DNA from: Gloeomargarita lithophora Alchichica-D10
Lineage (GTDB): Bacteria > Cyanobacteriota > Cyanobacteriia > Gloeomargaritales > Gloeomargaritaceae
Length of the DNA stretch: 50,126 nt
Assembly: GCF_001870225.1 (NCBI RefSeq)
Contig: NZ_CP017675.1
Location: 484,776-534,901, forward strand
Direction: 5' to 3'
This document shows, piece by piece, positions 1 through 50,126 of the stretch (positions are counted from its first letter, which is position 1; each line of letters opens with the position of its first letter). The notes beneath the pieces are model-generated. The model was not told the DNA's origin and ran no database searches. It was given only the letters and a program-made list of their open reading frames with translations. Both the position numbers and the translations under genes were made by a program.

Positions 1-96
1 CGCTATTCTAAGTCAGTAGAGATGTTAGGATACTCTATTCGTTTGCTAATTCATTATTTGAAGTTTCAAAAAGTACCTGTTCCTATAGCAATATGA
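1..96 (+). CDS. Possible 3' end of a gene entering from the left edge
   Basis: Frame 1 is open from the first base and stops at TGA 94-96, giving about 31 residues that include MLGYSIRLLIHYLKFQK. The last codons and the stop lie inside the terminal repeat of the MITE-like element that starts at 84, so the element may have supplied a new stop codon. I do not recognise the family, and an open frame of this length can arise by chance. Confidence 0.2.
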   Translation, partial: RYSKSVEMLGYSIRLLIHYLKFQKVPVPIAI

Positions 97-184
97 CACG
101 AGTTACGAACGGAAATTCCGCAGAACCAAGGGCGGGGGATGCCCCCCTGCGACCGCTGTTCTAAATTCAAATAAGATTGCTATA
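84..184 (+). repeat. MITE-like element, copy 1 (101 bp)
   Basis: The element begins TATAGCAAT and ends ATTGCTATA, which are perfect 9-bp terminal inverted repeats. The interior holds a GC-rich stem (GGGCGGGGGATGCCCCCC) followed by CTGCGACC. It has no coding capacity. All 101 bases match the copy at 42348-42448. The outer TA on each side could be a target duplication of the IS630/Tc1 kind, but this is inferred. No transposase that could mobilise it lies in the window. Confidence 0.85.
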
Positions 185-202
185 TCTAATTCATAGCTTC
201 AT

Positions 203-432
203 TCAGCAATGCCTAACCAGATTTTCTTTTTGCTCTACATTGCTAATGGCATTTTGTAAATATTGTCGGTTCGTTATTGTCGGTTCGTTGGTGTCGAGAA
301 GAGATGCACGGTTTCTTCCAATTCAGATACCAAAATGAGAACTTCTACGGCAGTGCCGGGGGGTAATTGTGACTCTATCTCAATCTTACCCTGAGCACCC
401 ACAACCACATTCCTTTTAATTGCTGAAACCAT
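203..432 (-). pseudogene. Antitoxin-like gene broken by a 14-bp tandem duplication
   Basis: From ATG at 432 the minus strand reads a short protein (MVSAIKRNVVVGAQGKIEIE..., with PPGTAVEVLIL) resembling small cyanobacterial antitoxin-type proteins of the form GKIE-x-LPPGT-x-VEVxVL. As it stands it stops at 274 after 52 residues. TATTGTCGGTTCGT is present twice in tandem (261-274 and 275-288). Removing one copy lets the frame continue ...STPTNRQYLQNAISNVEQ... to a TGA at 203-205, which restores the helical C-terminus expected of the family. No partner toxin gene is visible. The broken end lies about 20 bases from the MITE at 84-184. Family assignment is from memory of similar proteins; the duplication and frame effect are directly visible. 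Confidence 0.6.
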
Positions 433-841
433 AATATTTATTTTTTTGCCAGCGTTTATCTGGTTTTAGCACATCTTATTTCAAGTATAGGACACTTCCA
501 AAAAATAGGTCATAGGACCGTCACTGGTTCTCGGTAATAATGGCTACACCACGCAGGCTATCAGCATTTCAGCCAGATAACTTTCTGCGGGTGCAAATAA
601 ATAGAGATTTCCTTTGATATAAGCCAACCCAATAAACTCCAAAATTTTGATATATAGCTAAACACGCAAAAGTTGACATAATATGGATCGCAGGGCGCAG
701 CCCCGCATTTCCCAGCATTTTGCGGCGACAACCTTACCCTACTTAGCTATATCACCAAATCAAACAAGAATACGCCCGCTCGGTGCAAGAGCAACGCCCG
801 TTTACGAACCCGATTTCTTCGCAGATTTTGCAATGGCGCAG
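433..841. other. Gene-free stretch with a palindromic repeat and a protein relic
   Basis: No credible complete gene. It contains one copy of the short palindromic repeat (541-567). On the minus strand a 37-codon open frame between stops at 660 and 546 reads ILEFIGLAYIKGNLYLFAP, which has protein-like composition and may be the tail of a decayed gene. The 64-codon plus-strand frame starting at 683 overlaps the end of typA and looks spurious. Confidence 0.4.
541..567 (+). repeat. Short palindromic repeat TGGCTACACCACGCAGGCTATC
   Basis: This 27-bp stretch matches 42505-42531 at 25 of 27 positions. Inverted relatives lie at 33131-33152 and 33225-33241, and a diverged one at 50066-50082. The core can form an imperfect hairpin. 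It occurs only between genes in this window. Confidence 0.6.
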
Positions 842-2632
842 TTAGCGGCGGGCGAGTTTTTTATTCAGCTTGCGTAACCGCACGGATTTGGGGGTGACCT
901 CTACCAATTCATCGGGGCCAATGTATTCCAATGCCCGTTCCAAATTCATATCCACGGGGGTTTGCAATTGGGTGAGTTCTTCCGCCCCCGCCGAACGCAT
1001 ATTGGTTAGCTGTTTGGTTTTGCACACATTCAGTTCCAAATCCTGGGGACGGTTGTGTTCTCCCACAATCATGCCCTTGTACACCCGCGTGCCTGGGGAG
1101 ATGAAAAATGCCCCCCGGTCTTCCGTATTTTTCAGGGCATAAAACGTCGCTTCTCCCTCTTCCATAGAAATCAAAACCCCATTGCGGCGGGTTTCCACAC
1201 TCCCGGCCAGGGGACGGTAATCCAGGAAACTATGGCTCATGATTCCTTCCCCACGGGTGAGGCGCAAAAAGTCACCCCGGAAGCCCACCAAACCCCGCGC
1301 CGGAATGATAAATTCCAACTGGGTACGGCCATGACCCCCGGCCTGCATATCCTGCATTTCCCCCCGCCGTTGCCCCAGTTTTTCGATACAACTTCCCACC
1401 GCTTCATCGGGCACATCCAGTACTAAATACTCATAGGGTTCGCAGGGTTGCCCATCAATTTGGCGGTAGATCACCTGCGGCTGGGAAACCTGAAATTCAA
1501 AGCCCTCCCGGCGCATGGTTTCAATCAGAATCCCCAGGTGCAATTCCCCCCGCCCCGACACCATAAAACTATCGGTGGTTTCCGCCTCTTCCACCCGCAG
1601 TGCCACGTTGGTTTCCAGTTCCCGCAGTAACCGCTCCCGCACCTGCCGGGAGGTGACAAACTTGCCTTCCTGACCGGCAAAGGGGGAATCATTCACGGAA
1701 AAGGTCATTTGCAATGTGGGTTCATCCACCTTGATCAAAGGCAGAGCCATCGGGTTCTCTGGACAGGTGATGGTTTCGCCGATATTGGCATCACTAAAAC
1801 CGGCCACCGCCACGATATAACCGGCACTGGCGGCTTCCAATTCTACTCGTTTCAAGCCCTCAAAACCCAGGAGTTTGCTAATTTTGGAGCGGATGATTTT
1901 GCCCTCCGCATTGATCAAGGCCGCCTGCTGACCACTGGTAATTTTGCCATTGTGAATTTTGCCAATCACAATCCGCCCCAAATAGTCGGAATAATCCAGG
2001 GTGGTGACTTGCAGTTGCAAGGGTTTATTTTCATCCCCAGCCGGGGGGGGTACATGATGCAAAAGGGATTCAAAAAGTGGTTGCATATCCACCGGTTCTT
2101 CTTCCAGTTTCAATCGGGCATGACCGGCCATCCCCGATGCAAAAAGATAGGGAAACTCGCACTGATCATCATCCGCACCCAGTTCCAAAAATAAATCCAA
2201 AACCTTATTCAAAGCCACATGGGGGTCGGTACGCAGGCGGTCAATTTTATTCAGCACCACAATCGGACGCAACCCCTTTTCCAGGGCTTTTTTTAACACA
2301 AACCGGGTCTGGGGCATCGGGCCTTCATTCACATCCACAATTAACAAACACCCCTCCACCATCCCCAACACCCGTTCCACCTCACCGCCAAAGTCAGCGT
2401 GCCCTGGTGTATCTACAATGTTAATCAAATAATCTTTGTACCGCACCGCCGTATTCTTCGACAAAATCGTGATCCCCCGCTCCCGTTCCAGGTCGTTGGA
2501 GTCCATCACACAGGTGGGCACCTCCTCCCCCTGGCGAAAGGCTCCCGCCTGCTGTAAGAGGGCATCCACCAGGGTGGTTTTGCCGTGGTCAACGTGGGCG
2601 ATAATGGCGACATTGCGGATATGGGCAGTCAT
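842..2632 (-). CDS. typA: GTP-binding protein TypA/BipA
   Basis: Translational GTPase that binds the ribosome and takes part in stress adaptation and ribosome assembly. Starting at ATG 2632 gives 596 residues, the usual family length; the open frame extends further upstream but that part is not family-like and runs into tgt. Visible motifs: P-loop [10 protein letters not shown] near residue 12, the switch region [26 protein letters not shown], and NKIDR. They are followed by an EF-Tu-like domain 2 and the TypA-specific C-terminus ([25 protein letters not shown]..., [12 protein letters not shown]-type region, [22 protein letters not shown]). It is divergent from tgt across about 75 bp. Confidence 0.97.
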
Positions 2633-2677
2633 GGGGAACCGGGATAAGGGATACCAGAGAAAATTAAATCTTGTTAA

Positions 2678-3814
<1,137 letters not shown>

Positions 3815-3827
3815 CCGTTGAATTGAC

Positions 3828-3911
3828 GATATAGAAGCCATTTGGTGAACAAAAATTCTGGAGAACCAAGTCCGGGGGCGGTGCCCCTGCGACCTATTTT
3901 TAGAGGTGTCC
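3828..3911 (+). repeat. Diverged MITE-like repeat core
   Basis: GGAGAACCAAG, then a GGGGGCGGTGCCCC stem and TGCGACC, correspond to the interior of the 101-bp element at 84-184. The ends are diverged, with only a GATATAG-like left end. It lies between the convergent ends of tgt and the TPR gene, whose 205-bp gap holds nothing else that I recognise. Confidence 0.55.
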
Positions 3912-4020
3912 TCAATGCTAAAACACCTGTAAAATAAGGAGCTTAAGCCCCATACCCCATCAGCGTTAAAAAGGCTGTAGAGGTACCCGATAACTGCCAA
4001 GAAAAATTGATTTTACTTTT

Positions 4021-5739
4021 TCAAGGACGTACCGGTGGGGGAGCCGGAACCCGAATCACGGGCGTAATCAGATTGCCTGCCGGAGTCACAGGAGTGGCTT
4101 CCGTAAGTTGGCGCAAAGTCGCCCGATAGGCCAGCACTTTCGCATTTTCACTATCTAATTTCAGGGCTTCATCCAAACATTCTAAGGCGGCTTCTAGTTG
4201 GTTCAATGCCCGCAAAATCACCGCCCGACTTAACCAGTAATCCGGGTTTTTAGGGTTAATTTTCAAGGCCCGGCCATTGGCGGTGAGGGCTTCGGGAAAT
4301 TTGCGTAAATCGTTGAGAATTAAGCCTTGATTGTACCAAGCGTCGGCCAAATCGGGTTGGATTTCCAGGGCTTGACTGGTGCTTTTCAACGCATCCGCCA
4401 ATTGCTTTTGTCGCCATTGGACTACCCCCTGATTTAGCCAGAGAATGGCAACCAATTCGTGGGGGGTGCGTCCCGTTACTTGCTTGAGGCCAGTTTCATA
4501 GGCATTGAGGGCTTCTTCATTACGTTCCAGCGATACTAAAATCCGCCCTTGATTGAACCAAATTTGCGGCGAACGGGGGTTGATTTGTAGGGCTTTTTGG
4601 TTGGAAACTAGGGCTTCTTGGTAGCGTTCTAAGTACCATAAAATTACCGCTTGATTGGTTAAAAAATCCCCATTATTAGGCTGTAAATCCAGGGCAATTT
4701 TTAGGGAACTGAGGGCATCGGCGTAGCGTTTTAAGCCCACTAAAGCGATACCATGTTGTTGCCAGGTCACCGCTGGGGTGGTGGTATCCCAACGACTATC
4801 CCCCTGTTGCAGGGCTTTTTCACAGGTGGTAAGTGCGTCTTGGAATTGGGATTTTTCATTCAAAATTTGACATTTCTGCCCCAGGGCGGCGGCATAGTTG
4901 GGGCTGAGTTTTAAGGCCCAATCGGCTCCGACTAGGGCGGCATCCCATTTGCTGAGGGTGATTAAAACAGCGGCCTGTTCTGACCAGGTGCGGGGGTCTT
5001 TTTGATCTAAGGCTAAGGCTTGGGTCAAGCTGGCGAGGGCATCTGCGTCCCGTCCCTGGCGGCGGTAAATGACTCCCTGCAAGGTCAGGGCTTTGGCGCG
5101 CAGGCGGTCATCCGGGGGACGGACTTGGCTCAAGGCTCGTTGGCTGGCGGCGAGGGCATCTTCTAGGCGATCCAGGGTGGTTAATACATCGGCCAGGGCG
5201 ACCCAGGCCACCGGATAGGCCGGGTCAATGGCGACCGCTTGTTCCAAATCCGCCACCGCATTGGGCAATTCCCCCAGGGCTTGCCAACTGCGCCCCCGGT
5301 AAAACCAGGCTTGGGCGGGAGAAATGTTACCCCAGCGGCGGTTGACTTGGATGGCTTCACTACACCAGGGCAGGGCGGTTTGGGGTTGTTTGAGTTCCAA
5401 CAGGCTGGCGCATTTGCCCGTCAAGAGCAGGGAGTTTTGCCGTTGTCCCAGCAAGGCCAGGTCATAGGCGGCTAGGGCTTCGGCGAATTTCCCCAGGGCG
5501 AACTGGTTTTGGGCTTTGTTGATCAAGGTTTCCCGGTCGCGGGGGCGAATCCACAGGGCTTGGTCACAGGTGCGGGCGGCGGCTTCGTAGTCCTTCGCCT
5601 GGGTTAGGGTTTGACAAAGGTGGCTCCAGTAGCGGAAATCCCAAGGCCGGGGCGGTTGTTGGGGCTGAGCCATCAGTTTCCCAGAACCTAGCGTGACCCC
5701 CAGGATCGTCAAGCAGAGATGGAAGAAAGACAATCGCAT
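4021..5739 (-). CDS. Exported tetratricopeptide-repeat protein
   Basis: A protein of 572 residues. Residues 1-24 form a signal peptide (basic start, LCLTILGVTLGSGKLMA, then AQPQQPP), so the protein is probably periplasmic or membrane attached. The rest is a series of roughly twelve 34-residue TPR units (typical pieces: AWFYRGRSWQALGELPNAVADLEQAVAIDP and NPKNPDYWLSRAVILRALNQ), ending in a short proline-rich tail. TPRs mediate protein-protein contacts, so this is likely a scaffold. Its ATG overlaps the stop of the upstream membrane protein gene by one base (TAATG), which points to translational coupling and a shared function. The precise role is unknown. Confidence 0.85.
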   Translation of the reverse strand: MRLSFFHLCLTILGVTLGSGKLMAQPQQPPRPWDFRYWSHLCQTLTQAKDYEAAARTCDQALWIRPRDRETLINKAQNQFALGKFAEALAAYDLALLGQRQNSLLLTGKCASLLELKQPQTALPWCSEAIQVNRRWGNISPAQAWFYRGRSWQALGELPNAVADLEQAVAIDPAYPVAWVALADVLTTLDRLEDALAASQRALSQVRPPDDRLRAKALTLQGVIYRRQGRDADALASLTQALALDQKDPRTWSEQAAVLITLSKWDAALVGADWALKLSPNYAAALGQKCQILNEKSQFQDALTTCEKALQQGDSRWDTTTPAVTWQQHGIALVGLKRYADALSSLKIALDLQPNNGDFLTNQAVILWYLERYQEALVSNQKALQINPRSPQIWFNQGRILVSLERNEEALNAYETGLKQVTGRTPHELVAILWLNQGVVQWRQKQLADALKSTSQALEIQPDLADAWYNQGLILNDLRKFPEALTANGRALKINPKNPDYWLSRAVILRALNQLEAALECLDEALKLDSENAKVLAYRATLRQLTEATPVTPAGNLITPVIRVPAPPPVRP

Positions 5740-8126
5740 TACTTTAACCGGGGGGGTTCCTCGTGGGGTTGGGGTTTGGGGGGCGGGCCAATTGGGACAG
5801 TTTCCCCAGGTAAGGTGCCGGGGGGTCGCCCTTGCTTGGCGGCGGCGGGGTCGGGGCTGGGGCGGGGGTCAGGGGGCAAAGCGACTACTTCTAAAATCAA
5901 CGAACGGCTAACCTGTTCTCCCAGGGGGTTGGTGGCGGTGAGGGTCAAGACTTGACTGCCGGTTTGGGCGGTCAGGGGGTAGCTCAAACCGCCGATGGTG
6001 CCGACGCTGCCGGGGGTGGGTTGCAATTCCACCCGCACATTGGGGGAGCCAATCACCTGCCAAGCCAGATTCACATTCACGGTTTCCTGGGGTTTGAGGG
6101 CAAACACGTACTTGGGTTGCGCCGGAGTGCCATTCACACTAAAGTCCACAATCCGGGTGGGGGCGGGGTTTACCTTCACCAGGTCGGTTTTTTGGGTCTG
6201 GGGGGGCTTGCCCTTTTGCAAAACCGTGAGTTCAAACAGGTACAAACCCGCCTGGGGCACGGTGACGGGCAAATTGGTACAGGTGAGGTTTTGCGCTTGA
6301 CTGCGACAAAAATCCTTGGGGGCTTGGTCGGGGGCAAAGGTTTGGGGTGGGTTGACCGCCAAGCCTTCGGGGGTGAGGGTTTGCAGGCGAATCTGCTGCG
6401 CCTGCTGGGGTTGGCTGATGCGCCAGTTGAGGTTAATGGTGGTGGGGGTATCTAAATTTTCGGCCACTAGGGTCTGGGTGGGGGCAAAGCTCTGAATCAC
6501 AGCCACCACTTCGGGTTTGGGGGGTACTGGAGCCATAACCACCGGAGCGGTGCGGATCAGGGGCAATTCCCGCCCCCGGCGAGTCACCCCCACCAGTTCA
6601 AAAATGTACGTCCCAGCGGCGCGGGCATCCGTGGGCACAAACCGGCAGGTGAGTTCCTGACGTTGCAGGGTACAAAAATTCGCCAACTCCCTGGGGATGC
6701 CCCCCTGCATCCCATAGGTACGCCGTTGGCTGACCACCTCGCCCCCCGGCGATACCCCTTGAATTTGCAGACTGGTCAACTGCCGGGGCTGGCTGATTTG
6801 CCAATTCAACCGCACCACATCCCGATTGGCAATCTGATAGCTGGCGGCATCGGTGGTAAAGGCCAGAATCCGGGGGGGCACCGGCGGGCGCAACAACCAC
6901 CACCACAGCAAAAAGGCCAACCCCGCCAAACCCAAAACCGCCAGGGCAATCAGCAAAGCCAACTGCCACCAGGGGCGGGCTTCCCAGATGAGCACCCCCG
7001 CCAAGCGTTCCGGCTCCAGGGGCAAATCATTATTATCTTGTAATAATACGGCAAATTCCAGTTCCGCCCCTTTCCCCCACCAGGGACGGCCTTTTTTCGG
7101 TTGCACCGCCAGACTCACCCGGTCGGCTTGGGTCGGCACCAGTGCCACCAGGGGCGGGTCAAAGGTAAATTCTCCCCAGGGTTGCTCCCGATCCGTGCGG
7201 GCGGTAAACCCAATTGACCGCGGGCTATTCCCCTGGTTGTGCAAACTAATCTCGTATAACCCCATCTGGCGGCGCACCCGTCCCCGCAGGGTTTGCCAAT
7301 CCACCTGCACCGCATACTGGGGCGCAACTTCCAGGTACACCGCTTCAATTAGGGCCAACCCCGGATCATTCGTCGAACGCACCCGCACCGTGGCACTGTA
7401 CTGCCCCGCCAAGGCCGTCACCGGCGCCTGGAGGCGGAGTTCAATTTCCCCTTCCGCACCGGGGTTTAACTCTAGGCAGGGTTCCGTCTGCACCTGCCCC
7501 AGGGTAAAAATCCCCTCCGGATAGACCACCAGAAACCAATCGGCGGCAATATCCTCGCACTCCATCTGAAAGCGATCCACCCGGGGGGAACGGTTTTGCA
7601 CCCGCACCCGCACGCCCGCGGTTATCCCGCCCGTCAGTACCAACGGATGCCCTGGGTCCGTCGCCGGAATCACCAAAAACGTGGGGTCTCGCACCGGCGT
7701 GGTCTGCTGAGCGGGCAATTGCACCAGGACGTGTCCCTGCTGTTGCACCGGCGAGGCCTCTGGGTAATGCTCCGGCGCATCTACCACCAGCAAATACCCA
7801 TAGGTTCCCGGCAGGGTTTGCTCCGGAACGTGCAGGGTAAAAATAACCTCATAACTTTGTTGGGGACTGAGGGCTAACCGCTGTCGGGGCTGAGCGCACC
7901 AATCCCGTAACGGTTGGGAGGTGGGGTCAATCACCACATCAATCAACGCCCCCACATTGCCCCGATTGGTAACCGTCACCTGGAGTTCAACCATACCCCC
8001 ACCCTCAGCCAGCAATTCCCCACTGGGACTGACAATCACACTCAGGGGGTTGAATCCCAAGCGGCTTAGGGTCGCATCAATATCTTCCGGTTCCGGTCGG
8101 TTAAACATCCCCGTCTCAGACCACAT
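5739..8126 (-). CDS. Membrane protein with repeated Ig/CARDB-like domains
   Basis: A protein of 795 residues. Residues about 45-380 contain several beta-sandwich-like repeats with the NEW3/CARDB signature (VELQVTVTNRGNVGALIDVVI; LYEISLHNQGNSPRSIGF). A single transmembrane helix follows near residues 388-412 (LALLIALAVLGLAGLAFLLWWW), then three further Ig-like segments (for example VVRLNWQISQPRQLTSLQI and TTINLNWRISQPQQAQQI) and a proline-rich C-terminus. There is no classical N-terminal signal, so topology is uncertain. ATG 8126 is preceded by GAGG at 7 bases. The gene is coupled to the downstream TPR gene. It resembles cyanobacterial hypothetical proteins; no enzyme motif is seen. Confidence 0.75.
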   Translation of the reverse strand: MWSETGMFNRPEPEDIDATLSRLGFNPLSVIVSPSGELLAEGGGMVELQVTVTNRGNVGALIDVVIDPTSQPLRDWCAQPRQRLALSPQQSYEVIFTLHVPEQTLPGTYGYLLVVDAPEHYPEASPVQQQGHVLVQLPAQQTTPVRDPTFLVIPATDPGHPLVLTGGITAGVRVRVQNRSPRVDRFQMECEDIAADWFLVVYPEGIFTLGQVQTEPCLELNPGAEGEIELRLQAPVTALAGQYSATVRVRSTNDPGLALIEAVYLEVAPQYAVQVDWQTLRGRVRRQMGLYEISLHNQGNSPRSIGFTARTDREQPWGEFTFDPPLVALVPTQADRVSLAVQPKKGRPWWGKGAELEFAVLLQDNNDLPLEPERLAGVLIWEARPWWQLALLIALAVLGLAGLAFLLWWWLLRPPVPPRILAFTTDAASYQIANRDVVRLNWQISQPRQLTSLQIQGVSPGGEVVSQRRTYGMQGGIPRELANFCTLQRQELTCRFVPTDARAAGTYIFELVGVTRRGRELPLIRTAPVVMAPVPPKPEVVAVIQSFAPTQTLVAENLDTPTTINLNWRISQPQQAQQIRLQTLTPEGLAVNPPQTFAPDQAPKDFCRSQAQNLTCTNLPVTVPQAGLYLFELTVLQKGKPPQTQKTDLVKVNPAPTRIVDFSVNGTPAQPKYVFALKPQETVNVNLAWQVIGSPNVRVELQPTPGSVGTIGGLSYPLTAQTGSQVLTLTATNPLGEQVSRSLILEVVALPPDPRPSPDPAAAKQGRPPGTLPGETVPIGPPPKPQPHEEPPRLK

Positions 8127-8294
8127 TCTCCCACCTCAATCGGACTCGGCACGCAGTAGTAAATTCGGTAACGGTTTAGGACGACCGCATCCGAAAGATG
8201 AGGGGCGATTTGGTGAATAACCTGAACCTAATACTCAAGCATGGCATGATGCGATTGTGTGAACACACGAACCCCAGGACACCACTCAAACGTT

Positions 8295-8322
8295 ATTATA
8301 CTGTAAGGGTGAGGTAATGCAA
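8295..8322 (-). promoter_or_regulatory. Sigma70-type promoter for the 8126-4021 gene pair
   Basis: On the minus strand TTGCAT (8322-8317) and a perfect TATAAT (8300-8295) are separated by 16 bases. Transcription would start near 8288, leaving a leader of about 160 bases before ATG 8126. The leader holds a small hairpin TGTGT-GA-ACACA (8256-8267). I could not match the leader to a known riboswitch. Confidence 0.6.
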
Positions 8323-8403
8323 GTGCCGCAGACTGGGGTACCTGGTCAGGATCGTCCTGCGCCTGGGAATCACACGGGTGAGACGTAGCCCGTCCGCAAA
8401 AGT

Positions 8404-8419
8404 GCCTGAAACTTCAGGC
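8404..8419 (-). terminator. Hairpin terminator of the small hypothetical gene
   Basis: GCCTGA-AACT-TCAGGC is a perfect 6-bp stem with a 4-base loop. It overlaps the stop codon of the upstream gene and is followed on the minus strand by ACTTTT. The short T-run makes it a moderate call. Confidence 0.45.
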
Positions 8420-8725
8420 CACCTCCGCTAGAAATTTCAGCCCCAAAATCCAAAGCACTTTCCCTTCGATCAACCCCAATTCCCGTTGATGGTAGAGGGG
8501 TTCACCTTCCAGCCGCCGATACACGGTGGTTAAATGCTCCAGTTCGGTGACGGCATTGTTAATCGCATCCTCATCTAAATATAAATCCACCAACACCGCA
8601 TCAAGGTCGCAGACGGTGGAAATTTCTGGGCTGGCTCCCTGCACCATTACTGACTTTAACTGTCCCCGATACTTGCTCAAAACTTTGCGGATAATATATT
8701 TGCAAAATACAGATAATTTGCCCAT
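8414..8725 (-). CDS. Hypothetical protein, 103 residues
   Basis: I do not recognise the family. ATG 8725 has a clear GGAGG upstream. The protein starts with a basic amphipathic segment (MGKLSVFCKYIIRKVLSKYRG) and continues with acidic, helix-prone sequence (DLDAVLVDLYLDEDAINNAVTELEHL). No membrane helix is evident. It lies 205 bp downstream of the V4R/ferredoxin operon on the same strand, with a hairpin between, so it is probably a separate transcript. Confidence 0.65.
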   Translation of the reverse strand: MGKLSVFCKYIIRKVLSKYRGQLKSVMVQGASPEISTVCDLDAVLVDLYLDEDAINNAVTELEHLTTVYRRLEGEPLYHQRELGLIEGKVLWILGLKFLAEVA

Positions 8726-8880
8726 GGTTTATCCTCCGAAATCCTGTTTTTCTACCCTAAATTTTAGATTAATTTAAGAATTAACCGAAAGCAGTTTCAC
8801 AAAAGTTTACAAAAATTCTCAGAAATGAATTACGTTGGGATGACACCGGGAAATTAGGAATCAAAATCAGCCCGAATTAT

Positions 8881-8916
8881 CCCTGGGGAATTTGGTTTGT
8901 CCGCTTTTCCCCAGGG
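8881..8916 (-). terminator. Inverted repeat after the V4R/ferredoxin operon
   Basis: CCCTGGGGAA (8881-8890) and TTCCCCAGGG (8907-8916) form a perfect 10-bp stem with a 16-base loop, 15 bases after the last stop of the operon. No clear T-run follows, so it may be an mRNA 3'-end stabiliser rather than a true intrinsic terminator. Confidence 0.5.
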
Positions 8917-8930
8917 TGGATATGGGGGGT

Positions 8931-9401
8931 TTAAGTGCCCAACATTTCTGCCGTGATTGCCACAATCGGACGCACCAGGGCAAATTCTTGGGTGGTGAGT
9001 TTTTCCTTGAGGACTTCGCCCATGACTTCGTAGGATTGTCGCGCCGCTTCCTGGTCTTGAAAGGAATGGGCGATGGTTTGTAACCAGCAGAGCAGGCGTT
9101 GTTTATAGGCGGTAATATCCCCGGTTAATAACGTGGCACTGATGTAGCGCAAAACGTCGGTGCGATCCCGGCGGCAAATGCTGACCATATCTCGATTGTT
9201 TTTATAAAAAATGCGGGGGGAACGCATCAACAATCGGCGTTCGACTTCTTGTAGGATTTCGGCCTCGGCGGCTTGGATTTTGCTGTAGGCACTGAACCGC
9301 TGGCGCATTTGCGTGAGGTAGGTTTGCACGGGTTGCCATTGCTCCGGGGTGAGATAGCGACCGTCGGCCTGGAGGGTGAGTTGATTCAGTTCGGTGAGCA
9401 T
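8931..9401 (-). CDS. Phycobiliprotein-like protein, Slr0149 type
   Basis: A protein of 156 residues that follows the allophycocyanin alpha/beta pattern. ADGRYLTPEQWQPVQTYL parallels the helix A/B entry of ApcB. CRRDRTDVLRYISATLLTGD aligns with the [20 protein letters not shown] segment of ApcB, including the Cys that carries the bilin in ApcB. It is the last gene of an operon ordered like Synechocystis slr0144-slr0149, known to aid photosystem II assembly. AGGAGA precedes ATG 9401. Whether it binds a bilin is inference. Confidence 0.75.
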   Translation of the reverse strand: MLTELNQLTLQADGRYLTPEQWQPVQTYLTQMRQRFSAYSKIQAAEAEILQEVERRLLMRSPRIFYKNNRDMVSICRRDRTDVLRYISATLLTGDITAYKQRLLCWLQTIAHSFQDQEAARQSYEVMGEVLKEKLTTQEFALVRPIVAITAEMLGT

Positions 9402-9434
9402 GGAATTTCTCCTGGTGGTAAGAAATAAAACACA

Positions 9435-9923
9435 TTACAAATTGGCTTCGCGGGTTTGGTTGAGGTATTCACTGACCTGCGTCCGGGTGGCCTGGAGTTG
9501 GTTGACAATGGAGCGGGTGATCAGCTTGCCGGTTTCCACCAGGACTTCCCCGGTGAGGGGATGCACCAGGTCTTGTTCGGTGCGGCGGCCAATCAGGGCT
9601 TCGATGTCCGTCATTGCGTCAACGTACATCCCCTGGGGCACCTGTACTACCACGCCATTGCCCTGGACTTTGGTTTGACAGGCGAGACGGGAATCGCTTT
9701 GGGCGGTGGCAACGAGGGCAAGCGTCCGTTCTTCCCGGCGGTTTTTGGGACTGACCTGCGCCATCCCCGCTTGGATATACACATGGCAGGTGGCACACAT
9801 GCCCCGGCGACCGCATTCTTGTAGGACGTTGAGGCCGTTATTAACCAGGGCTTCGATCAGGGGTTGCCCATCCGTGAGATTGGCCGTGACTCCGATGGGT
9901 TCCAAACGCACCGCCCAGGTCAT
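9435..9923 (-). CDS. 2Fe-2S ferredoxin, Slr0148 type
   Basis: A protein of 162 residues from ATG 9923 with AGGAG 7 bases upstream; that site overlaps the TAG of the preceding gene. The cluster-binding region is ECGRRGMCATCHVYI followed by SRLACQ, a CX5CX2C...C arrangement. This is closer to adrenodoxin-type ferredoxins than to the CX4CX2C of photosynthetic PetF. About 50 residues beyond the usual ferredoxin fold follow (DIEALIGRRTEQDLVHPLTG...), which are helical and of unknown role. It probably passes electrons within the photosystem II assembly operon. It corresponds to Synechocystis slr0148. Confidence 0.85.
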   Translation of the reverse strand: MTWAVRLEPIGVTANLTDGQPLIEALVNNGLNVLQECGRRGMCATCHVYIQAGMAQVSPKNRREERTLALVATAQSDSRLACQTKVQGNGVVVQVPQGMYVDAMTDIEALIGRRTEQDLVHPLTGEVLVETGKLITRSIVNQLQATRTQVSEYLNQTREANL

Positions 9924-9933
9924 ACAGCCACTC

Positions 9934-10584
9934 CTAGCAACGCAGGCGGTTGAGAATCGTCGCCGCATCCATGCCGCTTTGCACCCAGGCCGCCACCGGT
10001 TCCAGCCGTTCGGGTAACCCAATCAGGAATTGGTTTAATCCGTGTCCCTGGGAGATGCAGGCAATTTGCACGCATTGCACCTCTTGGCCGGTGAGCTGAC
10101 GAAACAGGACCTCCAACAATCCCACTTCCACCTGGGCACTGGGCTGACTCGTGCCGGAGTTGGGTTTGACCCAGGGTGAGTTGTGGGTTTGCACCAGGAT
10201 CACGCCGCAACTGCTGTAGCTCCAGTCCAACTGCAACTGCCCCCAGCCATGCACCTGCCAGCACCGGGTCAAGCAGTACACCAACTCCTGCATGGTTAAA
10301 TCCGCCAAGGGTTTGCCGTAGTATTCCGCCAACTCTTCCGCCAACCGGGCAAACAAATGCTGCCCCCAGTGACGGCCACAGCTTTGCAGCACCAGGGGCG
10401 TGGCTTTGCCAATTTCCTGCTCCAAACCCCCGTAAATCCCCTGCACTAAAAATTCCGGGAAGGCGAGTAGGCGATTGCCCCGGCGGTTGCTCAGGGTGCC
10501 CAACTCCAAATCCCCCTGCACATAGGCTCCCGGCGCAAAATAATCCCCTGGTATGGACTGATTCAACAAGGTTTCCAGATTCAT
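9934..10584 (-). CDS. V4R-domain protein, Slr0147 type
   Basis: A protein of 216 residues. The C-terminal half is a 4-vinyl-reductase (V4R) domain (GLLEVLFRQLTGQEVQCVQIACISQGHGLNQFLIG), a small-molecule-binding fold related to BchJ. The usual C-x-G-x-x-x-C-R-F end is degenerate here (CISQGHGLNQF), so ligand binding may have changed. The N-terminal part (GDYFAPGAYVQGDLELG) matches the cyanobacterial Slr0147 type. Its ATG overlaps the stop of the upstream gene (ATGA). Confidence 0.8.
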   Translation of the reverse strand: MNLETLLNQSIPGDYFAPGAYVQGDLELGTLSNRRGNRLLAFPEFLVQGIYGGLEQEIGKATPLVLQSCGRHWGQHLFARLAEELAEYYGKPLADLTMQELVYCLTRCWQVHGWGQLQLDWSYSSCGVILVQTHNSPWVKPNSGTSQPSAQVEVGLLEVLFRQLTGQEVQCVQIACISQGHGLNQFLIGLPERLEPVAAWVQSGMDAATILNRLRC

Positions 10585-11039
10585 CGCCGTGCCTCCGCAA
10601 CCCGAGGATTACACAAACAGCGGTGCGCCTGTTCCCAAAAGGGAGCCAACAACGGCCACCCCTGGGCACCCAGCACGGTTTTCAACTGCGCCTGCAACAG
10701 TTGCCCCAGCGTGGGATGCAGGGGACTGGCGGGACGGGCTTGCAACCACTGCCCCACCCGTTGGTTAAACAATTCCGGGTCATCCAGCACCATCGCTAAA
10801 GCCGCCCCCCGCAAGGCTCCCACCCAATCGCACAGGGCGGCCATGACCGGGGTTTGATCCGAGGCGGGGATTTGCCGTGCCACCGGGCGAAAAATTTGCG
10901 CCTCTTGGGTACGCAGTTGTTCATACACCGCCAAGCGACTGGTCATGCCCTGGAAGGACTGCCACAACTGCTGTTGCTCCGATTGCTCCAGATACCGCTG
11001 TTCCGCCGTATTCAAGGTTGTCAACATCATTGGATTCAT
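10581..11039 (-). CDS. Phycobiliprotein-like protein, Slr0146 type
   Basis: A protein of 152 residues, distantly related to the phycobilisome globin-like fold: NTAEQRYLEQSEQQQLWQSF followed by helices and CDWVGALRGAALAMVLDDPELF, which parallels ApcB [18 protein letters not shown]. The only Cys in that region is two residues out of register with the bilin Cys of ApcB, so a covalent chromophore at the normal site is unlikely. Overlaps both neighbours by ATGA, so the whole set is co-translated. Alternative ATGs exist at residues 4 and 5. Confidence 0.65.
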   Translation of the reverse strand: MNPMMLTTLNTAEQRYLEQSEQQQLWQSFQGMTSRLAVYEQLRTQEAQIFRPVARQIPASDQTPVMAALCDWVGALRGAALAMVLDDPELFNQRVGQWLQARPASPLHPTLGQLLQAQLKTVLGAQGWPLLAPFWEQAHRCLCNPRVAEARR

Positions 11040-11278
11040 GGTTCATTCCCCCAACAATAGGTAATCCATTCTTCAACGGTGGGGACGGCCACGGGCACTT
11101 CAGCGCCGCCCAAATCCCCCACGCCCTGCCAAGGCCATTGCCCCCAAAACTGCGCCACCGGCAAATTCAGGTCTAATGTCCAAGCCAGTTTGCCGTTCTG
11201 ACGGGCGATTTTGGTCAGACCCTGCCAAGGAAACTGCTGAAAAAAGACCCGCACGGATTGGTTCAAGTCGTGGGACAT
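11036..11278 (-). CDS. Small conserved protein, Slr0145 type
   Basis: A protein of 80 residues (MSHDLNQSVRVFFQQFPWQ, with a tryptophan-rich middle). It sits in the slr0145 position of the operon. It overlaps the upstream V4R gene by 16 bases and the downstream gene by ATGA. It has no known domain and no membrane segment that I can see. Its position mirrors that of the ferredoxin in the second half of the operon. Confidence 0.7.
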   Translation of the reverse strand: MSHDLNQSVRVFFQQFPWQGLTKIARQNGKLAWTLDLNLPVAQFWGQWPWQGVGDLGGAEVPVAVPTVEEWITYCWGNEP

Positions 11279-11985
11279 AGCACCTGCCCCCCCGCCAGTT
11301 TTTGCTCGATTTCCCGCACCCCCAAACCCTGGCTGACCCAGGCGTTCACCTGTTGAATGGCCGGGGCTTTACCCACTACAAACCGGCAGTAGGTCGCCCC
11401 CATGGCAAAACATTGGATTTCGGCGCATTCCAGGGACTGGTTGACCAGGTGGCTCAAAAACCCGGCGAACAATCCGGCATACAAATGACACACGGGTTTG
11501 CCCACGATGCCCAAAGTCCGGGCGATGGCCGAGTCAAAGATATTCAGCAGGAGATAATTTTGCTTTTGCAAGGACAAATCAATCTCCCAACGCCCCCAAC
11601 CCTGGGCGGTAAACGGCCACCACCAGGTTTCCAACAAAAATAGCAAATTGGTCTGGCGCACCGGGCGGGCAAATTCGGCGGTGAACCACTCATCAAAGGC
11701 TTGCCCATCCAAGGTTCCCCACTGGCGGCCAATCTGATAAAGCACCACCGGAGCGGCTTCCCCCACCTCTTCCGTCAAGCCATCCAAAAGCCCCGTGATC
11801 AGGTCTTCGCTGGCAAAAAAATTCACCGCCCCGTTGGCATCCGTCACCGTCCCCTGGGGCAAATCCCAGCGGAAAAACGTGGTCAGATCGTAGTGATTGT
11901 GTTTCTTAACCACCGGAGTTGGGGCGGGGGAGTCCCACCAATCGGCGGTGGTCAATGATGTTCCTTGCTCGGACATGGTTGGCAT
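11263..11985 (-). CDS. V4R-domain protein, Slr0144 type
   Basis: A protein of 240 residues and the first gene of the operon. The V4R domain is complete: PVCHLYAGLFAGFLSHLV, then ECAEIQCFAMGATYCRFVVG with the conserved Cys-x-x-x-Gly-x-x-x-Cys-Arg-Phe. V4R domains bind small hydrophobic or tetrapyrrole-like ligands. In Synechocystis the corresponding operon is needed for full photosystem II assembly. GAGGG lies about 9 bases before ATG 11985. A second ATG nine bases downstream is also possible. Confidence 0.85.
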   Translation of the reverse strand: MPTMSEQGTSLTTADWWDSPAPTPVVKKHNHYDLTTFFRWDLPQGTVTDANGAVNFFASEDLITGLLDGLTEEVGEAAPVVLYQIGRQWGTLDGQAFDEWFTAEFARPVRQTNLLFLLETWWWPFTAQGWGRWEIDLSLQKQNYLLLNIFDSAIARTLGIVGKPVCHLYAGLFAGFLSHLVNQSLECAEIQCFAMGATYCRFVVGKAPAIQQVNAWVSQGLGVREIEQKLAGGQVLCPTT

Positions 11986-12352
11986 GGGTAAAACCCTCTT
12001 AACTATGGGATTTTAATGGCAAAAAAATCATAGGAAAACTCCTCTAAAAGCGCAAATAAATCAGGTTAAAATACCTAATCCATGCTCTTTTAGACATCCG
12101 ATGATCAGGGGGGAAACCCCATTCAGAAATGTATGATTTTTCTACATTTCATTCTAAAAATATTCATGTCCCAGTACCGGAATTTGTGACAATTGTTAAA
12201 AAATTCTGTAAACCTACGGAAGTGTGACTTGCATCATGCCGAGAAATCTAAGTATTTACGGAAACCCCGGCGCAGTTGTTGCCGGTGATCTCCCCCAGTT
12301 GGGCAGAGAGTTGGTAATTTTAGCCAGTAATTTTACGGTATTGGGTGCATCT
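11986..12352. promoter_or_regulatory. AT-rich upstream region of the slr0144-type operon
   Basis: A gene-free stretch of 367 bp between the end of the permease gene and the first V4R gene. It must contain the operon promoter. On the minus strand I see TAGAAT at 12156-12151 and TTGTCA at 12192-12187, but no well-spaced pair. A GGGG-TTT-CCCC mini-hairpin lies at 12108-12120. The open frame from 12224 is a shadow. Confidence 0.4.
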
Positions 12353-13642
12353 TTACTCTGGCTCAAGGCTAGGGCGCAACACCAGATACAAAATAGCAAT
12401 CACCCCCAAAATTATCCCCGCCAATCCGAGTTCCCCCGGTTGACTTTGGCTGAGGATTGCCAGACATACCAGGCTACCTGCCCAGGGTACCCAGCGGGGA
12501 ATTTCAAACGCCCCCACCGGTTCGCCGGGACGGTTTTGCAAGCGGATCAAAGACCCATTCATCAACAGGAAATTGGTCAGCAGGAGAATACTGGTCGCCC
12601 GTGCCAACCGGGAAATATCCCCCGTCAAAGCCAGGAGAATCACCAGGCCACCAACCACCGCCACCGCCGTTTGGGGAGTACGCCGCTGGGGGTGAATCCG
12701 ACCCAAAAACCGGGGCAGTAACCCCTGGGTCGCCATGCCATAGACCAAGCGGGAACCCATAATGCCATTCAACAAGGCCGTATTTGCCACCGCAAACAGG
12801 GCGATCAAACTAAACCCCCGACTGGGAAACCAAGGGGCGGCCTGGTGCATCACCGTCGTCAGGGGTTGCTCCGAGGTGGCTAAGGTCGCCGGGGCAACCA
12901 CGGACACCGCCCCCACCCCGACGGCGACATAAACGAGCGAACTCGCAACCACTGCCAGGAGTAAGGCCCAAGGCAGGTTTCGCTCCGGGGATTTGACTTC
13001 TTCCGCCACATTCAGCAAGTCCTCAAACCCGATAAAGGCAAAAAAAGTCAAGACGGCTCCATTCAAAACCAAAGGCAAACTCAAATGGGTTGCAGGCGTG
13101 GGGTCGAGGTAATTCACCGTCCCCCAAAACGGCAGAGTGACCAAGATTACCAACAGCAAACCCACCACCTCCACCGTCGTGCAAAGGGCATTAGCCCACA
13201 AGGACTGGTCAATTCCCCAGGCCACCAGCAGACTCAACGCCACCAAAAACAGCAAAACAAAAACATTAAGCGACCCCCCGCCCACCAGCCCATGCAGATA
13301 GCCCGCAAACACCCGCGCAGCCGTTGCCATCGAAGTCATCCCCGATGCTAAAACCATCAACCCTACCCCGTAGGCCAACCAAGGCCAGCCAAAACCCCGA
13401 CCAATCACATAAGCCTCCCCCGCCGCCCGGGGGTAGCGCGAACCCAAACAGGCGTAGGTCAACCCGGTCAACCCCGCCGCCAAGGTACTGGCGAGAAACC
13501 CCAGCCAAACCGCATAGCCCATCTGTCCCGCCGCCCGCCCCACCAAACCGTAGATGCCCGCCCCCAGGATATTCCCCACCCCGTAGAGAAGCAACTGGGG
13601 GAACCCAATGCTACGCGCTAAGGTCGGTGGTGTTGCGGTCAT
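12353..13642 (-). CDS. APC-family amino acid permease
   Basis: A protein of 429 residues from ATG 13642, which has GGGGAG about 9 bases upstream; the longer open frame upstream is not family-like and overlaps the promoter of the dedA gene. About 12 hydrophobic helices. The helix 1 unwound motif GVGNILGAGIYGLVG and helix 6 region FFAFIGFEDLLNVAEEVKSPERNLPWAL are typical of the amino acid-polyamine-organocation superfamily. Substrate cannot be told from sequence. It is divergent from dedA across 123 bp. Confidence 0.88.
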   Translation of the reverse strand: MTATPPTLARSIGFPQLLLYGVGNILGAGIYGLVGRAAGQMGYAVWLGFLASTLAAGLTGLTYACLGSRYPRAAGEAYVIGRGFGWPWLAYGVGLMVLASGMTSMATAARVFAGYLHGLVGGGSLNVFVLLFLVALSLLVAWGIDQSLWANALCTTVEVVGLLLVILVTLPFWGTVNYLDPTPATHLSLPLVLNGAVLTFFAFIGFEDLLNVAEEVKSPERNLPWALLLAVVASSLVYVAVGVGAVSVVAPATLATSEQPLTTVMHQAAPWFPSRGFSLIALFAVANTALLNGIMGSRLVYGMATQGLLPRFLGRIHPQRRTPQTAVAVVGGLVILLALTGDISRLARATSILLLTNFLLMNGSLIRLQNRPGEPVGAFEIPRWVPWAGSLVCLAILSQSQPGELGLAGIILGVIAILYLVLRPSLEPE

Positions 13643-13765
13643 AATGGCAGACTCCCCTGGCAATGATCGTTGCCCTGATGAATTGAAGCCATTGTGCCCT
13701 ATTTCCTGGGCATCGTGTGCCATTAGAATAGAAGACGAATCCCAGGCGAGCGGGAGTTTTTGCCA

Positions 13766-14383
13766 ATGAATGAATGGGTCGTTGCCATTATTACCCAACT
13801 GGGTTACGGGGGGATTGCGGCGTTGATGCTCCTAGAGAATCTTTTTCCCCCCATTCCCTCCGAATTGATCATGCCCATGGCGGGATTTGCCATTGCCGAG
13901 GGTAAAATGCAAGCCCTGCCCGTGGTTGTAGCAGGCACCCTGGGAACCCTATTGGGGGCATTGCCCTGGTACTATGCGGGCTGGGTTTTGGGCGCAGAAC
14001 GTCTGCAAAATTGGGCCGACCGCTATGGCCGTTGGTTGACCATTTCCCGCCAAGAAGTGAATCACTCTCTAAATTGGTTTGACCGCTATGGCATCCGGGC
14101 GGTGTTCCTATGTCGCTTGGTTCCCGGTATTCGCACGTTGATTTCTTTACCCGCCGGAGTTTACCGGATGCCCTGGGGATTGTTTCTCCTCTATTCCACC
14201 CTGGGTATCCTGATTTGGACCAGTTTTTTAACCTGGTTGGGCTACATCCTTGGGGCTAATTATGCCCAAATTGAAGTTTATATTGGCCCGGTGGCTAAAA
14301 TCATTTTGCTATTGGGGCTGGTGGGCTTTGGAGCGTGGGTGATCCGGCGACAACGGCTCCGTCGCACCGCCCGCAAAAAATAA
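13766..14383 (+). CDS. DedA-family membrane protein
   Basis: A protein of 205 residues from ATG 13766 with GGGAG 9 bases upstream. Family marks: ENLFPPIPSELIMPMAGF near residue 20, CRLVPGIRTLISLPAGVYRMPW near residue 115, and several membrane helices. DedA/SNARE-associated proteins are involved in lipid carrier recycling and membrane homeostasis, and many depend on the proton motive force. The C-terminus is strongly basic (RRQRLRRTARKK). Confidence 0.9.
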   Translation: MNEWVVAIITQLGYGGIAALMLLENLFPPIPSELIMPMAGFAIAEGKMQALPVVVAGTLGTLLGALPWYYAGWVLGAERLQNWADRYGRWLTISRQEVNHSLNWFDRYGIRAVFLCRLVPGIRTLISLPAGVYRMPWGLFLLYSTLGILIWTSFLTWLGYILGANYAQIEVYIGPVAKIILLLGLVGFGAWVIRRQRLRRTARKK

Positions 14384-14442
14384 ATCCCGGTTCGCAAAAA
14401 TCCCGATTCCATCCCCCGCCGGAAGGCTTTTAGTGCCTATGC

Positions 14443-14448
14443 TAGAAT
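14443..14448 (+). promoter_or_regulatory. -10 element of the padR-RND operon
   Basis: TATGCTAGAAT gives an extended -10 (TGCTAGAAT), 30 bases before ATG 14479. The -35 region is poor, which suits an extended -10 promoter or an activated or repressed one. A loose dyad between this element and the start codon could be the PadR operator. Confidence 0.45.
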
Positions 14449-14478
14449 AAACCCATACTATATCGCCCTGATACATCA

Positions 14479-15015
14479 ATGCTGGAATTGGCGACCTTGG
14501 GTTTATTGCGGCGGGAGCCATTGCATGGGTATCGGTTGACCAAACTGCTGGAATTGTTCATGGGCTGTTGTATCAGCGTGAATTATGGGGCGATTTATCC
14601 CCTGCTGCGGCGGTTGGAACAGCGGGGGCATATCGGTAGTTTATCCATCCAACGGGGGGAAGCGGGACCCAGCCGGGTGATTTACCAAATTACTCCCCAG
14701 GGGCAGGAGCGGTGGTTGCAGTTGATGTTAGAAAAACATCGGGAAAGTTGGGTCAACAGTCGGGCACGCTTTATGGTGCTGTTTTGTTTTTTCGGGGATT
14801 TGACCCCGGAACAACGGTTGCTCCTGCTGAACCATCGTTTAGCACAATGTGAAGGCCGGTTGACCCATTTGCAGTCTGAAGAAACCCAGGCTTTATTCCC
14901 AGACAAATACCAACGGGTGGCGTTGCAACGGGCGGTTACAATGGTGCAACAGGAATTGGGTTGGTTGCAGGAATTGGAATATCAAGAACAGGCCACCGCC
15001 CAGGTGCAGGGATGA
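14479..15015 (+). CDS. PadR-family transcriptional regulator
   Basis: A protein of 178 residues. The N-terminal winged helix has the PadR pattern (LATLGLLRREPLHGYRLTKLLE...SVNYGAIYPLLRRLEQRGHI...GPSRVIYQITPQGQERW). The C-terminal helical part is the Vir_act_alpha-type dimerisation domain. The gene overlaps the RND adaptor gene by ATGA, so it most likely represses its own operon and responds to a pump substrate. Confidence 0.88.
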   Translation: MLELATLGLLRREPLHGYRLTKLLELFMGCCISVNYGAIYPLLRRLEQRGHIGSLSIQRGEAGPSRVIYQITPQGQERWLQLMLEKHRESWVNSRARFMVLFCFFGDLTPEQRLLLLNHRLAQCEGRLTHLQSEETQALFPDKYQRVALQRAVTMVQQELGWLQELEYQEQATAQVQG

Positions 15016-16358
15016 TCAAACGACTGCCTTTGCCCCGACAACGGTGGGTGTGGGGGGTAATTTTAATCCTGGTGGCCGGGGCAGGTTGGTTGCTCTACGA
15101 CCGTTTTTTGCGTATTTTACTGCTGGTTTTGCAACTCAAACCCCAGCCCTCGCCGGTGGTCTTGACCCGCCCCCAGGTGCAAACGGTGGCGGAAACGAGC
15201 GATTTTGTTGCCCGCTTTGATTCCCGCCAGTCGGTCACCTTGCAACCCCGCATCAGCGGCCAGGTGAGTCAAATTTTGGTGTCAGCCGGGGCAGAAGTGC
15301 AAACCGGTCAACTGCTCCTGCGGGTGGATGCGGGGGAACAACAGGCGCAGGTACGCAATCAACAGGCCGCCGTCAAAAATGCCCAGGCCGAGGTCACCGC
15401 CGCCCGGACGGATGTGCAGGCAGAACAGGCGACCCTCAAATCCGTCCAAGCCAATCAATCGGCATTGCAGGCCGATCTGGAATTGGCGCGCCAGGAATAC
15501 CAACGATTCCAGCAGTTGTACCGGGAGGGGGCGGCCAGCCAACAGGAATTGGATCAGCAGCTCTATCGCTTTCGGGGTGCCCAAGCCCGTTTGGAGGAAG
15601 CGAAAGCCCAGGTGCGTACCCAGCAGGCGGCCATTAGCCGAGCGGCGGCACGGTTGACCCGCTCCCAGGCCGGTTTGTCCCAAGCCCAGGCCAGTGTGTC
15701 CCAGGCGCAGGCCAATTTGCAGTACTACACCATCACGGCACCCTTCCGGGGACAAATCGGCAATATCCCGGTCAAAGTGGGGGATTTTGTCAGTACCAGT
15801 ACCCCCTTGCTCACCCTGACCCAAAATCAAAACCTGGAACTCAACCTGGATATTCCGTTGGAGCGGGCGGCGGATTTACGGTTGGGCTTGCCGGTGCAGT
15901 TGTTGTCCGCCCAGGGAGAGGTACTGCAAACGGGGCGCATTTTTTTCATCTCCCCCACGGTGAATACCCAAAGTCAGACGGTGCAGGTGAAAGCCAGTTT
16001 TGCCAATGCCCAGGGGCAGTTGCGGAGTGACCAATTTGCCCGGGTGCGGGTGGTCTGGGCAACCCGACCGGGGGTGGTGGTGCCGGTGACGGCCATTTCC
16101 CGATTGGGGGGACAGGATTTCGTTTTTCTCGCCCAACCGTTTAGCCAATCTGGTTGTAAAGCCGCTGTACTGCCCAACCCCGGCCCAGTTCCCCAGTTGC
16201 AACCCACGGATTTGGTCGCCGTCCAGACCCAGGTGCAATTGGGTAAAATCATGGGTAATACGCAGGAGGTGCTGACCGGTGTAACCCCCGATAGTCGTCT
16301 GATTCCCACCGGGATTTTGCAGTTGACTAATTGTACTTGGATTGCCGATTCAAAATAA
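15012..16358 (+). CDS. RND efflux membrane-fusion adaptor
   Basis: A protein of 448 residues from ATG 15012 (the open frame extends upstream inside padR). Transmembrane anchor near residues 12-30 (WVWGVILILVAGAGWLLY). A lipoyl half-motif follows (ISGQVSQILVSAGAEVQTGQLLLRVD), then a long Ala/Gln-rich coiled coil (about residues 110-240), the second lipoyl half (APFRGQIGNIPVKVGDFV) and beta-barrel and membrane-proximal parts. It connects the inner-membrane pump to an outer-membrane channel. No TolC-like gene is present in the window. Confidence 0.92.
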   Translation: MIKRLPLPRQRWVWGVILILVAGAGWLLYDRFLRILLLVLQLKPQPSPVVLTRPQVQTVAETSDFVARFDSRQSVTLQPRISGQVSQILVSAGAEVQTGQLLLRVDAGEQQAQVRNQQAAVKNAQAEVTAARTDVQAEQATLKSVQANQSALQADLELARQEYQRFQQLYREGAASQQELDQQLYRFRGAQARLEEAKAQVRTQQAAISRAAARLTRSQAGLSQAQASVSQAQANLQYYTITAPFRGQIGNIPVKVGDFVSTSTPLLTLTQNQNLELNLDIPLERAADLRLGLPVQLLSAQGEVLQTGRIFFISPTVNTQSQTVQVKASFANAQGQLRSDQFARVRVVWATRPGVVVPVTAISRLGGQDFVFLAQPFSQSGCKAAVLPNPGPVPQLQPTDLVAVQTQVQLGKIMGNTQEVLTGVTPDSRLIPTGILQLTNCTWIADSK

Positions 16359-16379
16359 CATTTATCCCCCCGCCCCATT

Positions 16380-19300
16380 ATGATTTTTTCTATTTCTAAT
16401 TTTTTCATCCGCCGCCCGGTTTTTGCGACGGTCTTATCCCTGGTGATTGTAATTGTGGGAGCGGCCTGTATTCCCACCCTGCCCGTGGCGCAATACCCTG
16501 ATGTTACGCCGCCGCAAATTGTGGTGACCTCCCGCTATGTGGGAGCCAATGCGGAAGTGGTAGAATCTACCGTGACCAATATCTTAGAACGGGAATTAAA
16601 TGGTATAGATGGCCTGCGGTTTATGAAATCCACCAGTGCCAATGATGGGACAAGTAATATCACCCTGACCTTCGATTTAGACCGCAATCAGGATATTGTG
16701 GCAACGGATGTACAAAATCGGGTTTCCACCGTCCAACCCCGCCTACCGGATTTGGTCAATCGCACCGGCATTCAAGTGACTAAAGCTAATAGTAGTTTTT
16801 TGTTAGCAATTGGTCTTTATGCCGAGCCGGATCAAACCGGCAAAGACCGCTACGATGATGTGTATTTAAGCAACTACGCTGACCTGTATATTACGGATGC
16901 GTTGAAACGGATTAAAGGGGTGGAAAGTGTGCAAATTTTTGGCGAACGTCAGTATGCCATGCGGATTTGGCTTGACCCCTTAAAATTAGCCGGTCGTACC
17001 CTGACTCCCCAGGATGTGGTACAGGCGATTCAGGCACAAAACTTGCAGGTGGGGGCGGGGCAAATTGGTCAACCACCGGTGCCTGGGGAACAGCAATACC
17101 AATACTCGGTCACCGCCCAGGGACGGTTGAATAATGCCGAGGAATTTGCCAATTTGGTGATTCGCACCGAAGCGAATGGTTCCCTGACGCGCTTAAAAGA
17201 TGTGGCACGGGTGGAATTGGGGGCGGAAAATTACAGTTCCATTTTGCGGTTTACCTCTGACGATAAGGTGTCCCACCGGGGGGTGGGTTTGGGCATTCGG
17301 CAACAGTTGGGCAGTAATGCCTTGAATGTGGCCAAACAGGTCAAAACCCAGATGCAGGAATTGCAAAAGAGTTTTCCGCCAGGAATGAAGTATGAGATTG
17401 CTTTTGATACCACTTTGTTTATAGAAGCGGGTACTCAAGAGGTGCTTGTTTCCCTGCTGTTGGCGATTGTTTTGGTGGTGGCAATTATCTTCTTGTTTTT
17501 ACAAAATTGGCGTTCGGCATTGATTACTACCATTGCCATTCCCGTTGCCCTGGTGGGTACATTTATCTTCGTCAAAATATTCGGTTTTTCGATTAACACA
17601 TTAACCCTATTTGGTTTAACCTTAGCTACGGGGTTGGTGGTGGACGATGCCATTGTCATTGTGGAGGATATTACCAAAAGAATCCAAGAGGATGGCATGG
17701 CTCCCTTACCGGCGGCGATGGCTTCGATGGATGCGCTTTTGGGAGCGGTGATTGCCACGTCTATTGTTCTCATTACGGTGTTTGTGCCGGTGGCATTTTT
17801 ACCCGGAACTACGGGGCAACTCTACCGTCAATTTGCCTTAACGATTGCGTTTGCGATTACGATTTCCACCTTTAATGCGATCACCTTAACCCCGACCCTT
17901 TCGGCTTTACTGATCCGTTCTGGGCAGGTTCCCGACCATTGGTTTTTCCAGCGCACCAACCAAGTGATTGAATCTATCCGTAGCAACTACGGGCAAAGTA
18001 TTCAGCGGGTGGTCAATAAAAAGAATTTAATTTTAGGGGCATTTGTGGTGGCATTGCTTCTCACCTATGGGATTTATAATCTCATGCCCAAAGCCTTTTT
18101 ACCCGATGAAGACCAGGGTTATTTTATTACCATTGTGCAAGCTCCCGAAGGGGTGTCTTTGGGTTATACAGAAAAAGTGCTGGAACAGGCTGAAAATATA
18201 TTAAAAAAGCAACCGGAAATTCGTAATATATTTGCCGTTGGGGGATTTAGTTTTAGCGGAGCAGTTCCCAATCAAGGTTTGATTTTTGCCACCATGCGTC
18301 CCTGGTCTGAGCGTCCCCGCCCGGAGCAATCGGTGAATGGGGTAATCGGTGGTTTTTTCCCTCCACCAGCACGGGGATTATTTCCGCAGTTGCTCAGCAT
18401 ACAAGAAGCGGTGGTGATTCCTTTTGCCCCCCCGCCGATTAATGGCATTGGTAATTTTGGTGGGTTTGAATTTCATCTCCAAGACCGGCTTGGTTCAGGA
18501 TTAAAAACCTTGGGGGAAACCCTAGGGCAATTTTTGGGACGAGCCGAGACTTTTCCTACGGCTGACCGACCGACTTTATCCCGTTTGCGAGCGGATTTTA
18601 GCGGTAATACCCCGCAAATTCAGGTGCAGGTGGATCGGGAACGGGCGAATGCCTTGGGGATAAATGTTGCGGACATTTTTGATACCCTGCAAACCCTGCT
18701 CGGTTCTACCTACGTCAATGATTTTAATCAATTTCAAAGGACGTATCGGGTCTATGTGCAAGCGGATGGTCAATTCCGCACCAATCCCGATAATATCAAT
18801 CAATTTTATGTCCGTTCCCGTAACAACCAAATGATTTCCTTGGGTAATTTGGTAACTATTAGTCAAACGACTGCTCCTTCGGTGATTAGTCACTACAATC
18901 TGTTCCGTTCGGTGGAAATCAATGGGGTAGCGAGCCAAGGTAAATCTTCGGGGCAGGCGATTGATGCGTTAGAAGCGGTGGCGCAAGAAACCTTACCCCG
19001 GGGTTTTGGTTATGAATGGTCGGGATTATCCCTAGAAGAAATTGAATCATCAGGGCAGGCGATTTGGATTTTCGCCCTGGGGGTGGTTTTTGTGTTTTTA
19101 ACCCTGGCGGCTCAGTACGAAAACTATGTTGATCCGTTAATTATCATGCTGACGGTGCCGTTGGCCGTATTGGGGGCATTGATTGCCGTATTTGTGCGGG
19201 GATTAACCATTGATGTTTACACCCAAATTGGCTTTGTAATGTTGATTGGTATGGCGAGTAAAAATGCCATTTTGATTGTAGAATTTGCTAACCAATTGGT

Positions 19301-19577
19301 GGCGGAAGGCTTGGGCATTACCAAAGCAGTCTTGGAAGCCTGTCGGGATCGTTTGCGCCCGATTTTGATGACGGTGCTATCAACCTTGATTGGGGCGTTT
19401 CCCTTGTGGATTGCTACGGGGGCGGGGGCGGCAGCACGGCGTTCCCTCGGCACCTGTATCGTTGGCGGTATGGGTATTGCCAGTGTGCTGAGTTTATTTA
19501 TTGTACCTGTGCTATACATTGTCATTAAAAATCTGGAAGCTCATTTTCGCAAAGGGTCTTCCTCTGGAATGGTTTAG
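16380..19577 (+). CDS. RND efflux transporter, HAE1 (AcrB-like) family
   Basis: A protein of 1065 residues, the full AcrB size. Twelve membrane helices and two large periplasmic loops. Proton-relay aspartates are in GLVVDDAIVIVEDI near residue 420 and the relay lysine in MASKNAILIVEFANQL near residue 960. The N-terminus FFIRRPVFATVLSLVI is standard. The gene lies 21 bases after the adaptor gene in the same operon under PadR. It should export hydrophobic compounds by proton antiport; substrates are unknown. Confidence 0.95.
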   Translation: MIFSISNFFIRRPVFATVLSLVIVIVGAACIPTLPVAQYPDVTPPQIVVTSRYVGANAEVVESTVTNILERELNGIDGLRFMKSTSANDGTSNITLTFDLDRNQDIVATDVQNRVSTVQPRLPDLVNRTGIQVTKANSSFLLAIGLYAEPDQTGKDRYDDVYLSNYADLYITDALKRIKGVESVQIFGERQYAMRIWLDPLKLAGRTLTPQDVVQAIQAQNLQVGAGQIGQPPVPGEQQYQYSVTAQGRLNNAEEFANLVIRTEANGSLTRLKDVARVELGAENYSSILRFTSDDKVSHRGVGLGIRQQLGSNALNVAKQVKTQMQELQKSFPPGMKYEIAFDTTLFIEAGTQEVLVSLLLAIVLVVAIIFLFLQNWRSALITTIAIPVALVGTFIFVKIFGFSINTLTLFGLTLATGLVVDDAIVIVEDITKRIQEDGMAPLPAAMASMDALLGAVIATSIVLITVFVPVAFLPGTTGQLYRQFALTIAFAITISTFNAITLTPTLSALLIRSGQVPDHWFFQRTNQVIESIRSNYGQSIQRVVNKKNLILGAFVVALLLTYGIYNLMPKAFLPDEDQGYFITIVQAPEGVSLGYTEKVLEQAENILKKQPEIRNIFAVGGFSFSGAVPNQGLIFATMRPWSERPRPEQSVNGVIGGFFPPPARGLFPQLLSIQEAVVIPFAPPPINGIGNFGGFEFHLQDRLGSGLKTLGETLGQFLGRAETFPTADRPTLSRLRADFSGNTPQIQVQVDRERANALGINVADIFDTLQTLLGSTYVNDFNQFQRTYRVYVQADGQFRTNPDNINQFYVRSRNNQMISLGNLVTISQTTAPSVISHYNLFRSVEINGVASQGKSSGQAIDALEAVAQETLPRGFGYEWSGLSLEEIESSGQAIWIFALGVVFVFLTLAAQYENYVDPLIIMLTVPLAVLGALIAVFVRGLTIDVYTQIGFVMLIGMASKNAILIVEFANQLVAEGLGITKAVLEACRDRLRPILMTVLSTLIGAFPLWIATGAGAAARRSLGTCIVGGMGIASVLSLFIVPVLYIVIKNLEAHFRKGSSSGMV

Positions 19578-19584
19578 ATTCTGC

Positions 19585-19590
19585 TATAAT
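19585..19590 (+). promoter_or_regulatory. -10 box of tRNA-Val
   Basis: TGCTATAAT is an extended -10 with perfect TATAAT, 12 bases before the mature tRNA 5' end and just after the RND pump stop codon. The -35 would fall inside the last codons of the pump gene. Confidence 0.5.
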
Positions 19591-19602
19591 CAGAAATCCT
19601 GC

Positions 19603-19674
<72 letters not shown>

Positions 19675-19784
19675 TATACGTCACAATTCATAGGTATTCA
19701 TACCGTCCCACTCACCCCGGTACAGCCTAGCTTTTGCCCCTAGCACTCATTCCTTAATGTCCCACAAAACACCGGGATAACCCG

Positions 19785-19790
19785 TATAAT
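19785..19790 (+). promoter_or_regulatory. -10 box upstream of the integrase gene
   Basis: A perfect TATAAT 49 bases before the integrase ATG, set in GGGATAACCCGTATAATAAG and within an inverted repeat CCGTAT...ATACGG. There is no good -35. The GGGATAA motifs here recur at the right end and may be integrase arm sites. Confidence 0.45.
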
Positions 19791-19838
19791 AAGGGATAGG
19801 ATACGGGAGCGTTTTTAAGGGGGTTTGAAGTTATCCCA

Positions 19839-21035
19839 ATGGGTAAAGGTTTGACTGACACGGCAATACGGGCGGTGCGGAAGGTGGACAAGATTACCCG
19901 CCTATGGGACAGTGCGGGGTTATACCTGGAGGTCATGCCCGAAGGCGGCAAGCGGTGGCGGGTCAAGTATTTTTTTGAAGGGCGAGAGTGTCGGCTATCA
20001 GTCGGGATTTATCCTGAAGTGTCCCTGAAACGAGCTAGGGAACGCCGGGACGCAATCCGGGAAAAAGTGGCGCAAGGTATAAACCCTAGTGTTGAGCGCA
20101 GGGCGGTGAAACAATCTGCCATGAGGCAAGCCGAAACGGTCGAGGCTATAGGCCGGGAATGGTTGTTAAAAAAATCAAATACGATTGCCCCGTCCCATTC
20201 GAGAACTATCGAACAACGATTGCAAAATGATATATTCCCCCACCTTGGAGATTGCCCGATTTCAGAGGTAACAGCCCAAGAATTGCTGAAAACCTTACGA
20301 ATAGTGGAAGGACGGGGCGCATTGGAAACCGCCCATAGGGAACTGAATTACTTATCGCAAATTTGGCGTTACGCCGTTGCAACGGGAAGGGTCACCCATG
20401 ACGTTACCTATTCCCTCAGGGGCGCATTGCCCCCGGTGAAACACGAACATTTTGCCGCCGTCACCGACCCGCCAGAATTGGGCAAATACCTGTCAATGTT
20501 TGACGCTTACCCCGGTGGCGTGATCGTCAGGGCGGGTTTGCGTATCACCCCCCATGTTTTTGTACGCCCAGGTGAACTGAGAACCGCTCGCTGGGTTGAT
20601 ATTGACCTGGAAAATTCAGAATGGCGGTACACCGTGACTAAAACCGATAGCCAGCATATTGTTCCTTTGAGTAGGCAGGTTAAGGAATTATTCCAGGAAT
20701 TATTACCCATAACCGGACGGTTTGAATATGTATTTACAAGTTTTAGAAATAAGAACCAACCTATTAGCAATATGGCCTTGAATGCGGCCTTAAAAAACAT
20801 GGGCATATCCTCAGATATTATGACCGCCCACGGTTTTAGGGCAACCGCTAGGACACTGCTAGACGAGGTTCTAGGCTTCCGTATTGACTTAATAGAACAC
20901 CAATTAGCCCACAACGTTAAAGACCCGCTAGGAAGGGCATATAACCGGACTCAATTTCTAAAAGAGCGTCATATTCTCATGCAGAAATGGAGTGATTACC
21001 TAGACGAATTAAAGGTGAAATATGGGCAATTCTAA
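19839..21035 (+). CDS. P4-type tyrosine recombinase (integrase)
   Basis: A protein of 398 residues. The N-terminal DUF4102-type arm-binding domain is visible (LTDTAIRAVRK...LWDSAGLYLEVMPEGGKRWRVKYFF...LSVGIYPEVSLKRARERRD). The catalytic domain shows Arg in RPGELRTARW near 242, His-x-x-Arg in TAHGFRATART near 331, a second histidine in LIEHQLAH, and the nucleophile Tyr in LGRAYNRT near 368. It would catalyse integration and excision at the tRNA-Val att core 160 bp away. The next gene overlaps its end by 14 bases. Confidence 0.95.
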   Translation: MGKGLTDTAIRAVRKVDKITRLWDSAGLYLEVMPEGGKRWRVKYFFEGRECRLSVGIYPEVSLKRARERRDAIREKVAQGINPSVERRAVKQSAMRQAETVEAIGREWLLKKSNTIAPSHSRTIEQRLQNDIFPHLGDCPISEVTAQELLKTLRIVEGRGALETAHRELNYLSQIWRYAVATGRVTHDVTYSLRGALPPVKHEHFAAVTDPPELGKYLSMFDAYPGGVIVRAGLRITPHVFVRPGELRTARWVDIDLENSEWRYTVTKTDSQHIVPLSRQVKELFQELLPITGRFEYVFTSFRNKNQPISNMALNAALKNMGISSDIMTAHGFRATARTLLDEVLGFRIDLIEHQLAHNVKDPLGRAYNRTQFLKERHILMQKWSDYLDELKVKYGQF

Positions 21036-21720
21036 GCACCCAGGTTATCCCCATGCCATGCGAGACTTCCGGGCATATCTTGTTAAGAGAAAAAAGGACA
21101 TTGATAAGTATTGGAAATGGTTAAACCAAGACCAGAAAATAAAAACTATGTTTATTGAAGGGTGGGAAAACCCGAATAAATCGGAGCTACTCGAAGCCTG
21201 TAATCACGAAAAACTTTATCGGTTCCCGCTTGAAACCGCACGGGAAATATATTGCGGGGTAATGTTTGAAAAACTAGAGGAGCGGCGGCCAATGTTGGAA
21301 AAATTTAAGACTATAAACTTTACCAGGAAAAAGCTACTCGTTCTTGAGCTTGCCCAAAGTTGTTTGATACCGGCACCACCACCGCCAAAAATCACACACG
21401 TTAGGCGGTCGCCTGGGGGTGGCAGAGCTACACCAACCCCACGCCCCCGCTGGGAAAGTCACCCCGTTCCGTGGAATGTGGACGCTGAGCCGGAATTGTG
21501 GACTTCCAGGCAAGAACGCTCAACTGCCCTGACGCAATTGGAAAAACTGGGCTTAGTTCAATGCCAGCGAGAGGGCAGAAAAACGATCCGGGTCGCACTC
21601 ACCCAAGACGCTATCGAGTGGATCAAACTTCTGATTTGGCCTTCTGAACCCGAAGATTCAGAGGCTATTGTAAAGATTTATTACAGTTTTTCCCAAAAAT
21701 ATAGGAAATGTGCAGGTTAG
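21022..21720 (+). CDS. Hypothetical element protein with a winged-helix-like C-terminus
   Basis: A protein of 232 residues overlapping the integrase gene by 14 bases, so it is probably co-expressed with it. The N-terminal half is basic and helical (RDFRAYLVKRKKDIDKYWKWL). A proline-rich linker (around PAPPPPKITHVRR) separates it from a C-terminal piece, ERSTALTQLEKLGLVQCQREGRKTIRVALT, that reads like a winged-helix recognition helix and wing. I do not recognise the family. A DNA-binding role in excision or regulation is inferred. Confidence 0.6.
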   Translation: MGNSKHPGYPHAMRDFRAYLVKRKKDIDKYWKWLNQDQKIKTMFIEGWENPNKSELLEACNHEKLYRFPLETAREIYCGVMFEKLEERRPMLEKFKTINFTRKKLLVLELAQSCLIPAPPPPKITHVRRSPGGGRATPTPRPRWESHPVPWNVDAEPELWTSRQERSTALTQLEKLGLVQCQREGRKTIRVALTQDAIEWIKLLIWPSEPEDSEAIVKIYYSFSQKYRKCAG

Positions 21721-21765
21721 TCATGGTGACTTATTCGGAAGCGGGGCTTGAGTACCATAAACTCA

Positions 21766-21879
21766 TTCGGGTTTTGGCTTTGAGTGTCCTTATGTTGTTC
21801 GGATATTGCTATCGAGTAATAGTATCCTGTTCGGGTTTTGGGTATCGAGTCCATTTAATACGCTGTACTAACGTTAGTA
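21766..21879 (+). promoter_or_regulatory. Direct repeats and 14-bp palindrome upstream of the AlpA-like gene
   Basis: TTCGGGTTTTGG occurs at 21766-21777 and 21830-21841. TATCGAGT occurs at 21810-21817 and 21843-21850. TACTAACGTTAGTA (21866-21879) is a perfect palindrome. All lie in a 221-bp gap before the regulator gene. A further TTACCC-acag-GGGTAA inverted repeat sits at the ribosome-binding site (21921-21936). These are candidate binding sites for element regulators. Confidence 0.5.
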
Positions 21880-21941
21880 ATTGCTTATGGGGCTGTATCC
21901 ACGCTATAGTCAGACTGTTGTTACCCACAGGGGGTAATTTT

Positions 21942-22130
21942 ATGTCTAGTGTATTAAGAAGGTGCGAAGTGTTAAAGAGGCTGGGAATCAGCAAATCCAC
22001 TTTGCAACGTTGGGTCGAGGCGGGGCATTTCCCCCGGCCAATGCAGATCGGCCCCCGTGCCGTTGCGTGGCCTGAGTCTGACCTAACTGTGTTCCTTGCG
22101 AACCGTCAGCGGACTGGGGGTGTCGAATGA
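21942..22130 (+). CDS. AlpA-family regulator (MerR-like helix-turn-helix)
   Basis: A protein of 62 residues from ATG 21942, with GGGGG about 8 bases upstream. CEVLKRLGISKSTLQRWVEAGHFPRPMQIGPRAVAWPESDL is a textbook AlpA/Prophage_CP4-57_regulatory motif: helix-turn-helix followed by a W-x-x-x-D/E tail. In P4-like elements such proteins activate integrase or act as excision factors. The stop overlaps the next start by ATGA. Confidence 0.9.
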   Translation: MSSVLRRCEVLKRLGISKSTLQRWVEAGHFPRPMQIGPRAVAWPESDLTVFLANRQRTGGVE

Positions 22131-22726
22131 TTCACGATTTCAATGAATCGCTAAAAAAATCACAAGACCCGCAGTACGAAACCTTTTGGCAAGAGTGCTA
22201 CAAGCAAGAGTTTGGCGATCAATTAACAGCGGCATTTTCCACCGGGAGCCTTCCCTCGGAGTGGCAACGGGCTGGCATTGACCGCTTAGTTCTCACGAAA
22301 AGCGGCAATACATATTATGTTGACGAAAAACTTCGAGACAACGATTGGGGCGACTTCCTAATCGAGTATGCCTCGGTCGCTCACCGTTCCGGAAACGGGT
22401 GGCGGGTTGAGAAACCGGGTTGGGCGATTGACCCTCAGAAGCGGTGCGATTTCATTCTTTATGGAATCCCCACTGTTGAAAAATACTGGTTCCTGCCGTA
22501 TCACGCCTTGAGAAATGCGGTTGGGGGTAACCTTGCCGAATGGAAAACCCGGTACCGGGTGATTTCGGCGACAAATCAGAAATACCATTCACTGTCAATT
22601 CCGGTGCCGTGGGACGTGTTTTTTAGTGCGTTGGTATCCACCATGAAGCACGATTTACGGATCGCAAAGACCCCGACCGTAAAAAAGTTGTTGAGCCGCC
22701 GTTCTAAAGGAGGTGCCGCCGCCTAA
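22127..22726 (+). CDS. PD-(D/E)XK nuclease-like protein
   Basis: A protein of 199 residues. The segment RAGIDRLVLTKSGNTYYVDEKLR places Asp52 before a beta hairpin and D66-E67-K68 after it, the usual spacing of a PD-(D/E)XK nuclease core. A tryptophan-rich and basic middle and a Lys/Arg-rich tail (VKKLLSRRSKGG) follow. The gene is coupled to the AlpA-like gene by ATGA. It could process element DNA or act in defence or counter-defence. The fold assignment is inferred from motif spacing only. Confidence 0.55.
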   Translation: MIHDFNESLKKSQDPQYETFWQECYKQEFGDQLTAAFSTGSLPSEWQRAGIDRLVLTKSGNTYYVDEKLRDNDWGDFLIEYASVAHRSGNGWRVEKPGWAIDPQKRCDFILYGIPTVEKYWFLPYHALRNAVGGNLAEWKTRYRVISATNQKYHSLSIPVPWDVFFSALVSTMKHDLRIAKTPTVKKLLSRRSKGGAAA

Positions 22727-22810
22727 AACCCCACCACCCGCACAAAAAAACCACCCCTCAGCCCGTGCCGGGGGGTGCAATTCCAAAAATTCTTTCACTC
22801 ACCAACCTAT

Positions 22811-25800
22811 ATGAATATCGTACCAAGTGCAAGCATTGACAGTACAGCGGCAATACAGCACCTAACCCTGTTAGGTTACCAGACGGGCGATACAGTCCAC
22901 CTAAGATTTTTACCAGGTAAAGGCTACAACTTGCCTGCAATTTGCAGAAATTACCCTTTAAGGGCAATTCCCTGGGGTGAAGTCGAGAGCTACCAAAGCC
23001 GGGGTTATGGTGTGTATATTGGCGTGAATGGCGGCGACCGAGACGCAGATATTACCCACGGTCGATCTCTATTTATCGAGTGGGACGATTGCCCCAAGCC
23101 GGAGCAGTGGGAGCGACTGCGAGACCTGGAAGGGCGGGGATTCCCCGCACCGACATTCACAATTGAGAGCCGCCGGAGTGTTCATACATACTGGGTTTTA
23201 CCAGAACCCTTGCCGGTTGAGACGTGGCGAGCGTTGCAAGCGGAACTGCTCAGACTGACCGGTGCAGACCCCACTATTAAGAATCCCAGCCGTCTAATGC
23301 GGTTGGCCGGTTCCTTGCACGTCATGCAGGGCTTGGAACCCGTGGGGTGTCCCCTACAACTGGGGACGGGGCGACCGGTTACCCCAGGCGAGCTAAAAAG
23401 TGGCCTGCGTCAACTTGCCCCACCGCCCCCACCGAATGATCCACCCCAAATAATAGACAATTCACCACCAGGGAACCCGATAGATTTATCAATTTTTCTA
23501 GCCAAAAATCACCAGGATTTAATTAACACGGGGGCGAAAACGGGTTCACGGAATGGCCGTGGCTATGCCCTAGCTTGCGATCTAATCGGTGTGGATTCAT
23601 GGCTCAAAAATTTACGCTTCTCACCCTCTCCAAGTGCCTATGAGCTATTCACAACCTATTGCCAACATTGCCCTAGCGGTGACGGGTGGGACAGTGCCGA
23701 ATGGGATAAAATCTGGCAATCCGCCGCTAATTCTATGCCCAAACCATGCTGTAGTGACAGCGTACTAACAGCACGATTGAAGCGAATTATGGGGGATAAT
23801 GACGAGCCGGAAGGTGAGAAAACAAGCAAGAAGTCAGTCGCTAAATTGTTGATCGGTATTGCCCAAAACGAATGCGACTTATGGCAATCAGACACGGGCG
23901 AGGGTTGGGCTGATATTCTAATCGAGGGAATTAGACATTCTCACCCCTTGAGAAGTGGTCGTTTTAGGAAGTGGCTGGCAGGGCGGCTATGGGCTGACCA
24001 TGAGCTACCCTCGAACTCCGAGGCCATGCAATCATGCCTAACGGTTTTGGAAAGTTTCACCGAATTTGGGGGACTACCAAAACGTAAGGTCTTTTTACGG
24101 GTGGGTGAGCTTGAGGGGTACATATATTTGGACGTTGCCAACGAGCAGAATCAACTTATTGAGGTATCGCCTGCTGGGTGGCGGGTGATTGAATCCACCG
24201 ATTGTCCCGTCCGCTTTGAGCGGTGCGACACTCAAGAACCGCTACCCTTGCCCGTGGCCGGGGGTGACCTTAGCAAGTTGTGGGAAATTATCCCCGTTGC
24301 AACGGGTTACCGGGAAATGGTGCTGGCATGGGAAGCATTTACCCTGATTCCCGCCGGGGCGAAACCAGTACTGACCCTGCACGGTGCCAAAGGTGCGGGG
24401 AAGTCCACCACCGCCAAGTTGCTAAAGCGATTGATTGATCCTGGCAAGGCCGACCTACTGAACCGGGTTGGTGACGGTCAAACCATTGCCACCAATGCCC
24501 GCAGGCGGTTAATTCTTGCCTATGACAACTTGAGTCATTTAACCGCCAGCGAGCAAGACGCTATGTGCCGGGTGAGTACGGGGGGGAGCTTCACCGCCCG
24601 GAAACTATACACCGATCTTGACGACATTTTTTATGAGTTCACCCGCCCACAAATCCTAACCTCGGTGGATTGCATACCAACCCGGAGCGACTTGTTAGAC
24701 CGTTGCCTATTGGTACAAGTCGAGCGAATAGACGAATCTTTGCGCTTGCCCGAAGGTGAGCTATGGCGCAAACTTAACGAGCTTGCCCCGGAATTGTTGG
24801 GGGGATTGCTTGACTTGGTAGCCGCCGGTTTACGCAACCTATCCACTGTCAACGAGCGATTACCTCGTATGGCTGACTTTGCCAAATTTGGGATAGCCGC
24901 CCTAGGGCAAGAATTTATCACCGCCTACCGGGACAATATCGCAACAGCCCAAAATGTTGCAATTGAGAGCAACCCCGTGGCTAGTGCGATCTGCGAATTG
25001 GTGGCTGGGGCAACCTTCGAGGGCACCGCTACCCAACTGCTAACCAAACTCCAAGCCCTGAGCGATTGCCCCAAAATCGCCAAACTAACCAGCCGTGCCC
25101 TGGGGCGAATGCTCAGTAGCAAGGCGTTTGTGCAGGATTTATTTGCCGCCGGGGTGTCGGTGGATTCCTACCGGAAGGCCGGGGGTAAAGAACGGGGCTG
25201 GATCATTTCAAACAATCCCCCACCAGAAAATCCACAACCACCGCCAGGGGATAAACCGCCACCACCGAATGATCCACCACCCCCTGTGACATTTACCACT
25301 GAAAAAAGCTCCTTGGTCTCGTTTGAAGAGTCGAAGGGTGAAACTTTTTTTAACGGGGACGTGACAGCAGATAAACACCAAAAAATAATGTCACAAATGT
25401 CACAAACGTCACAAGCCCGTCAGGGAGCGGATTCTAGCTGTGACATTATCCAGACGGGGAAAACCGATAATGTCACAACCCAGCCCGATAATGTCACAAC
25501 CCCACAGGGAGCAGAACCGGATAATGTCACAAGCCCCGATAATGTCACAAAAACGTCACAGCTAGAACCCCGTCATAGTGCGGGTTGTGACATTAGTGAC
25601 ATTTGTGACATTATTCAAACCCCCTTATCTGGTGTCAGTCCACCCGAATTGAAAAAAGTTACCCCATTTGACTTTCCAAACGAGACCAAGCAACAAAAAT
25701 CGGTGGCAAATGTCACGCCTTTTATGGTGGATTTTGTGCCGGGCGACTTGGTGGTTTATCGGGGGGACGTGCCAGAAATCAAAGCCCTATGGCCTGAACC

Positions 25801-25900
25801 GGTGCGAGTAATCTGCATTACCGGGGGGGTAATGTTGACCCTTCCACTAGCGGGGGGCAAAACCGACACGGTGGGAATTTGGGGTTGGGAATTGATTTAG
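22811..25900 (+). CDS. Primase-helicase replication protein
   Basis: A protein of 1029 residues from ATG 22811; a GTG at 22775 would add 12 residues that do not look family-like. The N-terminal part resembles RepB/AEP-type primases (IEWDDCPKPEQWERLRDLEGRGFPAPTFTIESRRSVHTYWVL, PSRLMRLAGSLH). A proline-rich linker is followed by a helicase-like ATPase with Walker A LHGAKGAGKSTTAK near residue 524 and RRLILAYDNLSHL as the Walker B region. The last 200 residues are low complexity (repeated DNVT, MSQ and CDI) because the DNA there carries the iteron-like array. A short compact C-terminus (GDLVVYRGDVPEIKALWPE) ends the protein. It should initiate replication of the element. Confidence 0.85.
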   Translation: MNIVPSASIDSTAAIQHLTLLGYQTGDTVHLRFLPGKGYNLPAICRNYPLRAIPWGEVESYQSRGYGVYIGVNGGDRDADITHGRSLFIEWDDCPKPEQWERLRDLEGRGFPAPTFTIESRRSVHTYWVLPEPLPVETWRALQAELLRLTGADPTIKNPSRLMRLAGSLHVMQGLEPVGCPLQLGTGRPVTPGELKSGLRQLAPPPPPNDPPQIIDNSPPGNPIDLSIFLAKNHQDLINTGAKTGSRNGRGYALACDLIGVDSWLKNLRFSPSPSAYELFTTYCQHCPSGDGWDSAEWDKIWQSAANSMPKPCCSDSVLTARLKRIMGDNDEPEGEKTSKKSVAKLLIGIAQNECDLWQSDTGEGWADILIEGIRHSHPLRSGRFRKWLAGRLWADHELPSNSEAMQSCLTVLESFTEFGGLPKRKVFLRVGELEGYIYLDVANEQNQLIEVSPAGWRVIESTDCPVRFERCDTQEPLPLPVAGGDLSKLWEIIPVATGYREMVLAWEAFTLIPAGAKPVLTLHGAKGAGKSTTAKLLKRLIDPGKADLLNRVGDGQTIATNARRRLILAYDNLSHLTASEQDAMCRVSTGGSFTARKLYTDLDDIFYEFTRPQILTSVDCIPTRSDLLDRCLLVQVERIDESLRLPEGELWRKLNELAPELLGGLLDLVAAGLRNLSTVNERLPRMADFAKFGIAALGQEFITAYRDNIATAQNVAIESNPVASAICELVAGATFEGTATQLLTKLQALSDCPKIAKLTSRALGRMLSSKAFVQDLFAAGVSVDSYRKAGGKERGWIISNNPPPENPQPPPGDKPPPPNDPPPPVTFTTEKSSLVSFEESKGETFFNGDVTADKHQKIMSQMSQTSQARQGADSSCDIIQTGKTDNVTTQPDNVTTPQGAEPDNVTSPDNVTKTSQLEPRHSAGCDISDICDIIQTPLSGVSPPELKKVTPFDFPNETKQQKSVANVTPFMVDFVPGDLVVYRGDVPEIKALWPEPVRVICITGGVMLTLPLAGGKTDTVGIWGWELI
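25285..25720. repeat. Iteron-like array of TGTCAC motifs within the primase gene
   Basis: About 15 copies of TGTCAC or CGTCAC, nine direct and six inverted, lie in 436 bases. The fullest form GATAATGTCACAA occurs at 25466, 25487, 25520 and 25538. Three tandem 9-bp units run from 25388 to 25414. TGTGACATTATC (25439-25450) and GATAATGTCACA (25466-25477) form a perfect 12-bp inverted repeat with a 15-base loop. Inverted copies also lie at 25285, 25361, 25585, 25596 and 25604. The motif is read in different frames as DNVT, MSQ, CDI and VTF, so conservation is at the DNA level. Confidence 0.8.
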
Positions 25901-26164
25901 CCCTTTGGTGTAAGAGCGCAAGGTCTATTCACCCCTAAAAGAAAAAACAGGGGCATTCTAGGGGATTTTACAAGGGGCAGGACGGCACAGAAAAAAAGTG
26001 AAACCTAAAATAGGGTAGGACTAGACATGAATCGCCATTTTGCCCCGGCGGCGCATAAAACCTAAAGAAAGAACCTCCAAAGTAATGGTTAACAGGGATA
26101 AGGGCGGTTTTACGTCATGCCCCAAGACGGGTTTACCCGGACTTTCCAGGACGGCAAACACAAG
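25901..26164. other. Convergent gap inside the element
   Basis: The 264 bp between the primase stop and the annealing-protein stop hold no credible gene. CCCCT-aaaagaaaaaac-AGGGG (25941-25962) may be a terminator hairpin. On the minus strand a Shine-Dalgarno-like CTTTGGAGGTT near 26082 matches the leaders of the neighbouring minus genes but leads only to an 11-codon frame, possibly a deleted gene. Confidence 0.4.
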
Positions 26165-26581
26165 CTATTTGTCGTATAGGTACAACGCCAACCCAAACTT
26201 ACTAGCGGCTCTCCTAAAAGCCATACTTTCAGCATTAGAACTAGCGTCACCATAGGAGGTTTCTGTCAAGCTATTGGTGCCAGTAGCTTCCCGATAAATT
26301 ACGCCCTCACTGGTGGGAATTGATAACCGCCCTACCAGGAATAAATCACCGGCGGTAGTGTGGATACTCCTAACTTCCCACTGCCAACCGGGAGCATATT
26401 TATCCAATACCAAACAGGCTTTGTGCCAGGGGATATAGCTAATAGTCTTACCGCCTAATCGCTTGGTCTCTAACAGGCTACTGGGGAGCGGTTTAGACAA
26501 GTGTTCAACTATCAGGGATAGCGGCCATTCTCCGGGTTTGGTGGGGACAGTCATAGCAGGTTTAACAGTCATGGCAGTCAT
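26165..26581 (-). CDS. Rad52/22-like single-strand annealing protein
   Basis: A protein of 138 residues from ATG 26581 with GGAGG 8 bases upstream. SYIPWHKACLVLDKYAPGWQWEV and EATGTNSL...YGDASSNAESMAFRRAASKFGLALYLYDK match the Rad52_Rad22 family, including the conserved G-D-A-x-S-N-A-E-x-x-A-F-x-R-A pattern. Phage and plasmid members anneal complementary single strands during recombination-dependent replication. It is the third gene of a leftward operon that likely starts at 27450. Confidence 0.88.
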   Translation of the reverse strand: MTAMTVKPAMTVPTKPGEWPLSLIVEHLSKPLPSSLLETKRLGGKTISYIPWHKACLVLDKYAPGWQWEVRSIHTTAGDLFLVGRLSIPTSEGVIYREATGTNSLTETSYGDASSNAESMAFRRAASKFGLALYLYDK

Positions 26582-26584
26582 AGA

Positions 26585-26617
26585 TTTAACCTCCAAAGTG
26601 TAGGGTTTAACGTTGTA
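26585..26617 (-). repeat. 33-bp leader repeat, copy inside the element
   Basis: These 33 bases, containing the ribosome-binding site of the annealing-protein gene, are identical to 29260-29292 outside the element. The match begins TTTAACCTCCAAAG and ends TTTAACGTTGTA (plus-strand reading). The outside copy is taken as a relic of a related element. Confidence 0.8.
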
Positions 26618-26668
26618 CAAACAATGTTTACAAACCCCGCCTATCAAGGGACGGGCGGGGCATTGTAC

Positions 26669-26836
26669 TTACCAAAGGTCGCTATTTGGGGGAATATCCT
26701 CCAAGGATGAAACGCCCCAGTGCGCCAGCAGTTGTTCCTGAATCATGTCTTGGTGTTCCATTGCCTGACGTTCCCACAATTTAAGAGGCTCCCAAGGGCA
26801 TTCTGGGATGGGCAACAATTCCATTTCAAATTCCAT
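26669..26836 (-). CDS. Small acidic element protein, 55 residues
   Basis: ATG 26836 is preceded by GGAGG at 8 bases, like its two neighbours. The sequence is short and acidic, with many Met, Glu and Trp (MEFEMELLPIPECPWEPLKLW). I do not recognise the family. It sits between the 143-residue protein and the annealing protein in the leftward operon, so it may be an accessory replication or recombination factor, or an anti-host protein. Confidence 0.55.
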   Translation of the reverse strand: MEFEMELLPIPECPWEPLKLWERQAMEHQDMIQEQLLAHWGVSSLEDIPPNSDLW

Positions 26837-26890
26837 GATCGTGTCCTCCAAATAGAAGCCCCCGGCGGTATTGCCAGGGGCGGGGTGAAT

Positions 26891-27322
26891 CTAGGCGTAG
26901 TAACTGTGGTCTTGCGGGTATTCCTTGCACCCGAAGGTTTCAGGTTCCCCAACCGTAGCGGCGGCTAGTTCAGCTTGCCGTTTCTTGTCTTTGCGAATGA
27001 AATAATCAACCATTGCCACCGGGGGGCGGTGCCATTTGATCTCCCATTCGTAGCCGGTGACATACTCCGACCGGCGGGGCAACCGCAGGCCGCTGTCGGT
27101 GGCGTGGTTGTACTTGGTGGCCTTGCCCTGCTCGACCAGGTGCAGATACAAATCCATTGCCTGTCCCTGGGTTTCAAACCCCAGATAAAGAAAGAACTTG
27201 TTTGCCGGGGGGAAATACCCTAGCCGTACCCTGGGTGCGCCCACCGGAGCGCAAATCACTAACCCGCCCTTGTCAGCAATCACCCGCTCGATTTTGGAAC
27301 GGTGACCTTGTGCTGTAGTCAT
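26891..27322 (-). CDS. Hypothetical element protein, 143 residues
   Basis: Starts at ATG 27322, with GGAGG 7 bases upstream; the open frame extends further but that part lacks a start signal. The product is basic (MTTAQGHRSKIERVIADKGG), with a beta-rich middle (VRLGYFPPANKFFLYLGFET) and a helical C-terminus (DYFIRKDKKRQAELAAATVG). No known domain. First gene of the leftward operon, so it would be expressed earliest from the promoter at 27429-27457. Confidence 0.65.
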   Translation of the reverse strand: MTTAQGHRSKIERVIADKGGLVICAPVGAPRVRLGYFPPANKFFLYLGFETQGQAMDLYLHLVEQGKATKYNHATDSGLRLPRRSEYVTGYEWEIKWHRPPVAMVDYFIRKDKKRQAELAAATVGEPETFGCKEYPQDHSYYA

Positions 27323-27428
27323 AAATGAACCTCCAGTAAAAATCTTGGGAATGGAAGGCTTCTGACTCGCACGGGACACCTATGTCCGCTCTCAGGTTGG
27401 GGTTATTTGATTTACCTTCCATATCTTT

Positions 27429-27457
27429 ATAATAAACCGATAACAGTTTATTGTCAA
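27429..27457 (-). promoter_or_regulatory. Leftward promoter with an operator in the spacer
   Basis: On the minus strand a perfect -35 TTGACA (27457-27452), a 17-base spacer and TATTAT (27434-27429). The spacer contains the GATAACAGTTTAT operator-like repeat (27439-27451), so a bound repressor would block polymerase directly. It drives the genes at 27322, 26836 and 26581. Confidence 0.75.
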
Positions 27458-27536
27458 GGGTTTATAGACTGATAACAGTTTATATTTACTTATAGGGTTG
27501 CGGATATGTGATAAGCTATAGCTATAAACCGTTATC
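27439..27536. promoter_or_regulatory. Three operator-like repeats of the element switch
   Basis: GATAACAGTTTAT lies at 27439-27451 and 27471-27483; its inverse ATAAACCGTTATC lies at 27524-27536, eight bases before ATG 27545. The first copy sits in the leftward promoter spacer. The third overlaps TATAAA (27523-27528), the likely -10 of a rightward promoter with TTGCGG at 27498-27503. A perfect palindrome AGCTATAGCT lies at 27514-27523. The layout resembles a divergent repressor-controlled switch. Confidence 0.7.
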
Positions 27537-27544
27537 TGTTGATT

Positions 27545-28138
27545 ATGCCTAGAAAAGACATATACAAGGACGCTGTACCCTTCAAGCGTCAGGGGGACAT
27601 ACCGGGGGACGTGCCATTAGGTAAGAGTATTGGTATCAGGCTACCGGCTGACATTGACAAGGCCATTAGAGCGTTACCGGAGCCTACCGCATGGGCACGG
27701 CAAGTCTTAATACAAGCGGCCAGGGCGGAACTACTGGGGGAATGCCCCGCCGTAACCCCAGGGACGGAACCCGCAGGCGATAGTCAAGCCCAGGACAATT
27801 CCCCGGCGGTGGTGGCCGCCGTCAACTCAGGTGCGGAATTGTTGCAGTTGGTGGACACTGCGCAACGACTAAAGACTGTCCCTGAAAATGAAACCGCCCC
27901 GCCCCCACCGGGTAACCCCCCCGTTGATCAAGCCAGTCTTCACTTTGAGTTTGTGCCAGAACAGGCGTTTGTTAGCGTGGATCACTTGCAAAAAGTGCTG
28001 TTGCCGCTCCTAAAAACTGCACGTGAGCAAACGAAAATCGAGAATGTTCAGTCCTACTTAGAAGGAATGCAGTACATACTTTCTAGATCGGCGGTTCCCC
28101 CACCACCCGTAACAATCGAGGTGCAAGCGAGAATATAA
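27545..28138 (+). CDS. Ribbon-helix-helix-like regulator
   Basis: A protein of 197 residues from ATG 27545 (a TTG two codons earlier is less likely). Residues 27-60 (KSIGIRLPADIDKAIRALPE then AWARQVLIQAAR) have the beta strand plus two helices of RHH/CopG-type regulators. The rest is an acidic and proline-rich linker and a C-terminal helical part (FVSVDHLQKVLLPLLKTAREQ). Three operator-like repeats lie in its own upstream region, one touching the leftward promoter, so it is the probable repressor of the element's recombination genes. Confidence 0.65.
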   Translation: MPRKDIYKDAVPFKRQGDIPGDVPLGKSIGIRLPADIDKAIRALPEPTAWARQVLIQAARAELLGECPAVTPGTEPAGDSQAQDNSPAVVAAVNSGAELLQLVDTAQRLKTVPENETAPPPPGNPPVDQASLHFEFVPEQAFVSVDHLQKVLLPLLKTAREQTKIENVQSYLEGMQYILSRSAVPPPPVTIEVQARI

Positions 28139-28153
28139 CCCCCACCAGAGAAA

Positions 28154-28184
28154 AAAAGGGATAACATACGGGATAATCCCTTTT
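28154..28184 (+). terminator. Terminator after the RHH-like gene
   Basis: AAAAGGGAT and ATCCCTTTT form a perfect 9-bp stem with a 13-base loop, ending in a T-run, 16 bases after the stop. As the arms are A-rich and T-rich it could work in both directions. It also contains GGGATAA motifs like those near attL. Confidence 0.7.
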
Positions 28185-28238
28185 AACCGACTTACCAGAA
28201 GGCTTATACAGTAAGGTTTACAGCGACTAATTAGAAGG

Positions 28239-28252
28239 CAGTATCGCCCATA
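28239..28252 (+). other. attR core of the integrative element
   Basis: CAGTATCGCCCATA, identical to 19663-19676. The flanks differ on both sides, so the common core is exactly 14 bp. It marks the right end of the element. Confidence 0.85.
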
Positions 28253-28325
28253 CGAGTTTTGACCCTTTTGGTTCGTGTTTTACGGGACTCTCTTGTAAGT
28301 ATGGGATGGGTATGGTTGGGGTTAA

Positions 28326-28631
28326 TTGGGGCGGTTTAGGGCTGAAATTGGGCTACATAATTTTGAGCCACAATCATGTCCCGTGAATGGGTCAAGCTGG
28401 AAGGGAAGCCTCTCCCTGTGGGCGGTGGATGAGATGCTGGTACTGCGGTGGCGGTATCAAGCCAATCGGTTTTCCCTTGCCCTCAGCTTGCCGGACACCA
28501 CTGCGAATCGGAAGCAAGCCAAAAAAATGGCAAATGAGATTGAACGGGATGTAGCCGCCTCTGTCTTTGATGTCAACCTGGTCAAATACCGCCCGGAACC
28601 CATCGTTGCCCCCGTAGCCCAAAATGTATAG
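28326..28631 (+). pseudogene. N-terminal fragment of a tyrosine integrase
   Basis: The frame gives about 101 residues. WKGSLSLWAVDEMLVLRWRYQANRFSLALSLPDTTANRKQAKKMANEIERDV, then a DVNLVKYRP tail, matches the arm-binding N-terminus of many phage integrases (pattern LRWRYxGxRxxLxLGLPDTxxNRKxAxxxAxxIExDI). The core and catalytic domains are missing. It lies 74 bp outside attR in the orientation expected for an integrase reading away from the att site. It is a different type from the intact integrase. Best read as the relic of an earlier element at the same tRNA. Confidence 0.7.
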
Positions 28632-28706
28632 CCCTACTGGATTTGGTTAGGACATATAAATGAGTTTGGCAACCTTACATGATTGTGCTGATGCTGCTTT
28701 TGTCAC

Positions 28707-28737
28707 TTGTCCTAAGGTTAGTGCGTAGTGCTATAAT
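28707..28737 (+). promoter_or_regulatory. Promoter of the DUF29 gene
   Basis: TTGTCC (28707-28712), a 19-base spacer and perfect TATAAT (28732-28737) with an upstream TG, making an extended -10. It lies about 85 bases before ATG 28822. Confidence 0.55.
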
Positions 28738-28821
28738 TCCCATTGCAATAGGATACCGGCAAACGGTGTTGGCATGGTTGGTAAGATGGTTGTAAAGCAG
28801 AATTTATTCTATTAGGGTTTC

Positions 28822-29250
28822 ATGGAAGAACTAATGACCTTGAGGAACTACCTACTCGCAGGGGACATCACCTCAGCCTTAACCCTTGTGGATGAGATGG
28901 AAGAGATGAGCAAAGATGACAAGATCAGCAACATTGCTAGCTACGCTGTAATACTCCTATTGCATCTCATCAAGCAACAAATAGAACAGCGTACTACTAA
29001 GTCTTGGGATGTCTCAATCCGCAATTCTGTCAGGCACATTAATCGTAAAAATAAACGCCGTAATGCTGGGGGATATTACCTCACTCAATATGAACTGCTA
29101 AGCAGTCTTCAAGAAGTATTTAATGATGCAATAGATCAGGCATCCCTAGAAGTGGCTAATGATAGTTATGACTCCGAACAGTTGTCAGCATTAGTGGATA
29201 GAAAAGCCATCATTGATAAAGCTATGAGCTTAATCGTCAATGACCTGTAA
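28822..29250 (+). CDS. DUF29-family protein
   Basis: A protein of 142 residues. LLLHLIKQQIEQRTTKSWDVSIRNSVRHINR corresponds to the LLxHLLKWxYQPExRxxSWRxTIRxxR core of DUF29, a family abundant in cyanobacteria and of unknown function. It differs clearly from the three DUF29 copies at 38338-39698, so it is not a recent duplicate. It sits between the integrase relic and the 33-bp relic repeat and may be cargo of the decayed older element. Confidence 0.7.
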   Translation: MEELMTLRNYLLAGDITSALTLVDEMEEMSKDDKISNIASYAVILLLHLIKQQIEQRTTKSWDVSIRNSVRHINRKNKRRNAGGYYLTQYELLSSLQEVFNDAIDQASLEVANDSYDSEQLSALVDRKAIIDKAMSLIVNDL

Positions 29251-29259
29251 CTCATGGGT

Positions 29260-29292
29260 TTTAACCTCCAAAGTGTAGGGTTTAACGTTGTA
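29260..29292 (-). repeat. 33-bp leader repeat, copy outside the element
   Basis: Identical over 33 bases to the leader of the Rad52-like gene at 26585-26617. Here no annealing gene follows: the minus-strand ATG at 29254 runs backwards into the DUF29 gene. This marks the edge of a deleted, related element. Confidence 0.75.
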
Positions 29293-29332
29293 TAAACCTT
29301 GCAGATAACCTGCCTACCAAACGGCAACGGCT

Positions 29333-31462
29333 TTAAGCAATCGGTTGCCCATCCAGACGGCGAATCGCCACCACCGCTGGTTTCGGGGGTGCATTGGGCG
29401 CACCGGCAGGCCAGTTGGAACCCTGGGGCACCACCCGCTCCTGCATAAACCGGTCACCGTCCTTATTCACCATGCGGACTTCCAGGGTGCGCTTCGCCCC
29501 ATCTTTGCGAATGCTCCCCGCCTCGCCGGGATGTTGCACCGCCAGAAAGAGGGTTTTGCGGTCATCGCTGAGATAAGGGCCGGTCAGTTCGCACTCCATT
29601 GGGCCAAGGGCAAAAAGAAAAGCCTGCCCCGCCTGCGCCCCCCGGGTGGGGATAAACCACATGGAATTGTTGCCAAAACGCCCGGTTCCCGGCATCGCCG
29701 CCGGATTATTCAAACGGCTGGTTGACATATCCGTGACCATCCACAAATCCCCCGCCGGGTCAACCATTAGGTTATCCGGGTTGGCAAACCCACCCCCATC
29801 CAGATTCGCTTCGCCCCCGGTGGCGACCATCTTCCAGGTGAATGCCATCGCCGTGGGTTCACTATTTTGCTCTTGCAACGCCATGATCCAACCCGGTTCG
29901 TAGGATTTTTGGTTATACGGCCCGACAAAAATCCGCTCATCGGGACCACCGTCTTGACTGCTGGGACTACCAGATGTAAAAGCAATGTACAGCGTCCCAT
30001 CCGGGGCAATTTTGGTATCTTCCGGGCGAGCGGTGCAGGTGGCTCCGGCGGCATTGGCGGCGTAGTGGGCATCAATCAAAATCGCCCCCTGCTGTTCTTC
30101 CCGGCTACCCGTGTATAAATCCCCCAGGGTTTTGTACTGTTGCTTGTACTGCTCTACCTCGCTGGTTTTGGTCACCGGCGCAAAGCCCCCCGCAGGCCGC
30201 TTGGGTAGGGTGATCATCCCCCCGGCGTGGACTTCCGGCAAATCCGGGTTGACTGGGCTATCGGGGGTAAGGGCAAGCCACCGCCCCGTGCCATCGGGGT
30301 TAAACTTGGCCGCATAGAGCAACCCCTGCGCCAACAAACGGGAATTGGCTTTATCCTGGGGGTCACGCACCGCCTCCCGGCTGACAAATTTGTACAGATG
30401 GCCGCCCCGCCGGTCACAGCCGGAGTAAAACGCCAGGGGTTTCCCCGCCACCACCCGTATCCCCACCGCCTCATGGCGAAACCGCCCCAGCCAGGTATGC
30501 TTGGTGCCCTTGTCCTGGGGATTGGCCGGGTCAACCTCCACGATCCAACCGTACTTGTTCCCCGCTAACCCCAGGGCACTGCCATGCCCCGCCAATTCCC
30601 CATCCGCAATCGTAAAAGGCCGGGTTCCCGGGGCAAAAGACGTGCCATCGCCATAAACCGGCTCCGCCACCAAATACTGAAAATTCTCCTCCGCACTCAA
30701 CACCGTCCCCCAAGGCGTTGTCCCCCCGGCGCAGTTGCCAAAGGTGCCGATGATCTTGGTGCCCAAATTGTCCATGTACCCCTGCCCCTGGGTTTTGCGG
30801 AAAATCAACGTCCCCGGCCCAGTCGCCCCCAAATAATTCCCATCCCGCCAGCCCGAAATCCCGGAAATGCGCCGGTCTGCCGCACCGGGGGACTTCACCC
30901 AGCGATTCCCCTCCTGGCGAATGGTCATCACGCCAATCCCCAAATCCTCCAAGGCGGCCACCACAATTTGCTCAATTTGCGCCTTCAAAGGGTTATCACC
31001 TGCCATGCCATAGGCATCCACCGGACCCGTTTCCAGGGCTTTTTGGACGGCCATAAACGGTAAATCTGTCCCCAACACTGCCCCATAGGTTTGCATCCAG
31101 GTGCGGGCACTGATGTACTCAAAATTGATAGTCAAATACCCTTGATTTGCACCACTGGCAATAAAAGATAAATAATCGTTGTTATATCCCAACCGGCTAT
31201 TACCTAAACTATCGCCCCAACTGGCAATCACCTCATAGGTATAACCTTCCGGTAGCACCAATTCATCCCGAATTTCCACCTGGCGATAGGCGTTTTTCTG
31301 TTGCTCTGCCGTCAACCCATCCGTGGGTAGGGGCATCACCCCCCGCAATGGCGAAAATTTCAAGTTGGTCGGTTTCGCCGCCTGGGTTGCCCCGGTTCCC
31401 CAAGCTACCGCACCCCAACCACTGGCTAAAAACAACAACGCTTCCCGCCGGGTAATACGCAT
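29333..31462 (-). CDS. phoX: PhoX-family alkaline phosphatase (DUF839)
   Basis: A protein of 709 residues from ATG 31462 with AGGAAA upstream; an in-frame start eight codons earlier is less likely. The N-terminus MRITRREALLFLASGWGAVAWG has a twin-arginine signal, so the folded enzyme is exported. DUF839 features: LSAEENFQYL, GRFRHEAVG, FYSGCDRRGGHLYKFVS, RPEDTKIAPDGTLYIAFTSG, GGFANPDNLMVDPAGDLWMVTDM. PhoX enzymes use calcium and iron and release phosphate from organic esters. An upstream Pho-box-like repeat supports phosphate control. Confidence 0.92.
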   Translation of the reverse strand: MRITRREALLFLASGWGAVAWGTGATQAAKPTNLKFSPLRGVMPLPTDGLTAEQQKNAYRQVEIRDELVLPEGYTYEVIASWGDSLGNSRLGYNNDYLSFIASGANQGYLTINFEYISARTWMQTYGAVLGTDLPFMAVQKALETGPVDAYGMAGDNPLKAQIEQIVVAALEDLGIGVMTIRQEGNRWVKSPGAADRRISGISGWRDGNYLGATGPGTLIFRKTQGQGYMDNLGTKIIGTFGNCAGGTTPWGTVLSAEENFQYLVAEPVYGDGTSFAPGTRPFTIADGELAGHGSALGLAGNKYGWIVEVDPANPQDKGTKHTWLGRFRHEAVGIRVVAGKPLAFYSGCDRRGGHLYKFVSREAVRDPQDKANSRLLAQGLLYAAKFNPDGTGRWLALTPDSPVNPDLPEVHAGGMITLPKRPAGGFAPVTKTSEVEQYKQQYKTLGDLYTGSREEQQGAILIDAHYAANAAGATCTARPEDTKIAPDGTLYIAFTSGSPSSQDGGPDERIFVGPYNQKSYEPGWIMALQEQNSEPTAMAFTWKMVATGGEANLDGGGFANPDNLMVDPAGDLWMVTDMSTSRLNNPAAMPGTGRFGNNSMWFIPTRGAQAGQAFLFALGPMECELTGPYLSDDRKTLFLAVQHPGEAGSIRKDGAKRTLEVRMVNKDGDRFMQERVVPQGSNWPAGAPNAPPKPAVVAIRRLDGQPIA

Positions 31463-31494
31463 GGTTTCCTGTCTCAGAGAAGGCACACTACCGC

Positions 31495-31538
31495 ATTCTA
31501 TAAATTCAACCGGGAACTGAGGTTAAAAACACATTAAA
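31495..31538 (-). promoter_or_regulatory. Pho-box-like repeats and -10 upstream of phoX
   Basis: On the minus strand TTTAATGT (31538-31531), TTTAACCT (31527-31520) and TTCCCGGT (31516-31509) lie at exact 11-base spacing, the layout of cyanobacterial Pho boxes (consensus YTTAACCT). The middle one matches fully, the first 6 of 8, the last weakly. TAGAAT (31500-31495) follows as the -10. Confidence 0.55.
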
Positions 31539-31566
31539 AACCGGTTATCAAAACCGAAATCCAGGA

Positions 31567-33051
31567 CTAATTCCGGGGTTTGATCCGTTGCCAAGCCATC
31601 TGGATAAATTGGGGCAACCCGGCTTCTTGACTGCGCATCTGGGTTTGGACTACCCCGTCCATACCCCCCGTTCCCCAACTTTGGTTTTGCTGGAAATAGG
31701 TAATAAAACTCAAACCCGCCACCCGGGTCAAATAGGCGGCACTAATACTTTGCACTGCCGAAGTAATTACATATCCCCCCAAAGTCGCTTTCAGGGTACG
31801 GCTGACCAAACTGGCTACCCCCCGCACCACCCCCAAGGCCGTTAGGGTTTTTACCAGAGAAAGCGCCAATTCCCGTCCCTGCGCCAAGCTCAACTCACAG
31901 CCATAAACCTGCCCCAATTCCACGACCATTTGTGCTTGCACGGCGGCCTGGGCCAGCAAATCCACCCCCGGCAAGGGCGTGAGCCACACCACCCCCGCCC
32001 CAATCCACTGGAACCGCTCCACAATTCCTGCCGCTTGGCGTTGGCGTTGGCGGTCGAGGATGGCCTGGGCTTCCGCACCTAACTGCTGACATTGTAATAA
32101 TAAATTATCGGCAATCAAATCCTCCCCTTCGGCCTGCAAAATCGCCGCCAGTCGCCGCAAAAGCCGTTCAATATCCGCCGGGGGTTGGTAGGGTTCCCCC
32201 GTAGCCAGGGTGACGCTGGGGGGGGCGCTGGCGATGGCCACCACATCCGCCGGGGCGAGGAGTCCCTGCACCCGTTGGCGAATTTGGGTCAGGAGGGCTG
32301 TCTGGTCAGCCGCCAAATACAAATCGGTTTTATTGAAGGCCAGCACCACCCGCTTGCCCAGTTGCCGCAGATGTTGTAGGACTTGAAATTCCGATTGGCG
32401 CAGGTCATTATCCACCACCAAAATTACCAAATCCGCCTGGTTTGCCCATTCCCTGGCCTGCATTTCCCGGCTGGCTCCGGCCACCGAACCCTCCTGGAGT
32501 CCCGGCGTATCCACCAGTTCAATCCGGCGGGGTACGCCTTTCAAGCGCAATCCATAAACCTGGGCGGTGGTCGTGGTTCCCAAGCTAGGAGCAACTTCCC
32601 CGGCGATACGTCCGAGCAAGGTATTAACCAGAGCCGTCTTGCCCGTCGAAGCGGTGCCCAAGATCACCAGGCGCAGGGGTTGGCGGGCTTGTTGGTTGGC
32701 GAGTTCTTGGTATTGAGCCTCTAAAACCTGCCGAGTAATCCGGTCTTCAATTTGGGCTAATTGCTGGGCAAGGTCTGCGAGTTGGGCACTGACGGCGGTG
32801 TGGGGTTGCCGGGGGTTGCGCTTGGGGGTGGGGCGTACCGGGCGACCAACCAACCAAAAAATTCGCCCCAAGGTCAGCACTAATCCCAACAGCACCAGGA
32901 GGAACAACCCCAGTAGGAGATTCGCCACCGTAGCACCGCCCAGGGCGAGGATTTGGGTGTATAAACCCAGGAGATTTTGCGTCAATCCCAACCCCAGCAC
33001 CAGGGTCAAGACCACCCCAGCCAGGAATAACCCCCACTGCCAACGACGCAT
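31567..33051 (-). CDS. Membrane-anchored GTPase with DUF697 domain
   Basis: A protein of 494 residues. Two N-terminal membrane helices (about residues 6-28 and 38-62). The GTPase domain has G1 GTASTGKT near 133, G3 DTPGLQEGS and G4 NKTD. The C-terminal half is a DUF697-like hydrophobic domain (GIVERFQWIGAGVVWLTPLPGVDLLAQAAVQAQMVVELGQVYG...). Proteins with this make-up are common in cyanobacteria and related to YcjF/dynamin-like GTPases; their role is not settled, though membrane organisation is suspected. Confidence 0.85.
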   Translation of the reverse strand: MRRWQWGLFLAGVVLTLVLGLGLTQNLLGLYTQILALGGATVANLLLGLFLLVLLGLVLTLGRIFWLVGRPVRPTPKRNPRQPHTAVSAQLADLAQQLAQIEDRITRQVLEAQYQELANQQARQPLRLVILGTASTGKTALVNTLLGRIAGEVAPSLGTTTTAQVYGLRLKGVPRRIELVDTPGLQEGSVAGASREMQAREWANQADLVILVVDNDLRQSEFQVLQHLRQLGKRVVLAFNKTDLYLAADQTALLTQIRQRVQGLLAPADVVAIASAPPSVTLATGEPYQPPADIERLLRRLAAILQAEGEDLIADNLLLQCQQLGAEAQAILDRQRQRQAAGIVERFQWIGAGVVWLTPLPGVDLLAQAAVQAQMVVELGQVYGCELSLAQGRELALSLVKTLTALGVVRGVASLVSRTLKATLGGYVITSAVQSISAAYLTRVAGLSFITYFQQNQSWGTGGMDGVVQTQMRSQEAGLPQFIQMAWQRIKPRN

Positions 33052-33398
33052 CGTTAATTTGACCCAAATAGTTCAAATATAAAACATCCATTGGCTCTTC
33101 TAACAACACCTCTATCTATTGGAACCAACCGATAGCCTGCGTGGCGTAGCCATAAATCTCATCGCTGGAAGGCAGAAATTCTGGTTCGGGGGGTGCCCCC
33201 CTGCGACCTCTATTCTCATAGCGATAGCGTGGCGTAGCCATAATCTTTCGCAGTCGTTAAATGGCTATTTAAGTTTTCTTTGGGTTATCAACAATTTACT
33301 TTCCCTAAAATAGATCAATACTCACCTCATTCCGTTCTGATTTAGGATTGCTATATATCCTCTAGGTAAGTTTGATATCTAAATTTTAGACTAAGTTG
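33052..33398. repeat. Intergenic region packed with dispersed repeats
   Basis: No gene in 347 bp. It holds two inverted copies of the short palindromic repeat (33131-33152 and 33225-33241), a MITE-like core with GGGGGGTGCCCCCC and TGCGACC (about 33167-33216) and an ATTGCTATA terminus at 33347-33355. The pieces look like a MITE into which other repeats have been inserted or recombined. Confidence 0.55.
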
Positions 33399-33921
33399 CC
33401 CCCCTTTTTAAGGGGGGATCAAGGGGGGATTAAACTATTAAGTTGCTCACGGACACTCTAAAATTCTTGTAAGACTTGCTGATTAGTAAATCTGACAATG
33501 CTTAAGCCATAGCTTTCTAGTCTTTGAGTCCGTTCTTCATCATGGGCTTGCCCCTCGTCCGTGAAATGACTATCACCATCAATCTCAATTACAAGCTTGA
33601 GGCTAGAGCAATAAAAATCAACGATAAAGTGATCTATTGGTCTTTGCCTCAAGACCCGAAATTTGAAGGTTCTCAAATATCCATGCCAAATCTTTCTCTC
33701 CGCATGGGTCATGCTTTTGCGGAGTTCTTTTGCTCTGGGAACTAATGCGGGATTGTAAGGCAGATGAAAGTCGCTATCGTTTAGTTCAGTCATCGATCCC
33801 CCTACCTTTCTTAAAAGGATTCAAAGTCTCCCTTTTGAAGGGGGATTTAGGAGGATCGAATACTGAGATTGTAATTAAAAGGCTCATGCTTAATCCCCCC
33901 TGCCCCCCTTAAAAAGGGGGG
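33399..33921. mobile_element. DUF559 cassette bounded by inverted repeats
   Basis: The left end (33399-33433) and right end (33890-33921) are inverted copies. Reading inward-out, both follow TTAATCCCCCCT, a 2-4 base variable step, then CCCCCCTTAAAAAGGGGG. The unit is 523 bp and carries only the DUF559 gene. A third, imperfect CCC/GGG hairpin lies at 33829-33850. No target duplication is obvious. Mobility is inferred from the structure. Confidence 0.55.
33458..33793 (-). CDS. DUF559 endonuclease-like protein, early stop
   Basis: A protein of 111 residues. LRKSMTHAERKIWHGYL, FRVLRQRPIDHFIVDFYCSSLKLVIEIDGDSH and LSIVRFTNQQVLQEF are the standard DUF559 (Vsr-like/PD-(D/E)XK) blocks with catalytic-type D-x(n)-E-I-D. 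It ends with TAG after VLQEF. Reading through that codon continues in frame as SVREQLNSLIPP to TGA at 33421-33419, which matches the usual family C-terminus, so a GAG-to-TAG change is likely. The lost tail is short and the protein may still fold. Confidence 0.75.
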   Translation of the reverse strand: MTELNDSDFHLPYNPALVPRAKELRKSMTHAERKIWHGYLRTFKFRVLRQRPIDHFIVDFYCSSLKLVIEIDGDSHFTDEGQAHDEERTQRLESYGLSIVRFTNQQVLQEF

Positions 33922-34049
33922 AAAGTCCTAATACTTCAAGCTGTTGCTGTCGCTTCATCGGTTTCAATCGCTCGTTCTACTGCTAGCGAGATCACTTTTT
34001 AAGGTGTCCCAAACAACATCTTCATCTACATTTAAGTCATCGTGAGCAA
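33922..34049 (-). pseudogene. Possible relic of a small gene
   Basis: On the minus strand DDLNVDEDVVWDTLK is read near 34040-33996. After a one-base shift at a run of A residues (TTAAAAAG) the next frame gives KVISLAVERAIETDEATATA and a stop. Joined, they form a plausible protein C-terminus, suggesting a frameshifted relic. The family is not recognised. The piece directly follows the end of the debranching enzyme gene. Confidence 0.3.
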
Positions 34050-36065
34050 CTACCCGGATAATTCCGCCTCCGCTAAAATCCGCCATGCCCGCAGGACTTC
34101 CGCCACGCTCCAGGCTTGGGAAATACACCCCTGGGGGCGGTGGGGCGCATCCCCATCAAAAATTTCGCTGATCGTGCCCAATCCAGCATTGTGTAAGTGC
34201 TGGGCAATGGGGTTGAGCAATGCTTTGGCCGCCACTGCATCCCCAAAAGTGCTGTAATGCGCCAGGGCAAAAGACCCCAGCAACCAACCCCATACCGTAC
34301 CCTGGTGATAGACCGCATCCCGATGGTGGGAATCACCGCTGTATTGCCCCTGGTAGTCGGGATGACCGACCGCCAAACTGCGTAACCCATAGGACGTGAG
34401 CAAATAGCGTTCGCAGGTGTGTACCACCTGTTGTTGTTGCGCCGGGGTCAATAGGGGGGGAATAGGGCGCAATCCCGGTACACTAATGGCGAATAATTGG
34501 TTGGGACGCAGGGAATGGTCATTCCCATTGGGGGTATCCAACACATCAAAACAATAGTTTTTTGCCCCACACCAAAACCGCTCAAACCCCTGATGGGTAA
34601 CGGCGGCCTGATGGCGATACTCCTCCCCAGAGTGCCCCAACTCAAGTGCCAACTCCGCCATTGTCTGCAAAGCGCAGTACCAGAGGGCATTGATTTCCAC
34701 CGCCTTGCCGGTGCGGGGCGTGACCACCCAATCGCCAATTTTGGCATCCATCCAGGTCAATTGTACCCCCGGCGCACCGCTGTAGAGCAGACCATCGCTG
34801 GTGTCCAAGTGAATCCCAAACCGAGTCCCCCGCCGATGCCAGTCGAGAATATCTTTCAGCACGGGAAATAATTGGCTGAGTAATTCCCGGTCTTGAGTAA
34901 TTACAAAATACTGGCGCACTGCCTCCACATACCAAAGCGTGGCATCCACCGTGTTGTAATCCGCCTCGGTCAAGGGGTTCCCCTGATCCGGAAAGCGATT
35001 GGGCAACATCCCCCGGTCAATATACCGGGCAAACGTACTCAAAATCGAGCGGGCAATGGCGGGACGACCGGTGCTGAGGGTCAAACCGGGCAGGCTGATC
35101 ATCGTATCCCGCCCCCAGTCCCCAAACCAGTGATACCCGGCGATGACGGTTTTGCCGGTGGGGGCATCGGGTAAAGGCCGAGCCACGATAAAGCTATCCG
35201 CCGCCAGGACAAGCTGAGTGATCCAATCCGGGGCAGGTTTTTGGGGACAGACTTTCTGCCAATCCTGGAGTATATTTTGCTGATGTTGTTTATACTGAGC
35301 CAGGGAGGATACCGCATCCAAACTAGGTTGTGCCTGGGTACTGACGACTAAACAACCGGATGCCCCCGGCGGGAGGGTCAGGGTGACGGTGGCGGCGTGC
35401 AGGACATCATCTAGTTCATACAAACCCCGTTCCCGTTCGGCGGCCAATGCCGTGCCCTGATACCAGTCATGGGCGGGGTTCACCGTCCCCGTGGGGCTGA
35501 AAATATAAAAGGGTTCTGCCCCCGCAAAAGCCTGAACTTGCACCCCCTGCGCCAGCGGTTGAATGTCCATCTGCCAGTGATTGCCCGCCGTGCGTCCGTG
35601 ATAATCCCGATAATTCGCCAAAATTTTAATCGTTAAGGTCACTGGCCCATTCCCCCCCAGGAGCCGGTATTGGACAAACGTCGTATTTTCCCCCTGGGGC
35701 ATCCAGATTTGCTTTTCCAAGCGGATTTCATCCAGGGCATATACCCACCGGGGCAGGGTGCCCACCAGAGCAAAAGTTTCCAGATGCAAAAATCCCTGGG
35801 GATGCACCGTGCCATCTCGCCAGCGGGTGGTTGCCAAGTTGAAATTCCGTTCCCCGCTGTTCAGGGTTTCATCCACCTGGCTGACCAACACCGTGCGCCC
35901 CAAGGGGGGTTGCAAAGCCGCCACCAAAACCCCGTGATACCCCCTGGTATTCAGCCCCGCCACCGTCCCGGAAGCATAACCCCCACTGCCATTGGTGACC
36001 AGCCATTCCCGCTGTTGTGCGATGGCGACTTCCCCACAAATTTCCCGCCCAAACGTAATGCTCAT
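34050..36065 (-). CDS. Glycogen debranching enzyme (amylo-alpha-1,6-glucosidase, GH133)
   Basis: A protein of 671 residues. N-terminal GDE_N domain (EWLVTNGSGGYASGTVAGLNTRGYHGVLVAAL). The C-terminal (alpha/alpha)6 barrel shows AGYHWFGDWGRDTMISLPGL, PLTEADYNTVDATLWYVEAV, VEINALWYCAL and DAVYHQGTVWGWLLG, all typical of bacterial GDE_C. It should remove alpha-1,6-linked stubs from glycogen. Last gene of the leftward sugar operon; its ATG overlaps the stop of the SDR gene by ATGA. Confidence 0.9.
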   Translation of the reverse strand: MSITFGREICGEVAIAQQREWLVTNGSGGYASGTVAGLNTRGYHGVLVAALQPPLGRTVLVSQVDETLNSGERNFNLATTRWRDGTVHPQGFLHLETFALVGTLPRWVYALDEIRLEKQIWMPQGENTTFVQYRLLGGNGPVTLTIKILANYRDYHGRTAGNHWQMDIQPLAQGVQVQAFAGAEPFYIFSPTGTVNPAHDWYQGTALAAERERGLYELDDVLHAATVTLTLPPGASGCLVVSTQAQPSLDAVSSLAQYKQHQQNILQDWQKVCPQKPAPDWITQLVLAADSFIVARPLPDAPTGKTVIAGYHWFGDWGRDTMISLPGLTLSTGRPAIARSILSTFARYIDRGMLPNRFPDQGNPLTEADYNTVDATLWYVEAVRQYFVITQDRELLSQLFPVLKDILDWHRRGTRFGIHLDTSDGLLYSGAPGVQLTWMDAKIGDWVVTPRTGKAVEINALWYCALQTMAELALELGHSGEEYRHQAAVTHQGFERFWCGAKNYCFDVLDTPNGNDHSLRPNQLFAISVPGLRPIPPLLTPAQQQQVVHTCERYLLTSYGLRSLAVGHPDYQGQYSGDSHHRDAVYHQGTVWGWLLGSFALAHYSTFGDAVAAKALLNPIAQHLHNAGLGTISEIFDGDAPHRPQGCISQAWSVAEVLRAWRILAEAELSG

Positions 36066-36766
36066 GCCTTGCCATAGACGGGAATCGCCGCCCCCCGAAT
36101 ATCTTTAGCCGCCGGGGAAGCCAGGAACACAATCACCCCCGCCAAGGATTCCGGAGCCACCCATTGCCACGCATTTTCTGACCCCATATCCTGGCGGTTT
36201 TTCGGGGTATCAATCACGCTGGGCAGTACCACATTGGCGGTAATATCCGAGTCCCGGTCACGGGTTTCCTGGGCAATCGCCTGGGTCAAGGCCACCACCC
36301 CCGCCTTGGAAGCAGAATAGGCGGCTAAATTTGCCCCCGGTTGTACCGCCCCCCGGGAACCCACGGTGACAATCCGGCCATAGCCCTGTCCCCGCATCCG
36401 CCGCAGACAATGTTTGCACAAAAGAAAGGTATTGTTCAGGTTTTGATCCAGTTGTTTTTGCCAATCGCTGAAGCTAAATTCATCGGTTGCCCCCATCTGA
36501 AATCCCCCCACCAGATGGATTAGGGCATCCGTGCGGGGCATGGCATTTACCATTGTTTCCACTTGATTTTCATCATTCAAATCGGCGGTGACCAATTGCA
36601 GGCGGCGAAACGCCTCCGGGGTCAATTCTATTTTCAATTCATCCACGCTTTTTTGACTGCGGTAGGGCAGGGTTACCCCAGCGGCTCCAGCCTCCAGCAC
36701 CATGCAGGTAACGGTTCCCCCCAAGCCCCCGGTGCCCCCAGTAATTAAAACGTACTTATCTTGCAT
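36062..36766 (-). CDS. Short-chain dehydrogenase/reductase
   Basis: A protein of 234 residues. Rossmann P-loop TGGTGGLGGTVT (the family pattern is TGxxxGxG) near residue 9, LIHLVGGF in place of the usual NNAG, catalytic Ser in VTVGSRGA and YSASK with Tyr and Lys. NAD(P)-dependent oxidoreductase of unknown substrate. It lies 9 bp after the GMC gene and is coupled to the debranching enzyme. It differs from the SDR that begins the operon. Confidence 0.88.
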   Translation of the reverse strand: MQDKYVLITGGTGGLGGTVTCMVLEAGAAGVTLPYRSQKSVDELKIELTPEAFRRLQLVTADLNDENQVETMVNAMPRTDALIHLVGGFQMGATDEFSFSDWQKQLDQNLNNTFLLCKHCLRRMRGQGYGRIVTVGSRGAVQPGANLAAYSASKAGVVALTQAIAQETRDRDSDITANVVLPSVIDTPKNRQDMGSENAWQWVAPESLAGVIVFLASPAAKDIRGAAIPVYGKA

Positions 36767-36775
36767 CGGTTCCTC

Positions 36776-38341
36776 CTAGGGTAAACAAGATAACAAATGA
36801 TCCCCGACTCGCAGGGCATTGGCAACAATCGTCAAAGTCGGGTTGACGGCGGCACTGGATGGGAAAAAACTGCCATCCACCACATACAAATTATCCACCG
36901 CATGGGTACGGCAATGGACATCTAACACGGAAGTATTGGGGTCAGTGCCAAACCGACAGGTGCCACATTGATGCCCCACCGCCTGCACCGGCACCTGGTT
37001 GCGGGGATAAATGCCAAAAGGAATCGCATTTTCCGAGCGATCCACCTGCTTCAAAACCTCAATCCACCGCTGGACTAAACGGTGTGCCGCCGGGAGATTG
37101 TTGGGTTGATAATGCAAGGTAATCCGGTCATTTTGTAACGTCACTCGATTTTCCGGGTCGGGTAAATCCTCGGTCTGCAACCACCAGCCCACCGTATGGT
37201 CTGCCACCGCTTTCAATTCCGCATTGGGACGCAGTTTTAATAAAGGTGCTAATAACGCCGGAGCTTCGGCGGGGAGCATATCCGGCAGGACATTACCCGT
37301 ATTTTGAATCAGACCCATCGGGTAGGGAAAATCCGATTCCCCCCAATAAAAATCGCTGACGGCCAGGGTTTTTTGATAAATATCGTGGTTAGGCGTGAGG
37401 CTAAGTTGCACCAGGGCAGTACAGACGTGTTTCATCAAATTGCGCCCCACCAGCCCGGAACCGTTCGCCAGCCCCTGGGGATGCCGGTCATTGGCCGAAC
37501 GCAACAGCAATGCCGCCGAATTGATCGCCCCGCAGGCCACCACCACCACCGCCCCGGTGAAGGTATGAATTTCCCCGTGCATCGCCACTTCCACCCGCTC
37601 CACCCGCGTCCCCTGGGGATTGGTGAGCAGACGGGTCACCTGGGCATTGACCAGCAGGGTAATGTTTTCCTGATGGCGAATCGGTTGAATGCCATTCACC
37701 TCCCCATCCGCCTTGCCCTGGGTGAGACAGGGAAAGCCATCGCAGGTATCACAGCGGATGCACGCCCCCAGGGTTTTGTCCACCTCATTGAGTTTCAGAC
37801 CCAAGGGCAAAGGAAAGGGATGCAGGCCAATGTGCTGTAAATGCTCAGACAACTGTTGCATTCGGGGTTCATGGCGCACCGGCGGGTAAGGGTAGGGGGC
37901 ACTGCGCCAGGGTTCGGTCTGGTCGTGACCGGCGACCCCGTGCACATCGTAAAGGGCTTCCGCCTGTTGATAATAGGGTTCAAAATCGCTATACGCCAGC
38001 GGCCACGCCGGGGAAATCCCATCCTGATGCGCCACTTCTTGAAAATCCCGTTCCCGCAGGCGAAACAGAGCCGCCCCATAGACCTTGGTATTGCCCCCCA
38101 CATAATAGGAAGTCGCCGGTCGAAAAGTGTGTCCCTGATGGTCTTGCCACTGTTCCTCGGTGTGATAACGCTCTTTTTGATATACCTCTAGGGCACTCCA
38201 ATTAGCTTTTTCCCTGGGCAAAAAATCCCCCCGCTCCAGGATCAAAATGCGTTTGCCACTGGGGGCGAGCCGATGGGCAAGGGTACTCCCGCCCGCCCCG
38301 GTGCCGATAATAATCACATCAAAATCGTTAGGGATAGTCAT
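36776..38341 (-). CDS. GMC-family FAD oxidoreductase, copy B
   Basis: A protein of 521 residues. FAD-binding motif DVIIIGTGAGGSTLAHRLAPSGKRILILERGDFLP at the N-terminus, and the C-terminal GMC block with HQCGTCRFGTDPNTSVLDVHCRTHAVDNLYVVDGSFFPSSAAVNPTLTI. A Cys-rich stretch CIRCDTCDGFPC lies near residue 190. GMC enzymes oxidise sugars or alcohols. Paralogue of the gene at 39717. Its ATG overlaps the stop of the DUF29 gene before it. Confidence 0.92.
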   Translation of the reverse strand: MTIPNDFDVIIIGTGAGGSTLAHRLAPSGKRILILERGDFLPREKANWSALEVYQKERYHTEEQWQDHQGHTFRPATSYYVGGNTKVYGAALFRLRERDFQEVAHQDGISPAWPLAYSDFEPYYQQAEALYDVHGVAGHDQTEPWRSAPYPYPPVRHEPRMQQLSEHLQHIGLHPFPLPLGLKLNEVDKTLGACIRCDTCDGFPCLTQGKADGEVNGIQPIRHQENITLLVNAQVTRLLTNPQGTRVERVEVAMHGEIHTFTGAVVVVACGAINSAALLLRSANDRHPQGLANGSGLVGRNLMKHVCTALVQLSLTPNHDIYQKTLAVSDFYWGESDFPYPMGLIQNTGNVLPDMLPAEAPALLAPLLKLRPNAELKAVADHTVGWWLQTEDLPDPENRVTLQNDRITLHYQPNNLPAAHRLVQRWIEVLKQVDRSENAIPFGIYPRNQVPVQAVGHQCGTCRFGTDPNTSVLDVHCRTHAVDNLYVVDGSFFPSSAAVNPTLTIVANALRVGDHLLSCLP

Positions 38342-38790
38342 GGTTGGGGGAGTTCGAGGGGTTCGTCAAAAATTTGGGTATCAGAAAAAGGGCATGATTG
38401 CGGTAATTGTTCTGGATCAAGGGGAGTTTCCCGGTCTATCAAACTCAATCCATTCTCATAGCCAATTTCTAATGCTTCACTAAAATAAGATTTAAGGCTA
38501 GGATTCTTTTTCAGATGCCGTTGAATTTCTTTTCTTTGCTCTCGAATGGTGGCTCGCCAACTTTTACTACGTTTTTCGGGTTGATAGTGCCATTTTAGCA
38601 AATGCCCCAATAATATACCCAGGCGATTTTCTAGTTCCTGCTCCTGTTGTTTTCCCAAGGATGTGATCTCCTCAACTAAATTGGCAATATCCAGTTGATT
38701 AAATTGCTGGGATGCTAATAGTTGTGCCTGGGTCGCCGTCCACGCATAAAAGTCTGCATCGTATAGGTGCGTTTGGGGTGGTTTGTGCAT
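38338..38790 (-). CDS. DUF29-family protein, tandem copy 3
   Basis: A protein of 150 residues. DADFYAWTATQAQLLASQQFNQLDIANLVEEITSLGKQQEQELENRLGILLGHLLKWHYQPEKRSKSWRATI is a full DUF29 domain. Last of three tandem copies, four bases after the stop of copy 2 and overlapping the GMC gene by ATGA. It shares about 150 bases with copy 2 with a single difference. Function unknown; the tight coupling to the oxidoreductases suggests a role with them. Confidence 0.85.
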   Translation of the reverse strand: MHKPPQTHLYDADFYAWTATQAQLLASQQFNQLDIANLVEEITSLGKQQEQELENRLGILLGHLLKWHYQPEKRSKSWRATIREQRKEIQRHLKKNPSLKSYFSEALEIGYENGLSLIDRETPLDPEQLPQSCPFSDTQIFDEPLELPQP

Positions 38791-38794
38791 TATA

Positions 38795-39244
38795 TCATTG
38801 GGGAAGTTCTAGGGGTTCTTCAAAAATTTGGGTATCAGAAAAAGGACAAGATTGAGGTAATTGTTCTGGATCAAGGGGAGTTTCTTGGTCAATCAACCCC
38901 AATCCCTTTCGATAACCAATTTCAATGGCTTTTCTAAGATAGGGCTTCAAGCTGGGATTTTTTTGCAAATGAATTTGAATTTCACTCCTTTGTACTCGCA
39001 CAGTAGCCCGCCAACTTTTACACCGTTTTTCGGGTTGATAGTGCCATTTTAGCAAATGCCCCAATAATATACCCAGGCGATTTTCCAGTTCCTGCTCCTG
39101 TTGTTTTCCCAAGGATGTGATCTCCTCAACTAAATTGGCAATATCCAGTTGATTAAATTGCTGGGATGCTAATAGTTTCGCCTGGGTAGCTGTCCAAGCA
39201 TAAAAATCTGCATCGTATAGGTGTGTTTGGGGTAGTTTGTCCAT
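38795..39244 (-). CDS. DUF29-family protein, tandem copy 2
   Basis: A protein of 149 residues from ATG 39244. The longer frame upstream to 39373 is the reading-frame shadow of copy 1 and is rejected because MDKLPQTHLYDADFYAW aligns with the starts of its sister genes. Its central part is almost identical to copy 3, which points to recent duplication or gene conversion; ends differ more (VQRSEIQIHLQKNPSLKPYLRKAIEIGY). Confidence 0.85.
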   Translation of the reverse strand: MDKLPQTHLYDADFYAWTATQAKLLASQQFNQLDIANLVEEITSLGKQQEQELENRLGILLGHLLKWHYQPEKRCKSWRATVRVQRSEIQIHLQKNPSLKPYLRKAIEIGYRKGLGLIDQETPLDPEQLPQSCPFSDTQIFEEPLELPQ

Positions 39245-39248
39245 TATA

Positions 39249-39698
39249 TTATTGGGGAAGTTCCAGGAGTTCTTCAAAAATTTGCGCCTGGGAAAAGGGA
39301 CATTCTTGAGGTAATTGTTTTGGGTTAAGAGGTGTTTCTTTCCCAACCAATCGCAATCCATCTGCATAACCAATTTCTAATGCTTCATTAAAATAAGACT
39401 TAAGGCTGGGATTTTTTTTGAGCAAACGATTGATTCTACTGCGCTGTTCGTCAATAGTATAAAACCAACTTTTACACCGTTTTTCGGGTTGATAATACCA
39501 TTTTAGCAAATGCCCCAATAATACCCCCAGGCGATTTTCCAATTCCTGCTCCTGTTGTTTTCCCAAGGATGTGATCTCCTCAACTAAATTGGCAATATCC
39601 AGTTGATGAAATTGCTGGGATGCTAATAGGTTTGCTTGGGTGGTTGTCCAAGCGTAAAAGTCTGCATTGTAAAGGTTAGTCTGCGACGGTTTCAACAT
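39249..39698 (-). CDS. DUF29-family protein, tandem copy 1
   Basis: A protein of 149 residues from ATG 39698; a GTG four codons earlier is possible. The most diverged of the three (YNADFYAWTTTQANLLASQQFHQLD; SWFYTIDEQRSRINRLLKKNPSLKSYF). It lies 18 bases after the GMC copy A stop and 4 bases before copy 2. DUF29 has no assigned biochemical function. Confidence 0.85.
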   Translation of the reverse strand: MLKPSQTNLYNADFYAWTTTQANLLASQQFHQLDIANLVEEITSLGKQQEQELENRLGVLLGHLLKWYYQPEKRCKSWFYTIDEQRSRINRLLKKNPSLKSYFNEALEIGYADGLRLVGKETPLNPKQLPQECPFSQAQIFEELLELPQ

Positions 39699-39716
39699 CA
39701 GATTTATCACCCCTAT

Positions 39717-41309
39717 TTACCCCAAACGTTCCAACAAATGATCCGCCACCCGCAGAGCATTGGCAATAATCGTTAAAGTCGGATTGACCGCCCCGCTAGA
39801 AGGGAAAAAACCGCCATCCACCACATATAAATTATCCACCTCATGGGTACGGCAATGGGTATCTAATACGGAAGTATTGGGGTCATCGCCAAACCGACAG
39901 GTGCCCACCTGATGCGCCACATTATCCACCCCCATTTTGCTGGCAAAGTAGGACTTAACGGGTTCAGGAGCATCGCAGTCCGGGCGGCGGCAGGTGCGGT
40001 CAAAGTAGGACGGATGGGGAAAGAGATTTTCGGCGGCACCAATGCTCTGCAAAAGTTCCACCCAACGATGTTCCAAGCGTTGAAATGGCTCCGTATTATT
40101 TTCCTGGTACTGCATGAGAATTTTGTCCCCATTAACCATAATCCGGTTGTTGGGGTCGGGGATGTCCTCGGTGGTCAGCCACCAGTCCGTGGAATGCTCC
40201 GCCACCTGCGCCGGGGTCAAGGGGGCATAGGGAGCCGGATTCAAGGACAGGGCATCGGCATTCACCTTACCGGTGGTTTGAATTTGCCCCATCGGGTACT
40301 CGTAGCCCGGTTCGCCCCAGTAAAAATCATTGATGGAAAGGGTTTTTTGAAATACGGTGGGATTCAATTCCCGACTGACCGCCAGGATGGAACCCAAAAC
40401 GTGTTTCATCAGATTGCGTCCCACCAGGCCGGAACCGTTGGCAAGGCCGTTGGGGTGGGCATCACTAGCAGATTTCAGCAGTACCACCGCCGAATTTACC
40501 GCCCCGCAACTAAGGGCGACTACATCCCCGGTAAAGAGCCGTTTTTCCCCCTGCACCTCCGCCTCCACCCCAGTTACCTCCCGCCCGGAGAGACTCGTGT
40601 GCAGTTGCACCACCTTGGCGTGGGTGAGTAGGGTCACATTGTCCTGCCCCATGATGGGACGTACCGCCGTCACTTCCGCATCGGATTTTGCCCCCACCAA
40701 ACAGGGAAACCCATCGCAGGTGTCACACCGGATGCAATCGCTCAGGTACATTTGCGCCGCATTCAAACGCACCCCCACCGGCGTGTAGTAGGGACGCAAC
40801 CCCTGGGCATTTAAGGCATCGCTAATTTCCTGAATCCGGGGTTCATGGCGGATGGCGGGGTAGGGATAATCGCTACTGCGCGGGGGTTCCGTCGGGTCAA
40901 TCCCCCACTGCCCATGCACCTGGTACAACTGCTCCGCCTGGGTGTAGTACGGTTCAAATACACTGTAGGGCAACGGCCACGCCGGAGATAGCCCGTCTTT
41001 GTGAGCATACGCCTGAAAATCCCGTTCCCGCAGGCGAAACAATGCCGCCCCGTAGAGCTTGGTATTGCCGCCCACAAAATAACCCATCCCCGGATGCAAT
41101 TCCTTGCCCTGGGGGTCGTACCACACCTCGCTACCGAAATAACGGTGGGTGCCAAAGACGATTTTGGCTAACCAATTTTCCTTTTCCCTAGGCAAAAAAC
41201 CGCCCCGCTCCAACAGCAATACCCGTTTACCCTGGGTCGCCAACCGGTAGGCCAAGGTGCCACCCCCCGCCCCCGACCCGACGACGATCACATCGTAATG
41301 GTCAGCCAT
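39717..41309 (-). CDS. GMC-family FAD oxidoreductase, copy A
   Basis: A protein of 530 residues. The N-terminal DVIVVGSGAGGGTLAYRLATQGKRVLLLERGGFLP binds FAD. C-terminal HQVGTCRFGDDPNTSVLDTHCRTHEVDNLYVVDGGFFPSSGAVNPTLTI is the GMC signature region. It has the same CIRCDTCDGFPC stretch as copy B and an insertion (YFDRTCRRPDCDAPEPVKSYFASK) near the C-terminus that copy B lacks. Copy A and copy B flank the three DUF29 genes. It is 78 bp downstream of the glucose-dehydrogenase-like SDR gene. Confidence 0.92.
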   Translation of the reverse strand: MADHYDVIVVGSGAGGGTLAYRLATQGKRVLLLERGGFLPREKENWLAKIVFGTHRYFGSEVWYDPQGKELHPGMGYFVGGNTKLYGAALFRLRERDFQAYAHKDGLSPAWPLPYSVFEPYYTQAEQLYQVHGQWGIDPTEPPRSSDYPYPAIRHEPRIQEISDALNAQGLRPYYTPVGVRLNAAQMYLSDCIRCDTCDGFPCLVGAKSDAEVTAVRPIMGQDNVTLLTHAKVVQLHTSLSGREVTGVEAEVQGEKRLFTGDVVALSCGAVNSAVVLLKSASDAHPNGLANGSGLVGRNLMKHVLGSILAVSRELNPTVFQKTLSINDFYWGEPGYEYPMGQIQTTGKVNADALSLNPAPYAPLTPAQVAEHSTDWWLTTEDIPDPNNRIMVNGDKILMQYQENNTEPFQRLEHRWVELLQSIGAAENLFPHPSYFDRTCRRPDCDAPEPVKSYFASKMGVDNVAHQVGTCRFGDDPNTSVLDTHCRTHEVDNLYVVDGGFFPSSGAVNPTLTIIANALRVADHLLERLG

Positions 41310-41387
41310 GAACCGTTCTCTCTCTCAAAGGGATAACAATTACAACAAAAACGCAACGCAAATACAACGCAAAACCGGTTTAGCCTA

Positions 41388-42197
41388 CTACTGCTCGTGA
41401 TAACTCCAGAGTAAACCCCCATCCACAAAAAAGGTGGTGCCGGTGATATAACTCGCCTCATCGGAAGCTAAGAAAGCCACCATGGAAGCCACATCCCCCG
41501 GTTGTCCCAGGCGATTGAGGGGGATATTTTGCAATAACGCATTCAGCTTCGTTGGGTCGTTGAGCAATTTAGTATTAATCGGCGTTTCAATCGCCCCCGG
41601 CGCCACATTATTGATCGTAATTCCCAAAGGTCCCAACTCCACCGATAGATTGCGGGTGAGCATTTTCAAGCCCCCCTTGCTCACACAGTAGGCGGTGAAA
41701 TTTGGAAACGGTAAATCCTCATGCACCGAACTGATATTGATAATTTTGCCGGTGCGTTTGGTTGCTATTAAATGCTTCACCATGGATTGGGTCGCAAAAA
41801 ACACCCCCTTGATATTCACATTCATCACCGCTTCGTAATCCCGTTCTGTCACTTCCCAAAAGGGCGCGTGTTTTTCAATCCCGGCATTATTTACCAAAAT
41901 ATCCAAATGCCCAAAGTGGTCAATACTCTGGGAAATCAGGCGACACACATCATCAATCAACCCCAAATCCGCCCCAATGCTGTAGCCCCGTTCGATATTA
42001 CAAAACCCCTCCGCCATGTGGCACTGGCCGCCCGCCGCTTGAACTTTTTCCAGAGTCGCTTCCGCCCCCTGGGGATTAGAGCGGTAGTTGATCACGACTT
42101 TGGCACCCTCCTCCGCCAGACGAATGGCAATCCCCTGACCAATGCCCTGGCTACTGCCCGTCACCAGAGCCACTTTACCCTCTAATTTTCTTGCCAT
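41388..42197 (-). CDS. Glucose 1-dehydrogenase-like SDR
   Basis: A protein of 269 residues with GGGGGA before ATG 42197. Classical SDR: TGSSQGIGQGIAIRL, NNAG (ILVNNAGIEKHAPFWEV), catalytic Ser in NISSVHED and Tyr/Lys in YCVSKGG, then PGAIETPIN. Closest in type to bacterial glucose 1-dehydrogenases that make gluconolactone with NAD(P). First gene of the operon that ends with glycogen debranching enzyme, which supports a sugar substrate. Confidence 0.88.
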   Translation of the reverse strand: MARKLEGKVALVTGSSQGIGQGIAIRLAEEGAKVVINYRSNPQGAEATLEKVQAAGGQCHMAEGFCNIERGYSIGADLGLIDDVCRLISQSIDHFGHLDILVNNAGIEKHAPFWEVTERDYEAVMNVNIKGVFFATQSMVKHLIATKRTGKIINISSVHEDLPFPNFTAYCVSKGGLKMLTRNLSVELGPLGITINNVAPGAIETPINTKLLNDPTKLNALLQNIPLNRLGQPGDVASMVAFLASDEASYITGTTFFVDGGLLWSYHEQ

Positions 42198-42258
42198 ATT
42201 TCCCCCAGAAACGGTGAATCAGAACCCACATACCATCCCTTGAGGTAGCCTAGCACTG

Positions 42259-42288
42259 TTTATAGCAGGAGCGACCTATTGACCACAA
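42259..42288 (-). promoter_or_regulatory. Promoter of the sugar operon
   Basis: On the minus strand TTGTGG (42288-42283), an 18-base spacer and TATAAA (42264-42259), with TG one base before the -10. It lies about 60 bases before ATG 42197 and would drive eight genes. Confidence 0.5.
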
Positions 42289-42347
42289 CAGCCACCGGAC
42301 ATCTCAGGGCATTCTTAATTTTTTTGTAATTTTTGCGATGGATTCTC

Positions 42348-42448
42348 TATAGCAATATGACACGAGTTACGAACGGAAATTCCGCAGAACCAAGGGCGGG
42401 GGATGCCCCCCTGCGACCGCTGTTCTAAATTCAAATAAGATTGCTATA
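42348..42448 (+). repeat. MITE-like element, copy 2 (101 bp)
   Basis: Identical at all 101 positions to 84-184, including both 9-bp ends TATAGCAAT and ATTGCTATA. The flanks differ, so the ends of the mobile unit are well defined. It occupies the gap upstream of the sugar operon; the rest of the 417-bp gap holds the palindromic repeat at 42505 and no gene. Confidence 0.88.
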
Positions 42449-42504
42449 GGTACAGTCTATTTATAAATTAAGGGATAAAAAAAGCCTTGATTATTCAAAA
42501 AGCA

Positions 42505-42531
42505 TGGCTACGCCACGCAAGCTATCAGCAT
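42505..42531 (+). repeat. Short palindromic repeat, second plus-strand copy
   Basis: TGGCTACGCCACGCAAGCTATC and the next five bases match 541-567 at 25 of 27 positions. Near it, TTAAAAGGCTGTAG at 42577-42590 also resembles 3967-3980, so this gap is assembled from dispersed pieces. Confidence 0.55.
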
Positions 42532-42614
42532 GATTGACCTACGGCAAGTGGGGTTTCAACTGTATCCCATAACTACTTAAAAGGCTGTAGCTATAGAATT
42601 GCCATACCATGACT

Positions 42615-43265
42615 TTAACCCGTCGCCAAGGTGTCCAATTTGGCACGCACGGCCTGAATGTCCTGCCACATCAGCCATTTGGGACTGCCCACCTCCCGGG
42701 ACGGGTTCCGTAGCAGATAGGCGGGATGCAACACCGGCATACAGTCATAGCCCTCCCAGGTGAACCACTGCCCCCGAATTTTGGTAATCCCCCGTTTTTC
42801 GCCCAAAATCGCCTGCACCGCCACCGCTCCGGTGAGTAAAATTACCTGTGGCTGGACGAAACGAATTTGCGCCAGCAGGTAGGGTTTACAGGCGGCAATT
42901 TCGCTGGGTTCCGGGTTGCGATTCTTCGGTGGACGGCATTTGACCACGTTGCAGATATAGACATCCCGTTCAGAATCAAAATTGACGGCGGCCAAAATTT
43001 TATCCAATAACTGCCCCGCCCGTCCCACAAACGGCAAACCGGTTTCGTCCTCCTGTTGCCCCGGCCCTTCACCGATGATCATCAGGGATGCCTGGGGGTT
43101 GCCCCGACTGACCACCACCTGGGTACGGGTATGGGCTAGATCGCATTTTTGACAGGTTTGACAAACGGCGGTTAATTGCTCCAGATTGTCATAGGTTCCG
43201 GGCGGGTCGGGTACCGCTGGCGGCGCATCAGGAATGAATTGAAACAAATCCATTTGTTCCGCCAT
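42615..43265 (-). CDS. Uracil-DNA glycosylase, family 4 (4Fe-4S)
   Basis: A protein of 216 residues. Removes uracil from DNA. Cluster ligands C38 and C41 (CQKC) near the N-terminus and two further Cys in VVKCRPPKNRNP and IAACKPYL. Active-site loop GEGPGQQEDETGLPFVGRAG and the DNA-binding HPAYLLRNP are standard for family 4. The N-terminal 20 residues are proline-rich. It starts 13 bases after the MscS gene stop, so the two are probably co-transcribed. Confidence 0.93.
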   Translation of the reverse strand: MAEQMDLFQFIPDAPPAVPDPPGTYDNLEQLTAVCQTCQKCDLAHTRTQVVVSRGNPQASLMIIGEGPGQQEDETGLPFVGRAGQLLDKILAAVNFDSERDVYICNVVKCRPPKNRNPEPSEIAACKPYLLAQIRFVQPQVILLTGAVAVQAILGEKRGITKIRGQWFTWEGYDCMPVLHPAYLLRNPSREVGSPKWLMWQDIQAVRAKLDTLATG

Positions 43266-43278
43266 CAGCCTGCCCCGA

Positions 43279-44916
43279 TTAGGCTAAATTATTCAATTCT
43301 TTTTGCCCATTCGGCACCGGTTCGTTGGCTTTTGGTGCCCAATGGTGCATCATTTGTTCCAATCCCGAAATATGCACATCCCGCTGGGGAAAAGGAATGG
43401 CAATGTCATGTTTGGCGAGACTTTCGACTACTCGATAATACAGGTCACTTTTGATCCGATACTGCTCTCTCGGTTCACAAATCCACACCAACAGGTCAAA
43501 CATGATCGCACTATCGCCAAAATTCACCAACCACACCTGGGGGGCGGGATTGGCCAACACGTCGGGATGACGGCGAGCCGCCTCCAGCAGCGCCGTCCGC
43601 ACCGTTTCCACCGGCGAACCGTAGGCCACCCCCACCGGGATATGCAGGCGGGACACCGGATTGCCCAAACTCCAGTTGATCACCTGGTTATCCACAAAGC
43701 GGGAATTGGGGACAATGATAGATACCCGATCCAGGGTACGAATTTCCGTAGTCCGGGTGCCGATGCGCTCCACCGTGCCCTGCAAATCCCCCACATTGAT
43801 AAAATCCCCCACCTGGATCGGTCGCTCCAAGGTAATGATCAAACCGCTGACAAAGTTATTGGCCGTATTTTGTAACCCAAACCCGATCCCCACCCCCAGG
43901 ACGCTCGCCAGCAGGGTGAGAGAACTGACATCCAACCCCCAGATTTGCAGGAGGATAATCGAACCCAACAGCACCAGCACATAGCGGGTAAACACCGCCA
44001 CCAACTCCCGCACCCGCTGGTCTGCCCCCGCCATTTGCAGTACCCGGGATTTGAGTACCCCCGCCACCGTCCCCGAAAAAATCCACAGCAGGACAAACAG
44101 CGTCAACAGCACCAACAAATCCAAAACCGAATAGCCCCGTTCCCCCAGGGTAATAATCGAGGTGGTCAGTCCCACAATCAAAGACCGGAATAGATAATAA
44201 CGGCCACTCCGACTCAGGGGAAACAAATCCGTGGTGTAGATAAAGACCGCCAGCCACAGACCACTCTGCACCCCAATAAAGGCCATTTGGCTAATCAGGC
44301 GCAGGGTGCCCTCCAGGTGCGGAGCCGTGGCGTGTACCGTCCGGGTCAGATAGCGCACAAACCACCGCCGCAACCAACCCAATCCCAGATGCCCGACAAC
44401 GGCCAGCCCCAGGGTAATGGCCGTGAAAAGCAAGGCTTGGGAACGGTAGCCAGGGGTACGCTCCTGTTGCGCTTGAATCAAAGCCGTGTCAATGTACCGC
44501 TTCCAGACTTCCGCCTGCACCTGGGGACTGCGTTCTGCGCCCAAGTCCGCACTGGTAATGGTCAACAAATGCTGGTCATTCAACCGGAGCGTCAGTTGGC
44601 CGCTGGTGACATCTTCCACAATGGTCACCGCCGATACCCGATTGCGGTTCAATCCCCGTTGCTCAATTTCTTGAACGAGTACCCGATTCACCGTATCCGC
44701 CCGCTCCACCCCCGTCAGGGTGCCCGAATCCCGCACATCAAACAGGGGACGACCATCCACCACCACCGCCGAAGCCCGCCGGGACAATAATTGGGGCACC
44801 GGGCGCTGCTGTGCCAAAACCGGCCAAGTGGTAAATAGCCACCAGAACCCCACCAATACCAGCAACGTACTGAACCAGCGACGGATGCTCCCCATGTCCC
44901 TCATGCCCAAGTTCAT
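43279..44916 (-). CDS. MscS-family mechanosensitive channel
   Basis: A protein of 545 residues. A signal-like N-terminus (LLVLVGFWWLFTTWPVLAQQ) precedes a periplasmic domain and about five membrane helices. The pore helix and beta domain are clear: LASVLGVGIGFGLQNTANNFVSGLIITLERPIQVGDFINVGDLQGTVERIGTRTTEIRTLDRVSIIVPNS. Releases solutes on hypo-osmotic shock. Alternative ATGs lie at residues 5 and 8. Downstream uracil-DNA glycosylase is on the same transcript by spacing. Confidence 0.92.
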   Translation of the reverse strand: MNLGMRDMGSIRRWFSTLLVLVGFWWLFTTWPVLAQQRPVPQLLSRRASAVVVDGRPLFDVRDSGTLTGVERADTVNRVLVQEIEQRGLNRNRVSAVTIVEDVTSGQLTLRLNDQHLLTITSADLGAERSPQVQAEVWKRYIDTALIQAQQERTPGYRSQALLFTAITLGLAVVGHLGLGWLRRWFVRYLTRTVHATAPHLEGTLRLISQMAFIGVQSGLWLAVFIYTTDLFPLSRSGRYYLFRSLIVGLTTSIITLGERGYSVLDLLVLLTLFVLLWIFSGTVAGVLKSRVLQMAGADQRVRELVAVFTRYVLVLLGSIILLQIWGLDVSSLTLLASVLGVGIGFGLQNTANNFVSGLIITLERPIQVGDFINVGDLQGTVERIGTRTTEIRTLDRVSIIVPNSRFVDNQVINWSLGNPVSRLHIPVGVAYGSPVETVRTALLEAARRHPDVLANPAPQVWLVNFGDSAIMFDLLVWICEPREQYRIKSDLYYRVVESLAKHDIAIPFPQRDVHISGLEQMMHHWAPKANEPVPNGQKELNNLA

Positions 44917-44944
44917 TGCTAGTGTAACCTACTCCGGGTGTAAA

Positions 44945-45793
44945 CTAATTCGGGCAATCCACCGGTATCTCCACCGGGGTAATTGTATAGCTACCATAAT
45001 TACATAAACGGCTGGTTTCCCGACCGAGACCATCCAAAGCCGCCCCAATCCGAGGTTGGGTCTGGGCACCCTCCAAGTCAACACAAAAAAAGTATTCCCC
45101 CAGGGAACGGCGGGTGGGACGGGATTCGATCCGGCTGAGATTGATTTCCGCCTGGGCAAAATGCGCCAAGACCCGCACCAGGGCACCGGGGCGATTGGCC
45201 GGGACGCTAAACGCCAGGGACGTGTGGGTGCCCTCCCGCTGAAAAATCCCTCCCACCACCCAAAACCGGGTGAAATTATCAGCGGCCAAATCCTGCGCCA
45301 GGATGGGTAAATGCCACAACTGCGCCGCCCGGGGTGAAGCAATCGCCGCTGACCCCGCTTCCGGTTGCACATACTGCAATGCCTCACTGGTAGAACGGGT
45401 GGGCAACCAGGGAATATGCGGAAGATGCTCCTCCAACCAGTATTGACATTGACCTAACGCCTGGGGGTGGGAATACACCCGTTGAATCTGGTTAATTTCG
45501 GCACAATGGCTAACCAAGCTGTGCAAAATAGGTAGGATCAGCCCCTGTTGAATGTATAAATCCGGCAACTGCCAGAGCAGGTCAAGGGTGGTGGTGACAC
45601 TCCCCTCCAGGGAATTTTCCACCGGGACAACCCCATAATCGGCGTGACCTTGGGCAACATGGTGCAACACCTGGGCAATGGTACTGGTGGCCAGCCAAGC
45701 GGGCTGAGACCAGCGTTGACCAAAGCAGTGGGCGACCGTCTCGCTGTTGGTGCCAGCCGGGCCGAGGTAGGCAATCCGTGGGTCAGGGGACAT
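44945..45793 (-). CDS. pheA: Prephenate dehydratase
   Basis: A protein of 282 residues. Converts prephenate to phenylpyruvate in phenylalanine synthesis. The catalytic domain starts IAYLGPAGTNSETVA and includes VVPVENSLEGSVTTTLD and NFTRFWVV, with the essential Thr-Arg-Phe. The C-terminal ACT domain shows GALVRVLAHFAQAEINLSRIESRPTRRSLGEYFFCVDLEG for feedback control by phenylalanine. Stand-alone enzyme without chorismate mutase, as usual in cyanobacteria. Confidence 0.95.
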   Translation of the reverse strand: MSPDPRIAYLGPAGTNSETVAHCFGQRWSQPAWLATSTIAQVLHHVAQGHADYGVVPVENSLEGSVTTTLDLLWQLPDLYIQQGLILPILHSLVSHCAEINQIQRVYSHPQALGQCQYWLEEHLPHIPWLPTRSTSEALQYVQPEAGSAAIASPRAAQLWHLPILAQDLAADNFTRFWVVGGIFQREGTHTSLAFSVPANRPGALVRVLAHFAQAEINLSRIESRPTRRSLGEYFFCVDLEGAQTQPRIGAALDGLGRETSRLCNYGSYTITPVEIPVDCPN

Positions 45794-45834
45794 TGGTGTT
45801 AAGATAATTTACAACGTCAGCCATTAGGTATTAA

Positions 45835-46413
45835 ATGTTGGTGCATTTTGCGGCTCAGGAGTCGGTGACCGTGCCCGTGCCGCGCCAACCTATTCCCATT
45901 GAACATTACCTGCGCCAACCCCAGCGTTTGGTTTATGCGATTGCCGACCCCCAACAGGTGGAAGCCTTGGGTGAGCAGGTGTATCGGCTCAAGATGCGCC
46001 CCCGCAATTTTTTCTCATTTACGATCCAGCCGGTGGTGGATATGCGGGTATGGACGGAAGCCTCGAATATCCTGCGGTTGCAGTCCGTGGGCTGTGAGAT
46101 TCGGGGGGTGCCCTACATTGACCGGCGGTTTGGTTTGGATTTAACCGGCAGTTTGCAGGCGGTGCGTTCGTCCCGGTCGTCTTCGCTGGTGGGGCAGGTG
46201 GCTTTGCGGGTGGAAGTGGAGGTGCCCCCGCCCTTGAATATGATGCCCCAAATGCTGGTGGAAGCCGCCGGGGATAGCTTGCTCAGCAGTGTTTTGGGGT
46301 TGATCAAACAACAATTGACCCGGCAACTGATCACCGATTACCAGCAGTGGGTCGCCAGCACTACCCAGGCGCAGGCCAACAATTCTCAGGGCAATTTGGT
46401 TTGGGAAAGCTGA
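45835..46413 (+). CDS. DUF1997-family protein (first)
   Basis: A protein of 192 residues. LRQPQRLVYAIADPQQVEALGEQVYRLKMRPRNFFSFTIQPVVDMRVW and LNMMPQMLVEAAGDSLLSSVLGLIKQQLTRQLITDYQQW are the DUF1997 blocks found across cyanobacteria and plastids. No known function and no membrane helix. It is convergent with rnhB, and the two genes overlap by 28 bp at their 3' ends. Divergent from pheA across 41 bp. Confidence 0.85.
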   Translation: MLVHFAAQESVTVPVPRQPIPIEHYLRQPQRLVYAIADPQQVEALGEQVYRLKMRPRNFFSFTIQPVVDMRVWTEASNILRLQSVGCEIRGVPYIDRRFGLDLTGSLQAVRSSRSSSLVGQVALRVEVEVPPPLNMMPQMLVEAAGDSLLSSVLGLIKQQLTRQLITDYQQWVASTTQAQANNSQGNLVWES

Positions 46414-46979
46414 CAGGGACGAAAAGACAGGCGGTGGATACTGCTCGGCCCGTAGCGTTGTAACGCCAGCCGGTGATTAAGGGTGCCGTAGCCCTTATTG
46501 CAAGCTAAATTATAAACCGGGTATGCCGGTGCCAATTGACAGAGATATTCATCCCGCCAGACTTTAGCCAAAATGCTGGCGGCGGCAATGGAGATTTCGG
46601 TAGCATCGCCCTGGATTACCGCCCGTTGGGGATAGGGCAAATCGGGAATGGCATGGCACCCGTCCACCAGGCAAATATCGGGGGTGAGGGGAATGGCCAT
46701 CACTGCCCGCCGCATGGATAGCAAGGTCGCCTGGAGAATGTTGTAGGTATCAATCTCCTGGGGTTCGGCCCAGGCAATGTGCCACGCCAGAGCCAGGGCT
46801 TGAATCCGAGGCACCCAGGCTTGCCGTTGTTTTGGTGATAATTGCTTACTTTCCCGCAGTCCCCCCTGCCGTAATTTGGCCATGCCCGCCCCATCCAGAA
46901 CCACGGCGGCACTCACCACCGGACCACAAAGGGCACCCCGCCCCACCTCATCCACACCTAATTGCAAGTGGGTTACCAT
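46386..46979 (-). CDS. rnhB: Ribonuclease HII
   Basis: A protein of 197 residues from ATG 46979 (a GTG two codons upstream is possible). Cleaves RNA in RNA-DNA hybrids and single ribonucleotides in DNA. LGVDEVGRGALCGPVV carries catalytic Asp10 and Glu11, ICLVDG the third Asp, and ISIAAASILAKVWRDE the rest of the site with a C-terminal Asp-Glu. It lies between two DUF1997 genes, overlapping one and 23 bp from the other. Confidence 0.95.
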   Translation of the reverse strand: MVTHLQLGVDEVGRGALCGPVVSAAVVLDGAGMAKLRQGGLRESKQLSPKQRQAWVPRIQALALAWHIAWAEPQEIDTYNILQATLLSMRRAVMAIPLTPDICLVDGCHAIPDLPYPQRAVIQGDATEISIAAASILAKVWRDEYLCQLAPAYPVYNLACNKGYGTLNHRLALQRYGPSSIHRLSFRPCQLSQTKLP

Positions 46980-47002
46980 GGGCACAACCCAGCGGGTGGT
47001 TT

Positions 47003-47635
47003 ATGGCTGAGTTTACCCCCTTTCACAGCACCTTTAGCGACTGTATGCCCATGTATGCCCCGGCGCAGCGGGTGGGGCAATACCTGGATGCCCACCAGGA
47101 TTGGTTCCAACGCTGTGCCCAGCCGATGCAGGTAGAAGCCCTTGGCAGTACCGGCTATGCCCTGGGGTTGGGGCGATTTGGGGCCTTGGGCTATGAATTG
47201 GAACCCCGGATTGGTTTGGATTTGCTCCCCGCCTCTGCCCAGACCTACGGCATCCGGACTATTTCTGTGCCGGGGTATGCGCCGGAGGAATATCAGGTGG
47301 ATTTTCAGGCCAGTTTGACGCTAGTGGAAACGCCCATATCCCCTGAACTAGCCCTAGAGTTACCCCACCTGACGGTGATGACCCGGGTGGATTGGCATTT
47401 GGATTTGGGGGTGGCGGTGCGTTTTCCCCGCTTTATCAAGGTGTTGCCGGAACCGTTGATCCAACGCACGGGGGATAGCTTGTTGGGGCAGATTGTGCGC
47501 CAAATTTCCCGCCGGTTGACCCGCCGGGTGCAGGAGGATTTTCACCAAACCCAGGAATTACCCATGCCCCGCCCGGTGCATCAATTTCGCTGGCGCCGCC
47601 ACCGCCAACCCGGGGGCAACCAACGGGTCTGTTGA
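47003..47635 (+). CDS. DUF1997-family protein (second)
   Basis: A protein of 210 residues from ATG 47003; the longer frame upstream lies inside rnhB and is rejected. FHSTFSDCMPMYAPAQRVGQYLDAHQDWFQRCAQPMQVEALGSTGYALGLGRFGALGYELEP and TGDSLLGQIVRQISRRLTRRVQEDFH are the DUF1997 blocks. Paralogue of the gene at 45835 with little identity, so an old duplication. The C-terminus is very basic (FRWRRHRQPGGNQRVC). Confidence 0.8.
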   Translation: MAEFTPFHSTFSDCMPMYAPAQRVGQYLDAHQDWFQRCAQPMQVEALGSTGYALGLGRFGALGYELEPRIGLDLLPASAQTYGIRTISVPGYAPEEYQVDFQASLTLVETPISPELALELPHLTVMTRVDWHLDLGVAVRFPRFIKVLPEPLIQRTGDSLLGQIVRQISRRLTRRVQEDFHQTQELPMPRPVHQFRWRRHRQPGGNQRVC

Positions 47636-47660
47636 ACCGCCTGCTGGATTTCGGGATGGT

Positions 47661-49874
47661 TTAGGGACTGGGAGCCGGGGGGCGCAGGGTCAAGGAATTC
47701 AAAATCACCCCCAGGGAGCTCCCCGCCATCAATCCAGCCGCCAGCGTAGGGGTCAACGCCCAGCCCCAGGGCAAAAATACCCCCGCTGCCAGGGGAATTG
47801 CAATGACATTGTACAAAAATGCCCAGGCCAGATTCTGGTAAATTTTGGCCAAGGTGCGCCGACTCAGGGTCAAGGCCGCCACCACATCCCGCAGGTTGTT
47901 ATGGATTAGTACAATGCCAGCACTTTCTAAAGCCACTTGGGTGCCCTGCGCCATTGCCATACCGACATGGGCGGCCACCAATGCCGGGGCATCGTTACTG
48001 CCATCTCCCACCACCGCCACCCGTTGGCCTTGATTTTGCCATTGGGTCACCCAGGCGACCTTATCCGCTGGGAATAGTCCCCCCTGCACCTGGTCAGACC
48101 GTAACCCCAGGGTTTGCGCCAGATGTTGGACAACCTCCGGCCGATCCCCACTCAGCACCCGCACCTGGATACCCTGCGCCTGCAATTCCTGAACCACTGC
48201 GGCGGCTTCCGGGCGCACCTGATCCTGTAGGTGCAGTACCCCCACGGGCTTGCCCCCAACCTGGAAGGCCACCACGGTCTGACCCGGTTCTAGGGCAATA
48301 GGTAATGGGTTGTCCATCGGCCACCGCCCCAGGGTCACCGGATAACCATCCACCTGCGCCGTGACCCCCACCCCCGGTTCGAGATGAATCCCGTTAATTT
48401 GCCAGGTGCGCTGGGTGAGCGGGGCAGACTGGCGAATCCCCACCGCCAAAGGATGGGTACTGCCCCATTCCAACTGCGCCGCCAACTGCCAGAGTTCCTG
48501 GGAATTATCTACCACAGGATGCGGGGCGAGTAATTGCACTTGTGCTACTTGGGGGTGCCCTTGGGTGAGGGTGCCGGTTTTATCAAACACCAGCCAATCC
48601 ACCGGTGCCACCTGCTCCAGAATGTCCCCGCCCCGGATCAACAAACCCCGTTGTGCCCCCCGGGTCAAACCCACCAAAATTGCCATCGGGGTCGCCAACC
48701 CCAGCGCACAGGGACAGGCCACCACCAGCACCGCCGTGAGCCGATGCACCGCCACCAGCCAGGGATGTCCCAAATCCGGCCAAAACCAGGGTGCCACCAG
48801 CCCCCAAAACAGCAAGGTCACCCCCGCAATCCCCATCACCCCATAGGTAAACCACCCCGCCACCCGGTCGGCAATCCCCTGCACCGGGGCTTTGCGGGTT
48901 TGGGCGGTCAAAACTAAATGGATAATCTGACCCAAACGGGTGGCTCCCCCAGTGGCCGTAACTTCCACCATTACCGCATCGGTTAAATTCACCGTGCCGC
49001 TATAGACCTGATCCCCCGGTTTTTGGGTCACCGGCAGGGATTCCCCCGTCAGCATCGCCGCATCCACCAGGGTCAGCCCCTCCCGAATCACCCCATCCAC
49101 CGGCAAGGTTTCCCCCGCTTCCACCCGCACCACCTGCCCCACCCGCACCTGGGTCAAGGGCACCTGCTCCCATACCCCCTGGGGAGAAAGTAACCGGGCC
49201 GTGGGGGGTTGGAGTGCCACCAACGACTGTAAGGCTCGTCCCGCCCGCTGCCGTGCCCGCAATTCCAAGGTTTGCCCGACCAACATCAGGGCAACCACCA
49301 TCACCACTTCCTGGAAAAATCGCTCCCATCCCAACTGCGGCCACAGCCAAGCTATGGTGCTGGCAATATAGGCCACCGTTACCCCCAAACCCACCAGGGT
49401 GTACATGGTCGGTGCCCCGGTACGCCAACTTTGCCAACCGGAGATAAGCATTCCCCGCCCCGGCAACAGCAGGGTCACTGTCGCCAAAAGCCACTCCGTC
49501 AGGGGGTGATGCAACCACGGCCAATGGTGATGTCCCCCCGGTAAATGCGCCAACCCAGAAACCAAAAGCAACCCCACCGCCAAAATCAGCTGCCAACTGG
49601 CCTGATTAAGGGATAGAGTCGGCGTGTCCCAAAGGCGATGGGGACGGCTGGGAAACCCTTTTTGGGTAAGAAATTGGGCGAGCTTTTCGGGAATGACCTG
49701 GGTGACATCGCCCAGCACCTGGGCTTGCCGGGTCGCCAAATTCACCGTCACCGCCAGCACCCCCGGATAGGTGCGTAAATGTCGTTCTACCGAGCGCACA
49801 CAGCCGCCGCATTTCATTCCTTGGACATCTAACAAAATATGTTGCGTGGCGGGAAGGCCGCTGGTGATCGTCAT
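47661..49874 (-). CDS. ctaA: Copper-transporting P1B-type ATPase (CtaA/PacS type)
   Basis: A protein of 737 residues. N-terminal heavy-metal domain with GMKCGGCV near residue 19, eight membrane helices, phosphatase loop MLTGESLPVT, ion-binding VACPCALGLATP, phosphorylation site DKTGTLTQGHP, the HP locus STHPLA and the C-terminal YNVIAIPLAAG and MAGSSLGVILNSL that complete the Cu(I) site. The hinge reads GDGSNDAPAL instead of the common GDGINDAPAL. CtaA imports copper at the cytoplasmic membrane and PacS supplies thylakoids; which one this is cannot be settled here. Confidence 0.88.
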   Translation of the reverse strand: MTITSGLPATQHILLDVQGMKCGGCVRSVERHLRTYPGVLAVTVNLATRQAQVLGDVTQVIPEKLAQFLTQKGFPSRPHRLWDTPTLSLNQASWQLILAVGLLLVSGLAHLPGGHHHWPWLHHPLTEWLLATVTLLLPGRGMLISGWQSWRTGAPTMYTLVGLGVTVAYIASTIAWLWPQLGWERFFQEVVMVVALMLVGQTLELRARQRAGRALQSLVALQPPTARLLSPQGVWEQVPLTQVRVGQVVRVEAGETLPVDGVIREGLTLVDAAMLTGESLPVTQKPGDQVYSGTVNLTDAVMVEVTATGGATRLGQIIHLVLTAQTRKAPVQGIADRVAGWFTYGVMGIAGVTLLFWGLVAPWFWPDLGHPWLVAVHRLTAVLVVACPCALGLATPMAILVGLTRGAQRGLLIRGGDILEQVAPVDWLVFDKTGTLTQGHPQVAQVQLLAPHPVVDNSQELWQLAAQLEWGSTHPLAVGIRQSAPLTQRTWQINGIHLEPGVGVTAQVDGYPVTLGRWPMDNPLPIALEPGQTVVAFQVGGKPVGVLHLQDQVRPEAAAVVQELQAQGIQVRVLSGDRPEVVQHLAQTLGLRSDQVQGGLFPADKVAWVTQWQNQGQRVAVVGDGSNDAPALVAAHVGMAMAQGTQVALESAGIVLIHNNLRDVVAALTLSRRTLAKIYQNLAWAFLYNVIAIPLAAGVFLPWGWALTPTLAAGLMAGSSLGVILNSLTLRPPAPSP

Positions 49875-49971
49875 CAGGAATTGCGAAAAATGTTGATCGT
49901 CTCCAGTTTAATGGTTAAAACTAGCGACTGTTCTGGCTTTTTAGAATGAATCCACAAATTATACGAACGAG

Positions 49972-50109
49972 AATAGCACTATGAAATAAGGGGCATCTCT
50001 ACAAATTGCCAATTAGCGGTCGCCGGGGCACCGCCCCCGTAATTGGTTCTGTGGAATTTCTGTATGCCTACGGCACGCAGGCTAACGCAAATCGTGTCAT
50101 ATTGCTATA
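49972..50109 (-). repeat. MITE-like element, diverged copy 3 (138 bp)
   Basis: On the minus strand it starts TATAGCAATATGACACGA, identical to the first 18 bases of the other copies, and ends AGTGCTATT, 7 of 9 matches to the terminal repeat. The interior has the GGGGGCGGTGCCCC stem and GCGACCGCT, plus an extra palindromic repeat (50066-50082) that makes it longer. A nested insertion of the short repeat into the MITE is likely. Confidence 0.7.
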
Positions 50110-50126
50110 TCTCTTTCTCCAAATAT

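What the first reader, a model, noticed from the sequence alone, without database searches (positions are those of the whole stretch)
28253..29300. Relics of an older element next to attR
Directly outside attR lie an integrase N-terminal fragment of a different type, a DUF29 gene with a strong promoter, and 33 bases identical to the leader of the annealing-protein gene inside the element. The exact 33-bp match shows the older element was related to the present one. Successive integrations at one tRNA (accretion) followed by decay would explain it, and the DUF29 gene may be cargo left behind.
Basis: partly seen in the sequence, partly recalled or inferred. Interest (0 to 1): 0.68.

Follow-up and report, generated by a model that had tools for sequence, protein, structure and literature searches.

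The report
Stacked mobile-element relic at tRNA-Val
Beside a small mobile element parked in a tRNA gene of a cyanobacterium lie the broken remains of an earlier, related element that used the same tRNA, which is a well-documented kind of genome layering rather than a new system; the protein gene caught between the remains is a common cyanobacterial gene, not shown to be the element's cargo.

Summary
Outside the 14-bp attR (28239-28252) lie: the left end and N-terminus of an Arm-DNA-bind_2 tyrosine integrase (the resident enzyme is Arm-DNA-bind_3); an intact DUF29 gene under purifying selection; and a leader fragment with 33 exact bases (38 bp at 97%) of the annealing-gene leader.

Comparison within the genus supports accretion. 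Two sister genomes (G002, G004) lack the resident element and carry the same left-end relic directly after tRNA-Val, so they show the site as it was before the present integration. Four other species have ordinary genes there. Intact elements joining this integrase type with this leader exist in this genome (tRNA-Arg), in G002 (tRNA-Gly) and, with a diverged leader, in G004 (tRNA-Thr). The same layering recurs at tRNA-Ala in the sister genomes. The leader has only three copies in the genome, all element-related.

Not supported: DUF29 as cargo. In G004 its ortholog sits alone between two chromosomal genes that are adjacent in four other species. No element examined carries DUF29, and 80 cyanobacterial relatives have no integrase nearby. 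The right half (DUF29, leader, phoX) is probably a deletion or rearrangement scar. This is a new example of a known process.

The parts
19603..19674 (+). tRNA-Val (CAC), the integration target; acrB upstream (16380-19577) is in synteny in all 7 genus genomes
19663..19676 (.). attL core CAGTATCGCCCATA of the resident element
19839..21035 (+). resident integrase, Arm-DNA-bind_3 type, complete
26585..26622 (-). leader of the Rad52-like annealing gene in the resident element, source of the match
28239..28252 (.). attR core of the resident element; sisters G002/G004 continue CATACG as here, so this junction is the former tRNA-to-old-element junction
28253..28376 (.). left end (att-to-integrase segment) of the older element; homologous sequence follows tRNA-Val in G002 and G004 and, more distantly, tRNA-Ala in G004
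28377..28631 (+). pseudogene fragment of an Arm-DNA-bind_2 integrase N-terminus (start MSREWVKLE, frameshift, Arm domain to KYRPEP); catalytic part missing
28632..28814 (.). spacer without a relative among fetched loci; extended -10 TGCTATAAT at 28729-28737
28822..29250 (+). intact DUF29 gene (142 aa); close ortholog in G004 only among the genus genomes
29246..29316 (-). relic of the annealing-gene leader: degraded hairpin, promoter-like segment, Shine-Dalgarno and former start codon (29253-29255); gene body missing; 38-bp block 29260-29297
29333..31486 (-). phoX-like chromosomal gene, conserved in the genus with different neighbours in most genomes; right edge of the relic

Best explanation
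28253-29316 is decayed remains of an earlier tRNA-Val element, displaced to the right when the resident element integrated at the tRNA end. An element with an Arm-DNA-bind_2 integrase inserted into the 3' end of tRNA-Val and rebuilt the tRNA end. It then lost its catalytic integrase domain, its middle genes and its own right att site (shown by absence). A second element of the same family, with an Arm-DNA-bind_3 integrase but the same annealing-gene module, later recombined at the reconstituted tRNA end. That placed its attR against the old left end (shown by comparison with the sister genomes). The leader fragment is what is left of the old element's annealing-gene region, or of a related element's, cut near the third codon of that gene. 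DUF29 is a host-type single gene that ended up in the gap through deletion or rearrangement (inferred); it is still under selection. The relic itself has no mobile function now, and only the DUF29 gene is likely to be active.
For: Empty site plus relic in G002 and G004: tRNA-Val continues directly into homologs of 28253-28408 without the resident element. G002 keeps the integrase start, and G004 keeps the Arm-domain end FDVILAKYRPEP at the same locus. The stretch is absent after tRNA-Val in G001, G003, G005 and G006. Integrase type 2 together with the leader in intact elements: this genome at tRNA-Arg, G002 at tRNA-Gly(CCC), G004 at tRNA-Thr (diverged leader). Type 3 together with the leader: resident element and the G002 elements. 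The leader faces the same way relative to the tRNA as in the resident element. The leader has only 3 copies in 3.05 Mb. Replicate: G004 tRNA-Ala has the relic alone, and in G002 an Arm-DNA-bind_3 element has the tRNA-Ala core plus that relic beyond its right end. A further integrase N-terminal remnant lies at tRNA-Pro in this genome.
Against: The old element's own attR is not found, so its right border is unproven, and the leader could come from a second element brought in by rearrangement. Phylogenetic signal in about 130 bp is weak. The left end differs from G002/G004 by about 25%, against 49% at fourfold sites of acrB, which fits a later, independent integration better than inheritance of neutral junk since the species split. 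The tRNA-Arg element has masked stretches.
Confidence: 0.85

Rival explanations
1. One reading: DUF29 was cargo of the older element and survived its decay, so the whole 28253-29316 block is one element shrunk by internal deletions.
For: DUF29 lies between two element remnants in the expected order and orientation. It is sporadic in the genus (close ortholog in 2 of 7 genomes). It is less diverged from its G004 ortholog at synonymous sites than the other genes compared: pS 0.34 against pooled 0.51, Fisher p 0.003. This is compatible with horizontal arrival.
Against: No DUF29 in the element loci examined by phmmer, although the tRNA-Arg element has masked parts. In G004 DUF29 is a lone insertion between kinase and EamA genes, with no integrase. 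80 cyanobacterial relatives show no integrase of this kind within the fetched flanks of up to 4 kb and only 5 have a tRNA in the stretch. No match in phages or viral contigs, and one plasmid.
Confidence: 0.2
2. The block is a composite scar. The left part is the old tRNA-Val element, and the leader-phoX part comes from a different element joined by recombination between element copies, with DUF29 caught at the junction.
For: Genes after tRNA-Val and next to phoX differ widely between the genus genomes. In G002 two near-identical elements at tRNA-Ala and tmRNA have swapped right att cores and flanks, direct evidence of element-mediated rearrangement. The C-terminal codons of DUF29 diverge from G004 right at the leader junction.
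Against: No reciprocal junction was found in this genome; one old element with deletions needs fewer events.
Confidence: 0.35
3. 28253-28408 is ordinary chromosomal sequence downstream of tRNA-Val.
For: It is present after tRNA-Val in G000 (displaced), G002 and G004.
Against: Absent in the other four genus genomes. A homolog follows a different tRNA (Ala) in G004, and the segment runs into integrase codons.
Confidence: 0.03
4. The 33-bp match is a dispersed host repeat or a common regulatory site.
For: It has a promoter-like and Shine-Dalgarno character.
Against: Three exact copies in the genome, two of them in elements and one the relic, with no hit for the reversed control pattern. Genus-wide the other copies sit upstream of element genes.
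Confidence: 0.03

Closest known systems
Site-specific tandem accretion of integrative elements (ICE/IME/CIME model; review PMC5704250)
   Same: Decayed older element and a younger one stacked at one tRNA end, distantly related integrases, shared att core, decay of the older one.
   Different: The older element keeps only its left end and fragments and has no detectable second att of its own. No conjugation genes were recognised in the genes examined.
Arm-DNA-bind_2 (PF12167) tyrosine integrases
   Same: N-terminal arm-binding domain in the relic; full-length relatives at tRNA-Arg, tRNA-Thr and tRNA-Gly in the genus.
   Different: Relic lacks core-binding and catalytic domains and is frameshifted.
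DUF29 (PF01724) family of cyanobacteria
   Same: Family match above the Pfam gathering score; 54-64% identical relatives in many cyanobacteria.
   Different: Nothing different except location next to element remains and a slightly altered C-terminus.
Tycheposons and other cyanobacterial tRNA-borne small elements (from general knowledge, not compared here)
   Same: Tyrosine integrase, tRNA 3' end target, replication gene, small size.
   Different: No sequence comparison made; membership not claimed.

Membership tests
Tandem accretion at a tRNA | Younger element flanked by direct repeats of the target end | tested here: met
   14-bp CAGTATCGCCCATA at both ends, only two copies in the genome
Tandem accretion at a tRNA | Pre-insertion site (target plus older element only) seen in relatives | tested here: met
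   G002 and G004 tRNA-Val
Tandem accretion at a tRNA | Older element also inserted at the same target end with its own integrase | tested here: met
   Integrase start follows the tRNA end by about 125 bp in G002; Arm-domain end in G004
CIME (decayed element keeping both att sites) | attL and attR of the old element both retained | tested here: not met
   No further copy of the att core
Arm-DNA-bind_2 integrase | Profile match above curated cutoff | tested here: met
   35.8 bits against 22, fragment only
Arm-DNA-bind_2 integrase | Catalytic domain of a tyrosine recombinase | tested here: not met
   Fragment stops after the Arm domain
DUF29 | Profile match above curated cutoff | tested here: met
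   32.7 bits against 22.5
Mobile-element cargo (DUF29) | Found inside intact elements or linked to integrases | tested here: not met
Tycheposon-like element | Sequence homology to described tycheposon core genes | not tested
   no reference sequences were compared

The most novel reading that the evidence does not exclude
In this genus a pool of small elements that share a replication/annealing module but switch between two integrase types overwrites the same tRNA sites again and again, and recombination between their copies reshuffles the chromosome, so that element scars mark the synteny breakpoints. DUF29 would be a single-gene passenger dropped at such breakpoints.
Probability: 0.25. Interest if true: 0.5.

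Novelty: new member of a known kind. Interest (0 to 1): 0.3.

Why it matters
It gives a clean case of layered integration, checked against sister genomes, in a cyanobacterial genus (name inferred, probably Gloeomargarita) for which my literature searches turned up no work on such elements. It also offers a handle on why gene order is so fluid there: the att letters of two element copies in a sister genome show that they swapped flanks.

Tried and rejected
DUF29 as phage cargo: no relatives in viral contigs or phage records, one plasmid. DUF29 linked to tRNA genes or integrases in 80 cyanobacterial loci: none with an integrase of this kind, 5 with a tRNA; the integrase profile recovers held-out members, so it is sensitive within this family. 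HEPN link for DUF29: the passages found mention DUF294, not DUF29. Known RNA in the region: none. Leader in viral contigs: none. Relatives of the 28632-28814 spacer: none among fetched loci. A missing right att of the old element: not found.

Full report
Setting. The window is bases 484776-534901 of a single 3,049,282-bp contig. Its relatives G001-G006 are of the same genus. From memory the size fits Gloeomargarita lithophora, but this was not verified. The resident element lies between two copies of CAGTATCGCCCATA, at the 3' end of tRNA-Val(CAC) (19663-19676) and at 28239-28252. No other copy with up to one mismatch exists in the genome.

What lies outside attR. The reading frame 28329-28628 matches Arm-DNA-bind_2 (PF12167), while the resident integrase is Arm-DNA-bind_3 with a catalytic domain. 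Alignment with a homologous relic at tRNA-Ala in G004 shows the same integrase start (M-REWVKLE). In the window a small deletion then shifts the frame before the Arm domain. The DUF29 gene is intact and constrained (dN/dS about 0.16 against G004). The leader match is 33 exact bases and 38 at 97%. Alignment with five element leaders extends it to about 85 nt, with a degraded hairpin on one side and the former start codon on the other. After about the third former codon the annealing gene is gone and the end of DUF29 begins, tail to leader.

Comparative test. acrB-tRNA-Val synteny holds in all seven genus genomes. In G002 and G004 the tRNA is followed directly by homologs of 28253-28408 (78% and 76%), with the continuation CATACG that the window shows only at attR. 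These are pre-insertion sites for the resident element. G002 retains the integrase start; G004 has lost that but retains the end of the Arm domain. G001, G003, G005 and G006 have unrelated sequence there. The stretch is thus acquired, and it was at this site before the resident element arrived in the window genome.

Element family. Intact elements with the Arm-DNA-bind_2 integrase type and the leader occur in this genome at tRNA-Arg (exact leader), in G002 at tRNA-Gly(CCC), and in G004 at tRNA-Thr with a diverged leader. Arm-DNA-bind_3 elements with the same leader are the resident one and two in G002. The integrase type is therefore exchangeable against a shared module (inference), and the relic's combination is a normal one for the family. 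The exact match is equally good to the tRNA-Arg element, so it does not single out the resident element as the closest relative.

A second instance. In G004 tRNA-Ala is followed by the same kind of left-end relic. In G002 an Arm-DNA-bind_3 element occupies tRNA-Ala, and a close copy (99.9% identical over its left 3.9 kb) occupies tmRNA. The copy at tmRNA has the tRNA-Ala core plus the tRNA-Ala relic at its right end, and the copy at tRNA-Ala has the tmRNA core. The simplest reading is that the layering also happened at tRNA-Ala and that the two copies later recombined, swapping their right flanks. This is an inference from the att letters, but a direct one.

Age. Between G000 and G002/G004 the left end differs by about 25%, while fourfold sites in acrB differ by 49%. 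Between G002 and G004 the figures are about 22% and 25%. The relics in G002 and G004 fit inheritance from their ancestor. The one in the window fits a later arrival, or an element that stayed alive longer. The segment is short and may have been constrained, so this is weak.

DUF29. Its only close ortholog in the genus is in G004, between a kinase and an EamA transporter that are neighbours without DUF29 in G001, G003, G005 and G006 and are separated in G000 and G002. Homology between the two DUF29 copies is confined to the gene. None of the element loci examined carries one. Among 80 relatives in other cyanobacteria no integrase of this kind lies within the fetched flanks. Synonymous divergence is lower than in the other genes compared (p 0.003), which allows horizontal exchange but does not tie it to this element. 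Cargo is possible but unsupported; capture at a rearrangement or deletion junction is at least as likely.

Right border. phoX ends 36 bp beyond the 38-bp leader block. Its neighbours differ widely between genus genomes, and no att copy marks an end of the old element. The relic is therefore truncated on the right by deletion or rearrangement, and it cannot be excised by a site-specific route (inference).

Verdict. Accretion plus decay: supported. Cargo: not supported. Known process, new example. Precedent for the scenario, including decayed elements stacked with younger ones carrying distant integrases, is reviewed in PMC5704250.

Noticed in passing
L045:1935-11180 and L046:9730-19290 (sister genome G002): Two closely related elements at tRNA-Ala and tmRNA have exchanged right att cores and flanks, implying recombination between copies in inverted orientation (a large inversion).
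   Followed up: partly
L048:9806-12900 (G004, tRNA-Ala): An integrase left-end relic sits between tRNA-Ala and what look like CRISPR repeats followed by cas-like genes.
   Followed up: no
L097:7224-7691 and L095:7883-9094 (own genome): A truncated Arm-DNA-bind_2-type integrase beside tRNA-Pro, and a full-length integrase beside tRNA-Thr followed by transposase-like fragments instead of element genes.
   Followed up: partly
L004:3685-16784 (own genome, tRNA-Arg): Related element with phage-like genes (Mu F-like, terminase-small-like, RusA-like by eye); parts are masked as N.
   Followed up: no
window 25286-25716: Cluster of ATAATGTCACAA-type direct and inverted repeats inside the 3' part of the large primase/helicase-like gene, possibly iterons.
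   Followed up: no
window 36776-41309: Tandemly duplicated gene region with copies about 66-86% identical.
   Followed up: no
window 83-184 and 42347-42448: Exact 102-bp repeat, part of a dispersed repeat family also seen near 3849, 50018 and in sister genomes.
   Followed up: no
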